Source: Kallipyga gabonensis
GTDB taxonomy: Bacteria > Bacillota > Clostridia > Tissierellales > Peptoniphilaceae
Length of the DNA: 64,000 nucleotides
NCBI RefSeq assembly: GCF_001286805.1
Contig: NZ_CXYV01000002.1
Location: forward strand, 868,001-932,000
Direction: 5' to 3'
The translations under genes were made by a program, and so were the position numbers. This document shows, piece after piece, positions 1 through 64,000 of the stretch. The notes below the pieces were generated by a model. That model saw only the letters and a program-made list of their open reading frames with translations. It was not told where the DNA came from and did not search any database. Positions within the stretch are counted from its first letter, which is position 1. Every line of letters begins with the position of its first letter.

Positions 1-1614
1 GAGATTTGGAACAAGACTACGGATGACATTGAAAAGGAAGTCTTTAACAACCTGGGTGAGGACAATTCCATCGCGACCATGGCCCTTTCCGGGGCACGTG
101 GTTCTTCCAAGCAGATTTCTCAGCTGGCCGGTATGCGTGGACTGATGTCCTCCGCAACCGGGGAAACCATTGAAATTCCCATTCGAGCCAACTTCCGTGA
201 AGGCTTGTCCGTTTTGGAATTCTTTATTTCCACTCATGGATCTCGTAAGGGGCTTTCGGATACTGCCCTCCGTACCGCTGACTCGGGATATTTAACCCGA
301 CGTTTGGTGGACGTTTCTCAGGATGTCATCGTCACGGAAGATGATTGCGGAACTGACCGCTATATTGAGGTTTCCGACATTAAGGAAGGGGATGAATTGA
401 TCGAGTCCCTCTCTGACCGGATTATCGGCCGGACCTCCTTTGAAGACATCCTCCACCCCAACACGGGTGAACTGATTGTCCGCAAGGATGACACCATTAC
501 CGAGAGAATCAGCGAGGAGATTGTCAAGGCTGGAATTGAGAAGGTCAAGGTCCGGTCCATCCTCGAGTGTAACACTGTTCACGGGGTCTGTGCCAAGTGT
601 TACGGACGAAACCTGGCGACAGGCAAAGCGGTTAATATCGGTGAAGCTGTCGGTATCATCGCTGCTGAGTCCATTGGCGAACCGGGTACCCAGCTGACCA
701 TGCGGACTTTCCACTCCGGTGGTGTTGCAGGAACCGCGATTACTTCCGGTCTTCCTCGTGTTGAAGAACTTTTCGAGGCAAGAAAGCCTAAGGGTCTTGC
801 TCCCATAGCCCGGACTTCCGGTGTAGTTTCCTTTAAGGAAAACAAAAAACGCCGGGATATTGTCATCACCTCCGAGGAGGGACACCAGGAAACCTACACC
901 ATCCCCTATGATTCCAAGATTGACCTCCAGGAAGGGGACTATGTAGCAAAGGGGCAAAGGCTGACCGCCGGATCTATCAATCCGGTTGAGCTTCTGGAAG
1001 TTTTAGGACCGGAAGCTGTACAGAACTACATCACTTCCGAAGTTCAGAAGGTTTACCGTCTCCAGGGCGTTGATATCGATGACCGCCATATTGAAATCAT
1101 CATCCACCAGATGATGCAGAAAGTTCGGATCCTGGAAGCCGGAGATTCCGGTTTCCTCCCGGGCACCCTCATGAATGCTCGTTTGGTTGCCCTTAAGAAC
1201 CGTCAGCTACACGAAGAAGGGAAGGAAGAGGTAGTTTACGAATACCAGCTTCTCGGAATCACCAAGGCCTCCATCGCCTCGGAATCCTTCCTCTCCGCCG
1301 CCTCCTTCCAGGAGACCACCCGGGTACTCACCGATGCTTCCATCAAGGGCAAGGTGGATTACCTCCGAGGGCTCAAAGAAAATATCATTATCGGAAAGCT
1401 CATTCCTGCCGGTACCGGAATGAAGCTCTACGCCAATAATGAGATAGACTATGAGGGCATGGATGAGGACCTGGCCAGGATTGAAGGCCTTCGGGCTGAG
1501 GGCGAGTCCTATGCCGGAACGGATTCTTTGGAGGATGAAGATTCCGACGAGGAATCTGCTGACCTTGCCGAGGAAACGGAAGAAGAAAGGGAAGAAGCTT
1601 CTTTTGCTGAATAG
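1..1614 (+). CDS. rpoC: RNA polymerase beta' subunit, C-terminal part (5' end outside window)
   Basis: This is the C-terminal part, about 537 residues, of the largest catalytic subunit of RNA polymerase. The frame is open from base 1, so the gene begins upstream of the window. Visible landmarks in order are the bridge-helix segment (HGSRKGLSDTALRTADSG, about nt 235-290), the second zinc site formed by the Cys of EDDCGTD and the three Cys of CNTVHGVCAKC, and the trigger loop TMRTFHSGGVAG near nt 700-735. The protein ends in a very acidic Asp/Glu tail of about 35 residues. The following rpsL-rpsG-fusA-tuf order is the usual Firmicutes context, here interrupted by a lipase gene. A terminator follows the stop codon. 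Identification is certain. Confidence 0.98.
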   Translation, partial: EIWNKTTDDIEKEVFNNLGEDNSIATMALSGARGSSKQISQLAGMRGLMSSATGETIEIPIRANFREGLSVLEFFISTHGSRKGLSDTALRTADSGYLTRRLVDVSQDVIVTEDDCGTDRYIEVSDIKEGDELIESLSDRIIGRTSFEDILHPNTGELIVRKDDTITERISEEIVKAGIEKVKVRSILECNTVHGVCAKCYGRNLATGKAVNIGEAVGIIAAESIGEPGTQLTMRTFHSGGVAGTAITSGLPRVEELFEARKPKGLAPIARTSGVVSFKENKKRRDIVITSEEGHQETYTIPYDSKIDLQEGDYVAKGQRLTAGSINPVELLEVLGPEAVQNYITSEVQKVYRLQGVDIDDRHIEIIIHQMMQKVRILEAGDSGFLPGTLMNARLVALKNRQLHEEGKEEVVYEYQLLGITKASIASESFLSAASFQETTRVLTDASIKGKVDYLRGLKENIIIGKLIPAGTGMKLYANNEIDYEGMDEDLARIEGLRAEGESYAGTDSLEDEDSDEESADLAEETEEEREEASFAE

Positions 1615-1632
1615 TTTTATTGAATAGGAGAT

Positions 1633-1668
1633 AAAGGGGGACGGGCCTACCGGTCTTTCCCCTTTTTA
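1633..1668 (+). terminator. Rho-independent terminator after rpoC
   Basis: AAAGGGG (1633-1639) pairs with CCCCTTT (1659-1665). An imperfect inner GACGG/CCGGTC stem lies between them, and the 3' side runs into T-rich sequence. It would end the rpoBC transcript before the lipase gene. Confidence 0.65.
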
Positions 1669-1697
1669 TTTTGGTCAAAGGCATAAGGGGGAAGTTG

Positions 1698-2495
1698 ATG
1701 GCAAGAAAAAGTAAACGAGCTTTGGTTCTTGAAGGCGGCGGGGCAAAGGGGGCCTATCAAGTAGGAGCCTACCGTGCTCTTCAAGAGGCCGGATTGGAAT
1801 TTGACTGCTTTATTGGCGTATCTATCGGTTCCTTAAATGGGGCTATGTTTGCTTCAGATAAGGCGGAACTTTGTGAGAAGCTCTGGCTTTCTTTGGATCT
1901 GTCAGAAATTTTTGGCTTGGACCAGAACGACTTGAACCGCCTCTATGAAGAGGACGATTTCTATGAAAGGATTACCGCCGGAGCCGATTTGGTGAAGGTT
2001 CTTTTGGACCACCGGGGCTTACCGGTAGAACCGATGAAAGAGCTTTTTCGTCAGTTCATTGATGAGGAGGTCCTGCGTCAATCAAGTAAGGAATTCGGCC
2101 TGGTCACCTTCAATGTTACCAAGAGGCAGGGAGTGGAATTATTTTTAGAGGATATCCCTCAGGGCAGCCTGCATGATTTCCTCATGGCCTCCTGTTATTT
2201 ACCGGTTTTTGAAATGAAACCGATTATGGGGGATTACTATCTTGATGGGGCTTTCCATGACCGGCTCCCGATTTCCATGGTGGAGGATCTTGCCGATGAG
2301 GTTGTGGCGATTGGCCTGAATCCCGATAAACTCCGTTATAAAAACATTGAAAACAAGGACCGGGTTACCCTTATCCATCCATCGCGAAGTTTGGGGAAGA
2401 GCCTGGCTTTTTCTCCTGAAAATGCTCGACGGAATATGGATTTGGGCTATGAGGATACCAGGATCTTTTTAAGGGAGCAAAAAAGGCTGAAATAG
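1698..2495 (+). CDS. Patatin-like phospholipase / serine lipase
   Basis: A 265-residue protein of the bacterial patatin family, which hydrolyses acyl esters with a Ser-Asp dyad. The oxyanion glycine-rich loop is LEGGGAKGAY (residues 11-20), the nucleophile elbow is GVSIGS with Ser42, and the catalytic Asp is Asp183 in the DGA motif. There is no signal peptide or membrane segment, so it is probably cytoplasmic or loosely membrane bound. The start chosen is ATG 1698, preceded by AAGGGGGAAG; a longer reading from TTG 1671 would lie on the terminator tail and lacks a ribosome site. It sits alone between the rpoC terminator and the str promoter. The natural lipid substrate cannot be told from sequence. 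Confidence 0.85.
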   Translation: MARKSKRALVLEGGGAKGAYQVGAYRALQEAGLEFDCFIGVSIGSLNGAMFASDKAELCEKLWLSLDLSEIFGLDQNDLNRLYEEDDFYERITAGADLVKVLLDHRGLPVEPMKELFRQFIDEEVLRQSSKEFGLVTFNVTKRQGVELFLEDIPQGSLHDFLMASCYLPVFEMKPIMGDYYLDGAFHDRLPISMVEDLADEVVAIGLNPDKLRYKNIENKDRVTLIHPSRSLGKSLAFSPENARRNMDLGYEDTRIFLREQKRLK

Positions 2496-2504
2496 GCCAA
2501 AAAC

Positions 2505-2533
2505 TTGACGAAATAGGGAATCCTATGTATACT
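2505..2533 (+). promoter_or_regulatory. str operon promoter
   Basis: TTGACG (2505-2510), a 17-base spacer and TATACT (2528-2533) make a near-consensus housekeeping promoter about 105 bases before rpsL. The -35 box starts just after the lipase stop codon. Confidence 0.88.
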
Positions 2534-2548
2534 GTATAAGGTTATCTT

Positions 2549-2612
2549 GGAGGAGATTGCTCAGTCTCCTCCCTATTTATTGAATAGAACCGCGAGCTCC
2601 GGTCCAGACCGG
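2549..2612 (+). promoter_or_regulatory. Two hairpins in the rpsL 5' leader
   Basis: GGAGGAGA (2549-2556) pairs perfectly with TCTCCTCC (2565-2572) around an 8-base loop. A second palindrome, CCGGTCCAGACCGG, lies at 2599-2612. Neither is followed by a T-tract, so they are not ordinary terminators. The first stem begins about ten bases after the predicted transcription start. They may be an mRNA stability or ribosomal-protein autoregulation element; that role is inference. Confidence 0.5.
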
Positions 2613-2639
2613 ATACTATCAAAGAAAAGGAGGAAGAGT

Positions 2640-3053
2640 ATGCCGACAATTAATCAGCTCATTCGTAAAGGGAGAAAGACCGAACGAGCCAAGTCATCCA
2701 CCCCGGCTTTAGGGTACAACTTCAACACATTGAAGAATCGAGCCACTCCGGTTCAGTCCCCTCAGAAGCGTGGTGTCTGCACTTCGGTTCGTACCGTTAC
2801 CCCGAAAAAGCCGAACTCCGCTCTACGAAAAGTCGCTCGTGTCCGTTTAACCAACGGTGCGGAAGTATTGTCTTACATTCCGGGCATCGGTCATAACTTG
2901 CAGGAACACTCCGTGGTCTTAATCCGCGGCGGTCGTGTAAAGGACCTTCCTGGTGTGCGTTACCACATCATCCGTGGAACCATGGATACCGCCGGTGTTC
3001 AAGGCCGTAAACAGGCCCGGTCCAAGTACGGTGCTAAGAAAGATGCCAATTAA
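2640..3053 (+). CDS. rpsL: 30S ribosomal protein S12
   Basis: A 137-residue S12, within the 123-140 residue range of the family. It forms part of the decoding centre of the small subunit. The conserved [20 protein letters not shown] and [14 protein letters not shown] blocks are intact, including the lysines at which streptomycin resistance usually arises, so the sequence looks wild-type there. The Asp of RVKDLPG is the residue that RimO modifies in some bacteria. The start is ATG 2640 with AAAGGAGGAAG upstream; a TTG reading 93 bases earlier would cross the leader hairpins. It is the first gene of the str operon, 132 bases before rpsG. Confidence 0.98.
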
Positions 3054-3069
3054 TTAATGTAAGATGTTT

Positions 3070-3109
3070 GTGCATACAGATTTCCCCATTTTAAGGGGTG
3101 TCCATGCAC
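3070..3109 (+). promoter_or_regulatory. Long imperfect hairpin in the rpsL-rpsG spacer
   Basis: GTGCAT (3070-3075) pairs with ATGCAC (3104-3109), ACA (3076-3078) with TGT, and CCCC (3084-3087) with GGGG (3095-3098). No T-tract follows, so read-through into rpsG is expected. The place matches where S7 binds its own mRNA in other bacteria, but this sequence is not recognisably the enteric site. Confidence 0.5.
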
Positions 3110-3185
3110 AGCAGCGTAAGAAGACTGAGGTTTTCTGCGTTGAGTACCCATAATCTACTTTTAGATGAGTAAGGAGGGAAGCGAA

Positions 3186-3656
3186 GTGTCTAGAAAAGGA
3201 CATATCCCCAAGAGAAAGGTTATGCCGGACCCAAGATTTAATGACATCGCCGTATCCAAGTTGATTAACCAGGTGATGTTAGACGGCAAAAAGGGCCTTG
3301 CTCAAAAGATCGTTTACGGTGCTTTTGACTACGCCCAGGAAAAAGTGGGACAGGATGGACTGGAGATTTTCCATAAAGCTTTAGAAAATACCACCCCATT
3401 GTTGGAAGTAAAAGGACGCCGTATCGGCGGTGCGACCTACCAGGTACCTATGGAAGTTCGTCCCGAACGTCGTCAAACCCTTGCTTTGCGCTGGATCGTT
3501 TCATTCTCCAGAGCCCGCAGCGAGAAGACCATGGTCGAAAGACTGGGCAGCGAGTTAATGGATGCCTTTAATAACACAGGCGCGAGTGTAAGAAGAAAAG
3601 AAGAAATGCACCGTATGGCCGAGGCCAACAAGGCTTTTGCCCATTTCCGTTACTAA
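3186..3656 (+). CDS. rpsG: 30S ribosomal protein S7
   Basis: A 156-residue S7, exactly the usual length. It nucleates assembly of the small-subunit head and contacts the E site. The start chosen is GTG 3186, giving the normal N-terminus [11 protein letters not shown], with AAGGAGGGAAG at 3171-3181 as ribosome site; the ATG at 3165 would place the ribosome site inside the gene. The conserved VGGATYQVP-like block ([17 protein letters not shown]) and the C-terminal [19 protein letters not shown]-type end are present. It is followed 18 bases later by fusA. Confidence 0.97.
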
Positions 3657-3674
3657 TTTGGAAGGAGACTTTCT

Positions 3675-5780
3675 GTGGCAGAAAAGCATACAGAATTAAA
3701 AGACATCCGCAATATCGGAATTATGGCGCATATCGATGCCGGTAAAACGACGGTCACTGAGCGTATCCTCTTTTACACCGGGAAAATCCACAAGATGGGG
3801 GATACCCACGAAGGTGCTGCTCAGATGGACTGGATGACCCAGGAACAGGAGCGTGGAATTACGATCACTTCCGCGGCAACAACCTGCTTCTGGAAGAGAA
3901 ATGATCGCCTCCACCGTATAAATATTATTGACACTCCGGGACACGTGGACTTCACCGTTGAAGTTGAACGTTCCCTCCGTGTTCTCGATGGATCGGTTGC
4001 TCTGTTTGATGCCAAGTCAGGCGTTGAACCTCAGTCCGAGACCGTTTGGCGTCAGGCGGACAAGTACAGCGTTCCTCGCATGTGCTTCATTAACAAGATG
4101 GATGCAACAGGAGCCAACTTTTTCATGGCCGTTGATACGATTCGTGAAAAACTCCGTGCTAACGCTGTTCCTGTTCAATGCCCCATCGGTTCCGAAGCGG
4201 AATTTAAGGGAATTATCGACCTGCTCAGCATGAAAGCGGAAATCTATCATGACGAGTTGGGAAAGAATATCACCGAAGAAGAAATTCCGGCTGACCTTCA
4301 GGATAAGGCTGAGGAAATGAGGATGGAACTCATTGAAGAACTGTCCGAAGTTTCCGATGATATTGCTGAGGCCTACCTGGAAGATAAGGAAATCACTCCT
4401 GAGATGATGCGGACGGCCCTTCGGACCGCCACCATCGACCGGAAGGTTTTCCCTGTTCTTTGTGGATCCGCATACAAAAACCGTGGCGTACAGTTTTTAA
4501 TTGACGCTATTGTAGACTACATGCCCAGCCCCTCGGATGTTCCTCCGGTTCAGGGAATTGCACCCGGAAGTGAGGATGAGGAAGATCCTGAGGCTTTGGA
4601 AAGACAAGCCGATGAGAACGGACCTTTCTCCGCTCTTGCCTTCAAGATCGTGACCGATCCTTATGTGGGTAAGCTCTGCTACTTCCGCGTTTACTCCGGA
4701 AAGCTGGAAAACGGATCTTATGTCTACAATTCCACCAAGGGCACGAGAGAGCGTGTCTCCCGTATCCTTCAGATGCATGCGAACAAGAGACAGGAAATAG
4801 AGGTCGTTCAGGCCGGAGACATTGCTGCGGCTGTTGGTCTTAAAGGCACCACCACAGGTGATACCTTATGCGACCAGGACGACCAGATTATCCTTGAAAA
4901 TATGACCTTCCCCGAGCCGGTTATCTCGGTAGCTATTGAGCCCAAGACCAAGGCCTCCCAGGAGAAGATGGGGATTGCTCTTCAGAAATTGGCAGAAGAA
5001 GATCCGACTTTCCGGACCTATACCAATGCTGAAACCGGGCAAACCATCATTGCCGGTATGGGCGAACTACATTTGGAAATCATCGTTGACCGTCTTCTCC
5101 GTGAGTTTAAGGTTGAGGCTAACATCGGTAACCCGCAGGTTTCTTACCGCGAGTCCATCTCGACCGAGTCCGAGGCTCAAGGGAAATTCGTTCGTCAGTC
5201 CGGTGGTCATGGTCAATATGGTGATGCCAGCATTCGGATTAAGCCGGGTGAACCCGGAACAGGTATTGTTGTCCACAACAAGATCGTCGGCGGTGTTATT
5301 CCCAAGGAATTCATCAATCCGACTATCCAGGGTATCGAAGAGGCCTGTCAGACCGGTCCTATCGCAGGATTCCCTGTTTTGGACGTGGATGTCGAACTTT
5401 ACGACGGTTCTTACCATGAAGTCGACTCTTCGGAAGCTGCCTTTAAGATTGCCGGCTCCATCGCCATGCAGAATGCCTTGAAGAAGGCCAAGCCTACCCT
5501 TTTGGAGCCTCTCCAAAAAGTCGAGATCGTAACCCCTGAGGAGTACCTGGGTGATGTCATGGGCGACGTTTCTTCTCGCCGTGGTACCATCGAAAAGATG
5601 ACACCGCGTGAGGGTGTTCAAGTTGTCGATGCCTACATTCCTCTTTCAGAGATGTTTGGCTACGCAACGGACCTCCGGTCCAAGACTCAGGGTCGTGCCA
5701 CTTACTCGATGAACTTTGATCACTATGAGAAGGTGCCCGAATCCATTGCAGAGGAAGTTTCGGAGAAGAAGAATAAGTAA
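3675..5780 (+). CDS. fusA: Elongation factor G
   Basis: The 701-residue translocation GTPase, which moves tRNA and mRNA through the ribosome and acts with RRF in ribosome recycling. GTPase motifs are in order: G1 [10 protein letters not shown]2 [12 protein letters not shown]3 DTPGH, G4 NKMD and G5 GSAYKN. The later beta-barrel and domain IV-V regions are complete, including SGGHGQYGD and [10 protein letters not shown]-type blocks. The start is GTG 3675 with GGAAGGAG upstream. There is only one EF-G here, with the canonical G1 and G2, so it is most likely the main translational factor rather than a tetracycline-protection paralogue. A separate promoter precedes tuf. Confidence 0.98.
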
Positions 5781-5811
5781 AGCTTCTCGGAACGAAGCGA
5801 TGACTTAAAAT

Positions 5812-5841
5812 TTGGAAGTTTTCGACGTTTTATCGTATAAT
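5812..5841 (+). promoter_or_regulatory. Internal promoter for tuf
   Basis: TTGGAA (5812-5817), an 18-base spacer and TATAAT (5836-5841) lie 41 bases before the tuf start. It would let tuf be transcribed beyond the level of the str operon. Confidence 0.65.
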
Positions 5842-5882
5842 CGTCATGAGCGTTACTTTTCACAATGAATTAGGAGGAAGCA

Positions 5883-7073
5883 ATGGCTAAAGAAAAATTT
5901 GAACGGAATAAACCGCACGTAAACATTGGTACCATCGGTCACGTTGACCATGGTAAGACCACTTTGACAGCAGCGATCACCAAGGTGATGAATGAAAGAT
6001 TCGGAACCGGTGCAGCCGTTGCCTATGAAAACATCGATAAGGCTCCGGAAGAAAGAGAACGTGGAATCACCATCAACACTTCTGTTGTTGAATATGAAAC
6101 CCCCAATCGTCACTATGCTCATATGGACTGCCCCGGACACGCCGACTATGTTAAAAACATGATCACCGGTGCTGCACAGATGGACGGCGCCATCCTGGTC
6201 GTTTCTGCTGCTGATGGTCCCATGCCTCAGACCCGTGAGCACATCCTCTTGGCTCGCCAGGTTGGCGTTCCTAAGATCTGCGTCTTCCTGAACAAGAAGG
6301 ACCAGGTTGATGATGAAGAGCTGATCGAATTGGTTGAGATGGAAGTCCGCGACATGCTCTCCGAGTATGACTTCGATGGCGACAATACACCTATCGTTGT
6401 TGGTTCCGCCCTCAAGTGCCTGGAAGAAGGCGGCGAATGGGAAGATGCTATCGTTGAACTCATGGAAAAGGTTGATGAATATATCCCCACTCCTGAGCGT
6501 GATACCGACAAGCCCTTCCTGATGCCTGTCGAAGACGTTATGACCATTTCCGGCCGTGGTACAGTTACCACCGGACGTGTTGAGCGTGGTATGATCAAGG
6601 TTGGTGACACGGTTGAAATCGTCGGCCTGACCGACAAGTCCCGTGAAGTTGTCGTTACCGGTCTTGAAATGTTCCATAAGTCCCTGGATCAATCCGTTGC
6701 CGGTGATAACATCGGTGCTCTCCTCCGCGGTGTTCAACGCAATGAGGTTGAGCGTGGTCAGGTTCTTGCCGCTCCCGGTTCTATCCATCCCCATACTGAG
6801 TTCGAAGGTGAAGTTTATGTTCTGACCAAGGATGAAGGTGGTCGTCACACTCCCTTCTTCTCTGGTTACCGTCCTCAGTTCTTCTTCAGAACTACCGACG
6901 TTACCGGTGATATTGAACTTCCTGAAGGAACCGAAATGGTTATGCCTGGCGACCATGCTAAGCTGAACATCAAACTGATCGCTCCGATCGCTATCGAAGA
7001 AGGTCTTCGTTTCGCTGTTCGTGAAGGTGGTCATACGGTTGCTTCCGGTGTGGTTACCAAGATTATCAAGTAA
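5883..7073 (+). CDS. tuf: Elongation factor Tu
   Basis: A 396-residue EF-Tu that carries aminoacyl-tRNA to the ribosome as a GTP complex. G1 is [10 protein letters not shown]2 [11 protein letters not shown]3 DCPGH and G4 NKKD; domains II and III are complete and end in VTKIIK. The start ATG 5883 follows TTAGGAGGAAGC. The codon choice is strongly biased like that of a highly expressed gene, which also explains the 393-codon open frame on the opposite strand. It is the last gene of the str operon and is closed by a strong terminator. Confidence 0.99.
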
Positions 7074-7091
7074 TTACCTTTTGTAAAAAAA

Positions 7092-7126
7092 TGTGCCAAG
7101 TGCTCAATGCACTTGGCACATTTTTT
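7092..7126 (+). terminator. Strong terminator after tuf
   Basis: A perfect 12-bp stem, TGTGCCAAGTGC (7092-7103) with its complement (7109-7120), has loop TCAAT and is followed by six Ts. Six As on the 5' side would let it work on the other strand as well. Confidence 0.95.
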
Positions 7127-7139
7127 ATTAGGAGAAACT

Positions 7140-7643
7140 ATGTATCATTACGATTCCATCCTTGGTCGTCTATACATCGAAATGTCCAGAAATATCCTGT
7201 ATTCTCTCTATTGGGAGGACCACAAAGGCTTCCATCCGCCCCGTCGAAGCTTGTCCATTCCTCTAACCGGTGAAGGAATCAACTGGATTGGGCATTGGCT
7301 GGATACCTACTTTTCCGGGCAACCCGTAGAGTTAAGTGCTTTGAAGGAAACAGGCGTTCGTTTTGAACCCCAAGGTACTGACTTTCAGGAAGAAGTATGG
7401 AATCTCCTGGTCGATATTCCCTATGGAAAGTTGGTTTCTTACGCTCAACTGTCTCAGCTCTATATTCAGACCTATGGTCGACCAACCTCTCCTCGGGCGG
7501 TGGGGGGTGCTGTGGCAAGAAACCCTATCTCCATTTTTATTCCTTGTCATCGGGTTATTGGGGCTGACGGGTCCTTAACAGGCTATGCAGGCGGAATGGA
7601 GCGAAAGAAATTCCTTTTAGAGTTGGAGGGGTCTCTTCGCTAA
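7140..7643 (+). CDS. ogt: Methylated-DNA--protein-cysteine methyltransferase
   Basis: A 167-residue suicide repair enzyme that transfers the methyl group from O6-methylguanine (and O4-methylthymine) to its own cysteine. The acceptor is Cys136 in the IPCHRV motif, followed by GYAGG and the C-terminal helix. The N-terminal half is the usual poorly conserved RNase H-like domain. The start is ATG 7140 with AGGAG at 7130-7134; a longer frame from 7107 starts inside the tuf terminator loop and is rejected. No promoter is obvious, so expression may depend on read-through past the tuf terminator. Confidence 0.92.
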
Positions 7644-7659
7644 TGATCAATAAAAAGCT

Positions 7660-7740
7660 CCGGTAGAAAATGCACTGACCCTCAAAAGTTGGATTTCTTG
7701 GTCCAACTTTTGGGGGTCAGTGCAAAACCGGTTTTTTTTT
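7660..7740 (+). terminator. Terminator after ogt, with an inserted palindrome in its loop
   Basis: CCGGT (7660-7664) pairs with ACCGG (7727-7731) and is followed by nine Ts, a plain terminator base. A 54-bp near-perfect palindrome occupies the loop. The whole would still fold as one long hairpin and end the ogt transcript. Confidence 0.8.
7671..7724. mobile_element. 54-bp palindromic mini-element resembling paired IS3-family ends
   Basis: Two 23-base arms (7671-7693 and 7702-7724) are inverted copies with one G-T mismatch, separated by TTTCTTGG. Each arm begins TGCACTGACCC and continues CAAAAGTTGGA. This is the style of terminal inverted repeats of IS3/IS150-group elements (TGACCCC..AAGTTGGAC). 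Both sides are flanked by AAA, which would fit a 3-bp target duplication. No transposase is present. Origin from IS ends is inference from remembered family consensus; the palindrome itself is directly visible. Confidence 0.5.
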
Positions 7741-7825
7741 ATGCAAAAAAGGATGCTGCTTCCCGAGTATGGAACACATCAGGGACAAAATATGCTTATG
7801 ATAGAGGATGAACAAGGACAACAAG

Positions 7826-8203
7826 CTAAGAGTGATAGGTATCCTTGTCCCGGCTTCTTTTCCAGAGGAGGAAGTGGATATAGGCTTGGACATTTTCCCT
7901 TTCCTTGGGAGTCAAATTCTCATAATGATCCAAAAGATCAAAGGGATCACCGTCTTTGAGAGAGCTTTCAGTATCAAAGGATCGAATATCCACTTTGAGA
8001 ATGGAGGAAATGACAACAAGAAGCTCGATAGACATGGAGTTTTTCCCCATCTCCCAAGCGGAAACCGCATTGCCGGAATAGGACGTTCCCATTTTTTCAT
8101 TGATGGCTTCTGCCAGCTCATTTTGGGTGAGAGATCGGGCATGGCGAAAGACTTTAAGCTTTCTTCCAATAGCCAGCTTTAGATTGTAAATATCTTCTTT
8201 CAT
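7826..8203 (-). CDS. Xre-family helix-turn-helix transcriptional regulator
   Basis: A 125-residue protein with an N-terminal Cro/C1-type DNA-binding domain: LTQNELAEAINEKMG, then GNAVSAWEMGKNSMSIELL, the usual helix 2-3 and recognition region with the W-E-G pattern. The C-terminal half is charged and unrecognised (DHYENLTPKERENVQAYIHFL). The start is the ATG complementary to 8201-8203, preceded by GGAGGT; the frame is open much further upstream, but that would cross the promoter and the divergent gene. It faces a small regulator across a 136-base promoter region with two palindromes and probably represses itself. The regulated process is unknown. Confidence 0.8.
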   Translation of the reverse strand: MKEDIYNLKLAIGRKLKVFRHARSLTQNELAEAINEKMGTSYSGNAVSAWEMGKNSMSIELLVVISSILKVDIRSFDTESSLKDGDPFDLLDHYENLTPKERENVQAYIHFLLWKRSRDKDTYHS

Positions 8204-8224
8204 AGGGACCTCCGCTATTGTCCC

Positions 8225-8254
8225 ATTATAAGTGATGAAGAAGTGTTTGTACAA
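8225..8254 (-). promoter_or_regulatory. Promoter of the minus-strand Xre regulator
   Basis: On the minus strand TTGTAC (8254-8249), an 18-base spacer and a consensus TATAAT (8230-8225) precede the gene by about 22 bases. Confidence 0.6.
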
Positions 8255-8297
8255 GCTTGTCAGGCTTAAATTCTTTTGATATTCTATTCTAAATAGA
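8251..8297. promoter_or_regulatory. Two candidate operators between the divergent regulators
   Basis: ACAAGCTTGT (8251-8260) is a perfect palindrome overlapping the -35 box of the minus-strand promoter. TCTATT-CTA-AATAGA (8283-8297) is an inverted repeat located where a plus-strand promoter (TTGATA 8276-8281 with TAATAA 8300-8305) would lie. The spacing suits dimeric Cro/C1-type repressors. Which protein binds which site is not known. Confidence 0.45.
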
Positions 8298-8339
8298 GTT
8301 AATAAAAATAATACATTATAAATGGAGTGAGAGGGTTCA

Positions 8340-8555
8340 ATGAATAATGTAGTAGGTCCCAGGATCAAATCATACATCGAAGGACATGGTATTTCTATTC
8401 GATTTCTATCCGAAAAAACAGGAATATCTATCCAAGCCCTCCGCCGAATTTTGAATGGAAAGAGTAAACTTGCTGCTGAAGTGTACTTTCTATTATGTCG
8501 AGAGTTAGACCTGCCGGTCAATTATTTTATGAGTCCGGATATTAAATCAAAATAA
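8340..8555 (+). CDS. Small Xre/Cro-type DNA-binding protein
   Basis: A 71-residue protein that is almost only a helix-turn-helix domain: IRFLSEKTGISIQALRRILNG is the turn region, followed by KSKLAAEVYFLLCRELDLP and a short tail. This is the size and pattern of a Cro-like or minimal phage-type regulator. The start ATG 8340 has GGAGTGAGAGG upstream. It is divergent from the larger Xre gene at 7826-8203, an arrangement typical of a two-repressor switch, but no phage or toxin genes accompany it. A terminator follows. Confidence 0.75.
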   Translation: MNNVVGPRIKSYIEGHGISIRFLSEKTGISIQALRRILNGKSKLAAEVYFLLCRELDLPVNYFMSPDIKSK

Positions 8556-8577
8556 GTGAATAATGAACGATGGATCA

Positions 8578-8608
8578 AGTCCCCTCAATATGAAGGGGCT
8601 TTTTTTAT
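8578..8608 (+). terminator. Terminator after the small Xre gene
   Basis: CCCCT (8581-8585) pairs with AGGGG (8594-8598), with a flanking AG/CT pair, followed by a run of seven to eight Ts. Confidence 0.75.
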
Positions 8609-8786
8609 TTCCAGAAGTGAGATTCTCATGGAACATATACCCCGGAAACCGGGATACGGAGGGGACCTTATTTCCTTATCATTAAAAGTGCCCAGCGATG
8701 TGTATTGACTGAGAATCCCCACTACCATTGAGAACTGATTCTATCTCTTTGCTTGGAAGCCGCTGAACATATGTACACATCAATAA
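8609..8786. other. Non-coding stretch upstream of the Tad operon leader
   Basis: No gene is supported here. CCCGG-AAA-CCGGG at 8641-8653 and TGAGA-T-TCTCA at 8617-8627 are short palindromes. TTGACT at 8705-8710 looks like a -35 box but has no acceptable -10 at 16-18 bases, so the promoter of the Tad operon was not located. Confidence 0.5.
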
Positions 8787-8878
8787 GCCACAAGGGGTTG
8801 TGGCAGGTTAGGACAAACCGGGTGCGGGCAACAACCGAGGGTCGTCCACCCTCGGTTCGAAAGGAGTGTGATAACACC
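8787..8878 (+). promoter_or_regulatory. Structured leader RNA of the Tad pilus operon
   Basis: Three stems stand in a row before cpaF: GCCACAA (8787-8793) with TTGTGGC (8798-8804); GGTT (8806-8809) with AACC (8816-8819); and a perfect 10-bp stem AACCGAGGGT (8833-8842) with its complement (8848-8857). GGAC in the second loop (8811-8814) is complementary to GTCC in the third loop (8844-8847), which would allow a kissing contact. The third stem ends three bases before AAAGGAG. GTGT/ACAC (8866-8877) lies between that site and the ATG. It does not match any riboswitch class I can recall. Confidence 0.5.
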
Positions 8879-10105
8879 ATGGGAGATGATCAAGAAAGGC
8901 GGGCTTTAGAGGATGTCATCAATAACCTTAGGGTTAAGGAAGATTTGACTGAAATTGATGATGGGCTTTTATTAGACCGGGTGGAACGTGCAATATTGAC
9001 CCACCCTTTTCTTTCTAAAGGAACTTTGGAGGAAAAGGCTCTCTGGATTGACCAGACCTATGCCAATATCCGAGGGTATGGGATTTTAGATTATTATTTG
9101 GAAAATCCAAAAATTACGGAGATTATGGTCAACACCTATGATGAAATATTTTATGAAAAGCATGGACAAATATATAGGGGAGAACGAATCTTTTCATCAA
9201 AGAAAAAATTACTTGATACGATACAAAAAATAGTTAGTGATAGCGGTAAAGAGGTTAATCGAAGAAAACCTATCTGCGATTGCCGGATGAAGGACGGATC
9301 CAGAGTTAATGTGGTGTTAGAACCCATTACTGCCCATTCTCCGGTTTTAACGATAAGACGATTTTCCGATTCCTATTATGGCTTGGAAGACCTGGTAACC
9401 AACCATACCCTGAGTCAGGAAGCGGCAGACTTTCTCTCCGCTTGTATAAAAGCAAAATCAAATATCTTTATTTCGGGATCAACAGGATCGGGTAAAACAA
9501 CCCTTCTTAATGCCTTGGCCGGCCAGATTCCGGTGGAGGAACGATTAATAACGATTGAAGATGCCAGAGAATTAAATTTTGGAAGCCGGAAAAACTGGAT
9601 CGCCCTTGAAGCCAGGTCACCGAGTATAAAGGGTCAAGGAGGTGTGGATATTCGAGATCTCATCCGGACATCCCTTCGGATGAGGCCGGATAGAATTATT
9701 GTCGGAGAGGTTCGTGGAAAGGAGGCAATAGATATGCTTCAAGCCATGAATACCGGGCATGACGGATCTCTTTCCACCGGTCATGCTAACTCGATTGAGG
9801 ATATGCAATTTCGCTTAGAAACCATGGTAATCGGGGGACACGAAGGACTTCCTTTACAGGCAATTCGCCAGCAGATTGGAGCGGCCATTGAAATCTTTGT
9901 CCACCTCTCTCGCATGCCGGACCATTCCCGGAAGCTGGTCGATATTAAAGAGCTGGTTATTGAAAATGGCCATCTCGTCTATCACAGCCTTTTTCATAAG
10001 TCCTGGAAAGATCCAATGGACAGTCCGGCAAAGTGGACCGGAACTTATCTGATGAGAAAGGATAAGTTTTTACGGGAAGGGGTAGTTACCCCTATTCTCG
10101 GATAG
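8879..10105 (+). CDS. cpaF: Tad pilus assembly ATPase CpaF/TadA
   Basis: A 408-residue secretion ATPase of the VirB11/CpaF group that powers assembly of Flp pilus subunits at the inner face of the membrane. After a helical N-terminal region come the Walker A box GSTGSGKTT, the Asp box [12 protein letters not shown], Walker B in [15 protein letters not shown] and the His box [10 protein letters not shown]. The start is ATG 8879; its ribosome site AAAGGAG is 12 bases away but a four-base-pair GTGT/ACAC hairpin between them would shorten that gap. The frame is open a further 42 codons upstream through the leader stems, which is rejected. It is the first gene of an eight-gene pilus operon, ten bases before tadB. 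Confidence 0.93.
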
Positions 10106-10114
10106 GAGGAGACC

Positions 10115-10912
10115 GTGAAAATAGAAACAAGAGATCAGAAGTATTATCCCCTTCCGAGATTTTATCAGCTATTCGCACTCAGTTTATCCGGTCTATTCTC
10201 ATGGATTTACTATCCTCGTTGGTGGTTTGTTCTTCCGGGAATGTTATTGGGGCTGCGTCAGATAAAAGCCTGGTGGAAGGAGAAGCAGGTTAGAGATCGG
10301 AATAAAGCGATGGAAGAGTCGCTCTTGTCTTTTTTCGAGCGTTTAATGAACTATTTAGATGCCGGCTATAATCCTTTGGAGTCCTGGGCCGGAGCAGGAC
10401 GTGCTCTTAAGGGGGAAAAAAGAGAAGGAGATAGTAAATATCAATCAATGCAAGAAAGAGATGGTCAAGAGAAAGTGACCGAAGAAGTTTTGGCTGTTAT
10501 TCGGAAGTATGAGGAAGGAAAAAGTTTGGAGGAAGCTTTGGAATATTTTAGCCAGGAGCTTTCCTCCCCTCTGGTTGAAAACTTTATCCGCCATTTCATC
10601 CTTGGAATACGACAGGGTGGTGATCTTGCCCAGTTGACTGAGAGTTTTTATCGCCTTCTTTTTGACCGTCAAGAACTCAACCGGGATCGGGAAACGAAAC
10701 TCTATGCAGCAAAAAGAGAACTGGTCATTCTTTTCATCATGCCTTTCGTATTATTGGCTTCCCTTCGCTATAGTGCTTTGGAACAAGGAGGGGAGGGGCT
10801 TTTTAATTTCATCATTCATCTCTTTTGCCTGGGTCTCTTTTATCTGGCTTGGCGGTGGGCAAAAGCGATCATCAACCGAACGGAGCTCAAGGAACAAACG
10901 AGGTCTTTATGA
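10115..10912 (+). CDS. tadB: Tad pilus membrane platform protein, TadB-like
   Basis: A 265-residue integral membrane protein of the type II secretion F / TadB family, forming half of the inner-membrane platform on which CpaF works. Two membrane helices near residues 15-50 are followed by a cytoplasmic four-helix domain (ESLLSFFERLMNYLDAGYNP, then SLEEALEYFSQEL and a GIRQGGDLAQL segment) and two C-terminal membrane helices. The start is GTG 10115 with GGAGGAG upstream. The stop codon overlaps the start of tadC as ATGA, indicating translational coupling. Confidence 0.82.
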   Translation: MKIETRDQKYYPLPRFYQLFALSLSGLFSWIYYPRWWFVLPGMLLGLRQIKAWWKEKQVRDRNKAMEESLLSFFERLMNYLDAGYNPLESWAGAGRALKGEKREGDSKYQSMQERDGQEKVTEEVLAVIRKYEEGKSLEEALEYFSQELSSPLVENFIRHFILGIRQGGDLAQLTESFYRLLFDRQELNRDRETKLYAAKRELVILFIMPFVLLASLRYSALEQGGEGLFNFIIHLFCLGLFYLAWRWAKAIINRTELKEQTRSL

Positions 10913-11754
10913 GTTTATTTTATTGCCGACAGATTCTTGCTTGGATATTTCTTATTGGATGGTTAATCCTTTACGGCAAGATGTCTTGTTCCCGGAAGAA
11001 CGGAAAGATGGGGGATCACAGCGGATATACATGTGGAGGAATAGGATATTTCCTTTTATCCCATCTTCCTGAGCCTATCAGGACCTATCGGTGGCCCTTA
11101 AAGAAGAATTTCCTGGTGATCATTGATGGTCAAGCTAAAGGGGAAGCAGCTCTTCTTTACAGAGAATGCAGAAAAATGCATGATCTTTATCTTCTAGCCG
11201 GATGGATTTCACCGTCCATTCTTTTTCCCTCTCTTTTTCCCCTTCTCCTTGCCCTTTCTATTGGTCGATGGTTTTATGAGGATCATTTCCTATCCAAAAA
11301 GGCAAAGGAAATCCAAGATGAGGTAATTCAAAGTCTTCCTGAGATGCTAAGCCGTCTCCTTCTCTCCATTCAAGCAGGTTCTCTTGTCCAAGATGCCTGG
11401 ACAGAAACCGGTTTATCCCAGGAAGGAATTTTATATGAAGAGATGAGGGAGCAGGCTGTCCTGGTCAAACAGGGTGTCAGCTTAACAGAAAGCTATCGCA
11501 GTTTTGGACGACATTTTCAGTTGCCTGTTCTGGGTGAGATCGGTCAGCTTATGGTTGAGGGACTTCATCTGGGAACCCAGCAACTGGTCAAAGAACTCGA
11601 AACCATACGTTCTCGTCAGGTCCAAGCGGTAAGGCGGAGGATGATGGAAGAGGCGGAACGTGCATCCCAACAAATGATATTTCCAAGTATCTTGCTATTT
11701 ATTGGGATCCTGATTTTGGTAATGGCTCCTATGTTGGCACAGGGACTGGTATAG
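10909..11754 (+). CDS. tadC: Tad pilus membrane platform protein, TadC-like
   Basis: A 281-residue partner of TadB and the second half of the platform. It has an N-terminal helix, two membrane segments around residues 85-120 (ILFPSLFPLLLALSIGRWF), the cytoplasmic domain with QSLPEMLSRLLLSIQAGSLV and VKQGVSLTESY, a basic RRRMMEEAERASQQM stretch and a C-terminal membrane helix (FIGILILVMAPML). That end is characteristic of TadC. The start ATG 10909 overlaps the tadB stop; a longer frame from 10825 lies entirely within tadB. Confidence 0.8.
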   Translation: MSLFYCRQILAWIFLIGWLILYGKMSCSRKNGKMGDHSGYTCGGIGYFLLSHLPEPIRTYRWPLKKNFLVIIDGQAKGEAALLYRECRKMHDLYLLAGWISPSILFPSLFPLLLALSIGRWFYEDHFLSKKAKEIQDEVIQSLPEMLSRLLLSIQAGSLVQDAWTETGLSQEGILYEEMREQAVLVKQGVSLTESYRSFGRHFQLPVLGEIGQLMVEGLHLGTQQLVKELETIRSRQVQAVRRRMMEEAERASQQMIFPSILLFIGILILVMAPMLAQGLV

Positions 11755-11769
11755 AAAGGTGGAAATAAT

Positions 11770-11982
11770 ATGCTTATACCGATGAAATTGAAATTTTTTG
11801 TGGGATATGAAAGAGAAAAATGGAAAAACATAATTCGTGAGGAAAGAGGAGAAGTCAATATGGTAGCGATCGTTCTCATCATCCTGGTCGTTATTGCCCT
11901 TATTGCCATTTTTAGGGATAACTTAACGCAACTGCTGGGAACTCTTTTTGAAAAAATTGAACAGGAAGCCCTAAATATCTGA
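11770..11982 (+). CDS. Flp1-like type IVb pilin (major pilus subunit)
   Basis: A 70-residue protein with a positively charged leader of about 28 residues, then EERGEVNMVAIVLIILVVIA, a Glu-containing motif running straight into a 20-residue hydrophobic helix, and a short amphipathic tail. This is the layout of Flp1-like pilins of Firmicutes, where a prepilin peptidase cuts before the hydrophobic helix. It is the only gene of this kind here and is therefore the likely pilus subunit. It has AAAGGTGG upstream of ATG 11770. Position after tadC and before tadE agrees with this call. Confidence 0.78.
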   Translation: MLIPMKLKFFVGYEREKWKNIIREERGEVNMVAIVLIILVVIALIAIFRDNLTQLLGTLFEKIEQEALNI

Positions 11983-12001
11983 CGTAAACGTAGGAGAGAC
12001 T

Positions 12002-12439
12002 ATGGTAAAGAGAAATTTTGTCCGAAAATTAAAAAAGGAGGAAGGTGGAGTTGCCCTGGTAGAGGCGTCATACCTTTACCCCATAGCCTTTCTTCTTCTC
12101 ATTTTCTTTTTCTTTCTCTCCTTTCTTCTTTGGAAGGGGGGTCACCGGGAAAGCAAGATAATCGAAGAAGTCCAGCAAGCGACTAATTCACCACTATTTA
12201 AGGATCCCTCAGCTATTCCGATTCTGGGAAAAGAAGGAGGATGGAAGATTACCGGCCTTTTTCGACAGAAAATGTCAGTGGAGTCTGGACGGCCTATAAA
12301 AAGAAATAGAGCATTTCGTTTCTTTAAGTTAGGAGAAAATACAGAACTAGAGACAAGGCCTATCTTTAACTGGACTTCTTCAGCAAATGCGATGTGGAAA
12401 TACCTGGCTATCCAAGCCTGGATAAAAACCGAACAATAG
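12002..12439 (+). CDS. TadE-like pseudopilin
   Basis: A 145-residue protein with a basic N-terminus, then the motif EEGGVALVEASYLYP leading into one hydrophobic helix (about residues 20-42). This is the TadE pattern of a class III type leader with Glu at position +5. The rest is an extracytoplasmic domain without recognised motifs. The start is ATG 12002 with AGGAGAG upstream. It follows the pilin by 19 bases and is followed by the large DUF5702-like gene. Exact family membership is less certain than position and leader suggest. Confidence 0.7.
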   Translation: MVKRNFVRKLKKEEGGVALVEASYLYPIAFLLLIFFFFLSFLLWKGGHRESKIIEEVQQATNSPLFKDPSAIPILGKEGGWKITGLFRQKMSVESGRPIKRNRAFRFFKLGENTELETRPIFNWTSSANAMWKYLAIQAWIKTEQ

Positions 12440-12453
12440 AGAGGAGTGAGGAA

Positions 12454-15378
12454 GTGCGGAAATGGCTGGCCCGGGAAAATGGATTTTTGACCGTTTTTTT
12501 TGCAGGATTCCTCTCCCTTCTTTTGGTGGTTGTTGGCATTTTGGGAGATTATTTGAGAATTCAGGTGGCCGGAGCTGAAATGTTGACCGGACTTCGTTTG
12601 TCTTCGAGGATGGGTCTTGCACAATTCGATAAAAAATTAGCTCGTGAGTATGGACTTTTTGTCGTCAAAAACCCTGAAGAAGTTGATATGCTGGCAAAGA
12701 AGGGTTGGGAAAGGAGATATGCTCCTTCAGCCATTCGTTCAGATTCGTTTATTCTCCATGCCCCTGAAATCCAAGTTGAGAAAGTAGAGGGTATGATCCT
12801 CTCAGAACCAAAGGTTATAGAGGATCAAATTGATCAATTCATGGATTGGCAGACACCCAGGCTTCTGTGGTCGGAAGTGGAAGCCCATTTTGATATTTAT
12901 AATAAGATCAGCCAATTAGGCCCCGTTATGGATGCAAAAGCCACCTATGAAAAAGGGTTGAAAAATTATCATGATCAGTTGGTTCATATTGGAAAGCTCT
13001 TGAGCAATACCTCTGCCCTTCCGGAAGCTTGGACGATCGTTCATGGAGGGTGTCAAATAGTAAAGGGAATTCCTTCTCTACAAGAGAATCTTTCCTCTTT
13101 GGAAACCGGTTTTCGTAATTTGGAAACCAGTTTGGATAAGCTTGTTAACAGAAAGGAAGACGGGGAGGATGAAAATGAAGATTTTTCCATCAAGAATGAC
13201 GACCTTAGCCGATTAAAGGACCAGTTTGGCAAGTTAAAAAAGTCTTATCAGGAAATGAAGACAGGGCTGATTGCCCTGCAAGCCTACTTGTACCAAGTTC
13301 AACAGTCAATAAAAAAAATGAGTGGTTGCTCGGCAGATATACAAAACAAAGCCGGAACTTGGGAGGCCGCCGTAAAGAATCTTCCTTCGGGAGCAATGGC
13401 TTCCGGTTTTCAAGCGGATTATCTGGCAAAAACAGGTCAGGATGATTTTGAGGGTTTTGACCGTTTGGCCCAGGAGATGGAGGAAATGGAAAATCGAGTT
13501 TCTGACCATTTGGAGGCATGGAAGGAGGTCAGTTTTGAGGGGAAATCTTTGGATCAACTTTCCTTTTCTACCTGGTTGGATCGAGAAAAAATACTGATTG
13601 AAGAAGGAAGACAGGGGAAGGTCAGGGCCCCTGGAAAAAATACCCTTGAAGGGAAGGCCTTTTCTGAGCAAGCCTTAGATGCTCAATCTTCCCTGGTCAG
13701 TATCGACCCTGATAAACGATCCGGTTTACTGGAATTTATCAAGGCATGGAATGAGAAGAGAAAACTGAAAAATCGGGCAAAATGGGCAGATAAACTCAAT
13801 ATGGTTAACTTGGCCGGGTCCCTCTCTCAATACATTCCCGCCGATAGCTTAAAGCGTTACCAGTCAGGAGGATCAATTGGTACAGGTTCAGAAGTTAGCC
13901 CACTAGGCGGTTTATCGAATGACCAAGGAATAATAAAAAATGTTCTCTCCGGTTTTAATCAATCAGGACGACTGTTCTCATTTAAGCATGATATTGGTGA
14001 TAAGGAAAGTCGTGCCAGGCTCTATCTTTACTGGAGTCGGATGTTTAGCCATCGAACAAGTAAAAAAATAGAGAAGAGAGAAGGAAAGGACACGTTATCT
14101 TTAACCGGTCTTCCCCTTAAGGAACGTCCATTTTATGGGGGCGAATTGGAATATATTCTTTTCGGCAAGGATGTTCTTATGGATAATCTCCGCCGGGCCG
14201 CAATATCTATTGCCGGTCTACGGCTGATGATGAATGCAGCCTATGCCTTTACTTCTCCCGATCTCTACCAAGAGACAGCCCCCTTGGCAACGGCTATAGC
14301 AGGCTGGTCAGGATTTGGCCTTCCATTTATTCAATCAATTTTCTTGGGGATTCTCTCCATTGGTGAGACAAAACTCGATATGGACGACCTGTTATCAGGC
14401 ATGGAAGTGCCGGTTATGAAAAATTCAACCAACTGGAGGTTTTCTCTTTCGGGGATTAAGCCCTTAGCTCAATCTATGGTGGGGGATCTCTTTGACGCCG
14501 GGGAGTTTCAAGCGACCGCTTCCATAGAAGCGGCTAATGAGTTGGTCAATGAAAAGATGAAGGAGATCGCTTCTTCTTCGAAAGAAATGGCAAAAAATGC
14601 CATTAAGACACCCATTCAGACCTGGATGACTCAGGCCCTTTCTCAAATTCAAAAACCGGATCCGGCCAAAGATAAAGCCCGATTAAAAGCCCTGATTGGT
14701 CAAATCGGAGGTCTGAATTCCGATGGAGCGTTGGATGGGGCGATACGAGAAGCTGGATTGAGTTTGGAGGGAAGGATTGGCGACTTGCTTTCCGGACTTG
14801 ATATGCTCCGGAAGGAAAAAGAAAAGGAAAAAAAGCTGACTTCGGACTTGATGAAAAAGCTGAATGACCTCTTGGATCAAGTTATTGATCCGGTAGTCGA
14901 TCAAGCTACAAAGGATGTTGACGGACTTTCCGCCAAATGGACTAAAAAACTTCAGGGGATTCGGCAGACTGGAGAAGAGAAAACCAAGGAAGCTTTAGGA
15001 AAGTGGTTTGATGGATTTCAAAAAGAACTGGGTGGTGGAGATTTAGGAACAGGTCTTGCCACAGGAGCGGGTCTCAGCATGGGTTATGAGGACTATATCA
15101 AGCTCTTTCTTTTTCTTGCTCTGGTCGGATCAGGTAAGGACTCCCTCTTAGTCAACACCTGTAAACTTATCCATGCGGAAAACGGAGAAAGTGACCTAAC
15201 GTTGACTCCAACTGCCTTGTCTTGGACGGCCGGGGGCCAGGTGGGTCTTAGCTTGATCGGGAAAAATAGGATTTGGGCTCCTTCTTTGGGTCTTCAACAA
15301 GGGGTTTATAAAATCAAAAGATCCTGGATAGAAGGCTATGGTGAAAAAGAGATTAAGCCCAGAGGAGGCGGAGGATGA
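12454..15378 (+). CDS. Large DUF5702-like Tad-locus surface protein
   Basis: A 974-residue protein of unknown function. The N-terminus LARENGFLTVFFAGFLSLLL resembles the start of DUF5702/TadG-like proteins of Firmicutes Tad loci and holds one membrane helix (about residues 10-32). A long Lys/Glu-rich, largely helical and coiled-coil-prone region follows (about 150-420). Then comes a mid-region with hydrophobic stretches around AAISIAGLRLMMNAAYAF (about residues 590-650). The C-terminal MGYEDYIKLFLFLAL segment is typical of the family. The start chosen is GTG 12454 after GAGGAGTGAGG; an ATG at 12394 would overlap the TadE-like gene. It ends in a Gly run and overlaps the next gene as ATGA. Confidence 0.7.
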   Translation: MRKWLARENGFLTVFFAGFLSLLLVVVGILGDYLRIQVAGAEMLTGLRLSSRMGLAQFDKKLAREYGLFVVKNPEEVDMLAKKGWERRYAPSAIRSDSFILHAPEIQVEKVEGMILSEPKVIEDQIDQFMDWQTPRLLWSEVEAHFDIYNKISQLGPVMDAKATYEKGLKNYHDQLVHIGKLLSNTSALPEAWTIVHGGCQIVKGIPSLQENLSSLETGFRNLETSLDKLVNRKEDGEDENEDFSIKNDDLSRLKDQFGKLKKSYQEMKTGLIALQAYLYQVQQSIKKMSGCSADIQNKAGTWEAAVKNLPSGAMASGFQADYLAKTGQDDFEGFDRLAQEMEEMENRVSDHLEAWKEVSFEGKSLDQLSFSTWLDREKILIEEGRQGKVRAPGKNTLEGKAFSEQALDAQSSLVSIDPDKRSGLLEFIKAWNEKRKLKNRAKWADKLNMVNLAGSLSQYIPADSLKRYQSGGSIGTGSEVSPLGGLSNDQGIIKNVLSGFNQSGRLFSFKHDIGDKESRARLYLYWSRMFSHRTSKKIEKREGKDTLSLTGLPLKERPFYGGELEYILFGKDVLMDNLRRAAISIAGLRLMMNAAYAFTSPDLYQETAPLATAIAGWSGFGLPFIQSIFLGILSIGETKLDMDDLLSGMEVPVMKNSTNWRFSLSGIKPLAQSMVGDLFDAGEFQATASIEAANELVNEKMKEIASSSKEMAKNAIKTPIQTWMTQALSQIQKPDPAKDKARLKALIGQIGGLNSDGALDGAIREAGLSLEGRIGDLLSGLDMLRKEKEKEKKLTSDLMKKLNDLLDQVIDPVVDQATKDVDGLSAKWTKKLQGIRQTGEEKTKEALGKWFDGFQKELGGGDLGTGLATGAGLSMGYEDYIKLFLFLALVGSGKDSLLVNTCKLIHAENGESDLTLTPTALSWTAGGQVGLSLIGKNRIWAPSLGLQQGVYKIKRSWIEGYGEKEIKPRGGGG

Positions 15379-16430
15379 GACCTGATAAGATGAAGTTAAG
15401 GGGGGAGAAAGGATCACTAACCATTGAGGCATCACTGATCATGGGCTTGATGATCATTTTTATCACCAGTTGGATTCTTATCCTCCATCTCTTCAAAATC
15501 CAAGCCTATACGCAACATGCCCTTGATCAAGCCGTTCTCAATCTTTCCGATGAAATATCCATGGTCCATTCTCTTAGAGATGGAATAAATAAAATTGGAA
15601 ATTACTTAAGGGATACGGTAGACCTGCGTCCTTCGGGACCGCTCAATGACATGGAAAAAGAGAGTTTGGAGGAGATGACCCTTACCGGATCAACGTATTT
15701 AGCCTTTCAAGAGGAATTAAAGGGTGGGAGAAAAAGGCTGTCTCCGGCCATTGACCAATGGATAGAAGAACCGATCCTGGAAACGTCCATTGATGATGAA
15801 CATGACCTGATCCAGGTCAATCTAACCTATGAAATGAAGTTGCCGGGTCCTTTGAAACTCTTTGGACCAAAAATAGTCCATCAAAATGCAGGAACCGGCA
15901 TTTGGGTATTTACGGATGATCCCATTCTAGGAGTTTGGAATAATAGTGAGGAGGACCGGAAAAAGAAGGAAGAGTCCATTTGGAAGGAATCCAATTTTTC
16001 CAGAGGAAGAAAATTTGCTGAAAAATACCGAAAACAATCAGATAAGTCCTTGCCGCCCGGGCATGGAATAGATTTTATCGATAAAGAAGGGAAGGGTGTG
16101 GCTGTTTTTTCTCTCAATATTTTCTCAGACCATTATAGTCAGGGCGAGGGAAGAGACCCGGCTGCTTACCAGGTGAAAGATGAGGCTTTTATCCAAAAAA
16201 TCAGGTCCTATATCCGGAAAACGAAGAGAGATATTCAAAAATTTAATGCAAGCAGGGAAGACATTGGAGAGGTAAAAGCCGGAGCTATCATCCTGGTGCT
16301 CCCGGAAGAGGCAGAAGTCTTATCTGACGACCTTCATGCTTTAACCCGGAAATTGGAGAAAGAAGAGGGCCTGTCGATCGTTGTCATTTTTGACCAGAAG
16401 GCTTTTCCGGGAGGAGAAAAAGATGACTAA
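15375..16430 (+). CDS. Second TadE-like / pilin-leader protein
   Basis: A 351-residue protein whose N-terminus LRGEKGSLTIEASLIMGLMI is a prepilin-like leader with Glu at +5 followed by a membrane helix (about residues 18-40). The remaining 300 residues would be outside the membrane and carry no motif I recognise. The start ATG 15375 overlaps the stop of the DUF5702-like gene, so the two are probably made in a fixed ratio. It may be a minor pseudopilin or a wall-spanning component of the pilus. Confidence 0.68.
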   Translation: MRPDKMKLRGEKGSLTIEASLIMGLMIIFITSWILILHLFKIQAYTQHALDQAVLNLSDEISMVHSLRDGINKIGNYLRDTVDLRPSGPLNDMEKESLEEMTLTGSTYLAFQEELKGGRKRLSPAIDQWIEEPILETSIDDEHDLIQVNLTYEMKLPGPLKLFGPKIVHQNAGTGIWVFTDDPILGVWNNSEEDRKKKEESIWKESNFSRGRKFAEKYRKQSDKSLPPGHGIDFIDKEGKGVAVFSLNIFSDHYSQGEGRDPAAYQVKDEAFIQKIRSYIRKTKRDIQKFNASREDIGEVKAGAIILVLPEEAEVLSDDLHALTRKLEKEEGLSIVVIFDQKAFPGGEKDD

Positions 16431-17295
16431 GCTAAAGCGTTGGCTCTATCCCGCAATTCTTATTGTAGTTACCCTTACTTTGAGTTTGTTGAGCTTCCGG
16501 CGAATGCGGACTAGAAATCAGGAATTAGATAGGGTAGAGAAGGAATTAAGTATTCTCTTGGAAGAAGGTTATTATCGGGAAGCTCTATCTCGGATTCAAG
16601 GTCTTAGCAAACCGGATCGTGATTACTTTTCATTCCAGGAGCTTACTGCTTTGGTAGAGATAGGAAACTTGACTCGGGCAGAGGCCTTTATGGATCAAAG
16701 CCAAGATCTTCAAAAAAACAAGTCGGCAACTCACATGCTTTTTTCCGGCTGGAAGAAGAAGGGGGATTTTGATCAGGCATTCCTCTTTTTGAACAAATAT
16801 AAAAAGGCCTTTGAGAATGAATTTGAACCTTTGTTCTTTGACTTACTTCAAGAAAGGCAAATCATCCCCTGTCAATCCTCGTTTTATGCAGGTTGGTTTG
16901 GAGATTTGGCTATTCTTCAAGATAACTTAGGTAAATACCTTGTGGATGCTCTAGGTCAAGGGGTGAACTATGATCGTTATGAAGAGATAAAATCTATTCA
17001 AGGGGGATTCATGGCTAAGCGGAAAAATTATTGGGCCCTTTTGGATCAGAAGGGGCATTTCACCGGTCTACTAACGAAGGAAAAGAAAACACAGGAAGAG
17101 GCAGGAGATTACTTTTTTCAAAGAAAAGAAAGTAAGGGATTTTGGGGTTTTTCTTACCGGGGCCGGGTGATTCTTCCTTGTGAATATGAGGAGCTATCTC
17201 CACTTTCTCCTAGAGGCCTGGCCTATGGCCGAAGGGAGGGGAGATGGTATCGAATTGTTTTTCCTGCTCTCGCTCAAGGTAGAGAAGAGTCTTAG
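16423..17295 (+). CDS. Membrane-anchored TPR/WG-repeat-like protein ending the Tad operon
   Basis: A 290-residue protein with one N-terminal membrane helix (LYPAILIVVTLTLSLLSF). A helical region resembling TPR units follows (SILLEEGYYREALSRIQGL, then AFLFLNKYKKAFENEFEP). The C-terminal part contains WG-repeat-like segments (YWALLDQKGHFTGL, GFWGFSYRGRVILPCEYEEL, YGRREGRWYRI). WG repeats are beta-structured binding units; here there are only about three. The start ATG 16423 follows GGAGGAG and overlaps the previous gene by eight bases. A specific role is not known; position suggests pilus assembly or surface anchoring. Confidence 0.6.
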   Translation: MTKLKRWLYPAILIVVTLTLSLLSFRRMRTRNQELDRVEKELSILLEEGYYREALSRIQGLSKPDRDYFSFQELTALVEIGNLTRAEAFMDQSQDLQKNKSATHMLFSGWKKKGDFDQAFLFLNKYKKAFENEFEPLFFDLLQERQIIPCQSSFYAGWFGDLAILQDNLGKYLVDALGQGVNYDRYEEIKSIQGGFMAKRKNYWALLDQKGHFTGLLTKEKKTQEEAGDYFFQRKESKGFWGFSYRGRVILPCEYEELSPLSPRGLAYGRREGRWYRIVFPALAQGREES

Positions 17296-17393
17296 TCTTC
17301 AAACTTTGGTATTTTCCCACCCTTTATACTAAAATACTATTGTTAATGGATAGGAAGACTTTCCCTAAATGTTTGAGTAAATAAGGAGAGAAA

Positions 17394-17684
17394 ATGCTTA
17401 CAGGAAAACAACGCAGCTATCTAAAGTCTTTATCAAACGGTCTGCAATCCACCTTGATTATCGGAAAGGATGGGATAACAAAAAATACACTTAAGGAGTT
17501 GGAAGACCAACTTACGGCCAAGGAACTGGTCAAGATGACCTTTCTTGACACAGCAGGCGTGGATCCTGAAGATGAGGTGGACCGGATTCTTGAAATATTG
17601 GATGCGGATTTTGTTTCTCACCTGGGATCAAAGCTTGTCATCTATCGGCCTTCCAAAAATGTCAAGATCCGGCTTCCCAAATAG
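17394..17684 (+). CDS. yhbY: CRM-domain RNA-binding protein YhbY
   Basis: A 96-residue single-domain protein of the CRS1-YhbY family, which binds pre-ribosomal 23S rRNA. The family signature LTGKQRSYLKSLSNGLQSTLIIGKDGIT is intact at the N-terminus, and LGSKLVIYRPSK closes the fold. The start ATG 17394 follows AAGGAGAG. It is the first of a tight group with nadD and yqeK, the same order as in Bacillus (yqeI-nadD-yqeK-rsfS). Confidence 0.93.
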   Translation: MLTGKQRSYLKSLSNGLQSTLIIGKDGITKNTLKELEDQLTAKELVKMTFLDTAGVDPEDEVDRILEILDADFVSHLGSKLVIYRPSKNVKIRLPK

Positions 17685-17692
17685 GTAAAGCC

Positions 17693-18301
17693 ATGAAGAA
17701 GGATCAAAGACTGGCCATCTATGGTGGAACCTTCGATCCCATTCATATGGGCCACCTCCTTATCGCTGAAACTTCACGGACCTTGCTGGATATTGACCGA
17801 GTTTACTTTCTCCCGGCTTTCAGCCCGCCCCATAAGGACTTCAAGGGGGACAGTGCCAGAGCGAGACTGGATATGTTGGAGCTGGCTATCGAAGATAACC
17901 CCCATTTTGCGATAGACTACCGAGAGATTAATAGTGGAAAAGTCAGGTATTCAGTCGATACGGTCAGGGAAATTCAAGAGGAAAATCCTGACCAGGAGAT
18001 TTGCTTTATTGTTGGGGAAGACTCCCTGATGGACATCGAAAGCTGGCATTGTCCGGAGGATCTGTTGAGTCGGGTTCACCTTGTGGTGGCAGCCCGGTTG
18101 GGCATAAAGGGAGATCCGGTGAAGAAGGCGGAGGTTTTACGCCAAGAAGGCTATCAAATCACTCTTTTTTCTCGCTTTATCACCGGTTTATCTTCAACAG
18201 AAATTCGCCGGGAAGTGAAAGCAGGACGGTCGATACACTACGCCGTTCCTAAAAAAGTTGAAAAATATATCCTCGAGAGGGGGCTTTACCTTGGACAATG
18301 A
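17693..18301 (+). CDS. nadD: Nicotinate-nucleotide adenylyltransferase
   Basis: A 202-residue enzyme that joins ATP and nicotinate mononucleotide to give deamido-NAD in NAD synthesis. The nucleotidyl transferase signature GTFDPIHMGHLLIAE with the HxGH motif is at residues 11-25, and the second signature LSSTEIR is near residue 165. Length is normal. The start ATG 17693 lies nine bases after yhbY; GGTAAAG is a weak ribosome site, so coupling to yhbY is likely. The 3' end overlaps the proposed start of yqeK. Confidence 0.95.
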   Translation: MKKDQRLAIYGGTFDPIHMGHLLIAETSRTLLDIDRVYFLPAFSPPHKDFKGDSARARLDMLELAIEDNPHFAIDYREINSGKVRYSVDTVREIQEENPDQEICFIVGEDSLMDIESWHCPEDLLSRVHLVVAARLGIKGDPVKKAEVLRQEGYQITLFSRFITGLSSTEIRREVKAGRSIHYAVPKKVEKYILERGLYLGQ

Positions 18302-18932
18302 GTGTTCAAATTTTGAAAATTTGGTCGAGAAGGTAGCAGTGGATTTTTTAGGTCGGGAACCTTATAACAGTTGGAACAAGATCTTGGAATCCACCCTTTC
18401 CGACCATAGGTACCGTCATGTTGTCCGCGTAACCAGGACAGCAATCGCTCTCGCTCGCTACTACGGGGAAGATGAAAATAAAGCAGGTCAAGCGGCCTTT
18501 CTCCATGATATGGCAAAAAAAAATGAGAAGAAATACTTTAACCGGCTCTTAGAATTGGGTTGTGTTAAGGAAGTGGATTGGAAACCCAGCCCCTACCTTC
18601 ATGCCTATATAGGTGGATTAGCTGTCCACTATTTATTAGGCCTGGAGGATATGGACATTGTTCGTGCCATTCAATCCCATACCCTGGGGTCCGATCATAT
18701 GTCAGCTTTGGATAAGATTATTTTTTTGGCCGATCTTATTGAACCGGGCAGGGAATTTCCTACCCTCCCTGAACTTCAGGAAGCTGCTTTAGAAGGCCTT
18801 AATGAGGGAGTTTTGAAAGCGATGAACAATACTATAAATTACCTGGTTAAGAATGATTCCATCATCAATCCTCAAACCATCATTGCCAGAAATGCTCTTT
18901 TGGAAGAGATGAAGGAAGAGAAGAAAGGATAA
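18291..18932 (+). CDS. yqeK: HD-domain diadenosine tetraphosphatase YqeK
   Basis: A 213-residue HD-domain hydrolase; YqeK proteins split diadenosine tetraphosphate symmetrically into ADP. The metal site is visible as HRYRHVVRVTRTA, then FLHDMAK (the HD pair), and the later HAYIGG and SHTLGSDHMS segments. The chosen start is TTG 18291, with AGAGGGGG eight bases upstream; an ATG at 18258 is possible but has no ribosome site. The gene overlaps nadD by 11 bases. It carries about 25 residues before the conserved domain that are not typical of the family. Confidence 0.88.
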   Translation: MDNECSNFENLVEKVAVDFLGREPYNSWNKILESTLSDHRYRHVVRVTRTAIALARYYGEDENKAGQAAFLHDMAKKNEKKYFNRLLELGCVKEVDWKPSPYLHAYIGGLAVHYLLGLEDMDIVRAIQSHTLGSDHMSALDKIIFLADLIEPGREFPTLPELQEAALEGLNEGVLKAMNNTINYLVKNDSIINPQTIIARNALLEEMKEEKKG

Positions 18933-18936
18933 AAAG

Positions 18937-19296
18937 TTGACGAACATGGATAAAGAGATGGGACAGAAGAATACCCTTATTTTGAAAGTGGCGGACGATA
19001 AACTAGCTAAGGATATTAAGGTTATCGAAATGGACCCCGGTCGAGGAATTTGTGACTGTTTCATTATTATGACAGGACGAAATAAAAACCACACCCAGGC
19101 CATTGCCGATGCTCTAGAGGATGCCCTCTATGAAAATGAAATGCCTCCATTGAGAAAAGATGGGTTCAGGGAAGGCTCTTGGATCCTTCTTGACTGCGAG
19201 GAGACAATAGTCCATATCTTTACGGCGGATCAAAGGGATTTTTATAATTTGGAAGGCCTTTGGTCCAATGAAAATAAGAGCGATAAGAAAGAGTAA
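18937..19296 (+). CDS. rsfS: Ribosome silencing factor RsfS
   Basis: A 119-residue RsfS/Iojap protein that binds L14 on the large subunit and blocks subunit joining in starvation. The family core DIKVIEMDPGRGICDCFIIM, GRNKNHTQAIADAL, GSWILLDCEETIVHIF and FYNLEGLW is complete. The start TTG 18937 has AAGAAAGGA at a good distance; the ATG at 18946 would leave too long a gap. It follows yqeK by four bases. Confidence 0.93.
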   Translation: MTNMDKEMGQKNTLILKVADDKLAKDIKVIEMDPGRGICDCFIIMTGRNKNHTQAIADALEDALYENEMPPLRKDGFREGSWILLDCEETIVHIFTADQRDFYNLEGLWSNENKSDKKE

Positions 19297-19317
19297 TGAA
19301 AAGAAAGGGGGCGTGAC

Positions 19318-19950
19318 TTGGGGGCAAAGAAAGAAAAAATCCTTTTGATCCTTGCCGGTTTAGGTCTTGCCCTATATGGTTTGTGGACCGGCCTGGGGAA
19401 GAAAGGGGAAAGGAATAATGAGCATCGGTCTGACCTTCCTGCTCAGGAATTTGTAGAGGAAAAGACAGCAGACAGCTCACACCGGGGAGAAGAAGCTTCC
19501 AGTTCAACATCCTCTATCTATGTCCATGTAGAAGGTGCAGTAAAAAATCCCGGCGTCTACGAATTTCAGGAAGGAGCAAGAGTAAAGGATGCCATCGAAG
19601 AAGCAGGAGGGTTGACTCCAGGAGGTGATACGGCTTCTTTGAATCTGGCTCTACGCCTGTCGGATGAGATGAAGATTCATGTTCCTAAGGAGGGGGAGGA
19701 GGTAGAGTCTGCGGAAGTCAACCTCACTTCTTCCGGAGGAGGAAGTGGGGGAAAGACGAGGAAGATCAATATCAACCGGGCTTCAATGGAAGAACTGACC
19801 ACCTTACCTTCCGTTGGAGAAAGCCGTGCCCGGGAGATCATTTCTTACCGTGACCATTCCCCTTTTGTTAAACCGGAAGACATCATGAATGTATCCGGAA
19901 TCGGTCAAAAGACTTTTGACAAGATGAAAGACCTGATTTCCGTCAAGTAG
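19318..19950 (+). CDS. comEA: ComEA-like DNA-binding protein (SLBB + helix-hairpin-helix)
   Basis: A 210-residue membrane-anchored protein: an N-terminal helix (ILLILAGLGLALYGLW), a polar linker, an SLBB domain (YVHVEGAVKNPGVYEF, then VKDAIEEAGGLTPGG), a Gly/Ser linker and a C-terminal double helix-hairpin-helix (INRASMEELTTLPSVGESRA, VSGIGQKTFDKM). ComEA captures incoming double-stranded DNA outside the membrane during competence. No comEB or comEC follows, so it is not in the usual comE operon. The start TTG 19318 is preceded by AAAGGGGGCG. Confidence 0.88.
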   Translation: MGAKKEKILLILAGLGLALYGLWTGLGKKGERNNEHRSDLPAQEFVEEKTADSSHRGEEASSSTSSIYVHVEGAVKNPGVYEFQEGARVKDAIEEAGGLTPGGDTASLNLALRLSDEMKIHVPKEGEEVESAEVNLTSSGGGSGGKTRKININRASMEELTTLPSVGESRAREIISYRDHSPFVKPEDIMNVSGIGQKTFDKMKDLISVK

Positions 19951-19979
19951 TTGATTTACCTGGACTTGTCTGGTATAAT
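19951..19979 (+). promoter_or_regulatory. secG promoter
   Basis: TTGATT (19951-19956), a 17-base spacer and a consensus TATAAT (19974-19979) with an extended TG (19971-19972). It starts immediately after the comEA stop codon. Confidence 0.85.
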
Positions 19980-20021
19980 TTTTTGAGTTGTTGGAATCTG
20001 TTTAAGTAAGGGGTGAAGACT

Positions 20022-20246
20022 TTGAAGACATTTTTTGTTATCGTCTTGGTAATAGCCAGTCTGGTCATTATTGGAGCAACGGTTCTCATGGATCCAAAGA
20101 CCGGGGCCGGGTCATCCTATGGTCAGGATGCCAATGCGTTCGGGACCTCTGCCTATAAAGGCAAGGATATTATGCTGAATAAGGTAACAGCAGTTTGTTC
20201 GATTATTTTCGTCATCAGCCTGATCGGTCTTGTGATTGTAAAATAG
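20022..20246 (+). CDS. secG: Preprotein translocase subunit SecG
   Basis: A 74-residue protein with two membrane helices (FFVIVLVIASLVIIGATVLM and ICSIIFVISLIGLVIVK-like end) around a Gly/Ser loop, the layout of SecG, the accessory part of the SecYEG channel. The start is TTG 20022 with AAGGGGTG seven bases upstream; a GTG at 20013 would be inside that ribosome site. As in many Firmicutes it lies directly before rnr and smpB. Confidence 0.88.
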   Translation: MKTFFVIVLVIASLVIIGATVLMDPKTGAGSSYGQDANAFGTSAYKGKDIMLNKVTAVCSIIFVISLIGLVIVK

Positions 20247-20266
20247 TTTTCCTTGTATCGAATCCC

Positions 20267-20297
20267 AAAGCCTCCAACGCAAGTTGGAGGCTTTTCT
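20267..20297 (+). terminator. Terminator after secG
   Basis: A perfect 12-bp stem AAAGCCTCCAAC (20267-20278) with its complement (20283-20294), closed by a GCAA tetraloop. The T-tract is short (TTTTCTTGTCTT), so partial read-through to rnr is possible. Confidence 0.8.
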
Positions 20298-20410
20298 TGT
20301 CTTCAAACTTCAGGTCACTAAGCCTGCTCATAATGGGTAAGAAAAGAAGGTAAACCCAAGTAGGATGAGAAGAAGAAAAATAGGACAAATACAGCAGGAA
20401 GGAAGGTATC

Positions 20411-22975
20411 ATGGACATTAAGAGTTTCTTGCTTTCATATTTGCAGTCAGAAAACTATGAACCTATTCGGGTTCAGGAGTTGGCCGAATTCTTCGGTTTA
20501 GAGGGGGAAGAGAGACTGGATTTTTATCATATTATTGATGACCTCCTTGCTCAGGAGGTTATTCGCATGACTAAGCGAGGTAAGGTTCTTGCCTATATCC
20601 CGTCAAAGAAAAAAGCGAAGAAATCCCATAAAAAAGCAAAGAAAGACAAGGATAGCGGACTCAATGTCGACAGTTTTTTCCAAACGGAGGATATGCCTGT
20701 GCCTCTGATTGAAGAAGAGGAGTATTCTCAAGAAATAATAACGGATGAGGAAAAGACCAAAGAAATAGAAAGGGAAGACCAGGCTCAAAGTCAGGAGCTT
20801 GAGCCGGCATCCGATGATGGGGCCTCAGAGGGGGCAGTTACCGGTAAAAAAAATGAGGGAAGACTCCAGGGAAATGCTAAGGGATTCGCTTTTTTCATCT
20901 CGGATAATCCTGAAATGGAAGATGTTTTTATTGGACAGGATGATTTGAATGGTGCCCTACATGGGGATAGGGTGCGGATCCAGATCATCAACCAGGGTAA
21001 CCCGGCCAAGGGCAAGAAGGTAGAAGGCCGTGTGATGGAGGTCTTATCAAGAAATCCTAAGAAGATCGTCGGTCGCTACCAGGATATGGGAGATTATGGA
21101 TTTGTCATCCCTGACCAAAAGGCTTATTTTAAGGATATTTATATCGATGGTGGTAACGCCATGGATGCCCGGGAAAATGATAAGGTTTTGGTTAAAATCG
21201 ACCGCTTTGAAAAAGAAAAGGAAAACCCGGAGGGCCATGTCCTCATGGTGATTGGCCCCATGGATGGGAAGGGGGTTGATATTACCTCCGTGGCCATGGC
21301 CTTTGATCTTCCTTATGAATTTTCTGAAGAGACCAGGGCTGAGGTTGGCCGGCTCCCTAAGAATCTTGAGCCTGAAGATAAGAAAGGGCGAAAGGATCTC
21401 AGAAAGCTGTATACGGTGACTATTGATGGAGCGGATGCTAAGGATTTTGATGATGCTATTTCTGTGGAAAAGCGGGGGAAATACTATAACCTTTATGTCC
21501 ATATTGCCGATGTTTCTCATTATGTAAAAGAGGGAACGGCTTTGGACAAGGATGCCTATGCCCGGGGGAATTCCGTCTACCTTCTTGACCGTGTTATTCC
21601 TATGCTTCCGGAAGAGCTATCGAATGGCCTCTGTTCACTCTTACCGGGCGAGGATCGTTTAGCCATGACTACCCAGATGACTCTTGATGAGGAAGGAAGG
21701 GTGGTGGACTACCAGTTTTATCGCTCTCTTATCCGGTCTGATCATCGGTTGGTTTATGAGGATGTATCTGATTTTCTGGAATTCGGAAAGACCTTTACAG
21801 ATGATGGAAGCCTATATGACCGTTTGGATTTAATGGAGTTTCTCTTTAATAAACTTCACCGGCGGAGGATAGAAGAGGGAGCCATCGACTTTAATTTCCC
21901 GGAAATTCGAGTGGTCTTAGATGAAGAGGGCCGACCGGTGGAGGTTGGGCAGGAGGAAAGACGGGTGGCCAACCGGATTATTGAAGAATTTATGATCCTC
22001 AATAACGAGGTGGTTGGCCGTCATTTTTATGACCTCAAGATCCCCTATATCTACCGAATTCATGGCTTGCCTTCTCCGGAAGCTATTGACCGTTTGAACA
22101 GGGTTCTCCAGGCTTACCACTATCCTATGATTTCAGATAATGCCCAGCCGAAAGACCTCCAGGAAATTCTTCAATTGGCCGAGGGGAAAAAAGAGGAGTC
22201 CTTCATCCAGATGGTTGTATTAACCAGCCTGCAAAAAGCCATCTACAGTCCTTCGACAACAATGCACTTCGGTTTGGCCGCAGACCACTACTCCCATTTT
22301 ACTGCTCCAATCCGCCGTTATTCGGATCTCATTGCCCATCGACTTCTCAAAGCCTGGTTGGATGGTCATCCAAAGAATGACAGTCAGGTCAAAGAAAAGA
22401 TATTTGATCAGTGCCTCCATATCACGGAAACCGAACAAAATGCGGAAGATGCGGAGCATGACGTTGTGGATATGAAGTGTGCGGAGTATATGCAGCAGTT
22501 TATTGGAGACAGCTTCACCGGAGTGGTTTCTTCCCTTACCAACTTTGGGGTCTTTATCGCATTAGAGAATCAAATTGAAGGCTTGGCCCATTTCCGGGAT
22601 ATGACCGATGATTATTACACCTATGATGAAGACCATTTTCTTGTCCGGGGAGAAAGATCCAATCGAAAGATCCATTATGGTGATCGGCTGACCGTTCTAT
22701 TAACCGGATCCAATCCGGAAACCAGGGAAATTGACTTCCGGATCCTCTGGCCTGATGAGGTAAAGGGCCAAAACAGGAGCAATTTTTCTCAGAAGTCCAG
22801 CGGGAGAAGAAGGGCCAAATCCGGGAGGGATAGCCACCGGACTGGCAGCAAGGGCATGAAGGGCGGAAAGCCCTCCAAGGCTTTCCAGACTCGGATGGAG
22901 AAAGCAAGTGGTCGGCAGAAAAACCGCAAGCCCTTCTCTAATCGAGGAGGCAGGCAGCGGAAGAAAGGGAGATAG
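20411..22975 (+). CDS. rnr: Ribonuclease R
   Basis: An 854-residue processive 3'-5' exoribonuclease that degrades structured RNA and assists tmRNA quality control. Domains in order: a winged-helix N-terminus (1-65), a Lys-rich then Glu-rich linker of about 90 residues (70-155), cold-shock domains (GNAKGFAFFISD and YGFVIPD), the RNB catalytic domain beginning TIDGADAKDFDDAISVEK with its Asp cluster, an S1 domain (FTGVVSSLTNFGVFIALEN) and a very basic tail of about 85 residues rich in Arg/Lys/Ser. The linker and tail make it longer than most homologues. It is followed seven bases later by smpB, its functional partner. Confidence 0.96.
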   Translation: MDIKSFLLSYLQSENYEPIRVQELAEFFGLEGEERLDFYHIIDDLLAQEVIRMTKRGKVLAYIPSKKKAKKSHKKAKKDKDSGLNVDSFFQTEDMPVPLIEEEEYSQEIITDEEKTKEIEREDQAQSQELEPASDDGASEGAVTGKKNEGRLQGNAKGFAFFISDNPEMEDVFIGQDDLNGALHGDRVRIQIINQGNPAKGKKVEGRVMEVLSRNPKKIVGRYQDMGDYGFVIPDQKAYFKDIYIDGGNAMDARENDKVLVKIDRFEKEKENPEGHVLMVIGPMDGKGVDITSVAMAFDLPYEFSEETRAEVGRLPKNLEPEDKKGRKDLRKLYTVTIDGADAKDFDDAISVEKRGKYYNLYVHIADVSHYVKEGTALDKDAYARGNSVYLLDRVIPMLPEELSNGLCSLLPGEDRLAMTTQMTLDEEGRVVDYQFYRSLIRSDHRLVYEDVSDFLEFGKTFTDDGSLYDRLDLMEFLFNKLHRRRIEEGAIDFNFPEIRVVLDEEGRPVEVGQEERRVANRIIEEFMILNNEVVGRHFYDLKIPYIYRIHGLPSPEAIDRLNRVLQAYHYPMISDNAQPKDLQEILQLAEGKKEESFIQMVVLTSLQKAIYSPSTTMHFGLAADHYSHFTAPIRRYSDLIAHRLLKAWLDGHPKNDSQVKEKIFDQCLHITETEQNAEDAEHDVVDMKCAEYMQQFIGDSFTGVVSSLTNFGVFIALENQIEGLAHFRDMTDDYYTYDEDHFLVRGERSNRKIHYGDRLTVLLTGSNPETREIDFRILWPDEVKGQNRSNFSQKSSGRRRAKSGRDSHRTGSKGMKGGKPSKAFQTRMEKASGRQKNRKPFSNRGGRQRKKGR

Positions 22976-22981
22976 GAAGAC

Positions 22982-23446
22982 ATGGCCAAAAGTCAGGAAG
23001 GAACAAAACGGCTAGCAGATAACCGACGGGCTCGCCATGAATATTTTATCGAGGAGACCTTTGAGGCCGGACTATCCCTCCAGGGAACAGAGGTCAAGTC
23101 GATCAAAGCCGGACAAGTTTCGATCAAAGAAGCCTATGTCACCATAAAGGATGGGGAAGCCTGGATGGAAGGAATGCATGTAACCCCCTATAAGCAAGGA
23201 AGGCTGCAAGACCAGGACCCCCTCCGCTCTCGCCGCCTTCTTCTTCACAAGAAGGAGATCCGGAAGCTCTATGATGGCGTCCAAAAATTGGGCTATACTA
23301 TTGTTCCCTTGAACATCCACCTCCGAAATGGCTTGGTTAAAGTGGATATTGCCTTGGCCAAGGGGAAGAAGTTATACGATAAGCGGGAGAGTCTCCGGAG
23401 GGAGGATGACCGGCGCCGTGCTGAAAGGGCCATGAAGAATTATTGA
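22982..23446 (+). CDS. smpB: SsrA-binding protein SmpB
   Basis: A 154-residue protein that binds tmRNA and takes it to stalled ribosomes in trans-translation. The signatures ADNRRARHEYFIEETFEAGL, LQGTEVKSIKAG and the C-terminal LAKGKKLYDKRESLRRED tail are complete. The start ATG 22982 has GGGAGATAGGAAG upstream. The tmRNA gene itself was not found near it. Confidence 0.97.
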   Translation: MAKSQEGTKRLADNRRARHEYFIEETFEAGLSLQGTEVKSIKAGQVSIKEAYVTIKDGEAWMEGMHVTPYKQGRLQDQDPLRSRRLLLHKKEIRKLYDGVQKLGYTIVPLNIHLRNGLVKVDIALAKGKKLYDKRESLRREDDRRRAERAMKNY

Positions 23447-23460
23447 AAAGGAGGATAAAG

Positions 23461-24444
23461 ATGAGATTGTTGAGACAAGAACAAGAACCGGCCCCCTGGG
23501 TCCTTTATCTTGCCGGAGGCTGCTTTTGGGGAGTCCAAGGCTATTTTCAACGGATACCCGGCGTTCTTGATACGGAGGTTGGTTATGCCAACGGAAACCA
23601 GGCAGGGACATCCTACCATGAGCTTTCCCGGACCGACCACGCGGAAACGGTAAAGGTGACTTTCAATAGCCGGGTTTTATCTTTGGAAGAGCTTCTAGCC
23701 CACTATTTTCGGATCATTGATCCTACCTCCATCAATAAGCAGGGAAATGATCGGGGTCGTCAGTACCGGACAGGCATTTACTTTGACCGGGACTTTCCTG
23801 AAGAAGGCATAGGCAGAATTCACCGGTGCTTGGAGGCCCTGGAAATGAACTTGGGTCAAAAGTCGGTTATCGAACTGGAAGAGTTAAAGAACTGGGTCAA
23901 AGCAGAAGATGCCCACCAGGATTACTTGGAAAAAAATCCCGGAGGATATTGTCATATCGATCTTTCTTTAGCCGGGAAACCTCTGGATGAGGATTTTATG
24001 GATTACCACAAGCCGGACAAGGAGACCTTGAAAAAGGAACTCAGCCCTGAGGCCTACCATATTACCCAGGAGGAGGGAACCGATCCTCCATTTTCCCATC
24101 CCTACGATAAATTGGACGAGCCCGGGATTTATGTGGACATTGTTTCGGGACAAGCTCTTTTTTCATCCCGGGATAAATTTGATGGGGGATGTGGGTGGCC
24201 CTCTTTTTCCAAGCCCATCCTTCAAGAATCCCTTGCCTATAAAAGAGATCATACCCTTGCTGTAGAACGGACCGAGGTCAGGTCTGAAAGGGCGGATTCT
24301 CACCTGGGTCACGTCTTTCCGGATGGTCCCCAAAGCCTTGGCGGCCTCCGTTACTGCATTGATGGATCCGCCCTCCGCTTTATTCCTCTTTCCAAAATGG
24401 AAGAAGAGGGATATGGAAAGTGGATCCCCTTTGTTGAGGAATAG
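23461..24444 (+). CDS. msrAB: Bifunctional peptide methionine sulfoxide reductase MsrA/MsrB
   Basis: A 327-residue fusion that repairs both epimers of oxidised methionine in proteins. The MsrA half (residues 1-180) has the GGCFWG motif with Cys21 and the EVGYANG block. The MsrB half has SGQALFSSRDKFDGGCGWPSF and the catalytic Cys299 in LRYCIDGSALRF. The two CXXC pairs that bind zinc in many MsrB proteins are absent, which is usual for this fused Gram-positive form. There is no signal peptide, so it is cytoplasmic. ATG 23461 follows AAAGGAGGATAA, 14 bases after smpB. Confidence 0.95.
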   Translation: MRLLRQEQEPAPWVLYLAGGCFWGVQGYFQRIPGVLDTEVGYANGNQAGTSYHELSRTDHAETVKVTFNSRVLSLEELLAHYFRIIDPTSINKQGNDRGRQYRTGIYFDRDFPEEGIGRIHRCLEALEMNLGQKSVIELEELKNWVKAEDAHQDYLEKNPGGYCHIDLSLAGKPLDEDFMDYHKPDKETLKKELSPEAYHITQEEGTDPPFSHPYDKLDEPGIYVDIVSGQALFSSRDKFDGGCGWPSFSKPILQESLAYKRDHTLAVERTEVRSERADSHLGHVFPDGPQSLGGLRYCIDGSALRFIPLSKMEEEGYGKWIPFVEE

Positions 24445-24458
24445 GAAATGAAAAGAAG

Positions 24459-24492
24459 AAAACCGGCCAAGTAATCAGGCCGGTTTTCTTTT
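24459..24492. terminator. Bidirectional terminator between msrAB and the convergent VTT gene
   Basis: AAAACCGGCC (24459-24468) pairs with GGCCGGTTTT (24478-24487) around a nine-base loop, with A-rich and T-rich flanks on the two sides. Confidence 0.9.
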
Positions 24493-24501
24493 TATGTGTG
24501 T

Positions 24502-25188
24502 TTATGTAAGGAAGGTTGAAATTACCCAGCTGACGATAGAGCTTACTCCAAAGAGGTAGAGGAAGGTGGGGAGAGGTTTGCCAATCAGACAAATGATGAT
24601 GAAGCGAGAGAGACGCATATCGCTTAAACCCATAATCATGGTTGTTGCATCGTCTGGGACACCCGGGATGATGTAGGCCAGGAGAAGGATCACTGAAGAA
24701 GTTTTCTCATCCTTAATTTTGGACTGAATTTTATAAAAGACTTCGTCGGGGACAAAGGCCTTGACAAAAGTTTCTCCGTAGCGGCGGGAGATAAGAAAGG
24801 AAGCAACTGATCCGACCAGGGTACAGGCCATAACTGTTGCATAGCCAAGTAGAGGACCGTAAGCCATATAAGCGGCTAAACCGGGAAGAGCACCCGGGAT
24901 GACAGGAAAAAGAGTGTTAAACAGGATCAAGCCGACAGAGAGGACGTAACCTATGGGGCCCAAACCTTGAAAAAAGTCCTTGAGTGGCTCAGCGGAAGAG
25001 AACCAATCCCTCTTATAACCATAAAAAAGAAAGATAGCCACTACAAATAGAAGGATGATGGTGATATAACGAATCCTTTTTTCCACCCGACGCACGCGTT
25101 CCCGGTCGATCTCATAATGTAAGCTTTTTTTATGAGTGGAAACCCTCTGGTTATTTGCACACAGGTCAAGTCTTTCTTCCAAACTCAT
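24502..25188 (-). CDS. VTT (DedA/TVP38) family membrane protein
   Basis: About 228 residues with five to six membrane helices. The first helix follows a charged 40-residue N-terminus. The VTT core is visible: LFNTLFPVIPGALPGLAAYM, GPLLGYATVMACTLVGSVASFLISRRYG, and AYIIPGVPDDATTMIMGLS with the conserved R/IPG..D pattern of the re-entrant loops. Proteins of this kind act in lipid flipping or proton-coupled membrane upkeep; the substrate here is unknown. The start may be ATG 25188, or TTG 25182, which is better spaced from GAGGTGAT. It is convergent with msrAB. Confidence 0.8.
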   Translation of the reverse strand: MSLEERLDLCANNQRVSTHKKSLHYEIDRERVRRVEKRIRYITIILLFVVAIFLFYGYKRDWFSSAEPLKDFFQGLGPIGYVLSVGLILFNTLFPVIPGALPGLAAYMAYGPLLGYATVMACTLVGSVASFLISRRYGETFVKAFVPDEVFYKIQSKIKDEKTSSVILLLAYIIPGVPDDATTMIMGLSDMRLSRFIIICLIGKPLPTFLYLFGVSSIVSWVISTFLT

Positions 25189-25272
25189 CACCTCTTTTCC
25201 CTCAGTGGATAAGATAAGAGTATCCGTCCTTACCGGTAGGGATTGCTTTCTTTATCCAAGAACACTTTAATG

Positions 25273-25301
25273 ATTCTATACTATCCGAATAATACAGTCA
25301 A
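25273..25301 (-). promoter_or_regulatory. Promoter of the VTT gene (minus strand)
   Basis: On the minus strand TTGACT (25301-25296), a 17-base spacer and TAGAAT (25278-25273), about 85 bases before the gene. Confidence 0.8.
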
Positions 25302-25474
25302 TGAATTTTCCCTAATTCGTTTAGGCCTGATAATATCGGATCCATGGAATAGGAAGAGTTACCGCAAAGATCTCAGCAGTTTATGGTACTATTAAAGCGG
25401 TTTACCATCGCTTGTGTTTTTTTATTCCACATATGATGATGCAACATTCTTATAGAGAAAAAAAGGAGGAGTGA

Positions 25475-27775
25475 ATGTTTGAGGTATTAAAACGTGTCCA
25501 ACAATCCGAACATATCTATACCCTGGTTCTGCATGCTCCAAGGATCGCCCGTTCCTGCCTGCCCGGACAGTTTCTCATTGTCAGAGTTGACCGGTATGGG
25601 GAGAGAATTCCCCTGACAATCGCTGATTATGATCGGGATGGGGAGACAGTGACGGTAGCGGTTCAAGCTATCGGAAAATCAACACAAAAACTGGGCAAGG
25701 TCAAAGAAGGCGAATTCGTTGCTGATATTGTCGGTCCCCTGGGTCAACCCTCAGAGCTTGTGGAAAAAGATCCGGATGAGCTCAACCGGATGAAACTTTG
25801 CTTTATTGGCGGTGGTTTAGGTATTGCACCCGTATACCCCCAGGTCCGTTGGATGCATGAACGTGGTGTTAAAGTTGATGTCATCATGGGGGCCAGAACA
25901 GGAGACTTGATCTTCTGGGAAGAGAAAATGCGTGCCGTAGCGGATAATGTCTATGTAACGACGGATGATGGTACATATGGCAGGGAAGGCATGGTGACTA
26001 AGTGCCTTGAGGACCTGGTTAAAAATGAGGGGAAAGACTACCGGCATGTGGTCGTCATCGGTCCCATGATTATGATGAAGTTTGTCACCAAGCTTACGGA
26101 TGAAAAAGGGCTCAACATTCCCACTACCGTTTCCATGAATCCGATTATGGTCGATGGGACAGGAATGTGCGGTGCCTGTCGGCTGACCATTGGAAATGAA
26201 ACAAAGTTTGCTTGCGTAGACGGACCGGAGTTTGATGGCCATCTCGTTGACTTTGATGAAGCCCTCAAGCGGGCCCAGATGTATCGAACACTGGAAGGCC
26301 GGGCTGCCCTCCGTCTCCAGGACCGGGCAGAACTTGATCAAGACCACCATGGCCAGTGTTCCGATCAGGTTGCCAATGCGGAATTTGACCCCAATGTCCG
26401 CGTGCCGATTTCAGAACAGGACCCGCTGGAGAGATCCCAAAATTTTGATGAAGTGTGTCTGGGTTACACCAAGCAGGAAGCCATGTTGGAGGCTTCCCGG
26501 TGTTTTGAATGTAAGAAGCCCCGGTGTGTCGAAGGCTGTCCGGTAAGAATCAATATTCCCGGATTTATACGCGAAGTCAAAAAGGGGGATATAAAAGCGG
26601 CCTATAAGATTCTTTCGGCTTCAACTTCCTTGCCCGCTGTATGCGGACGGGTCTGTCCCCAGGAGGAACAATGTGAGGGTCCCTGTATTCGCGGCCTTAA
26701 AGGCCAGTCGGTGGCTATTGGAAAGCTGGAACGCTATGTGGCCGACTGGGCGAAAAGGCATGGGATCCATCCGGAACTGGATGAGGACATCAAGGACACC
26801 GGAAGGAAGGTGGCTATCATCGGGGCCGGACCTGCCGGTCTCGCCTGTGCTACGGATTTGGCTCGGATGGGCCACAAGGTAAAGGTCTTTGAATCCCTTC
26901 ATCTGGCCGGCGGAGTCCTCCAATATGGAATTCCGGAATTCCGTCTTCCCAAGGAGGAAGTGGTCAACTATGAGGTGGAAAATGTAGAACGCCTTGGGGT
27001 TGAAATTGAGAAAAATGTCCTGGTTGGACAGACCATTACCATTCCTCAGCTGATGGAGGAAGAGGGTTTCGATGCCGTTTTTATCGCCTCCGGGGCAGGC
27101 TTACCTCGTTTCATGAACATCCCGGGAGAGAACCTAAACGGTGTTTTATCAGCCAATGAGTACCTGACCCGAACCAACCTTATGCACGCCTTTGATAAGA
27201 AATATGACACCTCTGTCAACCGTGGAAACCGGGTTATCACGATTGGCGGCGGAAACGTGGCTATGGATGCAGCTCGTACCGCTCTCAGGTTGGGAGAAGA
27301 ATCAAGAATTGTTTACCGGAGATCGGATGCTGAGCTTCCTGCCCGACGGGAGGAAATTGAGCACGCTAAGGAAGAAGGGGTCATCTTCAACCTTCTCCAG
27401 AACCCTGTTGAAATCTATGGGGATGATCAAGGTTGGATCTCAGCGGTCAAATGCATCAAGATGGAATTGGGGCAACCGGATGAATCCGGCCGTCGTCGGC
27501 CCATTCCTATTGAAGGGTCTGAATTTGTGCTTCCTTGTGACACCTTGATTATGGCCCTGGGGACCAACGCCAATCCCCGAGCTACTCAGGGAATGGATGA
27601 TTTGGAAAAGAACCCTTGGAATGGGATCGTCATTGATGAAGAAACCGGTGCAACCAATATCCCCGGTGTCTTTGCCGGCGGTGATGCTGTGACAGGGTCT
27701 GCCACCGTCATCCTGGCCATGGGTGCCGGACGTCAGGCAGCGAAAGGAATCGATCGCTATCTAGCCGGCTTGTAG
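25475..27775 (+). CDS. Fused Nfn-type NADH-dependent ferredoxin:NADP oxidoreductase (NfnA-NfnB)
   Basis: A 766-residue fusion. Residues 1 to about 285 are a dihydroorotate-dehydrogenase-electron-transfer-like subunit: FAD-binding barrel, NAD domain (CFIGGGLGIAPVYPQ) and a [2Fe-2S] site GTGMCGACRLT...FACVDGPEF. The rest is like glutamate synthase small chain: a [4Fe-4S] site CFECKKPRCVEGCP, further Cys (CGRVCPQEEQCEGPC), FAD motif IIGAGPAGLA and NADPH motif ITIGGGNVAMDAA. NfnAB bifurcates electrons between NADH, ferredoxin and NADPH. It is normally two proteins; the fused form occurs in some Clostridia. Automatic annotation often calls it glutamate synthase, but no large GltB subunit is near. 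GTG/ATG choice: ATG 25475 after AAAAGGAGGAG. Confidence 0.88.
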   Translation: MFEVLKRVQQSEHIYTLVLHAPRIARSCLPGQFLIVRVDRYGERIPLTIADYDRDGETVTVAVQAIGKSTQKLGKVKEGEFVADIVGPLGQPSELVEKDPDELNRMKLCFIGGGLGIAPVYPQVRWMHERGVKVDVIMGARTGDLIFWEEKMRAVADNVYVTTDDGTYGREGMVTKCLEDLVKNEGKDYRHVVVIGPMIMMKFVTKLTDEKGLNIPTTVSMNPIMVDGTGMCGACRLTIGNETKFACVDGPEFDGHLVDFDEALKRAQMYRTLEGRAALRLQDRAELDQDHHGQCSDQVANAEFDPNVRVPISEQDPLERSQNFDEVCLGYTKQEAMLEASRCFECKKPRCVEGCPVRINIPGFIREVKKGDIKAAYKILSASTSLPAVCGRVCPQEEQCEGPCIRGLKGQSVAIGKLERYVADWAKRHGIHPELDEDIKDTGRKVAIIGAGPAGLACATDLARMGHKVKVFESLHLAGGVLQYGIPEFRLPKEEVVNYEVENVERLGVEIEKNVLVGQTITIPQLMEEEGFDAVFIASGAGLPRFMNIPGENLNGVLSANEYLTRTNLMHAFDKKYDTSVNRGNRVITIGGGNVAMDAARTALRLGEESRIVYRRSDAELPARREEIEHAKEEGVIFNLLQNPVEIYGDDQGWISAVKCIKMELGQPDESGRRRPIPIEGSEFVLPCDTLIMALGTNANPRATQGMDDLEKNPWNGIVIDEETGATNIPGVFAGGDAVTGSATVILAMGAGRQAAKGIDRYLAGL

Positions 27776-27793
27776 AGGATAATCATAGAGGTG

Positions 27794-27828
27794 GAAGGGA
27801 TAAGGCTTAGTCTTATCCCTTCTTTTTT
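27794..27828 (+). terminator. Terminator after the Nfn fusion gene
   Basis: GAAGGGATAAG (27794-27804) pairs with CTTATCCCTTC (27812-27822) around a seven-base loop, followed by six Ts. Confidence 0.93.
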
Positions 27829-27916
27829 ATGCCATAAAGACCTGGATCACTTTACCGTAATTATGGGAAACCTTCGGGACATGGGCCATGTTAGCATAGG
27901 CAAGAGAGGAGGAAGT

Positions 27917-28993
27917 ATGACCTATCAAATTGCCTTTATTGATCGAGATCGGTCTTATGCCCTGCGTTGTAAAGAGGGTTTGGAAGATAAGACGGACGGT
28001 CTCATGAAGATTCATTTTTTTTCCAGCTGGCAGCAAGTTAAGAATATGAAAGAGTTTTTTCATCCTGATTTAATTGTAGCGGATAGCCGCCCAGAAGATG
28101 ATCTTCTTTCGGATTTGCCCCTATGGCCCCTGTATTCAATGATGAATACGGAAGATGATGGAAACAAAACGGAACGGCCCGGTTTGGATCAAATCATCAC
28201 CTGTTTATGGACACCCAGGCCCGGAAGAGGCCCCGGAGAAATCTATCGCTACCAGGATTTGACCGGACTTCAGGAGGATCTTTTCCTCGCCCTGTCCTTT
28301 CAAGAGACTGGCGATAAGGTCAAAAAATCAAATAAACTCTCTCTTTTTCTGACGCCCTACAGGGATTTTCCGCTCTCTTCGCTTGCCCAGTCTTTTGCGG
28401 CCTACCAAGTTAACCGGGGGGAGAGGGTCTTCTATTGGAACAGGGATCCTCTTTTGGAAATGTCCTCCTCATCGAAAGAAAAATCCTGGTCCACCCTATA
28501 TCTAGGTCTTTTAAGCCAGAAGATGAATATTTCCCTGCGAATTAAAATGGCGGAATCTCTTGATCCACGTGGTTTTTCTTTTTTTCCTCCACCAAGGTCG
28601 CCGGGAGATGGATGGACATTAGGTGAGAGCGACCTCAAACTCGTGCTATCCTGTCTTCGGTCTGACTATGACCGGGTTGTTGTCGACTATCCCGGTCAAG
28701 CTTTTTGCTACGACAGCAAGACCTTTGGACAAGCGGATGCCTATCTCTGCCTTCTCGATCAAATCTCTTCCTCTAGCCTGGCAGCTTTGTTGGATGACTA
28801 TCTAAGAATCGGGCAAAGGCCCTATCTTATCGTGATAGGAAGAGAAAGTCAAAAGGAAAAAATGAAGATTGCTCGTGAGAAGGGGTTTAGGGCAAGCTGG
28901 ATTAATCCCTTTGAAAGATCAAAAGATAACTTATGGAAGGAGGTTGAAAATGACCTATTTGGGGGCTCAACTTTCCACGAGCGGAGGGGATAA
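27917..28993 (+). CDS. Degenerate CpaE/TadZ-like pilus localisation protein
   Basis: A 358-residue protein. The N-terminal 120 residues (YQIAFIDRDRSYALRCKEGL, then FFHPDLIVADSR) look like a receiver-type fold without usable phosphorylation residues. The C-terminal part (LSLFLTPYRDFPLSSLAQSF, then DYDRVVVDYPG and ADAYLCLLDQ) resembles the ParA/MinD-like ATPase of CpaE/TadZ, but the P-loop lysine motif is missing, so it probably does not hydrolyse ATP. TadZ proteins place the Tad machine in the cell. The start ATG 27917 follows GAGAGGAGG. It overlaps the FHA gene by 44 bases. The assignment rests on pattern and on the FHA neighbour and is moderate. Confidence 0.55.
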   Translation: MTYQIAFIDRDRSYALRCKEGLEDKTDGLMKIHFFSSWQQVKNMKEFFHPDLIVADSRPEDDLLSDLPLWPLYSMMNTEDDGNKTERPGLDQIITCLWTPRPGRGPGEIYRYQDLTGLQEDLFLALSFQETGDKVKKSNKLSLFLTPYRDFPLSSLAQSFAAYQVNRGERVFYWNRDPLLEMSSSSKEKSWSTLYLGLLSQKMNISLRIKMAESLDPRGFSFFPPPRSPGDGWTLGESDLKLVLSCLRSDYDRVVVDYPGQAFCYDSKTFGQADAYLCLLDQISSSSLAALLDDYLRIGQRPYLIVIGRESQKEKMKIAREKGFRASWINPFERSKDNLWKEVENDLFGGSTFHERRG

Positions 28994-30227
28994 ATCCGGT
29001 ATAGGCGATGAAAAAACCTATTGTTATCGCCTTGATATTCATGATGCTTTTGATCCTTTAGCCTTATCGATGCTGGAAAAAAATAAATTACACTATTTTA
29101 TTACGCCAAGCACTCAATGGATGGAAGAGGAGGTTATTCTTCGCTATCCTATTAAAGATGAACTGGAAAGTCTGGAAGGGGGAAGGATCTGGAAGAAAAA
29201 GGATTTTTTGGATTTTCTTGCTCACCTGGTTGCCGCCGGGAAAGAAGCTGAGGACTATCTTTTAGTGAAAAAGGATATTTCGTGGACGGACCGGTTGATT
29301 TTTTTGGGGGAAAAGGGTCCCAGGATCATCTATCTACCGGTAGCCTTATCTAACGAAAAGGCTCCATTAGACCGTTTTTTGAAGAAGATTATTGTAGAAG
29401 GACATTTCTCTAATGAAAATCTTGATTTTTTGCCGGATTTGATCGCTGTTATGGGGGAGAAAGATTTTTCCTTAACCCGGCTGGAGGAATTCCTGGCATC
29501 CTATTCTGAAGAAGAAAAAAATGGTCAAAAGGACGTCCTTTCCAGCCCTAAACGATTGAAAGAAGATTTCCAAGCTCAAGGGGGTCGCCATGCCGTGGAG
29601 AAAAAAACGGTTGAGGACAAGCAAAAGAATTTGGACAACCAAGCCCTTTTTCAGGACTATCCCTCTCCGGAAGAATTTATACAAAAAAAAGAATCTGTCA
29701 CAGATAAATCTCTAAACCATAAAGAGAAGCCATCTTTTTTTCAAGTCGACAGAAAGACGGACAACAAACAGGTTAATCCCGCCATAGCCAGGCCTGAGAG
29801 GATTTCTTTTTCCTATCTGATGTTTCACTTCTCTCTTGAAAACTGGAAAAGATACCGTCTGCAAAAGAAGAAAAAAGCGGAAGGACTTCCTGGAAAAATG
29901 GAGAAGATGGAAGGAGAGACAAAGTTACTAAAGGGGTCAGGTGCTTTTCTCTGGTGGGATAGAAAAAAACGGGCATTTCCCTTGGAAAGAGCTCCCTTTG
30001 GCTTGGGTTCGGGGGAAGAGGCAAGCCTCCAAGTGGAGAATCCTTATGTTTCCCGAAATCATGCACAAATCCTATATGAAAATGGGCAATACCTTCTGGT
30101 CGACTTAGGCTCATCCAATGGGACCTTCCTGGAAGGAAAAAAGCTGGACCCCGGTGAGAAAGCGGTACTCAAGGATCAAAACCATATCTCATTGGCAAAG
30201 GAGGAATTTATCTTCTTTTCTGCCTAG
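28950..30227 (+). CDS. DUF6382-like protein with C-terminal FHA domain
   Basis: A 425-residue protein. The C-terminal 90 residues are a clear FHA phosphothreonine-binding domain: FGLGSGEEASLQVENPYVSRNHAQILYENG with the Ser-Arg-Asn-His contact, then LVDLGSSNGTFLEGKKL. The N-terminal 200 residues (HDAFDPLALSMLEKNKLHYF and following) fit the DUF6382 type that accompanies Tad genes in Firmicutes. A polar, Lys-rich linker joins them; no membrane helix is obvious. The start ATG 28950 has GGAAGGAGG upstream. No Ser/Thr kinase gene is in the window, so the phosphoprotein partner is unknown. Confidence 0.72.
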   Translation: MTYLGAQLSTSGGDKSGIGDEKTYCYRLDIHDAFDPLALSMLEKNKLHYFITPSTQWMEEEVILRYPIKDELESLEGGRIWKKKDFLDFLAHLVAAGKEAEDYLLVKKDISWTDRLIFLGEKGPRIIYLPVALSNEKAPLDRFLKKIIVEGHFSNENLDFLPDLIAVMGEKDFSLTRLEEFLASYSEEEKNGQKDVLSSPKRLKEDFQAQGGRHAVEKKTVEDKQKNLDNQALFQDYPSPEEFIQKKESVTDKSLNHKEKPSFFQVDRKTDNKQVNPAIARPERISFSYLMFHFSLENWKRYRLQKKKKAEGLPGKMEKMEGETKLLKGSGAFLWWDRKKRAFPLERAPFGLGSGEEASLQVENPYVSRNHAQILYENGQYLLVDLGSSNGTFLEGKKLDPGEKAVLKDQNHISLAKEEFIFFSA

Positions 30228-30244
30228 TCCTCCTCCTTGTGAAG

Positions 30245-30284
30245 GGTCAATCCATGGTACACTAAATATCCAGGAGGATTGACC
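30245..30284 (+). promoter_or_regulatory. mutY promoter region with a 9-bp inverted repeat over the ribosome site
   Basis: GGTCAATCC (30245-30253) and GGATTGACC (30276-30284) are a perfect inverted repeat; the right arm overlaps the ribosome site GGAGG (30273-30277) and ends one base before ATG 30286. Between the arms lies an extended -10, TGG followed by TACACT (30255-30263). If transcription starts there the left arm is not in the mRNA, so the repeat would act at DNA level. Confidence 0.4.
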
Positions 30285-30285
30285 G

Positions 30286-31407
30286 ATGAATTTAACTCAA
30301 AAGCTATTAGACTGGTTTGATGTCCATCGCAGGACCCACCTTCCCTGGAGGGAAGATCCTAGCCCATATCATGTTTGGATTTCGGAAATCATGCTCCAGC
30401 AGACCCGAGTGGAGACAGTCATACCCTATTATGAGCGGTTTATGGACCGTCTTCCTTCCATTGAGGATCTTGCAGCAGTGGATGAAGATTCTCTTCTCAA
30501 ACTTTGGCAGGGTCTGGGTTATTATTCTCGAGCGAAAAATTTGAAAAAGGCTGCACAAATCATTCTTGACCAATATGAGGGGGATATTCCTCCTCAGTGG
30601 AAGGAATTAACAGCGCTACCCGGAATCGGTCCCTATACAGCCGGAGCCATTTTATCTATTGCTTTTCAGGAACCATATTTGGCACCGGACGGGAATCTAT
30701 ACCGAATTGGTGCACGGATGATTATGGAGGAAGAAGCGATTGAAAAGACCTCCAGCAAGCGGAGGGTGGAGAAGTTTTTGGAATCATTTTTTTCTGAGGA
30801 TCGTCCGGGAGATTTTAATCAGGCTCTTATGGATCTGGGTTCCGGCATTTGTTTGGCCAAAGGTGAGCCGCTTTGCCAAAGATGTCCACTTAATTCAGGC
30901 TGTCTGGCTTTTATGGAGGGAAGACAGGGTGAATTTCCCCGGCGGAAAGAAAAAAAGAATAGAAGAGAGAAAGAAAAGACCCTTCTTTTCATTCGAAGGG
31001 GGAAAGACGTTTTATTAGTTCGACGGCCCGGGAAAGGTCTTCTGGGCGGCTTATGGTCCTTGCCCATGATTGCCGGTCATTTAGGCGAAGAAGAAGTGGT
31101 GACCTGGATCGATGAACATTTGGGCGGCTCTTTTTCCTCCTATCTTGTCCGCTATAATGGGGCCTACCGCCATATTTTTTCCCATGTGGAATGGGATATG
31201 ATTTGTTACCTGTTGGATGATCCAAGGCCGGGTAAGTGTCTGGCGGGGGAGAGGGAGAGTGCTTTTCTGACGTATTCCGGAGAGGCCGGGGGCTTGGAGG
31301 CCTTTGATGAGGCGTTATGGGTGGGACCGGAGGACTTGGTCCGAAAATATTCCATTCCATCGGCCTTTCTTCCTTTCTTTACAGAGCGTGAAGTTGATGA
31401 GATATGA
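30286..31407 (+). CDS. mutY: A/G-specific adenine glycosylase
   Basis: A 373-residue base-excision enzyme that removes adenine opposite 8-oxoguanine. Catalytic Glu34 is in SEIMLQQT, the helix-hairpin-helix is LPGIGPYTAGAIL and Asp135 follows it in PDGNLYR. The [4Fe-4S] loop has Cys189, Cys197, Cys200 and Cys206. A C-terminal NUDIX-like domain that reads 8-oxoG starts near residue 235 (LLVRRPGKGLLGGLWSLPM). Length and order are normal. Confidence 0.95.
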   Translation: MNLTQKLLDWFDVHRRTHLPWREDPSPYHVWISEIMLQQTRVETVIPYYERFMDRLPSIEDLAAVDEDSLLKLWQGLGYYSRAKNLKKAAQIILDQYEGDIPPQWKELTALPGIGPYTAGAILSIAFQEPYLAPDGNLYRIGARMIMEEEAIEKTSSKRRVEKFLESFFSEDRPGDFNQALMDLGSGICLAKGEPLCQRCPLNSGCLAFMEGRQGEFPRRKEKKNRREKEKTLLFIRRGKDVLLVRRPGKGLLGGLWSLPMIAGHLGEEEVVTWIDEHLGGSFSSYLVRYNGAYRHIFSHVEWDMICYLLDDPRPGKCLAGERESAFLTYSGEAGGLEAFDEALWVGPEDLVRKYSIPSAFLPFFTEREVDEI

Positions 31408-31438
31408 CTTTTCCCCTAAGCACATTGTTTCCTCTTAT

Positions 31439-31447
31439 TGATATAAT
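31439..31447 (+). promoter_or_regulatory. Extended -10 promoter of pepF
   Basis: TGA followed by a consensus TATAAT (31442-31447), 53 bases before the gene; no good -35 box is seen. Confidence 0.5.
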
Positions 31448-31499
31448 AGGATAAAAGCACACGGGTAATTGTCACTCAGTTAATGGATAGGAGTCATCA

Positions 31500-33266
31500 A
31501 TGGAAGAAAAACAAAAAGACTTGCGTTGGACAATTTCGGATATGTACCAAAATGCCGACCTGGTAAGAGAGGATTTAGAAAAAGTTAGGGAAGGGATGGA
31601 AAAAATTCGATTCTTTTCTGAAGATCCGGGGACTCACATTAAGGAAATCTTTGATGCCATCAACCAATACATGAGAGTGGCTGAAAATGTCATCGTCTTT
31701 ACGAATATGCAGCAGGACCAGGATTCACGAGTCTCTTCAGCTCAGAAGCTCAATCAGGAGGCAATGACTGTTCTGACTGATTTTGATGCTTCCTTGTCCT
31801 TTTTCCGCCCTTACCTCCTTGGTCTAAATGAAGCTGAACAGGAGAAACTCCTGGATGATCCCGATCTGGCTCCCTACCATGAGAAACTTAAGCGGATCTT
31901 CCGATACAGCGAACATACATTAACTGCTGACCAGGAATTTATTCTTTCTAAGATATCCTTTTTGGAAGAAGCCCCCGAAAACATTTATTACTTCCTGACC
32001 AATGCCGATTTGACATTCCCTCCCCTGGAGAGTAAAGACGGAGAGAAGCTGACCGGGGAGAACTTTACCACTTTGGAACAGGATAGTGACCCCGCCGTCC
32101 GTAAGGAAGCTTTTGAGAATCTTTATTCCACCTTCAAAAAGTTTGGTAACACCATTTCAACCGCCTATTATAATAATGTAAAAGGATTAACCACTTTAGC
32201 CGGGATTAAACACTATGATTCTGCTCTCCAGATGGAGCTCTTTGACGATAATGTGGATCCCAAGGTTTATGATGCCCTGATTGAATCCATCCATAAGAAT
32301 ATGGATCTCATGCACCGCTATTATGCCAAGAAAAAAGAACTTTTAGGTCTGGATGAACAGCACATGTATGATGTCTACCTGCCCTTAGTCAAGGGGTCTT
32401 CCAAGACCTATACCTTTGAAGAAGCCAAAGAGGTTTGCATCGCTTCCGTTGCCCCCTTGGGGAAGGAATACCAGGATATTTACCGGTCAGCCTTTGAAGA
32501 CGGTTGGATTGACGTTTATCCCAGGGACGGAAAGAGGGGCGGAGCCTATTCTTCAGGTTCTTTCGACTCACAACCCTATATTCTGATGAATTTTACCGGA
32601 ACCCTGGATTCGGTCTTCACTCTTGCCCACGAGATGGGACACTCCATGCATTCCTATTTTGCAAAGAAGAATAACGACTTTCTCTATTACAATTACACGA
32701 TTTTTGCAGCGGAAACAGCCTCCACTTTCAATGAGAACCTCCTGCTCTATTATTTGATGGATCATGCAGAAACGGAAAGAGAAAAACAGGAGCTTCTTGC
32801 CCACCACTTGGATTCTTTTAAGTCGACTGTTTACCGACAAACCATGTTCGCAGAGTTTGAGAAGATTGTCCATGACCGTGTTGAAGCGGGTGAGGCATTG
32901 ACCCAGGAAGACTTTGATGAGATTTATAGCGATCTCAACAAAGCGTATTTCGGAGAAGCGATGATTTCCGACGATCTCATTGCTCATGAATGGATGAGGA
33001 TTCCTCATTTCTACTCCAATTTCTATGTCTATAAGTATGCCACCGGCTATTGTGCAGCCACGGCCCTGGCTCACAAGGTGATTAAAGAGGGGCAAAAAGC
33101 GGTAGATAATTATTATAAGTTCCTCAAAGACGGTGCTCATCACTTCCCCATCGACCAACTCAAGATGGCAGGAGTGGATATGTCAGATCCAAAATCGGTC
33201 GATTTGGCTTTGGATGTATTTAGAGGACTCGTTGACCAGCTGGAAGAAATTGATGAATTAGTCTAA
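31500..33266 (+). CDS. pepF: Oligoendopeptidase F
   Basis: A 588-residue cytoplasmic M3B zinc metallopeptidase that cuts short peptides. The zinc motif HEMGH is in TLAHEMGHSMHSYFAKKN, and the third ligand Glu lies in FAAETASTFNE about 25 residues later. The length, just under 600 residues, is typical. The start ATG 31500 has GGATAGGAG upstream. Together with the sulfoxide reductase and peptide-based fermentation genes elsewhere it fits an amino-acid-using anaerobe. Confidence 0.95.
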   Translation: MEEKQKDLRWTISDMYQNADLVREDLEKVREGMEKIRFFSEDPGTHIKEIFDAINQYMRVAENVIVFTNMQQDQDSRVSSAQKLNQEAMTVLTDFDASLSFFRPYLLGLNEAEQEKLLDDPDLAPYHEKLKRIFRYSEHTLTADQEFILSKISFLEEAPENIYYFLTNADLTFPPLESKDGEKLTGENFTTLEQDSDPAVRKEAFENLYSTFKKFGNTISTAYYNNVKGLTTLAGIKHYDSALQMELFDDNVDPKVYDALIESIHKNMDLMHRYYAKKKELLGLDEQHMYDVYLPLVKGSSKTYTFEEAKEVCIASVAPLGKEYQDIYRSAFEDGWIDVYPRDGKRGGAYSSGSFDSQPYILMNFTGTLDSVFTLAHEMGHSMHSYFAKKNNDFLYYNYTIFAAETASTFNENLLLYYLMDHAETEREKQELLAHHLDSFKSTVYRQTMFAEFEKIVHDRVEAGEALTQEDFDEIYSDLNKAYFGEAMISDDLIAHEWMRIPHFYSNFYVYKYATGYCAATALAHKVIKEGQKAVDNYYKFLKDGAHHFPIDQLKMAGVDMSDPKSVDLALDVFRGLVDQLEEIDELV

Positions 33267-33348
33267 AAGATATTGAACAGAACGACCCTGTTAAGCTAGC
33301 CTGTGTCTCTTGCCCTTTGAAGAAGGAATAATAATTAAGGAGGTAGTC

Positions 33349-34101
33349 ATGGGAGTAATGGACAATATTGCCGGCTTCTTTACCGGTGATAATAAAAAAG
33401 TGGAAAACCAGGTGCCTGATCGAGCATTTGCCTATATTGATGACTTGCTCACCGATGAAAAGATCGGGAATACTTTAGATAAAGTCTCTAAGGTTGTTCA
33501 GATGAAGGATTGGCTCTTCTTCCAAGGGGAGGGTGAAGGATATTTTCCTTACCGAAATGAGTCCCTGGAGAAGGCAATTTACGTTGGACAGGATGTGGAA
33601 GAAGCTGTTCGCTACATGAAGAATGGTGAAGGCTATGAGGGTGTTGACCTCAACGATGATGTTCTGAAAACTATCCTTACCCGCTTCCTATCCACAATTG
33701 ATGTCTATGAATTTACGGGTTTAGACTTTGATCTTCAAGGTCTATATCGAAAGGTATATTCCACACCTTCAGAAATGGTCAACTACATCATTGAGGAAAG
33801 ACAGGGAAAATTGGACCAGATGGCCCAGGACAGAGTTCAACTGGCCAGCCCCGACTTTGCTCGACGTCTCTATGAATATGATTTTCTCATTCAAAGAAAT
33901 GGTGAGAAGTCCATGGGGGATAGCAACCGCGTTAACGCCTATGCCAATGACCATGCCCAAGTTATCTTCGAGAACTTTATCAATAAAGCCGAGGAAGCTG
34001 TGAATGTTCCTGGTGAAGAGGATGGGGGTTTTACCCAGGTTGATCGTAATCTTGACTTCGGTAGTGATAATGGAAAGAGCAATGAAGAGGATCTTAAGTG
34101 A
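33349..34101 (+). CDS. Unrecognised acidic protein upstream of sortase B
   Basis: A 250-residue protein I cannot assign. It begins MGVMDNIAGFFTGDNKKVEN, has no signal peptide or membrane helix, and is rich in Asp, Glu and Tyr. Possible features are a helical middle (LKTILTRFLSTIDVYEFTGL) and a disordered acidic C-terminus (VNVPGEEDGGFTQVDRNLDF and beyond). There is no LPXTG or NPQTN-type sorting signal, so it is not a sortase substrate. The start ATG 33349 has a strong AAGGAGGT site; an earlier frame from 33310 is rejected. It is 30 bases before srtB and probably co-transcribed with it. Confidence 0.65.
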   Translation: MGVMDNIAGFFTGDNKKVENQVPDRAFAYIDDLLTDEKIGNTLDKVSKVVQMKDWLFFQGEGEGYFPYRNESLEKAIYVGQDVEEAVRYMKNGEGYEGVDLNDDVLKTILTRFLSTIDVYEFTGLDFDLQGLYRKVYSTPSEMVNYIIEERQGKLDQMAQDRVQLASPDFARRLYEYDFLIQRNGEKSMGDSNRVNAYANDHAQVIFENFINKAEEAVNVPGEEDGGFTQVDRNLDFGSDNGKSNEEDLK

Positions 34102-34131
34102 TAGAGTCCGCTGAATAAGAAGGAAAATCTG

Positions 34132-34899
34132 ATGAAAAAATGGATTTACCGGCTCATTGAGCTTGTTCTTCTTTGTGTCATTATCTTTTGTCTATGGAAG
34201 ATTGGATCCTATTTTCTTGGACGAAAAATTTCCGATGATTCTTTCACCGCCCTTGAAAGGATAGTGGAGGAGAGAAAGGACCAAGGAGGAGACCAAGGAA
34301 AAGAAGAAAAGAAACTAGACTATCAATCCATAATGAAAGACCTCCGGGAGAAGAACGAGGATGTGATCGCTTATCTTCAGGTTGAGGGTACAAAAATAAA
34401 CTATCCTGTAGTTCAAGCCAAAAATAATGACTACTATCTTCGTCGGGGATTGGATAAAAAATACTCCTTTCAGGGAATTCCCTATATGGATTACCGAAAC
34501 AACCCCAATCTTGAAGATCAAAATACCGTGATTTACGGTCATATGATGAATATTGGGAAGACTTCTATGTTTGGTTATTTTCAGGATTTTCTGGACCAGG
34601 CTTATACGGACGAATCCCCAAAAAACATTCAAATGATTACTGACCGTGGGGTATACCGATACCGAATGATTGCCATGACCTTCCTTCCGGAAGCTGCCGA
34701 TTATCGTAATCCTCAGATGAAGGAGAAAGAATTTTTGGACCATGTCAATCGGTTGATCAAGGGCTCGGAAGTGGATTTTCGTTATGGCCAAAGCATTTTA
34801 CCGAAAGATAAAATTCTGACCTTGTCCACCTGTACTCCTGATCAGGATGCTTCCCGACGGTTGGCTATCCTGGCCGTCCTCATTAATAAGGATGAGTAG
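34132..34899 (+). CDS. srtB: Class B sortase
   Basis: A 255-residue membrane-anchored cysteine transpeptidase that joins surface proteins to the cell wall. An N-terminal membrane helix (IYRLIELVLLCVIIFCLW) is followed by the sortase barrel. Catalytic residues are His137 in IYGHMM, Cys234 in TLSTCTPD and Arg242 or Arg243 in SRRLAILAVL. The INYPVVQAKNNDYYLRRGLD segment is typical of class B. No substrate or pilin gene with a sorting motif lies in the window. The start ATG 34132 has GAAGGAAAATCTG upstream. Confidence 0.92.
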   Translation: MKKWIYRLIELVLLCVIIFCLWKIGSYFLGRKISDDSFTALERIVEERKDQGGDQGKEEKKLDYQSIMKDLREKNEDVIAYLQVEGTKINYPVVQAKNNDYYLRRGLDKKYSFQGIPYMDYRNNPNLEDQNTVIYGHMMNIGKTSMFGYFQDFLDQAYTDESPKNIQMITDRGVYRYRMIAMTFLPEAADYRNPQMKEKEFLDHVNRLIKGSEVDFRYGQSILPKDKILTLSTCTPDQDASRRLAILAVLINKDE

Positions 34900-34918
34900 A
34901 TAGTGATCATTAAAAAAA

Positions 34919-34941
34919 GGCCCCGTTTTGGGGCTTTTTTC
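34919..34941 (+). terminator. Terminator after srtB
   Basis: GCCCC (34920-34924) pairs with GGGGC (34930-34934) across GTTTT, with seven As before and six Ts after. Confidence 0.88.
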
Positions 34942-34981
34942 TTTGGCCGGCCTATGAAGGCAAAGAAAAAGACAAAAGCAC

Positions 34982-35010
34982 TTGCATTTTTTCTTTCCTT
35001 TAGTTATGAT
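34982..35010 (+). promoter_or_regulatory. groESL promoter
   Basis: TTGCAT (34982-34987), a 17-base spacer and TATGAT (35005-35010), directly before the CIRCE element. Confidence 0.85.
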
Positions 35011-35021
35011 AGAGACGGTTG

Positions 35022-35048
35022 TTAGCACTCTATGATTATGAGTGATAG
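35022..35048. promoter_or_regulatory. CIRCE operator (HrcA binding site)
   Basis: TTAGCACTC (35022-35030), nine bases, then GAGTGATAG (35040-35048). The left arm is perfect; the right arm differs from GAGTGCTAA at two positions. The place just after the -10 box is typical for HrcA repression of chaperonin genes. hrcA is not in the window. Confidence 0.9.
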
Positions 35049-35088
35049 ATCATAAAAAGAAAAATAAAGCGTTTTGAAGGAGGCTTGT

Positions 35089-37031
<1,943 letters not shown>

Positions 37032-37058
37032 TTCATTAATCATCAATATCATGGGATT

Positions 37059-37088
37059 AAAAGCAGATCCATCGGGGTCTGCTTTTTT
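37059..37088 (+). terminator. Terminator after groEL
   Basis: AAAAGCAGATCC (37059-37070) pairs with GGGTCTGCTTTT (37075-37086) with one G-U pair and an ATCG loop, followed by Ts. Confidence 0.92.
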
Positions 37089-37120
37089 TCTTTTCAAAAA
37101 GCAAGAAATGGTTAACTGTC

Positions 37121-37147
37121 TCAAAGTGTCCCAAAGCGTCCCAAAGT
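37121..37147. repeat. Three tandem 10-bp repeats upstream of the ArpU-like gene
   Basis: TCAAAGTGTC, CCAAAGCGTC and CCAAAGTATA start at 37121, 37131 and 37141, an exact ten-base period sharing the core CAAAG. One copy per helical turn suggests a protein-binding site. The surrounding 37090-37326 region is AT-rich and holds no gene; CCCTC/GGAGGG at 37272-37290 could form a small hairpin. Confidence 0.55.
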
Positions 37148-37326
37148 ATACTAATATATTAAAAATCCATAGAAATCTCATAATTAAACACAAATTCAAG
37201 AAAAATAGAACAAAAATGAAGCACTTTGGTATTTATTTTTAACTCTAATCGTTTACAATAATAAGCACTAGCCCTCTATCTATTGGAGGGAAGGCCTCAT
37301 TGGATGAAACATAGAAAGGAATACTG

Positions 37327-37830
37327 ATGATAAATAATTCAAAAAACAGAAATCTAACCAGACGAGCCATTATTAAATTATTGCGGCAACATCAGTCCAA
37401 TGTAGAGAAGTATAGCCGTATCCGAAATGACCCCACTATCAGCGAATGGAAGTCGGATTTTATGATGAGAAAGGTCAGCGGTGGAATCGTCGCAGAAAAC
37501 TATGACCGGCTTCCGGGTCAACAAAGCCCAGGTTCTTCCATAGAAGAAACACTACTCTTGGAAAAGTCCAATGTTCTGGACCACATCCATCACATTGAGC
37601 TTCGAATCCAGGTGGTTCGGATTCTTCTATTATCCTTACGGGAAGAATATGTTCGTCTGGTTGAGCTCCGATACTTTAACCGCCTGCCGGTTGAGAAGGT
37701 CTGTGAGGCACTCTTTTGTTCCCGGTCCACTTTTTATCGTCGGCATGACCAGGTTTTAGAAGAGCTTACCGATGAATTTAATCGACTCTTTACCGAAGAA
37801 GATCGGGAGATTTTGATTGGCGGAAACTGA
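37327..37830 (+). CDS. ArpU/DUF1492-like sigma-70 region 4 protein
   Basis: A 167-residue protein with a C-terminal helix-turn-helix like sigma region 4: SLREEYVRLVELRYFNRLPV, then VCEALFCSRSTFYRRHDQVL. The N-terminal half is helical, with ILNxx-type pairs (HIHHIELRIQVVRILLLSL). Such proteins control late genes in Firmicutes phages, but a number are found outside phages. No phage structural gene is nearby, so it may be a stranded or domesticated regulator. The start ATG 37327 has GAAAGGA upstream. Confidence 0.68.
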   Translation: MINNSKNRNLTRRAIIKLLRQHQSNVEKYSRIRNDPTISEWKSDFMMRKVSGGIVAENYDRLPGQQSPGSSIEETLLLEKSNVLDHIHHIELRIQVVRILLLSLREEYVRLVELRYFNRLPVEKVCEALFCSRSTFYRRHDQVLEELTDEFNRLFTEEDREILIGGN

Positions 37831-37950
37831 TGAGGCCACTCTTTTCAGATGATACATAAAATACCATCAAAGAATAGACGAAAGCAGGAGGATCATTCTT
37901 GTCTGAAGTCTGATATGGTAAGATAGGTTTACTGAGAGGGAGGAGGGGTC

Positions 37951-38649
37951 ATGAAGATTTTGATGGTCAATTTGGATAAGGATATGATGAATGACCTGGC
38001 CTACAGCTTTGAAAAAGACGGATCGTTAACCTACATGGCTGAGGATATAGACAAGGCAAAAGTCCTGGCTGAAGAGGAAGAAGCGGATCTCGTTCTTTTA
38101 GCGGGAAGACAAAACGATAGTAGCTTTCTCCATTCGATTGAGCTTTTCAAAGAGGGTCATGGCTCCCTTGTCATCGTTTTATCTCAATCAACAGACCCAA
38201 AAGATGCTGTCCTGGCCTTGGAGTATGGAGCTGATGATTATATGAGAGCCCCCATTCATATCCTGGAACTTAAAGCGAGGATTCGTGCCCTTCAAAGAAA
38301 TCGTGAAAAAAATGGGGATCAGAAACCTCTTATTGTTAATATTCCGCCTCTGCATTTTCAACTGGTTGACCACGAGATTTCCTCCGGTGACCTAACCGTT
38401 GCCCTATCTGAGATGGATTTCCGCCTCCTCTATACCCTGGCTGATCAGGCAGGTCTTGCACTAAGCAGAGAGGATTTGGCGTCAAAGCTTTGGTCGGATC
38501 ATTCGCCCGGCAGGCTTCGTACAGTGGATGTCTATATTCGCCGATTGAGAGAAAAACTTTCCCGTTTAGGATTGGAAGACTTGGTAGAAACCCGGTGGAA
38601 AGAAGGCTATGTTTATAACAATGCGGATTGGGTTCGTCCGAATGAGTGA
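37951..38649 (+). CDS. OmpR-type regulator with a degenerate receiver domain
   Basis: A 232-residue protein: receiver-like domain (1-115) and a winged-helix DNA-binding domain (130-225; LSEMDFRLLYTLADQAGLAL, then RTVDVYIRRLREKLSRLG and RWKEGYVYN). In the receiver the acidic pair is replaced (ILMVNLDKD), the phosphate-accepting Asp position is Ala51 (DLVLLAGRQ), and the conserved Lys is Ala100 (DDYMRAPI). It therefore should not be phosphorylated in the normal way. No histidine kinase is adjacent. ATG 37951 follows GGGAGGAGGGG. An extended -10 (TGG TAAGAT, 37916-37924) may drive it. Confidence 0.85.
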   Translation: MKILMVNLDKDMMNDLAYSFEKDGSLTYMAEDIDKAKVLAEEEEADLVLLAGRQNDSSFLHSIELFKEGHGSLVIVLSQSTDPKDAVLALEYGADDYMRAPIHILELKARIRALQRNREKNGDQKPLIVNIPPLHFQLVDHEISSGDLTVALSEMDFRLLYTLADQAGLALSREDLASKLWSDHSPGRLRTVDVYIRRLREKLSRLGLEDLVETRWKEGYVYNNADWVRPNE

Positions 38650-38712
38650 TCAAATAGAACTTTTCGGTCCTTCTCTTTCGACCAGTTAAAAAATAAAAGA
38701 AAGGAGGCCCGG

Positions 38713-39414
38713 ATGACCATCCGACTCGATAAACTCTTGGCCAACGCCAGTGTAGGTTCACGTAAGGAAGTCGGTCTACTCATCAGAGAGGGACGGGTAG
38801 AGGTGGACGGGGTAGTAGTAGAAAAACCCGGAAAAAGAGTAGAAGAAGGAGCACGGTTATTAGTTGATGGGAAAGCCTTGGAAGCAAAGAAATATGTCTA
38901 TTATCTTCTCCATAAACCGGAAGGAGTGATCTCAGCAACAAGGGATCAGAACAAAACTGTCCTGGATGTCATCCGTCCTGAAGACTTCCGCAAAGGACTT
39001 TTTCCTGTGGGAAGGTTAGATAAGGATACGACCGGCCTCCTGCTTTTGACCAATAACGGGGACTTGGCCCATCGACTCTTATCTCCCAAAAGGGGGATAG
39101 AAAAAACGTATCTTGCCCGTGTAGACAAAGAACTCAGGGAAGAGGATGTTCAGGCTTTCAAAAAAGGATTTCTTCTGCTTCCGGAAAACATCATAACCCG
39201 GCCTGCAAAGCTGATTATCTTAGGAGACACCCTAGGACAAGTGACGATCACCGAAGGAAAGTACCACCAAGTCAAAAGAATGTTTGCCAAGGTGGGGAAA
39301 GAAGTCTTACAATTGAAGAGGATAGCCATGGGGCCCTTGCAGTTGGGAAATTTGGAAAAAGGTAGTTACCGCCCCTTGAGCGAGGAGGAAGTCGCTAAGC
39401 TTCAACAACTTTGA
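38713..39414 (+). CDS. rsuA: 16S rRNA pseudouridine synthase, RsuA family
   Basis: A 233-residue enzyme: N-terminal S4 RNA-binding domain (RLDKLLANASVGSRKEVGLLI) and a catalytic domain with the family motif GRLDKDTTGLLLLTNNG, where the Asp is catalytic, and a C-terminal EGKYHQVKRMF block. RsuA makes pseudouridine 516 in 16S rRNA; RluB/RluE-type targets in 23S rRNA cannot be excluded from sequence alone. ATG 38713 has AAAGGAGG upstream. Confidence 0.85.
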   Translation: MTIRLDKLLANASVGSRKEVGLLIREGRVEVDGVVVEKPGKRVEEGARLLVDGKALEAKKYVYYLLHKPEGVISATRDQNKTVLDVIRPEDFRKGLFPVGRLDKDTTGLLLLTNNGDLAHRLLSPKRGIEKTYLARVDKELREEDVQAFKKGFLLLPENIITRPAKLIILGDTLGQVTITEGKYHQVKRMFAKVGKEVLQLKRIAMGPLQLGNLEKGSYRPLSEEEVAKLQQL

Positions 39415-39471
39415 AGAATTTTGATTTTCTCCGAATCACTTGCCCGGGATAGAAATGAGAAGAGGACGTTC

Positions 39472-40029
39472 ATGAATTATTACATCGCCGATTGTCACTT
39501 CGGAGATGATCGAGTGATAGCCTATAGTCGTCGACCCTTTCAATCGCTTGAAGAGATGGATGAGGTTATGATAAAAAATTGGAATAAAGTAGTCGGGGAT
39601 TATGACGATGTATACATCGTTGGTGATCTCATTTCTCGATCAGAAAATCCTCTTTGCTATTTGGAAAAACTTAAGGGAAGGCTTCACCTGGTCTGTGGTA
39701 ATCACGATGGCTCCATGCTAAAGGATCCGGCATGTCGTGAACGCTTCGTTGAAGTGAGCGATTATCTGGTGGTAGAGGACCATAATCACCGCCTTGTTCT
39801 TTTTCATTATCCTCTTTTGGAATGGGACGGCTATTATTATGGAACCTGGCATCTCTACGGTCACATCCACAACCATCTGTCGGATAACCAGGAAAGAGCA
39901 AAGTGCCTCTTTAAGGCACTTAACTGCGGAGCGGATGTGGTTGGTTTCAAGCCTCGAACCTTTGATGAGTTGGTTGCCATCAATAAAAAAGACCGAGACC
40001 GGGAAAAGCGGCCGGAGGGGTCAGTTTAG
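39472..40029 (+). CDS. Small calcineurin-type metallophosphoesterase
   Basis: A 185-residue phosphoesterase. Metal ligands are visible as YIADCHFGDDRVI (DxH), YIVGDLISR (GD), CGNHDG (GNHD), LFHYPLLEW and LYGHIHNH (GHxH). Proteins of this size act on phosphodiesters or nucleotides; the substrate is unknown. The start ATG 39472 follows GAGAAGAGGA. Its stop codon overlaps the stop codon of the helicase gene on the other strand. Confidence 0.85.
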   Translation: MNYYIADCHFGDDRVIAYSRRPFQSLEEMDEVMIKNWNKVVGDYDDVYIVGDLISRSENPLCYLEKLKGRLHLVCGNHDGSMLKDPACRERFVEVSDYLVVEDHNHRLVLFHYPLLEWDGYYYGTWHLYGHIHNHLSDNQERAKCLFKALNCGADVVGFKPRTFDELVAINKKDRDREKRPEGSV

Positions 40030-41888
40030 GAAGGGGTTCGCCCCCGAACTTCGTCAATGAATTGGGAAACTTCCACCTTTCGTCCATTTATCTCCCGACG
40101 ACCGACCAAACGGAGTCGGTGTCGGGCACGAGTCATTCCAACGTAAAATAGTCGTCGTTCTTCTTCCAGCAGGCCGGAGCCGACCTGCCCTCTTTGGGCT
40201 AAGGCGGTTATGGAAGGAAACTCGTTCTGCATAAGATCGATTAACCATACACTGTCATATTCGAGACCCTTTGCACCGTGCACGGTGGAAAGGGTCAATT
40301 TCTTATCGACTCGATCAGATGCTTTGACCAGGCTTTGAATTTGGGGGAGTCGTCTTTCCAGGTCAGGAAGGGAGGAGAGGGGGCCGGCTATAGAAATCAG
40401 ACTTTCCATTACTCGGTCACCCGTATTGAGGGTTCTATTTCTCATCCGGGAACCCTCCTTCATATAATCGCCATAACCCAGATGGTCCCGAATTTCTTCC
40501 AAGGCTTGTCGAGGCCTGACTCTTCTGATTTGACCAAACCCGATATGGAGACGGTCTAATTTTTCCCGGTAAAAGGGATTTTGGGTACCATCAAGAAGGT
40601 CTAAACGGTCCAAAATGGGAATCATCGGATCCATGGACCGGATCTTTATCAGAAAGTCTTTCTTTAGAAAAGCGTTGAGCTTGTAATAGATTCTTTCAAA
40701 ACTGTTGAAATCAGTCGGGTCCATAGCAAAGTGGAAAATATCTATGACATCCTTTAACACGGGATGAGTAAAGAAACGCTCGTCATTTCCCTTTGCCTGA
40801 AAATCTATCTCCATCCGGTCAAGTCGATCAGCCAAGGCGATCATTGAAATATTGTTGCGAAAGAGAATGGCTCCATTACCCAGAGTTAGATCTTCTTGTA
40901 TTTTTTTGCTGACCAGGTCCAACTCCTTATCCAGATTGCTTTTGATGTAGACCCGGATTTTTTCCTCCCCTTCCTGCCTGGCTTGGGCCTCCTTTCGGTA
41001 ACGGTTTTTGTTTTCCCGGATGAGCCGGCTGGATACCGCCACAATATTAGGGGTAGATCGATAATTATCTTCCATTTTGATGATTTTCGCCAGAGGATAG
41101 GTCTCCTTAAAATGGAGTAAATAGAGGGGAGAGGCCCCGCGGAAGCCATAGATGGACTGGTCATCATCCGCTACCATGAGGAGGTTATTTTCGGGTTGGC
41201 AAATCCGCTGGATAATTTCCAATTGGACTCGTGAAGTGTCTTGTGCCTCATCAATCTGGAGGTAGGTAAAGCGACTTTGAAGAGCGTCTAAAATATCAGG
41301 TTCTCTTTCCAGTATTTCCAGGGTTCTTACCAACATATCATCAAAATCAATCAAATTCCTTTGACGTTTGAAATCTTCATAACGAGAAGAAATCTCTGAA
41401 AAATGGGGTAAACCCTCGCCGGTTTCCTTTATGAATGATTTGTAGGAAATCAGGGCATTTTTCAGGTAGCCATCTACCCGGAAAAAGTCATCCACCTCTC
41501 CCTCACGGGGAGGACGTCCTAAAAGATTTCGATAGATGGAAGAAATGAGATCATATTTGTTCCAGCATTTCGACCCCTCAATCAGGTTGATTTGGGCACC
41601 TTTCTTTCGTGCGAAAGCCTGGATAATCCGGAAGCAAAAGGCATGAATGGTGGAGAAAGTGAGGCCGGAGTTAGGCCCGTAGATCCGACTGAAGCGGCTT
41701 TCCAGGTCACTTGCCTGGAGTCGGGAGAAGGTGATGGTGGCAATCTCTTGAGCCGTAATGCCGGAGGCTAATAGACGATTGATTCGTTGGAGAAGGACCG
41801 TTGTTTTTCCGGCGCCCGGAACCGCAAGCACTAAGCAGGGACCTTTTTTATGGCCAATGACTGATTTTTGTGGTTCAGTAAATTCCAT
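40026..41888 (-). CDS. UvrD/PcrA-like superfamily 1 DNA helicase
   Basis: A 620-residue helicase with Walker A AVPGAGKTTVLLQRI, motif Ia/Ib ITFSRLQASDL and STIHAFCFRII, Walker B YLQIDEAQDTSRVQ, motif III NLLMVADDDQSIYGFRGA, motif IV-V EDNYRS and LSTVHGAKGLEYDSVWL, and motif VI EERRLFYVGMTRARHRL. It is shorter than PcrA (about 740 residues) and lacks the long C-terminal tail, so it is probably a second, accessory UvrD-type helicase. The start is ATG 41888 with AGGAGG upstream on the minus strand. Confidence 0.9.
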   Translation of the reverse strand: MEFTEPQKSVIGHKKGPCLVLAVPGAGKTTVLLQRINRLLASGITAQEIATITFSRLQASDLESRFSRIYGPNSGLTFSTIHAFCFRIIQAFARKKGAQINLIEGSKCWNKYDLISSIYRNLLGRPPREGEVDDFFRVDGYLKNALISYKSFIKETGEGLPHFSEISSRYEDFKRQRNLIDFDDMLVRTLEILEREPDILDALQSRFTYLQIDEAQDTSRVQLEIIQRICQPENNLLMVADDDQSIYGFRGASPLYLLHFKETYPLAKIIKMEDNYRSTPNIVAVSSRLIRENKNRYRKEAQARQEGEEKIRVYIKSNLDKELDLVSKKIQEDLTLGNGAILFRNNISMIALADRLDRMEIDFQAKGNDERFFTHPVLKDVIDIFHFAMDPTDFNSFERIYYKLNAFLKKDFLIKIRSMDPMIPILDRLDLLDGTQNPFYREKLDRLHIGFGQIRRVRPRQALEEIRDHLGYGDYMKEGSRMRNRTLNTGDRVMESLISIAGPLSSLPDLERRLPQIQSLVKASDRVDKKLTLSTVHGAKGLEYDSVWLIDLMQNEFPSITALAQRGQVGSGLLEEERRLFYVGMTRARHRLRLVGRREINGRKVEVSQFIDEVRGRTPS

Positions 41889-42069
41889 ACAACCTCCTCC
41901 ATTCCAAAAAGTCAGGATAAGACTCCGTGTAGGGAGCCTTGACTTCGGGTAGGTATATCTTACTCAAGAAGGGAAGGCACTGACAAGGGGCTGAAGTCGA
42001 ATGAGACGAAAGGGAATAGTTTTACTCCCGTAGAAGAGAGGGGAAAACAATAATTATTGATCAAAAACT

Positions 42070-42098
42070 TTGCATTTGATTGCCGGTTTTGTTAAACT
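42070..42098 (+). promoter_or_regulatory. Promoter of tRNA-Leu(CAA)
   Basis: TTGCAT (42070-42075), a 17-base spacer and TAAACT (42093-42098), eleven bases before the tRNA. Confidence 0.7.
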
Positions 42099-42108
42099 GA
42101 CTTGGTAA

Positions 42109-42193
42109 GCTGGTGTGTCGGAATTGGCAGACGAGACAGACTCAAAATCTGTTGCTGTTATGCAGCGTGTGGGTTCAAGTCCCACCACCAGCA
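42109..42193 (+). tRNA. tRNA-Leu, anticodon CAA
   Basis: An 85-base class II tRNA. Acceptor GCTGGTG (42109-42115) pairs with CACCAGC (42186-42192). The anticodon stem ACAGA/TCTGT encloses loop CTCAAAA, anticodon CAA, reading UUG. A long variable arm and the T-arm GTGGG-TTCAAGT-CCCAC are present. The CCA end is not encoded. Confidence 0.96.
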
Positions 42194-42197
42194 TGAA

Positions 42198-42228
42198 ACC
42201 ACGTCGGTTGACGTGGTATTTTTTTTTA
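42198..42228 (+). terminator. Terminator between tRNA-Leu(CAA) and polA
   Basis: ACCACGTC (42198-42205) pairs with GACGTGGT (42210-42217) with a GGTT loop and is followed by about ten Ts. It ends only 13 bases before the polA start. Confidence 0.92.
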
Positions 42229-42240
42229 TGAGGAGGAAGT

Positions 42241-44895
42241 ATGGCCAGGAATAAACGTTTCTTAATGATTGACGGCTCATCTCTGCTTTTTCGTGCCTTT
42301 TATGCCATCCGAGACTTGCGGACCCAGGATGGGGTGTACACCAATGGGGTTTATGGGTTTATGACCATGTTCTGGAAGGCCATGGAGGAGATTAGACCGG
42401 ATTATGTTCTTGTGGCATTTGACCGTTCTGAGCCTACCTTCCGCACGAAAATCTATGCTGATTATAAGGGAACTCGCCAGGCCACTCCTCCGGAGCTGGG
42501 CCCGCAATTTGGCATGGTCAAGGATATCCTCCATGCCTTATCCGTAACAACGATTGATAGGGAAGGCTATGAAGCGGATGATATTATCGGCACCATGTCC
42601 AAAAAAGCGGAAAATGAAGGGATAGAATCCATCTTATTAACCGGTGACAGGGATTATTTCCAATTGGTTTCGGACTTGACCAGTGTCCATTATACGAAAC
42701 GGGGGATCAGCCAGATAGAAGTGGTGACGCCCCATTATATTATGGAAAAATACCAAGTTAGCCCCTCCGCCCTGGTGGACATCAAGGGCCTTCAGGGAGA
42801 CACTTCGGACAACATTCCCGGTGTTCCCGGCATAGGGGAGAAGACTGCTATTAAGCTCATTAAAGAATTTTCCACGATTGAAAAAATCTACGAAAATCTC
42901 GACCAAGTATCAGGAAAGAAGCTCAAAGAAAACCTCATTGAAAATGAGGATCAGGCTTTTATGTCCCGACAACTGGGAGAGATCTTCCGGGACATGCCTC
43001 TGGAAGACAAATGGGAAGCCTTCCAACCCGGCGAGGCAGACCGGGAGAAATTGGTGGATATTTTTACCCGCTTGGAGTTTCGGTCTTTTGCCGACCGTTA
43101 TGCCTTGGACGAAAAAGAAGAAACTCTCACTTTTTCGACCAAAATCATTGCCGCTCCGGCATGGCCCGGATTGGCAAAAAAATTAGCTAAGTTGGAAAAA
43201 ACGTCTTTTGCCATTTTGGGAGATGGAGATAATTATATTCATGCCAACCCCATTTTCGCCTGTTTCCGGTGTGGGAAAGAAACGCTACTTCTTGATTTGA
43301 AAGGTCAGGAAGAGGTCTTTCGAGAATCCTTCAGCTCCCTTTTTTCAGGAGAGGGTCCTCTTCTTCTTGCTTATGATATTAAGGAATCCATGGTTCTCTT
43401 GGATAAAATGGGCCTGGACTTCACCGGAGATTATCGTGACATTATGCTCATGGAATATCTTTTAGATCCCACCCGCTCTTCCTATGAAATTGACCATCTT
43501 GCCCGGAGACTTTCTGGGGTGAATATTCATTCTCGCCGTGAACTTCTCGGCAGGGGAGCCAAGCGTAAAGAGTTTGATCAAATTGATGAACAAGAGCTTC
43601 TGGACTATGTGGGAGGACTTCTTCAGGTGGTCATGGAAGGCGAGGATAAGCTCTGGGCGGAAATCCGGGAAATGAAAATGGACAGGCTATATTTAGAGAT
43701 AGAGAACCCTCTTGCCCGTGTTCTTGCCCACATGGAGATTGCGGGCATTGCCGTAGACGAAGAAAAACTGAATACCTTGGATAAGGAGTATTCGCACAGG
43801 CTCCGGGAAATGGAAGAAGAGATCTACAATTATGCCGGAAAGACCTTTAATATCAATTCCTCCCAGCAACTTTCCGATCTTCTCTTTGTTGATTTGGGCC
43901 TTCGACCGGGAAAGAAGACCAAGACCGGCTATTCCACAGCCAAGGATGTTTTGGAGGGCTTGGTCGATGACCATCCCATTATCCCGGCTATCCTTGAGTA
44001 TCGGATGTTATCCAAATTGATATCCACTTATGTTGATGGTTTCCGTCCATATATCGATAGGGATGGCCGAGTCCGTTCCCAATTCAAGCAAAATGTAGCG
44101 GCAACCGGCAGGCTTTCTTCTACGGAACCCAACCTCCAAAACATCCCTGTTCGCACAGAAGAAGGAAGGAAACTTCGAGCGGTTTTTGTGGCCGGAGAAG
44201 GGAAGCTGCTGGTGGATGCAGACTATTCGCAGATTGAGCTTCGTGTCTTAGCTTCTTTATCCGGGGATCCCACCATGATTCAATCCTTTAAGGAAGGTCA
44301 CGACATCCACACAAAAACCGCTTCAGAAATTCTCGGCAAGGATCCTGACCAAATCACCGGTCTTGAACGATCTTCAGCCAAAGCGGTTAATTTCGGTATT
44401 ATCTATGGGATTTCTGATTATGGTCTTTCACGGAATTTGGGGATTAGTCGTCAGGCGGCTAAGGAATACATTGATGGCTACAAGGCCACCTATCCCGAAA
44501 TCCAAAGATATATGTCAGACATTGTCGATAAGGCCAGGGAAAAAGGTTATGTCGAAACCTACTATGGTCGTCGTCGGAGTGTTCCTGAATTGGCCTCTTC
44601 CAACTTTAACGTTCGCTCGTTTGGGGAGCGGATCGCACTCAACACCCCTATTCAAGGAACGGCGGCCGATATTATTAAACTGGCCATGATCCGCGTGGAC
44701 CAGGCTCTCCGGGAGGAAAAAATCAAGGCACGTTTAGTCTTACAAATCCATGATGAATTAATTGTAGAAGTGGACAGCAGTCATGCGGAAGAGATGGGGG
44801 AAAAGATGAAGAAGATTATGGAAGATGTTTCTGACCTGGCCGTTGACCTTCTGGCCGATACCAATATAGGGAAATCCTGGTATGAAGCAAAGTAG
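42241..44895 (+). CDS. polA: DNA polymerase I
   Basis: An 884-residue repair and Okazaki-fragment polymerase. The 5' nuclease domain (1-290) has DGSSLLFRAFYA, GYEADDIIGT and KGLQGDTSDNIPGVPGIGEKT-type motifs. Residues 300-480 are an exonuclease-like domain that lacks the DxE metal ligands (LGDGDNYIHAN at that place), so proofreading is probably absent, as in Bacillus. The polymerase domain has VDADYSQIELRVLASLSGD, KAVNFGIIYG and IHDELIVEV. ATG 42241 follows ATGAGGAGGAAG. The only visible promoter is that of the upstream tRNA. Confidence 0.97.
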   Translation: MARNKRFLMIDGSSLLFRAFYAIRDLRTQDGVYTNGVYGFMTMFWKAMEEIRPDYVLVAFDRSEPTFRTKIYADYKGTRQATPPELGPQFGMVKDILHALSVTTIDREGYEADDIIGTMSKKAENEGIESILLTGDRDYFQLVSDLTSVHYTKRGISQIEVVTPHYIMEKYQVSPSALVDIKGLQGDTSDNIPGVPGIGEKTAIKLIKEFSTIEKIYENLDQVSGKKLKENLIENEDQAFMSRQLGEIFRDMPLEDKWEAFQPGEADREKLVDIFTRLEFRSFADRYALDEKEETLTFSTKIIAAPAWPGLAKKLAKLEKTSFAILGDGDNYIHANPIFACFRCGKETLLLDLKGQEEVFRESFSSLFSGEGPLLLAYDIKESMVLLDKMGLDFTGDYRDIMLMEYLLDPTRSSYEIDHLARRLSGVNIHSRRELLGRGAKRKEFDQIDEQELLDYVGGLLQVVMEGEDKLWAEIREMKMDRLYLEIENPLARVLAHMEIAGIAVDEEKLNTLDKEYSHRLREMEEEIYNYAGKTFNINSSQQLSDLLFVDLGLRPGKKTKTGYSTAKDVLEGLVDDHPIIPAILEYRMLSKLISTYVDGFRPYIDRDGRVRSQFKQNVAATGRLSSTEPNLQNIPVRTEEGRKLRAVFVAGEGKLLVDADYSQIELRVLASLSGDPTMIQSFKEGHDIHTKTASEILGKDPDQITGLERSSAKAVNFGIIYGISDYGLSRNLGISRQAAKEYIDGYKATYPEIQRYMSDIVDKAREKGYVETYYGRRRSVPELASSNFNVRSFGERIALNTPIQGTAADIIKLAMIRVDQALREEKIKARLVLQIHDELIVEVDSSHAEEMGEKMKKIMEDVSDLAVDLLADTNIGKSWYEAK

Positions 44896-45520
44896 GATAT
44901 GGAGGATCGGCCTCACCGGAGGAATAGCGTCGGGAAAGTCCTCCTGTACAAATTATCTCATTAAGGAAGGCTATACCGTACTGGATGGTGATGAGATTGC
45001 GCACCAATTGATGGCCCCAGGAGGAGAAGGATTTCAGGCCATCCTTCAAACTTTTGGGCCCGATTCCCTTGATAACAGGGGAAACCTGGACCGGAAAAGC
45101 CTGGCCGACCTGGTCTTCCATGATCCCCGGGCTCTGGCTAGATTGAACAATGTAATGCATCCCCTCATTTATCGAGATCTGGACAGGAAGGCGGTTTTAG
45201 CCGAGGGGATAGGCGTTAAAGACAACCTGCTCTTTTTCGACCTTCCTCTTCTTTTTGAAACCTGGGACCGTGCAAAAAATCTGGCTTTCGATTCCATATG
45301 GTTGGTCCTGGCACCGGAAGAAGATCGAATACGTAGAATGGGCAAAAGAGATGGTCTAAACCGCGACCAAGCTCAGGCGAGGATTAATGCTCAGATGGGA
45401 GACGACCAAAAAATTCTCAAGTCAGACCAAATCATATATAATGAAGGTACGCTCAAGGAACTTTATGAAGAAATCCGACAAGCTATTGCTTGGGAAAGAG
45501 ACCGGTATGAAATTTCTTAG
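44882..45520 (+). CDS. coaE: Dephospho-CoA kinase
   Basis: A 212-residue P-loop kinase that adds the 3' phosphate in the last step of CoA synthesis. The P-loop GLTGGIASGKSS is at residues 10-21, followed by VLDGDEIAHQL and VMHPLIYRDL. The start ATG 44882 lies inside the end of polA, a 14-base overlap, so translation is likely coupled. Gene order polA-coaE is common in Firmicutes, often with mutM between. Confidence 0.94.
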   Translation: MKQSRIWRIGLTGGIASGKSSCTNYLIKEGYTVLDGDEIAHQLMAPGGEGFQAILQTFGPDSLDNRGNLDRKSLADLVFHDPRALARLNNVMHPLIYRDLDRKAVLAEGIGVKDNLLFFDLPLLFETWDRAKNLAFDSIWLVLAPEEDRIRRMGKRDGLNRDQAQARINAQMGDDQKILKSDQIIYNEGTLKELYEEIRQAIAWERDRYEIS

Positions 45521-46166
45521 AAAATTAATCAAACACCTCCTGATCTTGCTTTTGATTGTTTTTTTGATCGCCTTCGGTGGATCCTACGCTATGTCCTATT
45601 TCGGCACCGCCAACTACCCTATTCGCTTTGGAAAGGAAATTGAGGAAGCTGCCCAAGATGAGAATTTGGACCCCCGTTTTATTGCGGCCATCATAAAAAC
45701 GGAATCGGATTTTCGCCCAGATGTTATCGCTAATGATGGAGGGCTGGGGTTAATGCAGCTTATGCCCGAGACAGCCAAAGAAATGTGCAAGGAAATCGGA
45801 ATCGATTATTCCGAAAAGGCCGTCCTTGACCCTGCAACCAATATTAAGCTGGGATGTCACCACCTATCCTCTCTCATTCAAAAATATCAGAATCGTCACT
45901 TAGCCACAGCAGCCTACAATGTTGGTCATACCAAGGTTGACCAGTGGTTGGAAGAGGGAACCATCACCTGGGAGCTGGAGACGATGAAAAAAATCCCTGT
46001 TCCCATTACCCGAAAGTATGTTCAGAAGGTGGATAAGGCTTTTTCTATCTACTCGGTCTTCTATCCGGACCATCTGCCTGACGACACTCGTCAGATGAAC
46101 CGTTTTTCACTAGCCTGGGAGAATCTTCTTCATACGGCGAAGTGGACCTACCATAAAGTAAAATAA
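45507..46166 (+). CDS. Membrane-anchored SLT-type lytic transglycosylase
   Basis: A 219-residue protein with a basic N-terminus and one membrane helix (LLILLLIVFLIAFGGSYAM). It is followed by an SLT domain: catalytic Glu66 in AAIIKTESDFRP, GGLGLMQLMPETA and ATAAYNVGHTKVDQW. It cuts the glycan strand of peptidoglycan outside the membrane, giving anhydro ends. The start ATG 45507 overlaps coaE by 14 bases, copying the polA-coaE overlap. This gene follows coaE in several Firmicutes. Confidence 0.92.
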   Translation: MKFLRKLIKHLLILLLIVFLIAFGGSYAMSYFGTANYPIRFGKEIEEAAQDENLDPRFIAAIIKTESDFRPDVIANDGGLGLMQLMPETAKEMCKEIGIDYSEKAVLDPATNIKLGCHHLSSLIQKYQNRHLATAAYNVGHTKVDQWLEEGTITWELETMKKIPVPITRKYVQKVDKAFSIYSVFYPDHLPDDTRQMNRFSLAWENLLHTAKWTYHKVK

Positions 46167-46191
46167 GAAAATGATCTTCTCTCATTTTTAT

Positions 46192-46220
46192 AAACCGAGC
46201 CTTGTGCTCGGTTTTTCTTA
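46192..46220 (+). terminator. Terminator after the transglycosylase gene
   Basis: AAACCGAGC (46192-46200) pairs with GCTCGGTTT (46206-46214) across CTTGT, followed by Ts. The next 115 bases are AT-rich without a gene. Confidence 0.9.
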
Positions 46221-46337
46221 TGGTACAAAATAATTATTATGCTTGAAGTAATTGAGAATTAAATATAGAATAAATGAGGTGTGAACAAACGAAGGACTGG
46301 GGAGTTTATTTTTTTTGCTTGTTACTATTCAAATAGC

Positions 46338-46365
46338 TTGTCAGGCTTTCTATTTATGATATAAT
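46338..46365 (+). promoter_or_regulatory. Promoter of tRNA-Leu(GAG)
   Basis: TTGTCA (46338-46343), a 16-base spacer and TATAAT (46360-46365) with an extended TG (46357-46358). Confidence 0.88.
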
Positions 46366-46391
46366 AGTCAAGTCGCTACATTTTTTTGCGT

Positions 46392-46476
46392 GCAGAAGTG
46401 GTGGAACTGGCAGACACGCCATCTTGAGGGGGTGGTGAGCCAAAAGCTCTTGTGGGTTCGAATCCCATCTTCTGCA
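46392..46476 (+). tRNA. tRNA-Leu, anticodon GAG
   Basis: An 85-base class II tRNA. Acceptor GCAGAAG (46392-46398) pairs with CTTCTGC (46469-46475). Stem CCATC/GGTGG encloses loop TTGAGGG, anticodon GAG, reading CUC and CUU. A long variable arm and T-arm GTGGG-TTCGAAT-CCCAT are present. CCA is not encoded. Confidence 0.96.
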
Positions 46477-46484
46477 TCCTTTTA

Positions 46485-46519
46485 AGCGGAGAACGGCTTG
46501 ACCCGTTCTCCGCTATTTT
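46485..46519 (+). terminator. Terminator between tRNA-Leu(GAG) and rnfC
   Basis: A perfect 12-bp stem AGCGGAGAACGG (46485-46496) with its complement (46503-46514) and loop CTTGAC, followed by ATTTTTATTT. Only 33 bases remain to the rnfC start. Confidence 0.9.
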
Positions 46520-46551
46520 TATTTAAAAGGTAGATGAGAGGAGTGTGGTAA

Positions 46552-47883
46552 ATGAAACTCGAAAATTTGACTTTCCGAGGCGGTACGCATATCGAAGAGT
46601 TCAAGGAGCTGTCGAGTGGTTCGCTTCCAAGTCCTATGCCTGCACCGGACAAGGTGACGCTTACTATGTCCCAACATATCGGTGCCCCGGCAAAACCCCT
46701 GGTGAAGAAGGGGGACGAGGTTAAAGTGGGACAAAAGATCGCTGAAGCCGGCGGCTTTGTTTCTGCCCCGGTTCATTCTTCAGTATCGGGTAAAGTCCTT
46801 GGAATTGTGAACTATCGTTCAGCAACCGGACAATTGGTCCAGGCCATTGAAATTGAAAACGATGGACAGGATAGCCTCGGCTATGAAAAGGTGGACCGAT
46901 CGAAGGAAGATCTCTCGGTAGAGGAGATGCTGGATTACATAAAAGAAGCCGGCATCGTCGGCATGGGTGGGGCCGGCTTCCCGACCCACGTCAAACTTCA
47001 GCCACCAAAGGATACTCCGGTTGATACTATCATTATCAACGGTGCTGAATGTGAACCCTATTTAACCTGCGATGATGTCACCATGCGGACCCAGCCTGAA
47101 AAGATTGTGGCCGGTTTGCACCTGATGATGAAGATCGCCGGTGCAAAAAAGGGCTTTATTGCCATTGAAGATAACAAGCCGGATGCGATTGCCGCTGTTG
47201 AAAAGGCTTTGGAAGGCAAGAGTGAGAATATGGCCCTGGCCGTCCTCAAGACCAAGTACCCTCAGGGTGATGAAAAGCGGATTATCACTGCTGTCACCGG
47301 CAGGGAAGTGCCCATGGGCGGCTTGCCCGCTGCTGTTGGCTGCATTGTCGACAACGTGGGAACAACCTGTGCTATTGTCGATGCGGTGTATTATGGAAAG
47401 CCCCTTTATGAGCGTGTGGTTACCGTCACCGGACATGCATTAAATGAGCCCAAGAACCTTGTGGTTCGCTTTGGTACGACTATTGGAGAAGTCCTTAACT
47501 TTGCCGGTGGTCTTGCCACTGAAGCCGGAAAGATTATTTTTGGTGGTCCCATGATGGGCGTGGCTCAGGCCGGTGTGGATTCGGTCACCGACAAGCGAAA
47601 CAACGGCATCCTTGTTTTGACCAAGGAAGAGGCGGAACCCAAGAGAATTGACCCATGTATCCGTTGCAACCGTTGTGTAGAAGTTTGCCCGGTTTTCCTT
47701 GAACCCTTAGTCATTGCCTCCGCTTCCAAGATGGAGAACTGGGATATTGCCCAGGCCAATGATGTTACTGCCTGCATTGAATGCGGGTCATGCTCTTATA
47801 TCTGTCCCTCTCATCGTCCTCTGACTGAATTGATCCGTTTCGGGAAGCAAGAAGTCATGGCGATGAACCGAAAGAAAAAGTAG
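46552..47883 (+). CDS. rnfC: Rnf complex subunit RnfC
   Basis: A 443-residue peripheral subunit that binds FMN and NADH on the cytoplasmic face of Rnf. The N-terminal RnfC barrel (GGTHIEEFKELS, HIGAPAKPLVKKGDEV) is followed by a Complex I 51-kDa-like domain (GMGGAGFPTHVKL, INGAECEPYLTCDD) and two [4Fe-4S] motifs (CIRCNRCVEVCPVF and CIECGSCSYICPSH). It is first in the order C-D-G-E-A-B seen in clostridial Rnf operons. The start ATG 46552 follows GAGAGGAG. No promoter lies between it and the tRNA terminator. Confidence 0.97.
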   Translation: MKLENLTFRGGTHIEEFKELSSGSLPSPMPAPDKVTLTMSQHIGAPAKPLVKKGDEVKVGQKIAEAGGFVSAPVHSSVSGKVLGIVNYRSATGQLVQAIEIENDGQDSLGYEKVDRSKEDLSVEEMLDYIKEAGIVGMGGAGFPTHVKLQPPKDTPVDTIIINGAECEPYLTCDDVTMRTQPEKIVAGLHLMMKIAGAKKGFIAIEDNKPDAIAAVEKALEGKSENMALAVLKTKYPQGDEKRIITAVTGREVPMGGLPAAVGCIVDNVGTTCAIVDAVYYGKPLYERVVTVTGHALNEPKNLVVRFGTTIGEVLNFAGGLATEAGKIIFGGPMMGVAQAGVDSVTDKRNNGILVLTKEEAEPKRIDPCIRCNRCVEVCPVFLEPLVIASASKMENWDIAQANDVTACIECGSCSYICPSHRPLTELIRFGKQEVMAMNRKKK

Positions 47884-47894
47884 AGGAGGATTTT

Positions 47895-48896
47895 ATGCCA
47901 AACGTAAATACTCCTGTCCAGGAAGGATCCCTTTTGAAGGTAACCTCCTCACCGCACGTGCGGACGGAGGACTCCATCCAGCGGATTATGCTCGATGTTA
48001 TCATCGCCATGGTCCCGGCTATTGTTGCCTCCTGTGTCTTCTTTGGCTTTGCCGCCCTTTCGTTGATCGCTGTCTGTGTGATCGCCGCAGTGGCCGCGGA
48101 AGCCCTTTGTCAGAAGGTCATGGGGCGGAGGGTCTCCATTGATGACCTTTCCGCGGTGGTAACCGGAATTCTTTTAGCCTTTAACCTTCCTGCAGGTTTT
48201 CCCCTTTGGAAAGCAGCCATTGGAGCTGTCTTCTCCATCGTTGTTGTTAAACAGCTCTTCGGTGGACTCGGCTCCAACTTTATGAACCCTGCTCTTGCCG
48301 GCCGTGCCTTTCTTCTGGCCCAGTGGGGCAAGGAAATGACGGCTACCCCTCTGCCTTTTAAGGCGGATACCCTGTCCGGACCGACCCCCCTGGCGGCAGT
48401 CAAAGCCATCCAAGGTGGTGCCGCTTCCGGCGATGTGGTCGTTCCCAGCCTCATGGATTTATTCCTGGGTAAAGTGCCCGGAATGTTGGGTGAAGTTTCT
48501 GCTGCCGCTCTTTTGCTTGGGGCGATTTACTTATTGGTTCGTGGCGTTATCCAGCTTCGGATCCCTCTGGCCTACATCGGATCCTTTGCTGTCTTTACCT
48601 TCATTTTCGGCATGGTCAATGGAACTAACGGTCTCGGAGACATTCCTTATCAGATCCTCTCTGGTGGATTGATCTTGGGTGCCTTCTTTATGGCGACCGA
48701 CTACGCCTCCAGCCCTGTTACCTCAAAAGGTCAGCTCATCTTCGGTTTGGGTGCGGGTTTCCTTACCGCCCTGATCCGAAACTTCGGTGGTTATCCGGAA
48801 GGTGTTTCCTATGCTATCCTTCTGATGAACGTCTGCACACCTTTGATTGACAACTTCATTAAAAATAAAACATTTGGGAGGGTGAAAGATGAATAA
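47895..48896 (+). CDS. rnfD: Rnf complex subunit RnfD
   Basis: A 333-residue membrane subunit with about nine to ten helices. The covalent FMN attachment region is visible as DTLSGPTPLAA, where the Thr is the expected acceptor, although the usual SGAT order is changed to SGPT. GSNFMNPALAGRAFLLAQW and YASSPVTSKGQLIFG are family blocks. Rnf couples reduced-ferredoxin oxidation by NAD to ion export. It follows rnfC by eleven bases with AGAGGAGG before ATG 47895, and overlaps rnfG by eight. Confidence 0.95.
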   Translation: MPNVNTPVQEGSLLKVTSSPHVRTEDSIQRIMLDVIIAMVPAIVASCVFFGFAALSLIAVCVIAAVAAEALCQKVMGRRVSIDDLSAVVTGILLAFNLPAGFPLWKAAIGAVFSIVVVKQLFGGLGSNFMNPALAGRAFLLAQWGKEMTATPLPFKADTLSGPTPLAAVKAIQGGAASGDVVVPSLMDLFLGKVPGMLGEVSAAALLLGAIYLLVRGVIQLRIPLAYIGSFAVFTFIFGMVNGTNGLGDIPYQILSGGLILGAFFMATDYASSPVTSKGQLIFGLGAGFLTALIRNFGGYPEGVSYAILLMNVCTPLIDNFIKNKTFGRVKDE

Positions 48897-49458
48897 GTCT
48901 GTTCAATACGCTATTCGACTTCTTATCATTTGTGCAGTTGCTACCCTGGTTCTTGCCTTTACCAACTCCCAGACCGCGCCGGTTATTGCTGAACGGCAAA
49001 AACAGGAAACCATTGCTGCATATAAGAAAGTTTTTCCGGATGCGGAAGAGATTAAGCCGGTCGATGACGATTCTCTGCTTAACAAGCACATTCTTGACAT
49101 CCAGGAAGCCAAGGTCGGGGGAGAAACTAAGGGTTATATTTTTAACGTGGAATCTCCAAGTGGTTATGACGGCCCGGTCACTTATGTTGTCGGAGTAACA
49201 ACCGATGGTGCCGTAACAGGTTTCCAGGTCATCAGCCAGACAGAGACTAAGGGTTTCGGTGCTGCTGTTGCGGATGAAGCCTATGCCCAAGCTATGGTTG
49301 GTTCTGTTTTGACAGGTGAAATCAAGCGTGGTGAAAGTGCCGGCGAGTCAACTATCCCTGCTCTTTCCGGTGCGACCAAGACCACCAATGCTGTCCTTGG
49401 GGGGATGAACGAGGTCTCCCGGGTCTTGGGTCAATTGAGTGGAAGTGAGGCTAAGTAA
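48889..49458 (+). CDS. rnfG: Rnf complex subunit RnfG
   Basis: A 189-residue subunit with one N-terminal membrane helix (IRLLIICAVATLVLAFTN) and an outward FMN-binding domain. The covalent FMN site is the Thr of LSGATKTTNAVLG near residue 165. It takes part in electron transfer across the complex. ATG 48889 lies within the end of rnfD after GGGAGGG; its stop shares a base with the rnfE start (TAATG). Confidence 0.95.
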   Translation: MNKSVQYAIRLLIICAVATLVLAFTNSQTAPVIAERQKQETIAAYKKVFPDAEEIKPVDDDSLLNKHILDIQEAKVGGETKGYIFNVESPSGYDGPVTYVVGVTTDGAVTGFQVISQTETKGFGAAVADEAYAQAMVGSVLTGEIKRGESAGESTIPALSGATKTTNAVLGGMNEVSRVLGQLSGSEAK

Positions 49459-50108
49459 TGAGTAAAAAGACATTATTTACCGACGGTATCCTGAAAAACA
49501 ACCCCGTTCTGGTTCAGCTGATCGGCCTTTGCTCCGTTCTCGCTGTTTCTACGGAAGCCATCAACGCTTTAGGTATGGGGATTTCCCTCCTTTTGGTTTT
49601 GACCGCCTCCAACGTGGTAATTTCTATCCTTCGTGGATTTATTCCTGACGAAATCCGCATCCCTTCCTTCATTGTGGTTGTGGCCTCCTTCGTCACCATT
49701 CTGGAGATGGCCCTTCACGCCTTTGTTCCTGACCTTTATAACGCCTTGGGTATCTTCCTTCCCCTGATCGTCGTTAACTGCATCATCTTGGGAAGGGCTG
49801 AAGCCTTTGCTTATAAAAACGGCGTGGTGGACTCTCTCATTGATGGATTGGGCAACGGACTAGGTTATACCTTAGTTATTACGGCCGTTGCGATTGTTCG
49901 TGAATTCCTGGGCAATGGGTCTTTCTTTGGAATGTCAATCATTCCCGAAGACTATGTTCTGCCCTTTTTCCAACAGCCCGCCTCTGCCTACATCATCCTG
50001 GGCATCTTTATTGCCCTGACAACCTATAACCGGCAGAAGAAAAGAGAAGCGGAATTGGCCAAGCCGGTAGAACCGGATCTGTCGGCCATTGAGAGAGGAG
50101 AAGCATAA
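49458..50108 (+). CDS. rnfE: Rnf complex subunit RnfE
   Basis: A 216-residue integral membrane subunit with six helices, paired with RnfA as inverted homologues that hold a membrane iron-sulfur centre. Family blocks are NNPVLVQLIGLCSVLAVS, VVNCIILGRAEAFA with the Cys of the centre, and DGLGNGLGYTLVI. Start and stop overlap its neighbours by one base each, a strong sign of coupled translation. A 25-residue charged C-terminus follows the last helix. Confidence 0.95.
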   Translation: MSKKTLFTDGILKNNPVLVQLIGLCSVLAVSTEAINALGMGISLLLVLTASNVVISILRGFIPDEIRIPSFIVVVASFVTILEMALHAFVPDLYNALGIFLPLIVVNCIILGRAEAFAYKNGVVDSLIDGLGNGLGYTLVITAVAIVREFLGNGSFFGMSIIPEDYVLPFFQQPASAYIILGIFIALTTYNRQKKREAELAKPVEPDLSAIERGEA

Positions 50109-50686
50109 TGCAAAATATTCCTATGATTATCTTCTCAACGATTTTTATCAATAACTATGTTCTTGCTCAGTTCCTGGGGATTTGCCCTTCCATCGGGGTA
50201 ACCAATAAGGTGGAATCCGCCCTGGGTATGGGAATGGCGGTTACCTTTGTTGTGACTTTTGCTTCAGCGATCACCTGGTTAATCGATACTTATTTGCTCC
50301 AACCCAACCTGATTTACCTCCGGACCATCGCCTTTATTTTAGTTATCGCCACCCTGGTTCAAATCGTGGAGATGTTCTTAAAAAAATCAGCACCTGGTCT
50401 TTATGGTGCTCTGGGCATCTACCTTCCCTTAATTACGACCAACTGTATGGTTTTGGGAGTTGCCCTCTTGAACGTTCAAAGCGGCTATGGCTTTATTGAA
50501 ACGATCTTCTCCGGCCTTTCCGCCGCCATCGGTTTCTTCATGGCCATCGTCCTTCTCGCAGCAATCCGTGAGCGCTACGACATCAATGACCAGATTCCCA
50601 AGGCTTTCCGCAATGTTCCTATGGCCATGATCACCTTGGGCCTGATGTCCATCGCCTTCTCGGGATTCTCCGGAATGTTTGGATAA
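50108..50686 (+). CDS. rnfA: Rnf complex subunit RnfA
   Basis: A 192-residue membrane subunit with six helices, homologous to RnfE in opposite topology. NNYVLAQFLGICPSIGVTNK and TTNCMVLGVALLN carry the conserved Cys residues of the shared iron-sulfur site. It starts at ATG 50108 overlapping the rnfE stop (TAATG) and is followed ten bases later by rnfB. Confidence 0.95.
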   Translation: MQNIPMIIFSTIFINNYVLAQFLGICPSIGVTNKVESALGMGMAVTFVVTFASAITWLIDTYLLQPNLIYLRTIAFILVIATLVQIVEMFLKKSAPGLYGALGIYLPLITTNCMVLGVALLNVQSGYGFIETIFSGLSAAIGFFMAIVLLAAIRERYDINDQIPKAFRNVPMAMITLGLMSIAFSGFSGMFG

Positions 50687-50696
50687 GGAGGAGACA

Positions 50697-51554
50697 ATGG
50701 ATCAGTTAATTCAGCCAGTCATAATTATGTCCATCCTCGGCGCTCTCTTTGCATTAATGCTGGGGGTTGTTTCAAAACTTACCTATATTGAGGTGGATCC
50801 CAAGATCACCCAGGTTCGGGAAGCTCTTCCCGGAGCCAACTGTGGTGCCTGCGGCTATCCCGGTTGCGACAATATGGCGGAAGCCATCGCTACCGGTAAG
50901 GCTCCTGTCAATGGATGTCCTGTTGGCGGAGAGAAGTCAGCTTCTGCAATTGCCGCCATCATGGGGACGGATGCTTCCGCTTCCCAGCGGATGGTTGCCT
51001 CCGTCCACTGCCAGGGGGATAAGGACCACACCCGTGAACTTTTTGATTACTCCGGTGTAGATGATTGCCGGGTCATGACCAAGTCTTACGGGGGCTGCAA
51101 GTCCTGCCTCTACGGTTGCCTGGGCTGCGGTACCTGCCAGAAGGTCTGTGATTACGGGGCCATCAAAATGGTCAACGGCCTTGCTACTATCGATCAGGAA
51201 AAGTGCGTGGCCTGCATGAAGTGCATCAACACTTGCCCCAAGCACATCATCGACTTAGTACCCTACCATGCTCCGGCCTTGGTTAAGTGTTCCAACCCCG
51301 AATTCGGCAAGCCCGTTTCCGGAAACTGCTCCATCGGCTGCATCGGTTGTTCGCTCTGCACCCGACAGGCTCCTGAAGAATTCGCCATGGTTGGCAAGCT
51401 GGCCCGTCCTACATTCCATGAGGGCTATGACATGGAAAAGGCCCAGGCTGCAGCAGATAAGTGCCCGGGTAAGTGCATTGTCCTGGATCCTCACCCGGAC
51501 ATCAATGCCACTATTCCTGCGGACGAATCTCAAGTAGAAGTGACATCCAAATAA
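50697..51554 (+). CDS. rnfB: Rnf complex subunit RnfB
   Basis: A 285-residue subunit that accepts electrons from ferredoxin. An N-terminal membrane helix (VIIMSILGALFALMLGVVSK) is followed by the Fe-S domain GANCGACGYPGCDNMA, then a run of ferredoxin-type clusters: CLYGCLGCGTCQKVC, CVACMKCINTCPKH and CSIGCIGCSLC. It has more clusters than proteobacterial RnfB, as in Clostridia. The start is ATG 50697 with AAGGAGGAG upstream. It closes the operon and is followed by a terminator. Confidence 0.95.
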   Translation: MDQLIQPVIIMSILGALFALMLGVVSKLTYIEVDPKITQVREALPGANCGACGYPGCDNMAEAIATGKAPVNGCPVGGEKSASAIAAIMGTDASASQRMVASVHCQGDKDHTRELFDYSGVDDCRVMTKSYGGCKSCLYGCLGCGTCQKVCDYGAIKMVNGLATIDQEKCVACMKCINTCPKHIIDLVPYHAPALVKCSNPEFGKPVSGNCSIGCIGCSLCTRQAPEEFAMVGKLARPTFHEGYDMEKAQAAADKCPGKCIVLDPHPDINATIPADESQVEVTSK

Positions 51555-51569
51555 ATCACATAAAGAAAG

Positions 51570-51608
51570 AATCCCTTCTTCCCGTATTTCCGGTGAAGAA
51601 GGGATTTT
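51570..51608 (+). terminator. Terminator after rnfB
   Basis: A perfect 12-bp stem AATCCCTTCTTC (51570-51581) with GAAGAAGGGATT (51595-51606), then Ts. Confidence 0.93.
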
Positions 51609-51636
51609 TTTGAACGGTTTGACCCTCGGCCCTTTC

Positions 51637-51665
51637 TTGAAAGAGAAGGTTCCCTTTGCTAGAAT
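51637..51665 (+). promoter_or_regulatory. Promoter of the NusG-II/Gx transporter genes
   Basis: TTGAAA (51637-51642), a 17-base spacer and TAGAAT (51660-51665) with an extended TG. It implies a start near 51672 and so excludes the earlier ATG at 51664 as start of the next gene. Confidence 0.85.
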
Positions 51666-51687
51666 GAGTCAGAAAGTGGGGATAGCT

Positions 51688-52095
51688 ATGAAAATAGAAA
51701 AGTGGATGACGAAAGCGGACTTCCTTCTCATTTTACTTTTGGTAGGGGGGAGTCTCTTTTTTCTCATCGAACCCATCTTCCGGAGTCGGGGGGCCGGTCA
51801 ACGTTGGCTATCTGTTCAGGTGGATGGAAAGGTAGTGGACGAAATACGCCTTCTTCCAACAGAAGAAAAACAAGTCTATTCATACCGGACAGCCTATGGA
51901 ACGAACACTCTTGAAATTCAGGAAGGAAAGGTCTTTGTCTCGGAGGCCGACTGTCCCGACAAACTCTGTATGCGACAGGGTAAAATTTCCAGGGTGGGAG
52001 CCATGATCGTTTGCTTGCCCAACCGCTTTGTGGTGGAGATAAAATCGGAAAGGGCTAATGGTAATTCCGGCCAGCCGGATGTCATCTTGCACTAG
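51688..52095 (+). CDS. NusG domain II-containing membrane-anchored protein
   Basis: A 135-residue protein with one N-terminal membrane helix (ADFLLILLLVGGSLFFLIEP) and an outward beta domain of the NusG-II type: VQVDGKVVDEIRLLP, NTLEIQEGKVFVSEADCPDKLCMRQGKIS and IVCLPNRFVVEI. The Cys pair DCPDKLC and the later Cys are conserved in the family. Function is unknown; in Firmicutes it usually precedes a Gx transporter gene, as here, nine bases downstream. ATG 51688 has a weak GTGGGGAT site. Confidence 0.88.
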   Translation: MKIEKWMTKADFLLILLLVGGSLFFLIEPIFRSRGAGQRWLSVQVDGKVVDEIRLLPTEEKQVYSYRTAYGTNTLEIQEGKVFVSEADCPDKLCMRQGKISRVGAMIVCLPNRFVVEIKSERANGNSGQPDVILH

Positions 52096-52104
52096 GAGAT
52101 TTTC

Positions 52105-52626
52105 ATGAAAACGAGAAAAATGGTCTTTGTTGCTATCTTAACTTCTCTGGCCCTGGTGATCTCCCTTTTTGAACACTACTTTCCGGTTCCGGTGGGTATT
52201 CCCGGAGCAAAGCTGGGGCTATCCAACCTGGTCATCCTGACCGCTATCGCTGCCTTTGGGCCAAAGGAAGGATTCACTATTGCCATTCTCAAATCCTTTC
52301 TTCTCATGCTCTTAACCGGTGCGGTTACCTCCTTCTTTTATTCCCTGGCGGGTGCTATTCTTGCTTCACTTGCCATGAGTCTGTCACTTCGCTTTCTGGT
52401 TCCCCCTCTGTCAGTAGTGGGGGTTAGTGAATTGGGGGCTTTTGCCCATAATCTCGGCCAGGTTTTGGTAGCTGCTTTTGTTCTGGACAATTCGTCCATA
52501 TTCTACTACCTTCCCATTATGACCCTGGTGGGTGCGGCCTCGGGCCTTTTCATCGGCTTGGCTGCTCACCAGGTGACCAATCACCTGAAGAAAATCTATC
52601 GGTCAACTTCGCCCCCTTCTCCATAA
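52105..52626 (+). CDS. Gx transporter family membrane protein
   Basis: A 173-residue protein with five to six membrane helices of the ECF-substrate-component-like family (older name: heptaprenyl diphosphate synthase component I). VGIPGAKLGLSNLVILTAIAAFG and VGVSELGAFAHNLGQVLVA are family blocks. The substrate is unknown and no ECF ATPase genes are near. ATG 52105 follows TAGGAG and the gene is probably co-transcribed with its neighbour. Confidence 0.88.
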   Translation: MKTRKMVFVAILTSLALVISLFEHYFPVPVGIPGAKLGLSNLVILTAIAAFGPKEGFTIAILKSFLLMLLTGAVTSFFYSLAGAILASLAMSLSLRFLVPPLSVVGVSELGAFAHNLGQVLVAAFVLDNSSIFYYLPIMTLVGAASGLFIGLAAHQVTNHLKKIYRSTSPPSP

Positions 52627-52642
52627 TGAGGAGGAATTTACC

Positions 52643-53338
52643 ATGGAGGAAAAGATTCGCAATTTGACCATTAAAGAGTACCCCAGCTATGATCGCCCGA
52701 TGGAAAAACTGGTCGGACGAGGGAAAGAAGCTCTCTCTGAAGAGGAACTATTAGCCATCCTTATCGGGTCGGGTACTCCCTCTCGAAACGCACTTGAGCT
52801 TGCGGACACAATATTAAGGCAAGATAAATTGAGAACGTGGATTTTGACGGCAACTGTGGAGGAATTGACCAATTTTGAAGGTATTGGCCCTGCCAAGGCC
52901 TGCCGGATTATTGCCGGATTGGAGTTGGGTAAAAGGCTCAATACCACTCGATCTTTCCAGGCCATATCCCTTTCCACCCCTCGTTCAGTTTTTCATTATC
53001 TCTCCACTCTTTTTCAGGGAGAAAAACAGGAACACTTTGTATGCCTCTATCTGGATGCTCAAAACCGGCCTTTCCGCCAAAGCCTCATTTCCCTGGGTAC
53101 TTTAACCCAGACCCTGGTTCATCCTCGGGAAGTTTTTCGTGGAGCCATCCGGTCCGGAGCCAATGCTATCCTGGTTGCCCATAACCATCCCTCCGGGGAT
53201 CCGGAACCCTCCTGGGAGGATATCTCCATTACCAAACGACTCCATAAGGTTGGAGAAATTGTGGGAATTCCCCTCATCGACCACATGGTTGTAGGAGAAA
53301 AAGCTTATGTTTCGATGAAGGAAAGAAAAATCATTTGA
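52643..53338 (+). CDS. radC: RadC/JAB-domain protein
   Basis: A 231-residue protein: N-terminal UPF0758 helix-hairpin-helix part (RGKEALSEEELLAILIGSG, FEGIGPAKACRI) and a JAMM metalloprotease-like domain with HNHPSGDPEPSWEDISITK. Despite the name no repair role is established. It lies between the Gx transporter and mreB, the same place as in Bacillus (radC-mreB). ATG 52643 has GAGGAGG upstream. Confidence 0.95.
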   Translation: MEEKIRNLTIKEYPSYDRPMEKLVGRGKEALSEEELLAILIGSGTPSRNALELADTILRQDKLRTWILTATVEELTNFEGIGPAKACRIIAGLELGKRLNTTRSFQAISLSTPRSVFHYLSTLFQGEKQEHFVCLYLDAQNRPFRQSLISLGTLTQTLVHPREVFRGAIRSGANAILVAHNHPSGDPEPSWEDISITKRLHKVGEIVGIPLIDHMVVGEKAYVSMKERKII

Positions 53339-53349
53339 AGCGATCAAAG

Positions 53350-53376
53350 AATCCAGGCGAAAGTCTGGATTTTTTA
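53350..53376 (+). terminator. Terminator after radC
   Basis: AATCCAGGC (53350-53358) pairs with GTCTGGATT (53363-53371) with a GAAA tetraloop and five Ts. Confidence 0.82.
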
Positions 53377-53454
53377 ACGAAAGAAACACAGGACCCCCTT
53401 TATCCATTACAATAAGAGAAGAGATATGAGATACAATAAAAAAAAACGTCAAAG

Positions 53455-53470
53455 GGTCGGATTACCGACC
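53455..53470 (+). promoter_or_regulatory. Hairpin in the mreB leader
   Basis: GGTCGG (53455-53460) and CCGACC (53465-53470) form a perfect stem with loop ATTA, 36 bases before mreB and without a T-tract. No confident promoter was found in 53377-53454. Confidence 0.4.
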
Positions 53471-53506
53471 GTTCAAGTTTGAGGAAAAGATAGGGAGTCA
53501 CCATCT

Positions 53507-54538
53507 ATGAAATACTTTCGTATCCTAGCACCTGATATTGCTATTGATATGGGTTCAGCAAACACCCTGGTCGCCAGGATTGATAAGGGAATCATCCTCC
53601 GCGAGCCGACGGTGGTTGCCCTTGACCTGGATAAAAAAGAAGTCATTACCGTAGGACAGGCGGCCAAGGACCTGATCGGCAAGTCTCCGGACAACGTCAT
53701 CGCTATCCGCCCCCTCCGGGACGGGGTTATATCCGATTTTGAACTGACCCAGGCCTTGCTGGAATACTACATCCGAAAAGCCAGCCCGGGAATATCTATG
53801 GTCGCTCCACGGGTAGCCATCTCTATTCCCTCAGGTGCAACGGATGTGGAACAGAGGGCTCTTCAGGATGCTGTTCTTCAGTCAGGTTCCCGGGATGTTA
53901 TTTTGATCGAGGAGCCGGTTGCATCCGCCTATGGAGCCCGGTTGATTGATCCTGACCGGCCCAGTCAGGCTGCTCTGATTGTTGACCTGGGGGCAGGAAC
54001 GGCAGAGTCGGCGATCGTAACGGGCTATGGAGTGATTACTTCAGAGATACTCCGAAAAGGCGGGGAAAACCTGGACGGTCGGATAAAAAATAAACTTAAA
54101 GAAAGTTATGATCTCATTATCGGAGACAATACCGCAGAAAATATTAAAAACGGAATTGCCTCTTTCCGTAAAGACAAGCAGACCACGGCAATGGAAGTGG
54201 GAGGGAGAGATGCCCTCTCCGGAATGCCCCGGTCCGTCGATATTTATGCCTCCGATGTGTATGATGAACTAACCGCTTATGCCGATGACCTCATTGACAC
54301 TATCCGTCGGACGGTGGAGAAAACGCCTCCTGAAGTCGCCTCGGATGTCATCAGCCGGGGAATCCATTTAACCGGTGGGTTGGCCCTTCTCGATGGAATA
54401 GGGGAATACCTTCAGGAAACCCTGCTTATGCCGGTGCATGTTTCCAAAGCTCCCGCGGAAGACGCCATCCAAGGCTCTCTGATGATCATGAAAAAGCTGG
54501 ATAAAGACTTAAAGGGGAAGAAAAATGATTCGATATAA
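53507..54538 (+). CDS. mreB: Rod-shape determining protein MreB
   Basis: A 343-residue actin homologue that forms membrane-bound filaments guiding wall synthesis. Phosphate 1 motif IDMGSANTLVA, phosphate 2 VDLGAGTAESAIV and adenosine motif LTGGLALLDGIGEYL are intact. It starts at ATG 53507 with only a weak GATAGGGAG site. Its 3' end overlaps mreC by 14 bases. Presence of mreBCD suggests a rod or ovoid rather than strictly coccoid cell. Confidence 0.95.
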   Translation: MKYFRILAPDIAIDMGSANTLVARIDKGIILREPTVVALDLDKKEVITVGQAAKDLIGKSPDNVIAIRPLRDGVISDFELTQALLEYYIRKASPGISMVAPRVAISIPSGATDVEQRALQDAVLQSGSRDVILIEEPVASAYGARLIDPDRPSQAALIVDLGAGTAESAIVTGYGVITSEILRKGGENLDGRIKNKLKESYDLIIGDNTAENIKNGIASFRKDKQTTAMEVGGRDALSGMPRSVDIYASDVYDELTAYADDLIDTIRRTVEKTPPEVASDVISRGIHLTGGLALLDGIGEYLQETLLMPVHVSKAPAEDAIQGSLMIMKKLDKDLKGKKNDSI

Positions 54539-55439
54539 AAGAAAAAAGAAGTCCTATTCTTTTATCGTGACCTTGGGTCTGCTCATCCTCTTAATTCTTT
54601 TTTCACAGAGAAATCCTCAAACATCCGCTCTCCCGTCCAAAATCTTAAACACGGTCATTTCACCGGTGAATTCGGTTTTTTATACCATTTCCCAGTCTGC
54701 ACAGGACCTCTATGATCGGGTCTTCGGCGACCGGGCCAGCCAGGCAAAAATTGATCGACTTATAAAGGAAAACAAGGCCCTGACGGAAAAGGTACAGCGT
54801 CTGGGCAATGTGGTAGCGGACTCTGAGGTTCTCAGGGAATCGGCAAAATTACGTGCCCTTAACCCGGATAAAATGGTGGAAGCCCATATCTCCGGTATGG
54901 ATCCCTCCAATCATTTTATCCGCTTCACCATTAACAAGGGAATGACCTCAGGAATTCGGGAGGGAGATGTCGTCATCGAAGGCGTCAAGACGGAAGAAGG
55001 TTATTCCTCAGCGGGTTTAGTAGGAAAGGTAGTAGAAGTCGGCCCAACCTATGCCAAGGTCTCTTCTCTTATGGACCAGGCTAACAACGTATCCGTTCTT
55101 TTTGCCGAATCCACCGGCTATGGGATCATCAATTCCCGAGATGCTGAATCCTTTTTTGGTTATCTCCTGGATCCTTCAACCCCGGTTAAGGAGGGGGAGA
55201 CAGTGGTCAGCTCCGGAATGGGAGGCGTTTATCCACGGGGACTTTATGTCGGCCAGGTTTCTAAGGTCGAAACGGCTAAAGATGGTTTGACGAAAAATGT
55301 CGCCATTCGGTCGGTCATCGATTTTAATCGGCTTTACGACCTCCTGGTCTTCCACCCGGAGGATCCTATCAATACCGGAGAGGGAGAGTCCTCTGCCCAT
55401 CAGGCCGGGTCCGGCGACCAAGGAGGAAAACATGAATAA
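54525..55439 (+). CDS. mreC: Rod-shape determining protein MreC
   Basis: A 304-residue protein with one N-terminal membrane helix (SFIVTLGLLILLILFSQ), a coiled coil (about residues 65-105, IDRLIKENKALTEKVQRLG) and the outward double beta-barrel domain with NKGMTSGIREGDVVI and VVSSGMGGVYPRGLYVGQV. It links MreB to the PBP2/RodA synthase. The C-terminus is a polar tail of about 30 residues. The start ATG 54525 is in the end of mreB. Confidence 0.94.
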   Translation: MIRYKRKKKSYSFIVTLGLLILLILFSQRNPQTSALPSKILNTVISPVNSVFYTISQSAQDLYDRVFGDRASQAKIDRLIKENKALTEKVQRLGNVVADSEVLRESAKLRALNPDKMVEAHISGMDPSNHFIRFTINKGMTSGIREGDVVIEGVKTEEGYSSAGLVGKVVEVGPTYAKVSSLMDQANNVSVLFAESTGYGIINSRDAESFFGYLLDPSTPVKEGETVVSSGMGGVYPRGLYVGQVSKVETAKDGLTKNVAIRSVIDFNRLYDLLVFHPEDPINTGEGESSAHQAGSGDQGGKHE

Positions 55440-55932
55440 AAAGCGTTTTGCCCTGGTTATTCTGGTCACTCAGATTCTTCAAGCAACAGTCCTTTCCCGC
55501 CTGGAAATATGGGGAGCATGTCCGACGATCAACATTCCCCTCACCATTGTTTTGGCCATCTTTTATGGCCCTAAATGGGGAGGATACACCGGCTTGGGGC
55601 TGGGGCTTTTGGAAGATGTGATGTTTGCCCCTGTCCTCGGCGTTCGGGCTCTCATTTACTTCCTCCTGGGAACTTTTGTAGGCAACTTCATGAAGAATAC
55701 AGCCAATCGGATTCCAACGGGCCTTCTGGTTACGGTTCTGGCCACCTTATTTCGCTGGGCCATCTCCAGTCTGATTTATCTGGTTCTTCGCATTCCCTTC
55801 ACCTTCACCCACTATTGGAAGGGACCGCTGTTTGCGGAATGCCTTTTGAATGGCCTCCTCTACCTCTTGGTTCTGTTTGTCTTATCTCGCACCATTCCCT
55901 CCCGCCCACTCCGGAAATTTACCGGCCTTTAA
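55432..55932 (+). CDS. mreD: Rod-shape determining protein MreD
   Basis: A 166-residue integral membrane protein with about five helices. INIPLTIVLAIFYGPKWGGYTG and GLLEDVMFAPVLGVRALIYFL are typical of MreD. The start is ATG 55432 with AAGGAGG upstream, overlapping mreC by eight bases; the frame is open further upstream inside mreC and that part is not used. Confidence 0.9.
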   Translation: MNKKRFALVILVTQILQATVLSRLEIWGACPTINIPLTIVLAIFYGPKWGGYTGLGLGLLEDVMFAPVLGVRALIYFLLGTFVGNFMKNTANRIPTGLLVTVLATLFRWAISSLIYLVLRIPFTFTHYWKGPLFAECLLNGLLYLLVLFVLSRTIPSRPLRKFTGL

Positions 55933-55967
55933 CTTCGGCGGACCCTGTAATTAGTTAGGTTGTTGTC

Positions 55968-58900
55968 ATGAAAAAGACCCGTAATTTGCGTTCCAATATC
56001 ATTATCATCTTCCTTTTTATCCTTATGGGTGCTTTGGTTTGGAAGCTCTTTCATCTTATGATCCTTAACGGAGAATATTACCGAAATATATCCGCCTCGA
56101 AACGGACCAAGGAAATACAAATTACTGCTCCAAGAGGGAATATTTATGACCGGAACGGGGTTCTCCTGGCAGGAACCCGGATTTCCTATGCCGTTCAGTC
56201 CTACAAGGATGAATTTCTCAATCTCGATAAGGAGGAAAGAGATCAAACATTAACCCAACTCGTTCTCTATATGGATGAGGATGGGGTGGATTACCTGGAT
56301 GAGTTTCCCATTTCTTCCTTCATCTTTTGTTACAAGGATCCGGAGGATTATTTCAAGGAAGCCACGACCCCCCAAAGTCTGGCCGAAAAAACCATGATTC
56401 AAAAGGACCTGACTGACGAATGGTTGAAGATGGTCTACGAATACGAGGGTAAGGAAGGTAATTATCAGGTCTCGATCGCTGATCGAGCACTTAAAGCATT
56501 TTCCTTAAAAGGCCATGCCCTCCCCTTAACGATGGAGGGGGGAAAAAAAGAAAAGCTTGTTTTTGATAAGAAAAATCCCAAGTACGATACGTTTTTGGAA
56601 GCGGGGAAGATCAAAAATCAAAATGATCCCATGGCTCTTCTCTCGGATATGGTCAAGGAGAATCCAACAATTCTGACTCAAATCATGGGCCATCCTGCTG
56701 CCCGGAAAATGGCTTTTGACCTCATGAAGGAAAAGAAGGTAGAAGGGAAGTTGACTCTTTCTCCCTATGCCTATACCTACAAGGAAGCTCTTTTGCAGAA
56801 AAAAGGCCTTTTTCACCAGCGCTTCCCCGGAGTAAGTGCTGACTCCACCGCCAGGCAGGACTTTACTACCATGGTTACGGCTTCAGCCTTGAAGGATTTT
56901 TTAACCTCCATGGCGGTAGGAGAGGAGAACCACTTCAACATTCCCGCAGAAGCTTTAATCAACCGGCTTACTCCCTTAGAAAAAAACCTCAATTTAACCT
57001 ACCGGATCCAATCCGATGCGAAATCGGTATCGATTGAATATGAGAAGACGGAAGATACGGAAGAGAAGCCTGTCGACCGGCTTATCCGTCTTGCCAAGGC
57101 TCATCATCTGCTGGAAGATCTTATCGTTGATGATGATTTTAAGGGGCTTGCCCAGGATGCTCTTTTTGGGGCAGGCCTCTATCCGGGCATAGATATAAAG
57201 CATTGGACCTATGGACTGGAAAAAGACCATGCTGACTTTCTCAAGCGGTATAAGCTGGAGGATATGGGACCGGACTTGGCCTTTTCTACCCTTTTAGAAA
57301 AAAGAAAACTTCCCAGCACAGGCGATACGATTTGGGATTATGGAAAACTCGTTACGGAAGGTCGAATCATATGGCAGGCGGATTATGCCTATACTCCGGT
57401 TAACCTTTGTTACGAACTTTCCCCTCGGGCGGTGGCTAAGATCCAGGAGAATATTCCTGATCTGACCGGACTCATGGTCTCCCGTGAATCCATTCGCTTC
57501 TATCCCAATGGTAGTCTGGCGTCTCATGTTTTGGGCTATATTGGGAAAATCGCCAGTGAGGCCGAGGTTCAGAAATACATCAAAGAGAAAAAATACCAGC
57601 CTAATGAATTAGTGGGGAAAACCGGTGTGGAGGAGGCCTTTGAGGATACCCTCCATGGGGTTAACGGTATACAGGTGGTCATGATCGATTCCAACGGTAA
57701 CCGTACAGAGACTCTTTCAAAAACGGAACCCAAGGCCGGAAACAACCTCTACTTGACGATTGATGCTAATTTCCAACGGCAATCGGAAGAAATTGTAAAA
57801 AATGGTCTTCTTTCCATTAAACATGGGATTAGTTACCAGTCTCCATGGGGGAATTACAGCGGAATTACCGGGTCCGCCAGCTTGAATTCAGGTTCCTCTA
57901 TCTCTGTCGATCCTAAGACCGGGGAACTCCTTTCTATGGTCTCCTATCCGGACTATGATCCAAACTTCTTCGTCACCGGGATTTCCCAGTCCGATTGGAA
58001 GAGGCTCAATGATGAGGAAAATCCTGATGAAAATAAGCCCAAACCCTTGCTTAACCTCACAACCCAATCTTCGGTACAACCGGGGTCCATCTTTAAGACC
58101 GTAGTCGGCATATCCAGCGTGGAACACGGTCTTAACCCTCGAGCCACCGTCAATTGTACCGGTTATATGGATATTGGTGATCAACGCTTCCGTTGCTGGA
58201 TCTACCACCAGGGAGGATCCCATGGTCCAATGAATCTTTATTCGGCCCTTCGAGAATCCTGTAACTATTATTTCTATGTTCTGGGCTTGGGTTATGATCC
58301 TAAAGGAAACGCCGCCCCAAAATTCAAGCTGGAAATTGACGAGCTGGGGAAGACAGCTAGAGAACTTGGAATGGATCAGCCTTCGGGACTGGAGATTAAC
58401 ATTCCTCGTGAGGCACCCTCTTCCATCCCCTCCAAGGAGAAAAAGGTGGCCTTATCCAAGACCCTTCTTCGCCGGTTTCTGGATGCCAACCTGGCCAGCT
58501 ATAAAAAAGAAGGACTCAAGAAAAATCCATCCATCATTAAGGAAGATAGCAATCGAATTTTGTCCTGGTTGGATGAGGAAAAACCCATTTCCAGAAACGC
58601 AGTGATTGAACGTTTGGATAAGTTGGGCTATGAACCGATGACCCCACTGGAGGGAAAAAACGAAGGTCTGGCAGACATCTTGAAGTATTCTTATTTTAAC
58701 CAGATTCAATGGACCTCAGCTGATTCAGTAAACACCATGATCGGTCAGGGGCAAAACGCTTACTCTCCCGTGACCATGCTCAAAGTGGACCAAACGATCG
58801 CTAATCTGGGTCAGTCCTATGATTTTACTTTGGTGAGAGAAATTAGAGGTTCCGACAACAAGACTATGGTGTATAAGCAATCACCGAAGAAGAAGGAAGC

Positions 58901-59330
58901 CAAAATTTCCCCTCAAGTCTTCAAGGAAGTCCAGGAGGGGATGCGGCAGGCTTCAGCCAGCTTTTACCGGATCAATAATACTGTTCCTTTCCACCTGGCT
59001 CATAAGACCGGAACGGCAACCCGGGAGCAGATTGACCCGAGAACCGGGCGTTACTTTGCCCCCTATTGTTGGATTATGGGCTTTGCCCCCTTTGAAGATC
59101 CAAAGATTGCCACAGTGATCTTCTATCCTGTGGGCGATTCCTCTGTCAATGCCGTACCCATGCTCAGAGACCACGCCGCCGCCTATTTGAAGACAGATCC
59201 TTCCAACGAGGCCTATGACTCGTCTTACTATTCAGGTTATGAAAGCTACCAGCCCATGAAAGCCAGGAACATTGATGTTCAGGAAAGTAAGCCTGAAAAC
59301 AGTGAAGAAGAGGATAACCATGCTGAGTAG
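55968..59330 (+). CDS. mrdA: Large class B penicillin-binding protein (PBP2-type transpeptidase)
   Basis: A 1120-residue wall transpeptidase, far longer than the 600-750 of usual PBP2. An N-terminal membrane helix (IIIIFLFILMGALVWKLFHL) is followed by the pedestal start APRGNIYDRNGVLLA. About 400 residues with little recognisable conservation come next, then the pedestal motif GKTGVEEAFEDTLHG near residue 547. Active-site motifs are Ser707-Ile-Phe-Lys, Ser764-Cys-Asn and Lys1013-Thr-Gly-Thr. SxN and KTG are 249 residues apart, so the catalytic domain also has an insertion. It ends in an acidic tail. It follows mreBCD and would cross-link lateral wall with RodA, which is not in the window. Confidence 0.9.
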   Translation: MKKTRNLRSNIIIIFLFILMGALVWKLFHLMILNGEYYRNISASKRTKEIQITAPRGNIYDRNGVLLAGTRISYAVQSYKDEFLNLDKEERDQTLTQLVLYMDEDGVDYLDEFPISSFIFCYKDPEDYFKEATTPQSLAEKTMIQKDLTDEWLKMVYEYEGKEGNYQVSIADRALKAFSLKGHALPLTMEGGKKEKLVFDKKNPKYDTFLEAGKIKNQNDPMALLSDMVKENPTILTQIMGHPAARKMAFDLMKEKKVEGKLTLSPYAYTYKEALLQKKGLFHQRFPGVSADSTARQDFTTMVTASALKDFLTSMAVGEENHFNIPAEALINRLTPLEKNLNLTYRIQSDAKSVSIEYEKTEDTEEKPVDRLIRLAKAHHLLEDLIVDDDFKGLAQDALFGAGLYPGIDIKHWTYGLEKDHADFLKRYKLEDMGPDLAFSTLLEKRKLPSTGDTIWDYGKLVTEGRIIWQADYAYTPVNLCYELSPRAVAKIQENIPDLTGLMVSRESIRFYPNGSLASHVLGYIGKIASEAEVQKYIKEKKYQPNELVGKTGVEEAFEDTLHGVNGIQVVMIDSNGNRTETLSKTEPKAGNNLYLTIDANFQRQSEEIVKNGLLSIKHGISYQSPWGNYSGITGSASLNSGSSISVDPKTGELLSMVSYPDYDPNFFVTGISQSDWKRLNDEENPDENKPKPLLNLTTQSSVQPGSIFKTVVGISSVEHGLNPRATVNCTGYMDIGDQRFRCWIYHQGGSHGPMNLYSALRESCNYYFYVLGLGYDPKGNAAPKFKLEIDELGKTARELGMDQPSGLEINIPREAPSSIPSKEKKVALSKTLLRRFLDANLASYKKEGLKKNPSIIKEDSNRILSWLDEEKPISRNAVIERLDKLGYEPMTPLEGKNEGLADILKYSYFNQIQWTSADSVNTMIGQGQNAYSPVTMLKVDQTIANLGQSYDFTLVREIRGSDNKTMVYKQSPKKKEAKISPQVFKEVQEGMRQASASFYRINNTVPFHLAHKTGTATREQIDPRTGRYFAPYCWIMGFAPFEDPKIATVIFYPVGDSSVNAVPMLRDHAAAYLKTDPSNEAYDSSYYSGYESYQPMKARNIDVQESKPENSEEEDNHAE

Positions 59331-59333
59331 GAC

Positions 59334-59362
59334 TTGCTCGTTGTGATTTCTTCTGCTATAAT
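59334..59362 (+). promoter_or_regulatory. rplU-prp-rpmA promoter
   Basis: TTGCTC (59334-59339), a 17-base spacer and a consensus TATAAT (59357-59362) with an extended TG (59354-59355), immediately after the PBP2 gene. Confidence 0.87.
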
Positions 59363-59369
59363 TACTTGA

Positions 59370-59458
59370 TGTGTAACCGCTCAGAAGAGGTTTTTCGTAA
59401 ATTGAGAAGTCTTTGTCTCAATACCTCCATTGGCGAGTCTAACAGAACGGAGAGAGAT
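59370..59458 (+). promoter_or_regulatory. L21 leader-type regulatory RNA
   Basis: The 90-base untranslated region between promoter and rplU can fold: ATTGAGA (59401-59407) with TCTCAAT (59416-59422) sits inside GAGGT (from 59387) with ACCTC (59423-59427). Firmicutes rplU operons carry a conserved L21 leader at this place. I see the fold and position but have not compared it with the covariance model. Confidence 0.5.
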
Positions 59459-59767
59459 ATGTACGCAGTAATTAAAACCGGTGGTAAGCAGTACCAAGTT
59501 GAAGAAGGACAAGTTCTTCGCATTGAAAAGGTCAAGGGCGAGGTTGGCGATAAGATTGCCCTGGATCAGGTTTTAGTGGTCGGCGGTGATAGCCTGAAGG
59601 TGGGCAAGCCCTATCTTGAAGGGGCAAAGGTGGAAGCCACGATCAAAGCCCAGGATCGGGCAAAAAAGATCATCGTCGGAAAGTTCAAGGCAAAAAAAGG
59701 TTATAAGAGAAAACAGGGTCATCGTCAACCCTACACCCTGATTTCCATCGACCACATCCAGGGCTAA
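59459..59767 (+). CDS. rplU: 50S ribosomal protein L21
   Basis: A 102-residue L21, normal length, binding 23S rRNA near L20. The blocks MYAVIKTGGKQYQVEEGQVL and KAKKGYKRKQGHRQPYT are typical. The start ATG 59459 has GGAGAGAG upstream; the longer open frame from 59366 covers the leader RNA and is rejected. Its stop overlaps the prp start by one base. Confidence 0.97.
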   Translation: MYAVIKTGGKQYQVEEGQVLRIEKVKGEVGDKIALDQVLVVGGDSLKVGKPYLEGAKVEATIKAQDRAKKIIVGKFKAKKGYKRKQGHRQPYTLISIDHIQG

Positions 59768-60114
59768 TGATTCAAGTAAGATTCTTTTATGATTCAACCT
59801 CTTCCCAGAGAAGGTACAGAGGCTTTCAAATGAGAGGACATGCGGACTCCGGTCCCTATGGCCAGGACCTCATCTGTTGTGCGGCTTCTACTCTGGCGAT
59901 TGGAACAGTGAATGCTCTCCAGGAGGTTCTTCATATTGAAGGACTGAAGGTCGAGTTTGACGAAGGAAAGATGGACGTTTTCCTTCCGAATAATGAGAAC
60001 CCGGCCGCTATACCATATACTGATTTTGCTCTGGAGACTTTTGTCTTTAATTTGAAAGATCTAGCTAAAGACCATCCTGAATATATAACGATTCAGGATA
60101 GAAAGGACCTTTAA
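59767..60114 (+). CDS. prp: Ribosomal-processing cysteine protease Prp
   Basis: A 115-residue protease that removes the N-terminal extension of L27. The catalytic pair is His25 in MRGHADSG and Cys38 in DLICCAAS. Family length is about 105-115. It starts at ATG 59767, overlapping rplU (TAATG), and is one base before rpmA. Its substrate is the next gene, and that L27 carries the expected cleavage site. Confidence 0.95.
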
Positions 60115-60115
60115 G

Positions 60116-60406
60116 ATGAAATTTTATCTTCAACTTTTTTCTTCGAAGAAGGGTGTTTCTTCATCCAAGAACGGCCGTGATTCTCGGTCTAAACGACTGG
60201 GCGTTAAAAAGCATGATGGCGTTGTCGTTAAACCCGGCCAGATCATCGTTCGCCAGCGTGGAACCCGGATTCATCCCGGGATGGGCGTGAAGCGGGGCGG
60301 AGACGACACCTTGTTCGCAATTGCTCCCGGTATTGTTCGCTTTGAGACAGCCGGAAAGAAAAAGACAGTATCCGTCTATCCCCTTGAAGAAGTTGCCACT
60401 GCCTAA
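60116..60406 (+). CDS. rpmA: 50S ribosomal protein L27 with cleavable N-terminus
   Basis: A 96-residue L27, whose N-terminus reaches into the peptidyl transferase centre. The protein begins [20 protein letters not shown]; the residues before SSKKG match the Firmicutes pre-sequence (LQFF/ASKKG type) that Prp removes. The body [21 protein letters not shown] is typical. The start ATG 60116 follows the prp stop with an AAAGGAC site inside prp. Confidence 0.97.
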
Positions 60407-60427
60407 GTCGGACTGGGCAGAGGATTG

Positions 60428-60456
60428 AAGGAGCCGCCTTAGCGGCTCCTTTTCTT
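60428..60456 (+). terminator. Terminator after rpmA
   Basis: AAGGAGCCGC (60428-60437) pairs with GCGGCTCCTT (60442-60451) with loop CTTA, then TTCTT. Confidence 0.88.
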
Positions 60457-60491
60457 AATTGAACCAAGACCCCGAGTAATGAGGAGGGCCT

Positions 60492-61766
60492 ATGTTTATC
60501 GATAAAGCCAGCATACAACTGAAGGCAGGAAAGGGGGGCGATGGTGCTGTCTCCTGGAGGAGAGAAGCTTTTATTCCTTCCGGAGGCCCCGATGGTGGAG
60601 ACGGAGGAAGAGGCGGCTCCATTTACTTTATTGCCGACAATAATGTCGCTACCCTCATGGACTTCAAGTATAAGCGGAGCTATAAGGCGGAGTCAGGCAT
60701 GAATGGGATGGGGAAGAAGATGGCCGGAAAGTCGGGCCAGGACCTTTATCTCAAGGTTCCGGTTGGAACGGTCATCCGGGAAAAAGAATCCCTCCTTCCC
60801 ATCGCCGACTTAACCCAGGATGGGGAGACCTTTTTAGCAGTGCGAGGCGGAAGGGGAGGAAAGGGGAACACCCATTTCAAAAACTCCGTACGTCAGGCTC
60901 CCCGTTTCGCTATCCCCGGCCAACACGGTCAGGAATTGGAAGTGGTTTTGGAAGTAAAGCTGATTGCAGATGTGGGTTTAGTGGGACTGCCCAATGTGGG
61001 GAAGTCCACTATCCTTTCCATCCTCTCCAATGCTCGACCCAAAATAGCCAACTATCACTTTACCACCCTTGCTCCCAACCTGGGCGTGGTGGACATTGAC
61101 CACGACCTTTCCTTTGTTTTAGCAGATATTCCCGGTTTGGTGGAGGGGGCCTCCTCCGGTGCCGGCTTAGGTGATGACTTCCTTCGCCACATCGAGCGAA
61201 CCCGGGTTTTGGTTCACGTTCTGAACATGGCGGGATCTGAGGGAAGAGATCCCTACCGGGACTACCTTCTTATCCAAGGAGAGCTTGCCTCCTACAACGA
61301 GGCTCTTCCCAACCGAGTAAAGATCATTGCGGCAAATAAGATGGACCTGCCCGGTGCAGAAGAGGGATTGAAAAAATTCAAAGAAGCGATCGGGGAGACG
61401 CCAGTTCGGATCATCCCTCTTTCCGCGGGAACAACGGAGGGCATCAAAGATCTCAAATACGCTATTGTTGATGCACTGAAGGACCTGCCGCGAACCCTGG
61501 CTTCCTTTGATGAAGAATTGGTTGATGTGGGACAGTTTTTCAAAAGGGATGAAGGGATTAAGGTGGAGCGAAAGGGGGAGACCATTTATGTGACCGGAGA
61601 ACCGGTCAAAGACCTGGTTCGCCGGCTCATCATTACGGATGAAGGCTCCGTTCGCTTTTTTGAGCGTCGACTGGAGGATATGGGGGTGATGGACCAAATT
61701 CGGGAAAAAAATCCCTCAGAAAATGATACGATTGATGTTGAAGGATTTCAGTTTGATTGGCTGTAA
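60492..61766 (+). CDS. obgE: GTPase Obg/CgtA
   Basis: A 424-residue ribosome-associated GTPase needed for 50S maturation. The glycine-rich Obg fold occupies residues 1-158 ([19 protein letters not shown]). The G domain follows with GLPNVGKST, the switch [17 protein letters not shown] and NKMD, and the C-terminal OCT domain ([20 protein letters not shown]) ends the protein. rplU-prp-rpmA-obgE is the standard Firmicutes order. ATG 60492 has GAGGAGGG upstream. Confidence 0.97.
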
Positions 61767-61783
61767 AACAAGAAGGAGGACCC

Positions 61784-63292
61784 ATGGCTATCTACCTAAC
61801 AGAACCATCTCGAACATTTCATGAATACCTGCTTATTCCCGGCTATTCATCCAGCGAAAATATCCCCGACCGTGTTGATTTGACGACTCCCCTGGTCCGT
61901 TTCAAAAAGGGAGAAAGCCCCTCCCTTTCCCTCCGCATACCTATGGTTTCGGCAATCATGCAGTCGGTATCCAATGACACTCTTGCCATCGCCCTGGCCG
62001 GTCAAGGCGGTCTGTCCTTTATTTATGGCTCTCAATCGATTGAAAGCCAGGCACGGATGATCAAGTCGGTCAAGGATTATAAGGCCGGTTTTGTTCCCTC
62101 CGATTCCAACATTTCTCCTGAATCCACCCTGGATGACGTTTTGACCCTGAAAGAAAAGACCGGCCACTCCACCATGGCGGTTACAGAAGATGGCACCCAG
62201 CATGGTAGACTGGTGGGCATTGTCACTTCCCGAGACTACCGTTTGTCCCGGATGGATGGGACGGAAAAAGTGGAGACTTTTATGACGCCTTTTGACCAGC
62301 TGGTCTTTGGTCAGGAGGGGATCACTCTTTCTGAAGCCAACAATATTCTCTGGGATAAGAAGCTCAACGCCCTGCCCATTATTGATGATGAGGACCGTCT
62401 TGTTGCCTTCGTTTTCCGTAAAGACTACGACCGCCACAAGGAAAACCCTAACGAACTTTTAGACGAACATAAAAGACTTCTGGTCGGGGCAGGAATCAAC
62501 ACACGGGATTACAAGGACAGGGTTCCGGCCCTGGTGGAAGCTGGGGCAGACGTCCTCTGCATCGACTCCTCCGAAGGTTTTTCTGAGTGGCAAAAGCTGA
62601 CCATCGAATGGATTCGTAAGGAATACGGGGATAAGGTCAAAGTCGGTGCGGGAAACGTCGTCGACGGGGAAGGTTTCCGCTTCCTGTCCGACTGTGGTGC
62701 AGATTTTGTCAAAATCGGCATTGGCGGCGGGTCCATCTGCATCACCCGCGAAACCAAGGGCATCGGTCGTGGACAGGCGACGGCCGTTATCGATGTTGCC
62801 CGTGAGCGAAACAAGTATTTTGAAGAAACCGGGATTTATGTTCCCATTTGCTCAGATGGCGGCATTGTCTACGACCACCACATTACCTTAGCCCTGGCTA
62901 TGGGAGCGGACTTCTGCATGCTGGGTCGATATTTTGCCCGCTTTGATGAATCTCCAACAGCGAAAATCAACATCAATGGCTCCATGATGAAGGAGTATTG
63001 GGGAGAAGGGTCCGCTCGTGCCCGCAACTGGGAACGCTATGACCTGGGTGGAAAGCAGGGGCTAAAGTTTGAAGAAGGTGTTGACTCCTACGTTCCTTAT
63101 GCCGGGAGGCTCAAAGACAATGTAGAAGCGTCTCTGGCCAAGGTCAAAGCAACCATGTGCAATTGCGGAGCCCTCAACCTTGAGGAACTCCATGATAAAG
63201 CAAAGCTCACCCTGGTTTCCTCCACTTCTATTGTAGAAGGCGGAGCCCACGACGTTTTAACCAAAAATGCCTCTTCGTTGAAATATAGTTAA
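61784..63292 (+). CDS. guaB: Inosine-5'-monophosphate dehydrogenase
   Basis: A 502-residue enzyme that oxidises IMP to XMP with NAD, the committed step to GMP. The catalytic Cys319 is in [20 protein letters not shown]. Two CBS repeats lie at about residues 100-215 ([20 protein letters not shown], then [15 protein letters not shown]). The mobile-flap region is [16 protein letters not shown], the variant with a long flap rather than the common bacterial one (KYFQ...). The start ATG 61784 follows AGAAGGAGGA; an in-frame GTG/TTG upstream overlaps obgE and is not used. Confidence 0.94.
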
Positions 63293-63320
63293 TGAGTAAA
63301 TTACTAAGGAGGAATCACCA

Positions 63321-64000
63321 ATGAGAATGATCGGTACTGTGGCAAGAGGGATCCGAACCCCCATCATCCGGGAAGGGGACGACCTTGCCAGCATGGTGGT
63401 CGAATCTCTTCAAGCTGCCGGAAAAGAAGGAGGATTTTCCTTCCATGACCGGGATGTCCTATGCATGACCGAGGCCATTGTCGCCAGGGCTCAGGGAAAC
63501 TACGCCAGCGTGGATCAGATTGCCCGGGACATTCAAAAAAAGTTCCCCGAGAGAGAAGTCGGACTCTTTAACCCCATCTTCTCCCGCAACCGCTTCTCCA
63601 TGAACCTCAAGGCCATTGCCCGGGCCATGGACAAGATTTACCTCCAGATGACCTATCCCTCGGATGAGGTGGGAAACCAGCTTATCACTGTTGAGGCGAT
63701 GGATAAGGCCGGCCTGGATCCTTACAATGATGTCATCTCTGAAGAAGACTTTTATCGGATTTTCGGTCAGGTGGGACATCCTTTTACCGGCGTGGACTAT
63801 ATTAAATTCTACCGGGATCTGGTAGAGGCGGAAGACTGTGAATTGGTCATTTTCCTGGCCAACCAGCCTAAAGCTATTCTCCAATATACCGACCAGGTCA
63901 TCACCTGCGATATCCATACCAAGGAAAGATCCAAACGCCGGCTTAAATCGGCCGGGGCAAAAGTTGTTTATGGTCTGGATGATATTTTGACGGAGTCTGT
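63321..64000 (+). CDS. CofE-like coenzyme F420-0:L-glutamate ligase family protein (3' end outside window)
   Basis: The first 226 residues of a protein that runs past base 64000. It begins IGTVARGIRTPIIREGDDLA and has SFHDRDVLCMTEAIVARAQGNY, NPIFSRNRFSMNLKAIARAM and YPSDEVGNQLI, the pattern of the F420-0:glutamyl ligase family as found in Firmicutes. Such bacteria generally lack F420, so the true reaction is likely different, perhaps another gamma-glutamyl ligation. ATG 63321 has AAGGAGGAA upstream, 28 bases after guaB. Confidence 0.8.
   Translation, partial: MRMIGTVARGIRTPIIREGDDLASMVVESLQAAGKEGGFSFHDRDVLCMTEAIVARAQGNYASVDQIARDIQKKFPEREVGLFNPIFSRNRFSMNLKAIARAMDKIYLQMTYPSDEVGNQLITVEAMDKAGLDPYNDVISEEDFYRIFGQVGHPFTGVDYIKFYRDLVEAEDCELVIFLANQPKAILQYTDQVITCDIHTKERSKRRLKSAGAKVVYGLDDILTES

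Follow-up and report, generated by a model that had tools for sequence, protein, structure and literature searches.

Structured leader RNAs ahead of pilus genes are known in Clostridia, where c-di-GMP-I and c-di-GMP-II riboswitches occupy such positions, and the ydaO c-di-AMP riboswitch is a leader RNA of Firmicutes whose size is similar to that of the leader treated here. Autoregulatory ribosomal-protein leaders are another well-known type; they are narrow in spread, tied to one operon, and structured. Docking between two loops is known in cobalamin riboswitches, in which it occludes the ribosome site, and in the env8 type the aptamer domain has a loop that kisses that of a hairpin at this site (both according to PMC10907184).

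We analyzed a stretch of 64,000 nucleotides of the Kallipyga gabonensis genome (contig NZ_CXYV01000002.1; hereafter the window), in which a Tad pilus operon opens with cpaF; its mRNA probably starts as a folded leader RNA of about 180 nt, whose helices appear to be kept by paired mutations in relatives. A preliminary description, made from the window alone, had pointed out three consecutive stems in front of cpaF and proposed a possible new structured RNA switch. The features to which the text refers are as follows.

8340-8555, + strand: HTH gene for a small Cro/C1-type protein (Pfam HTH_3), directly upstream of the leader in genus g1
8581-8605, + strand: terminator-like hairpin (8581-8598) and T run after the HTH gene
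8630-8656, + strand: two degenerate direct repeats, GGAACA (8630-8635) and GGGATA (8651-8656), 21 bp apart; putative regulator boxes 5' of the -10-like element
8677-8682, + strand: putative -10-like element TATCAT, chosen by eye
8687-8866, + strand: structured leader RNA, from the putative transcription start to the end of AAAGGAG
8689-8693, + strand: P0 5' strand TGCCC (hand alignment; double changes in 4 of 5 pairs)
8697-8704, + strand: P1 5' strand GATGTGTA, partner 8774-8781 (hand alignment, covariation)
8705-8773, + strand: P1 interior domain of variable length; contains AATCCCCA at 8714-8721
8774-8781, + strand: P1 3' strand TACACATC (hand alignment, covariation)
8787-8804, + strand: hairpin I, GCCACA-AGGGGT-TGTGGC (stem 8787-8792/8799-8804); stem kept, loop not conserved
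8806-8819, + strand: hairpin II, GGTT-AGGACA-AACC (stem 8806-8809/8816-8819); loop GGAC at 8811-8814
8826-8830, + strand: P0 3' strand GGGCA (hand alignment, covariation)
8833-8857, + strand: hairpin III, AACCGAGGG-TCGTCCA-CCCTCGGTT (stem 8833-8841/8849-8857); loop GTCC at 8844-8847
8860-8866, + strand: AAAGGAG, invariant in 10 of 10 leaders; 12 nt before ATG in the window
8879-10105, + strand: cpaF/tadA for a T2SSE ATPase, opening gene of the Tad operon (Pfam T2SSE, 5.8e-46)
10115-11982, + strand: tadB-like gene (T2SSF), tadC-like gene (weak T2SSF, below the Pfam cut-off) and Flp1-like pilin gene (11770-11982)

When the CpaF protein was searched against the 130 genomes of the family, orthologs at E < 1e-100 were found in 12, and a recognizable leader lies directly 5' of cpaF in 10 of them, distributed over four genera of this one family: the window genome, G001 and G002 (genus g1), G036 (g35), G015 (g14), and G024, G085, G147, G148 and G149 (g23). 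G085 and G148 share one and the same leader sequence, so that nine leaders are distinct; these represent only about five independent lineages. The other two ortholog genomes, G005 and G031 (CpaF 47 and 51% identical), gave no model match (loci L010 and L008) and have no room for a leader, because only 35 and 50 nt separate the end of a long open frame from the CpaF match. The upstream neighbor differs between genomes, being the HTH gene in the window and, in the corresponding place of G036, a frame whose end we read as tuf-like, and therefore the leader goes with cpaF. Within genus g1 the leader is more conserved than the start of cpaF; its identity to the two congeners (8687-8866) is 0.91 and 0.87, whereas the 5' 212 bases of cpaF reach 0.64, and the values upstream are 0.79 and 0.81 for 8630-8686 and 0.40-0.48 for 8556-8629.

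The spread was also examined with a covariance model, R2, built from the hand-made alignment A9 explained below, so that its own rows match by construction. Under strict filters and in genome sets that overlap, R2 gave one site per genome, in 9 of the 130 genomes of the family, in 9 of 249 at the level of the order and in 2 of 391 sampled from the class, and all these matches fall among the ten leader genomes, always at the cpaF of the Tad operon. The match in the window spans 8759-8866 only. G036, which was lost by the strict filters, was matched at 1.2e-4 in a scan of CpaF loci, in its 3' part only, and the other 14 loci of that scan gave no match at E up to 5. With the ten CpaF proteins as queries, at least 80 CpaF loci were listed that are more distant and belong to other bacteria (43-57% identity); three of them (L076, L099 and L126) have less than 120 nt upstream of the CpaF match, and the best E that R2 gave in this list was 0.16.

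The fold of the leader is nested: P0 closes a junction that holds P1, hairpin I and hairpin II, and hairpin III stands outside it, after P0 and immediately 5' of the invariant AAAGGAG. All three stems of the preliminary description are present where it had placed them, as parts of a larger element (8687-8866) that starts upstream of the proposed 8787-8881 and includes P0 and P1, which had been missed together with the candidate promoter. Its perfect 10-bp stem three bases 5' of the ribosome site is hairpin III (8833-8841/8849-8857, 10 bp when T8842-A8848 is counted; AAGGAG at 8861-8866). A further GTGT/ACAC stem between the ribosome site and ATG does exist in the window (8866-8869/8874-8877), but it is not conserved, and both congeners have TGTGATCCGGACT after AAAGGAG in its place; the window sequence 3' of hairpin III reads CGAAAGGAG, followed by ATG at 8879.

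Each helix can be followed through the lineages. P0 is TGCCC/GGGCA in g1 and TGCCC/GGGTA in G036; four g23 leaders have CAGCC/GGCTG, and 4 of the 5 pairs of P0 are formed in G149 and G015. P1 is GATGTGTA/TACACATC in g1, GATGTGT with ACACATC or GCACATC in g23, TGTTCGAAAG/CTTTCGGACA in G036 and CAATGTGT/ACACATTG in G015. The stem of hairpin I is kept at 4-6 bp; that of hairpin II appears as GGTT/AACC (AATC in G002), GGCG/CGCT, CTCGGC/GCTGAG, TCCGGC/GCCGGA, CTCGGC/GCCGGG and CGTGAT/ATTACG; and hairpin III has 6-9 bp and ends 1-2 bases 5' of AAAGGAG. Outside the named helices, the P1 interior carries the motif A(A/T)CCCCA or AACCCCCA in 9 of 10 leaders, and CCACCCA in G149.

The covariation that had been proposed as a check on the stems was assessed in A9, a block alignment of nine sequences made by hand, with the P1 interior removed, N padding, and cuts made to fit the helices, a manner of fitting that favors high counts. 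Over its 33 pairs, four of which are kissing pairs, 286 of 289 cells pair (99.0%) and both sides change in 24 pairs; the shuffled means are 74.7% and 12.7 pairs, and slid structures reach at most 44.5% and 6. The covariation score is 0.666 vs 0.192 for shuffled and at most 0.125 for slid controls. RNAalifold on the A9 columns returned the same five helices with a double change in 26 of 32 pairs, and on a plain MAFFT alignment (A4) it recovered only five P1 pairs and four others. The stems show double changes in relatives, as counted in a hand-made alignment of which a plain one recovers little.

Less biased evidence than these counts is the detection by R1, a covariance model built from four g23 leaders only and run with filters off over 41 kb. 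R1 matched the leaders of G015 (3.9e-10), G149 (1.7e-9), the window (9.7e-4), G002 (0.014) and G001 (0.015), and so reached two further genera and the divergent congener G149; in G036 its value, 0.12, was worse than those of chance matches (0.10 and 0.11), and in the window it misaligned the 5' half of the leader. A structure-blind HMM from the same training alignment found G015 at 3e-4 and missed G149, G036 and all of g1. The folding energy of 8740-8900 is ordinary (z -1.07; 32 of 200 shuffles as good), and the minimum-energy folds of leader plus gene start in the nine leaders contain P0 in four, P1 in six, hairpin I in six, hairpin II in seven and hairpin III in all nine. Since this segment alone is not unusually stable, the reality of the RNA rests on the comparison with relatives. 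Ordinary energy and the little consensus structure from the plain MAFFT alignment would suit chance stems in ordinary intergenic sequence, an explanation we consider highly improbable in the face of the double changes in 24 of 33 pairs, the detection by R1 across genera, and an identity above that of the coding region.

The preliminary description also noted that GGAC in the loop of the second stem and GTCC in that of the third could kiss, and complementary loops are indeed found in all nine distinct leaders, as GGAC/GTCC in g1, G149 and G015, AGGACA/TGTCCT in G036, and GGGACG/CGTTCC, with one G-U, in the g23 leaders other than G149. In the hand alignment the GGAC/GTCC columns are invariant and only their flanks vary. 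We formulated this as a joint-pattern rule, fixed after seeing the sequences: a hairpin before AAAGGAG and an upstream hairpin with a kissing loop, within 90 nt 5' of AAAGGAG. All nine distinct leaders satisfy it; of 2000 shuffles each, 8 did so for the window and 5 to 65 across the nine. A stricter earlier rule without G-U pairs, likewise post hoc, passed six of nine leaders (three g23 leaders fail; shuffles 5 to 21 of 1000), and in four of these six the partner that came first was a different pair of loops. What sequence comparison shows is the five helices, through compensatory changes, the loop complementarity in nine distinct leaders, and the position in front of cpaF.

A search of Rfam for known families left the leader unmatched, both in the window at the gathering score and in nine homologous loci with E as high as 1; when the limit was raised to E 10 over 8500-8950, three weak matches to other families appeared, all ending by 8615. 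The leader differs from the c-di-GMP-I and -II riboswitches, the ydaO riboswitch and the cobalamin riboswitch in having no Rfam match to any of them; the preliminary description, too, had seen no match to the c-di-GMP-I, c-di-GMP-II or c-di-AMP patterns. The host genomes also lack a match to GGDEF (PF00990): none of the ten leader genomes (81-99% complete) has one, and 8 of 14 control genomes are positive. Therefore c-di-GMP, at which the preliminary description had hinted, is an unlikely signal. In the published literature searched, no Tad or cpaF leader RNA is described, although motif lists in supplements may hold one, and terms for such an RNA are absent from the main text of the RNA-discovery papers PMC8632094, PMC11109978, PMC6429828 and PMC8040213. 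Covarying homologs before cpaF in four genera, the kept kissing loops, and the lack of an Rfam match together support a new structured RNA ahead of the Tad operon. With compensatory helices in the 5' leader of one gene, on covariation counts from a hand-fitted alignment where a plain one shows little, the element is filed as a new narrow family among structured cis-regulatory leader RNAs.

We assign a probability of roughly 0.6 to the reading that this is a new cis-acting leader RNA family controlling the Tad operon, most likely at translation initiation via kissing-loop docking. Transcription would start about 6 nt after the -10-like box, the 5' terminal bases would pair with GGGCA as P0, and P0 would close the junction of P1, hairpin I and hairpin II. 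The loop of hairpin III would then dock on that of hairpin II via a kissing helix of 4-6 bp beside the ribosome site, and a signal, either a metabolite or an RNA-binding protein recognized by the P1/junction domain, may shift the docking and thereby alter ribosome access to AAAGGAG. Given that AAAGGAG has no single conserved sequestering partner, docking is the step we would expect to be regulated, the analogy being with cobalamin riboswitches; the level and direction of control are presumed. Two other readings were rejected. A coding leader is suggested in the window by an in-frame TTG at 8753 that opens into cpaF, and in both congeners this frame meets a stop about 50 nt ahead of the match. 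A terminator or attenuator fails because the sole + strand terminator-like site lies upstream (8581-8598 and T run); since none lies within the leader, translation control is the likelier output. On the - strand hairpin I (8804-8787) scores as terminator-like, which we take as a by-product of the stem.

AAAGGAG stands 5-6 nt from the start codon (as assigned by us) in 6 of 10 leaders. In g1 the distance is 12-13 nt, and in G036, which has a further GGGAGG closer to the start, it is 23 nt; these larger distances indicate that the role of AAAGGAG as a ribosome site is not universal. We found no anti-ribosome-site pairing common to the leader set, and a single shared element of this kind was rejected because the candidates differ by lineage: the 5' side of P0 in G147, G015 and, weakly, G024; the end of the P1 interior with the 3' side of P1 in G036; and the P1 interior in the window. 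Of the proposed "new structured RNA switch," the new structured RNA is supported, through its covarying homologs, kissing loops and novelty to Rfam; "switch" is a conjecture, its ligand being hypothetical and no anti-Shine-Dalgarno pairing conserved across the set. This alternative pairing that is not conserved, an AAAGGAG that is for the most part unpaired in the ensemble (mean unpaired probability 0.53-0.98), and a P0 that begins at the putative first bases of the transcript would all fit a static stabilizer, in which P0 ties up the 5' end and the compact fold protects the long operon mRNA against 5' exonucleases without sensing any signal. Such a stabilizer has no need for a conserved kissing pair, a CCCCA motif or a multi-helix junction, and we regard it as unlikely.

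The signal-dependent reading has two special cases. In one, a riboswitch proper, P1 and the junction would bind a metabolite and the kissing helix would be the output, as in cobalamin riboswitches. In the genomes searched this leader occurs once per genome, in front of one gene and within one family, unlike most metabolite riboswitches; it also has few conserved junction bases, and with no GGDEF protein found the obvious second messenger is unlikely. The A(A/T)CCCCA or AACCCCCA motif kept outside the named helices in 9 of 10 leaders speaks for it, and so does a junction with a docking hairpin beside the ribosome site, which resembles the interdomain-docking riboswitches that PMC10907184 describes. 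The likeness to env8 would lie in the pairing predicted from the complementary loops, with hairpin III beside the ribosome site; the difference is that PMC10907184 places the ribosome site of env8 in the terminal loop of a hairpin, whereas AAAGGAG is outside hairpin III. Overall, we think a riboswitch proper possible at rather low odds.

In the other case, a Tad operon product or another RNA-binding protein would adjust translation by autoregulation. Strict operon linkage and narrow spread are typical of autoregulatory leaders, and the present leader shows both, in the manner of ribosomal-protein leaders; it differs from these in that its operon makes a pilus and its binding protein is only hypothetical. 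GGA loops are a preference of CsrA; in no leader genome, of the ten, did CsrA score above the cut-off (its two weak matches fall within frames of 733 and 736 codons), and it is therefore unlikely. Among eight operon frames scanned, three of them without any Pfam match, no RNA-binding family was found, and the protein-binding case is also a tentative one. The window contains a known ribosomal-protein leader elsewhere (Rfam L21_leader, 59365-59450, 41.2 bits).

Considered as a whole, the leader is probably a new lineage-restricted cis-regulatory RNA of the Tad pilus operon, and we propose it as a signal-dependent control element. A conserved folded leader heading a pilus operon, in a host where no c-di-GMP synthase was detected, is a control point that is defined and can be tested. 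Should a small molecule prove to be what it senses, this would uncover a new surface-attachment signal; a new riboswitch class that sets pilus output by kissing-loop docking beside the ribosome site, in presumed anaerobes without c-di-GMP, is a doubtful but attractive prospect.

Upstream of the leader, the terminator-like hairpin after the HTH gene suggests that the leader probably has its own transcript. A hexamer TAnnAT occurs 5-7 nt before P0 in 10 of 10 homologous leaders, and TATCAT would be the promoter element, with transcription starting after it; a promoter scan reported no + strand promoter at this site (8677-8682). The degenerate repeats of the window correspond to exact GRGACA pairs with 21-bp spacing in six relatives and with 10-11 bp in G149. 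Over ten genomes, GRGACA at 21-bp spacing has 20 matches (six at the leader) vs 9 in a reversed-pattern control, and at 10-11 bp it has 29 (four at the G149 leader, L053) vs 8; some of these matches fall inside genes. The repeats are possibly a new operator for some regulator. A LytTR activator for the 21-bp boxes was rejected, because LytTR was found in only one of the ten genomes (G015). Several GRGACA pairs also stand before frames that we read as clpP, ribH, ispF, folB and radA (L147, L155, L146 and L185). Across the window, the 21-bp box pattern with one mismatch has one match elsewhere, against 1.4 expected, and at 37117-37142 there are two TGTCYC boxes and a third near-match, TGTCTCAAAGTGTCCCAAAGCGTCCC, about 10 bp apart.
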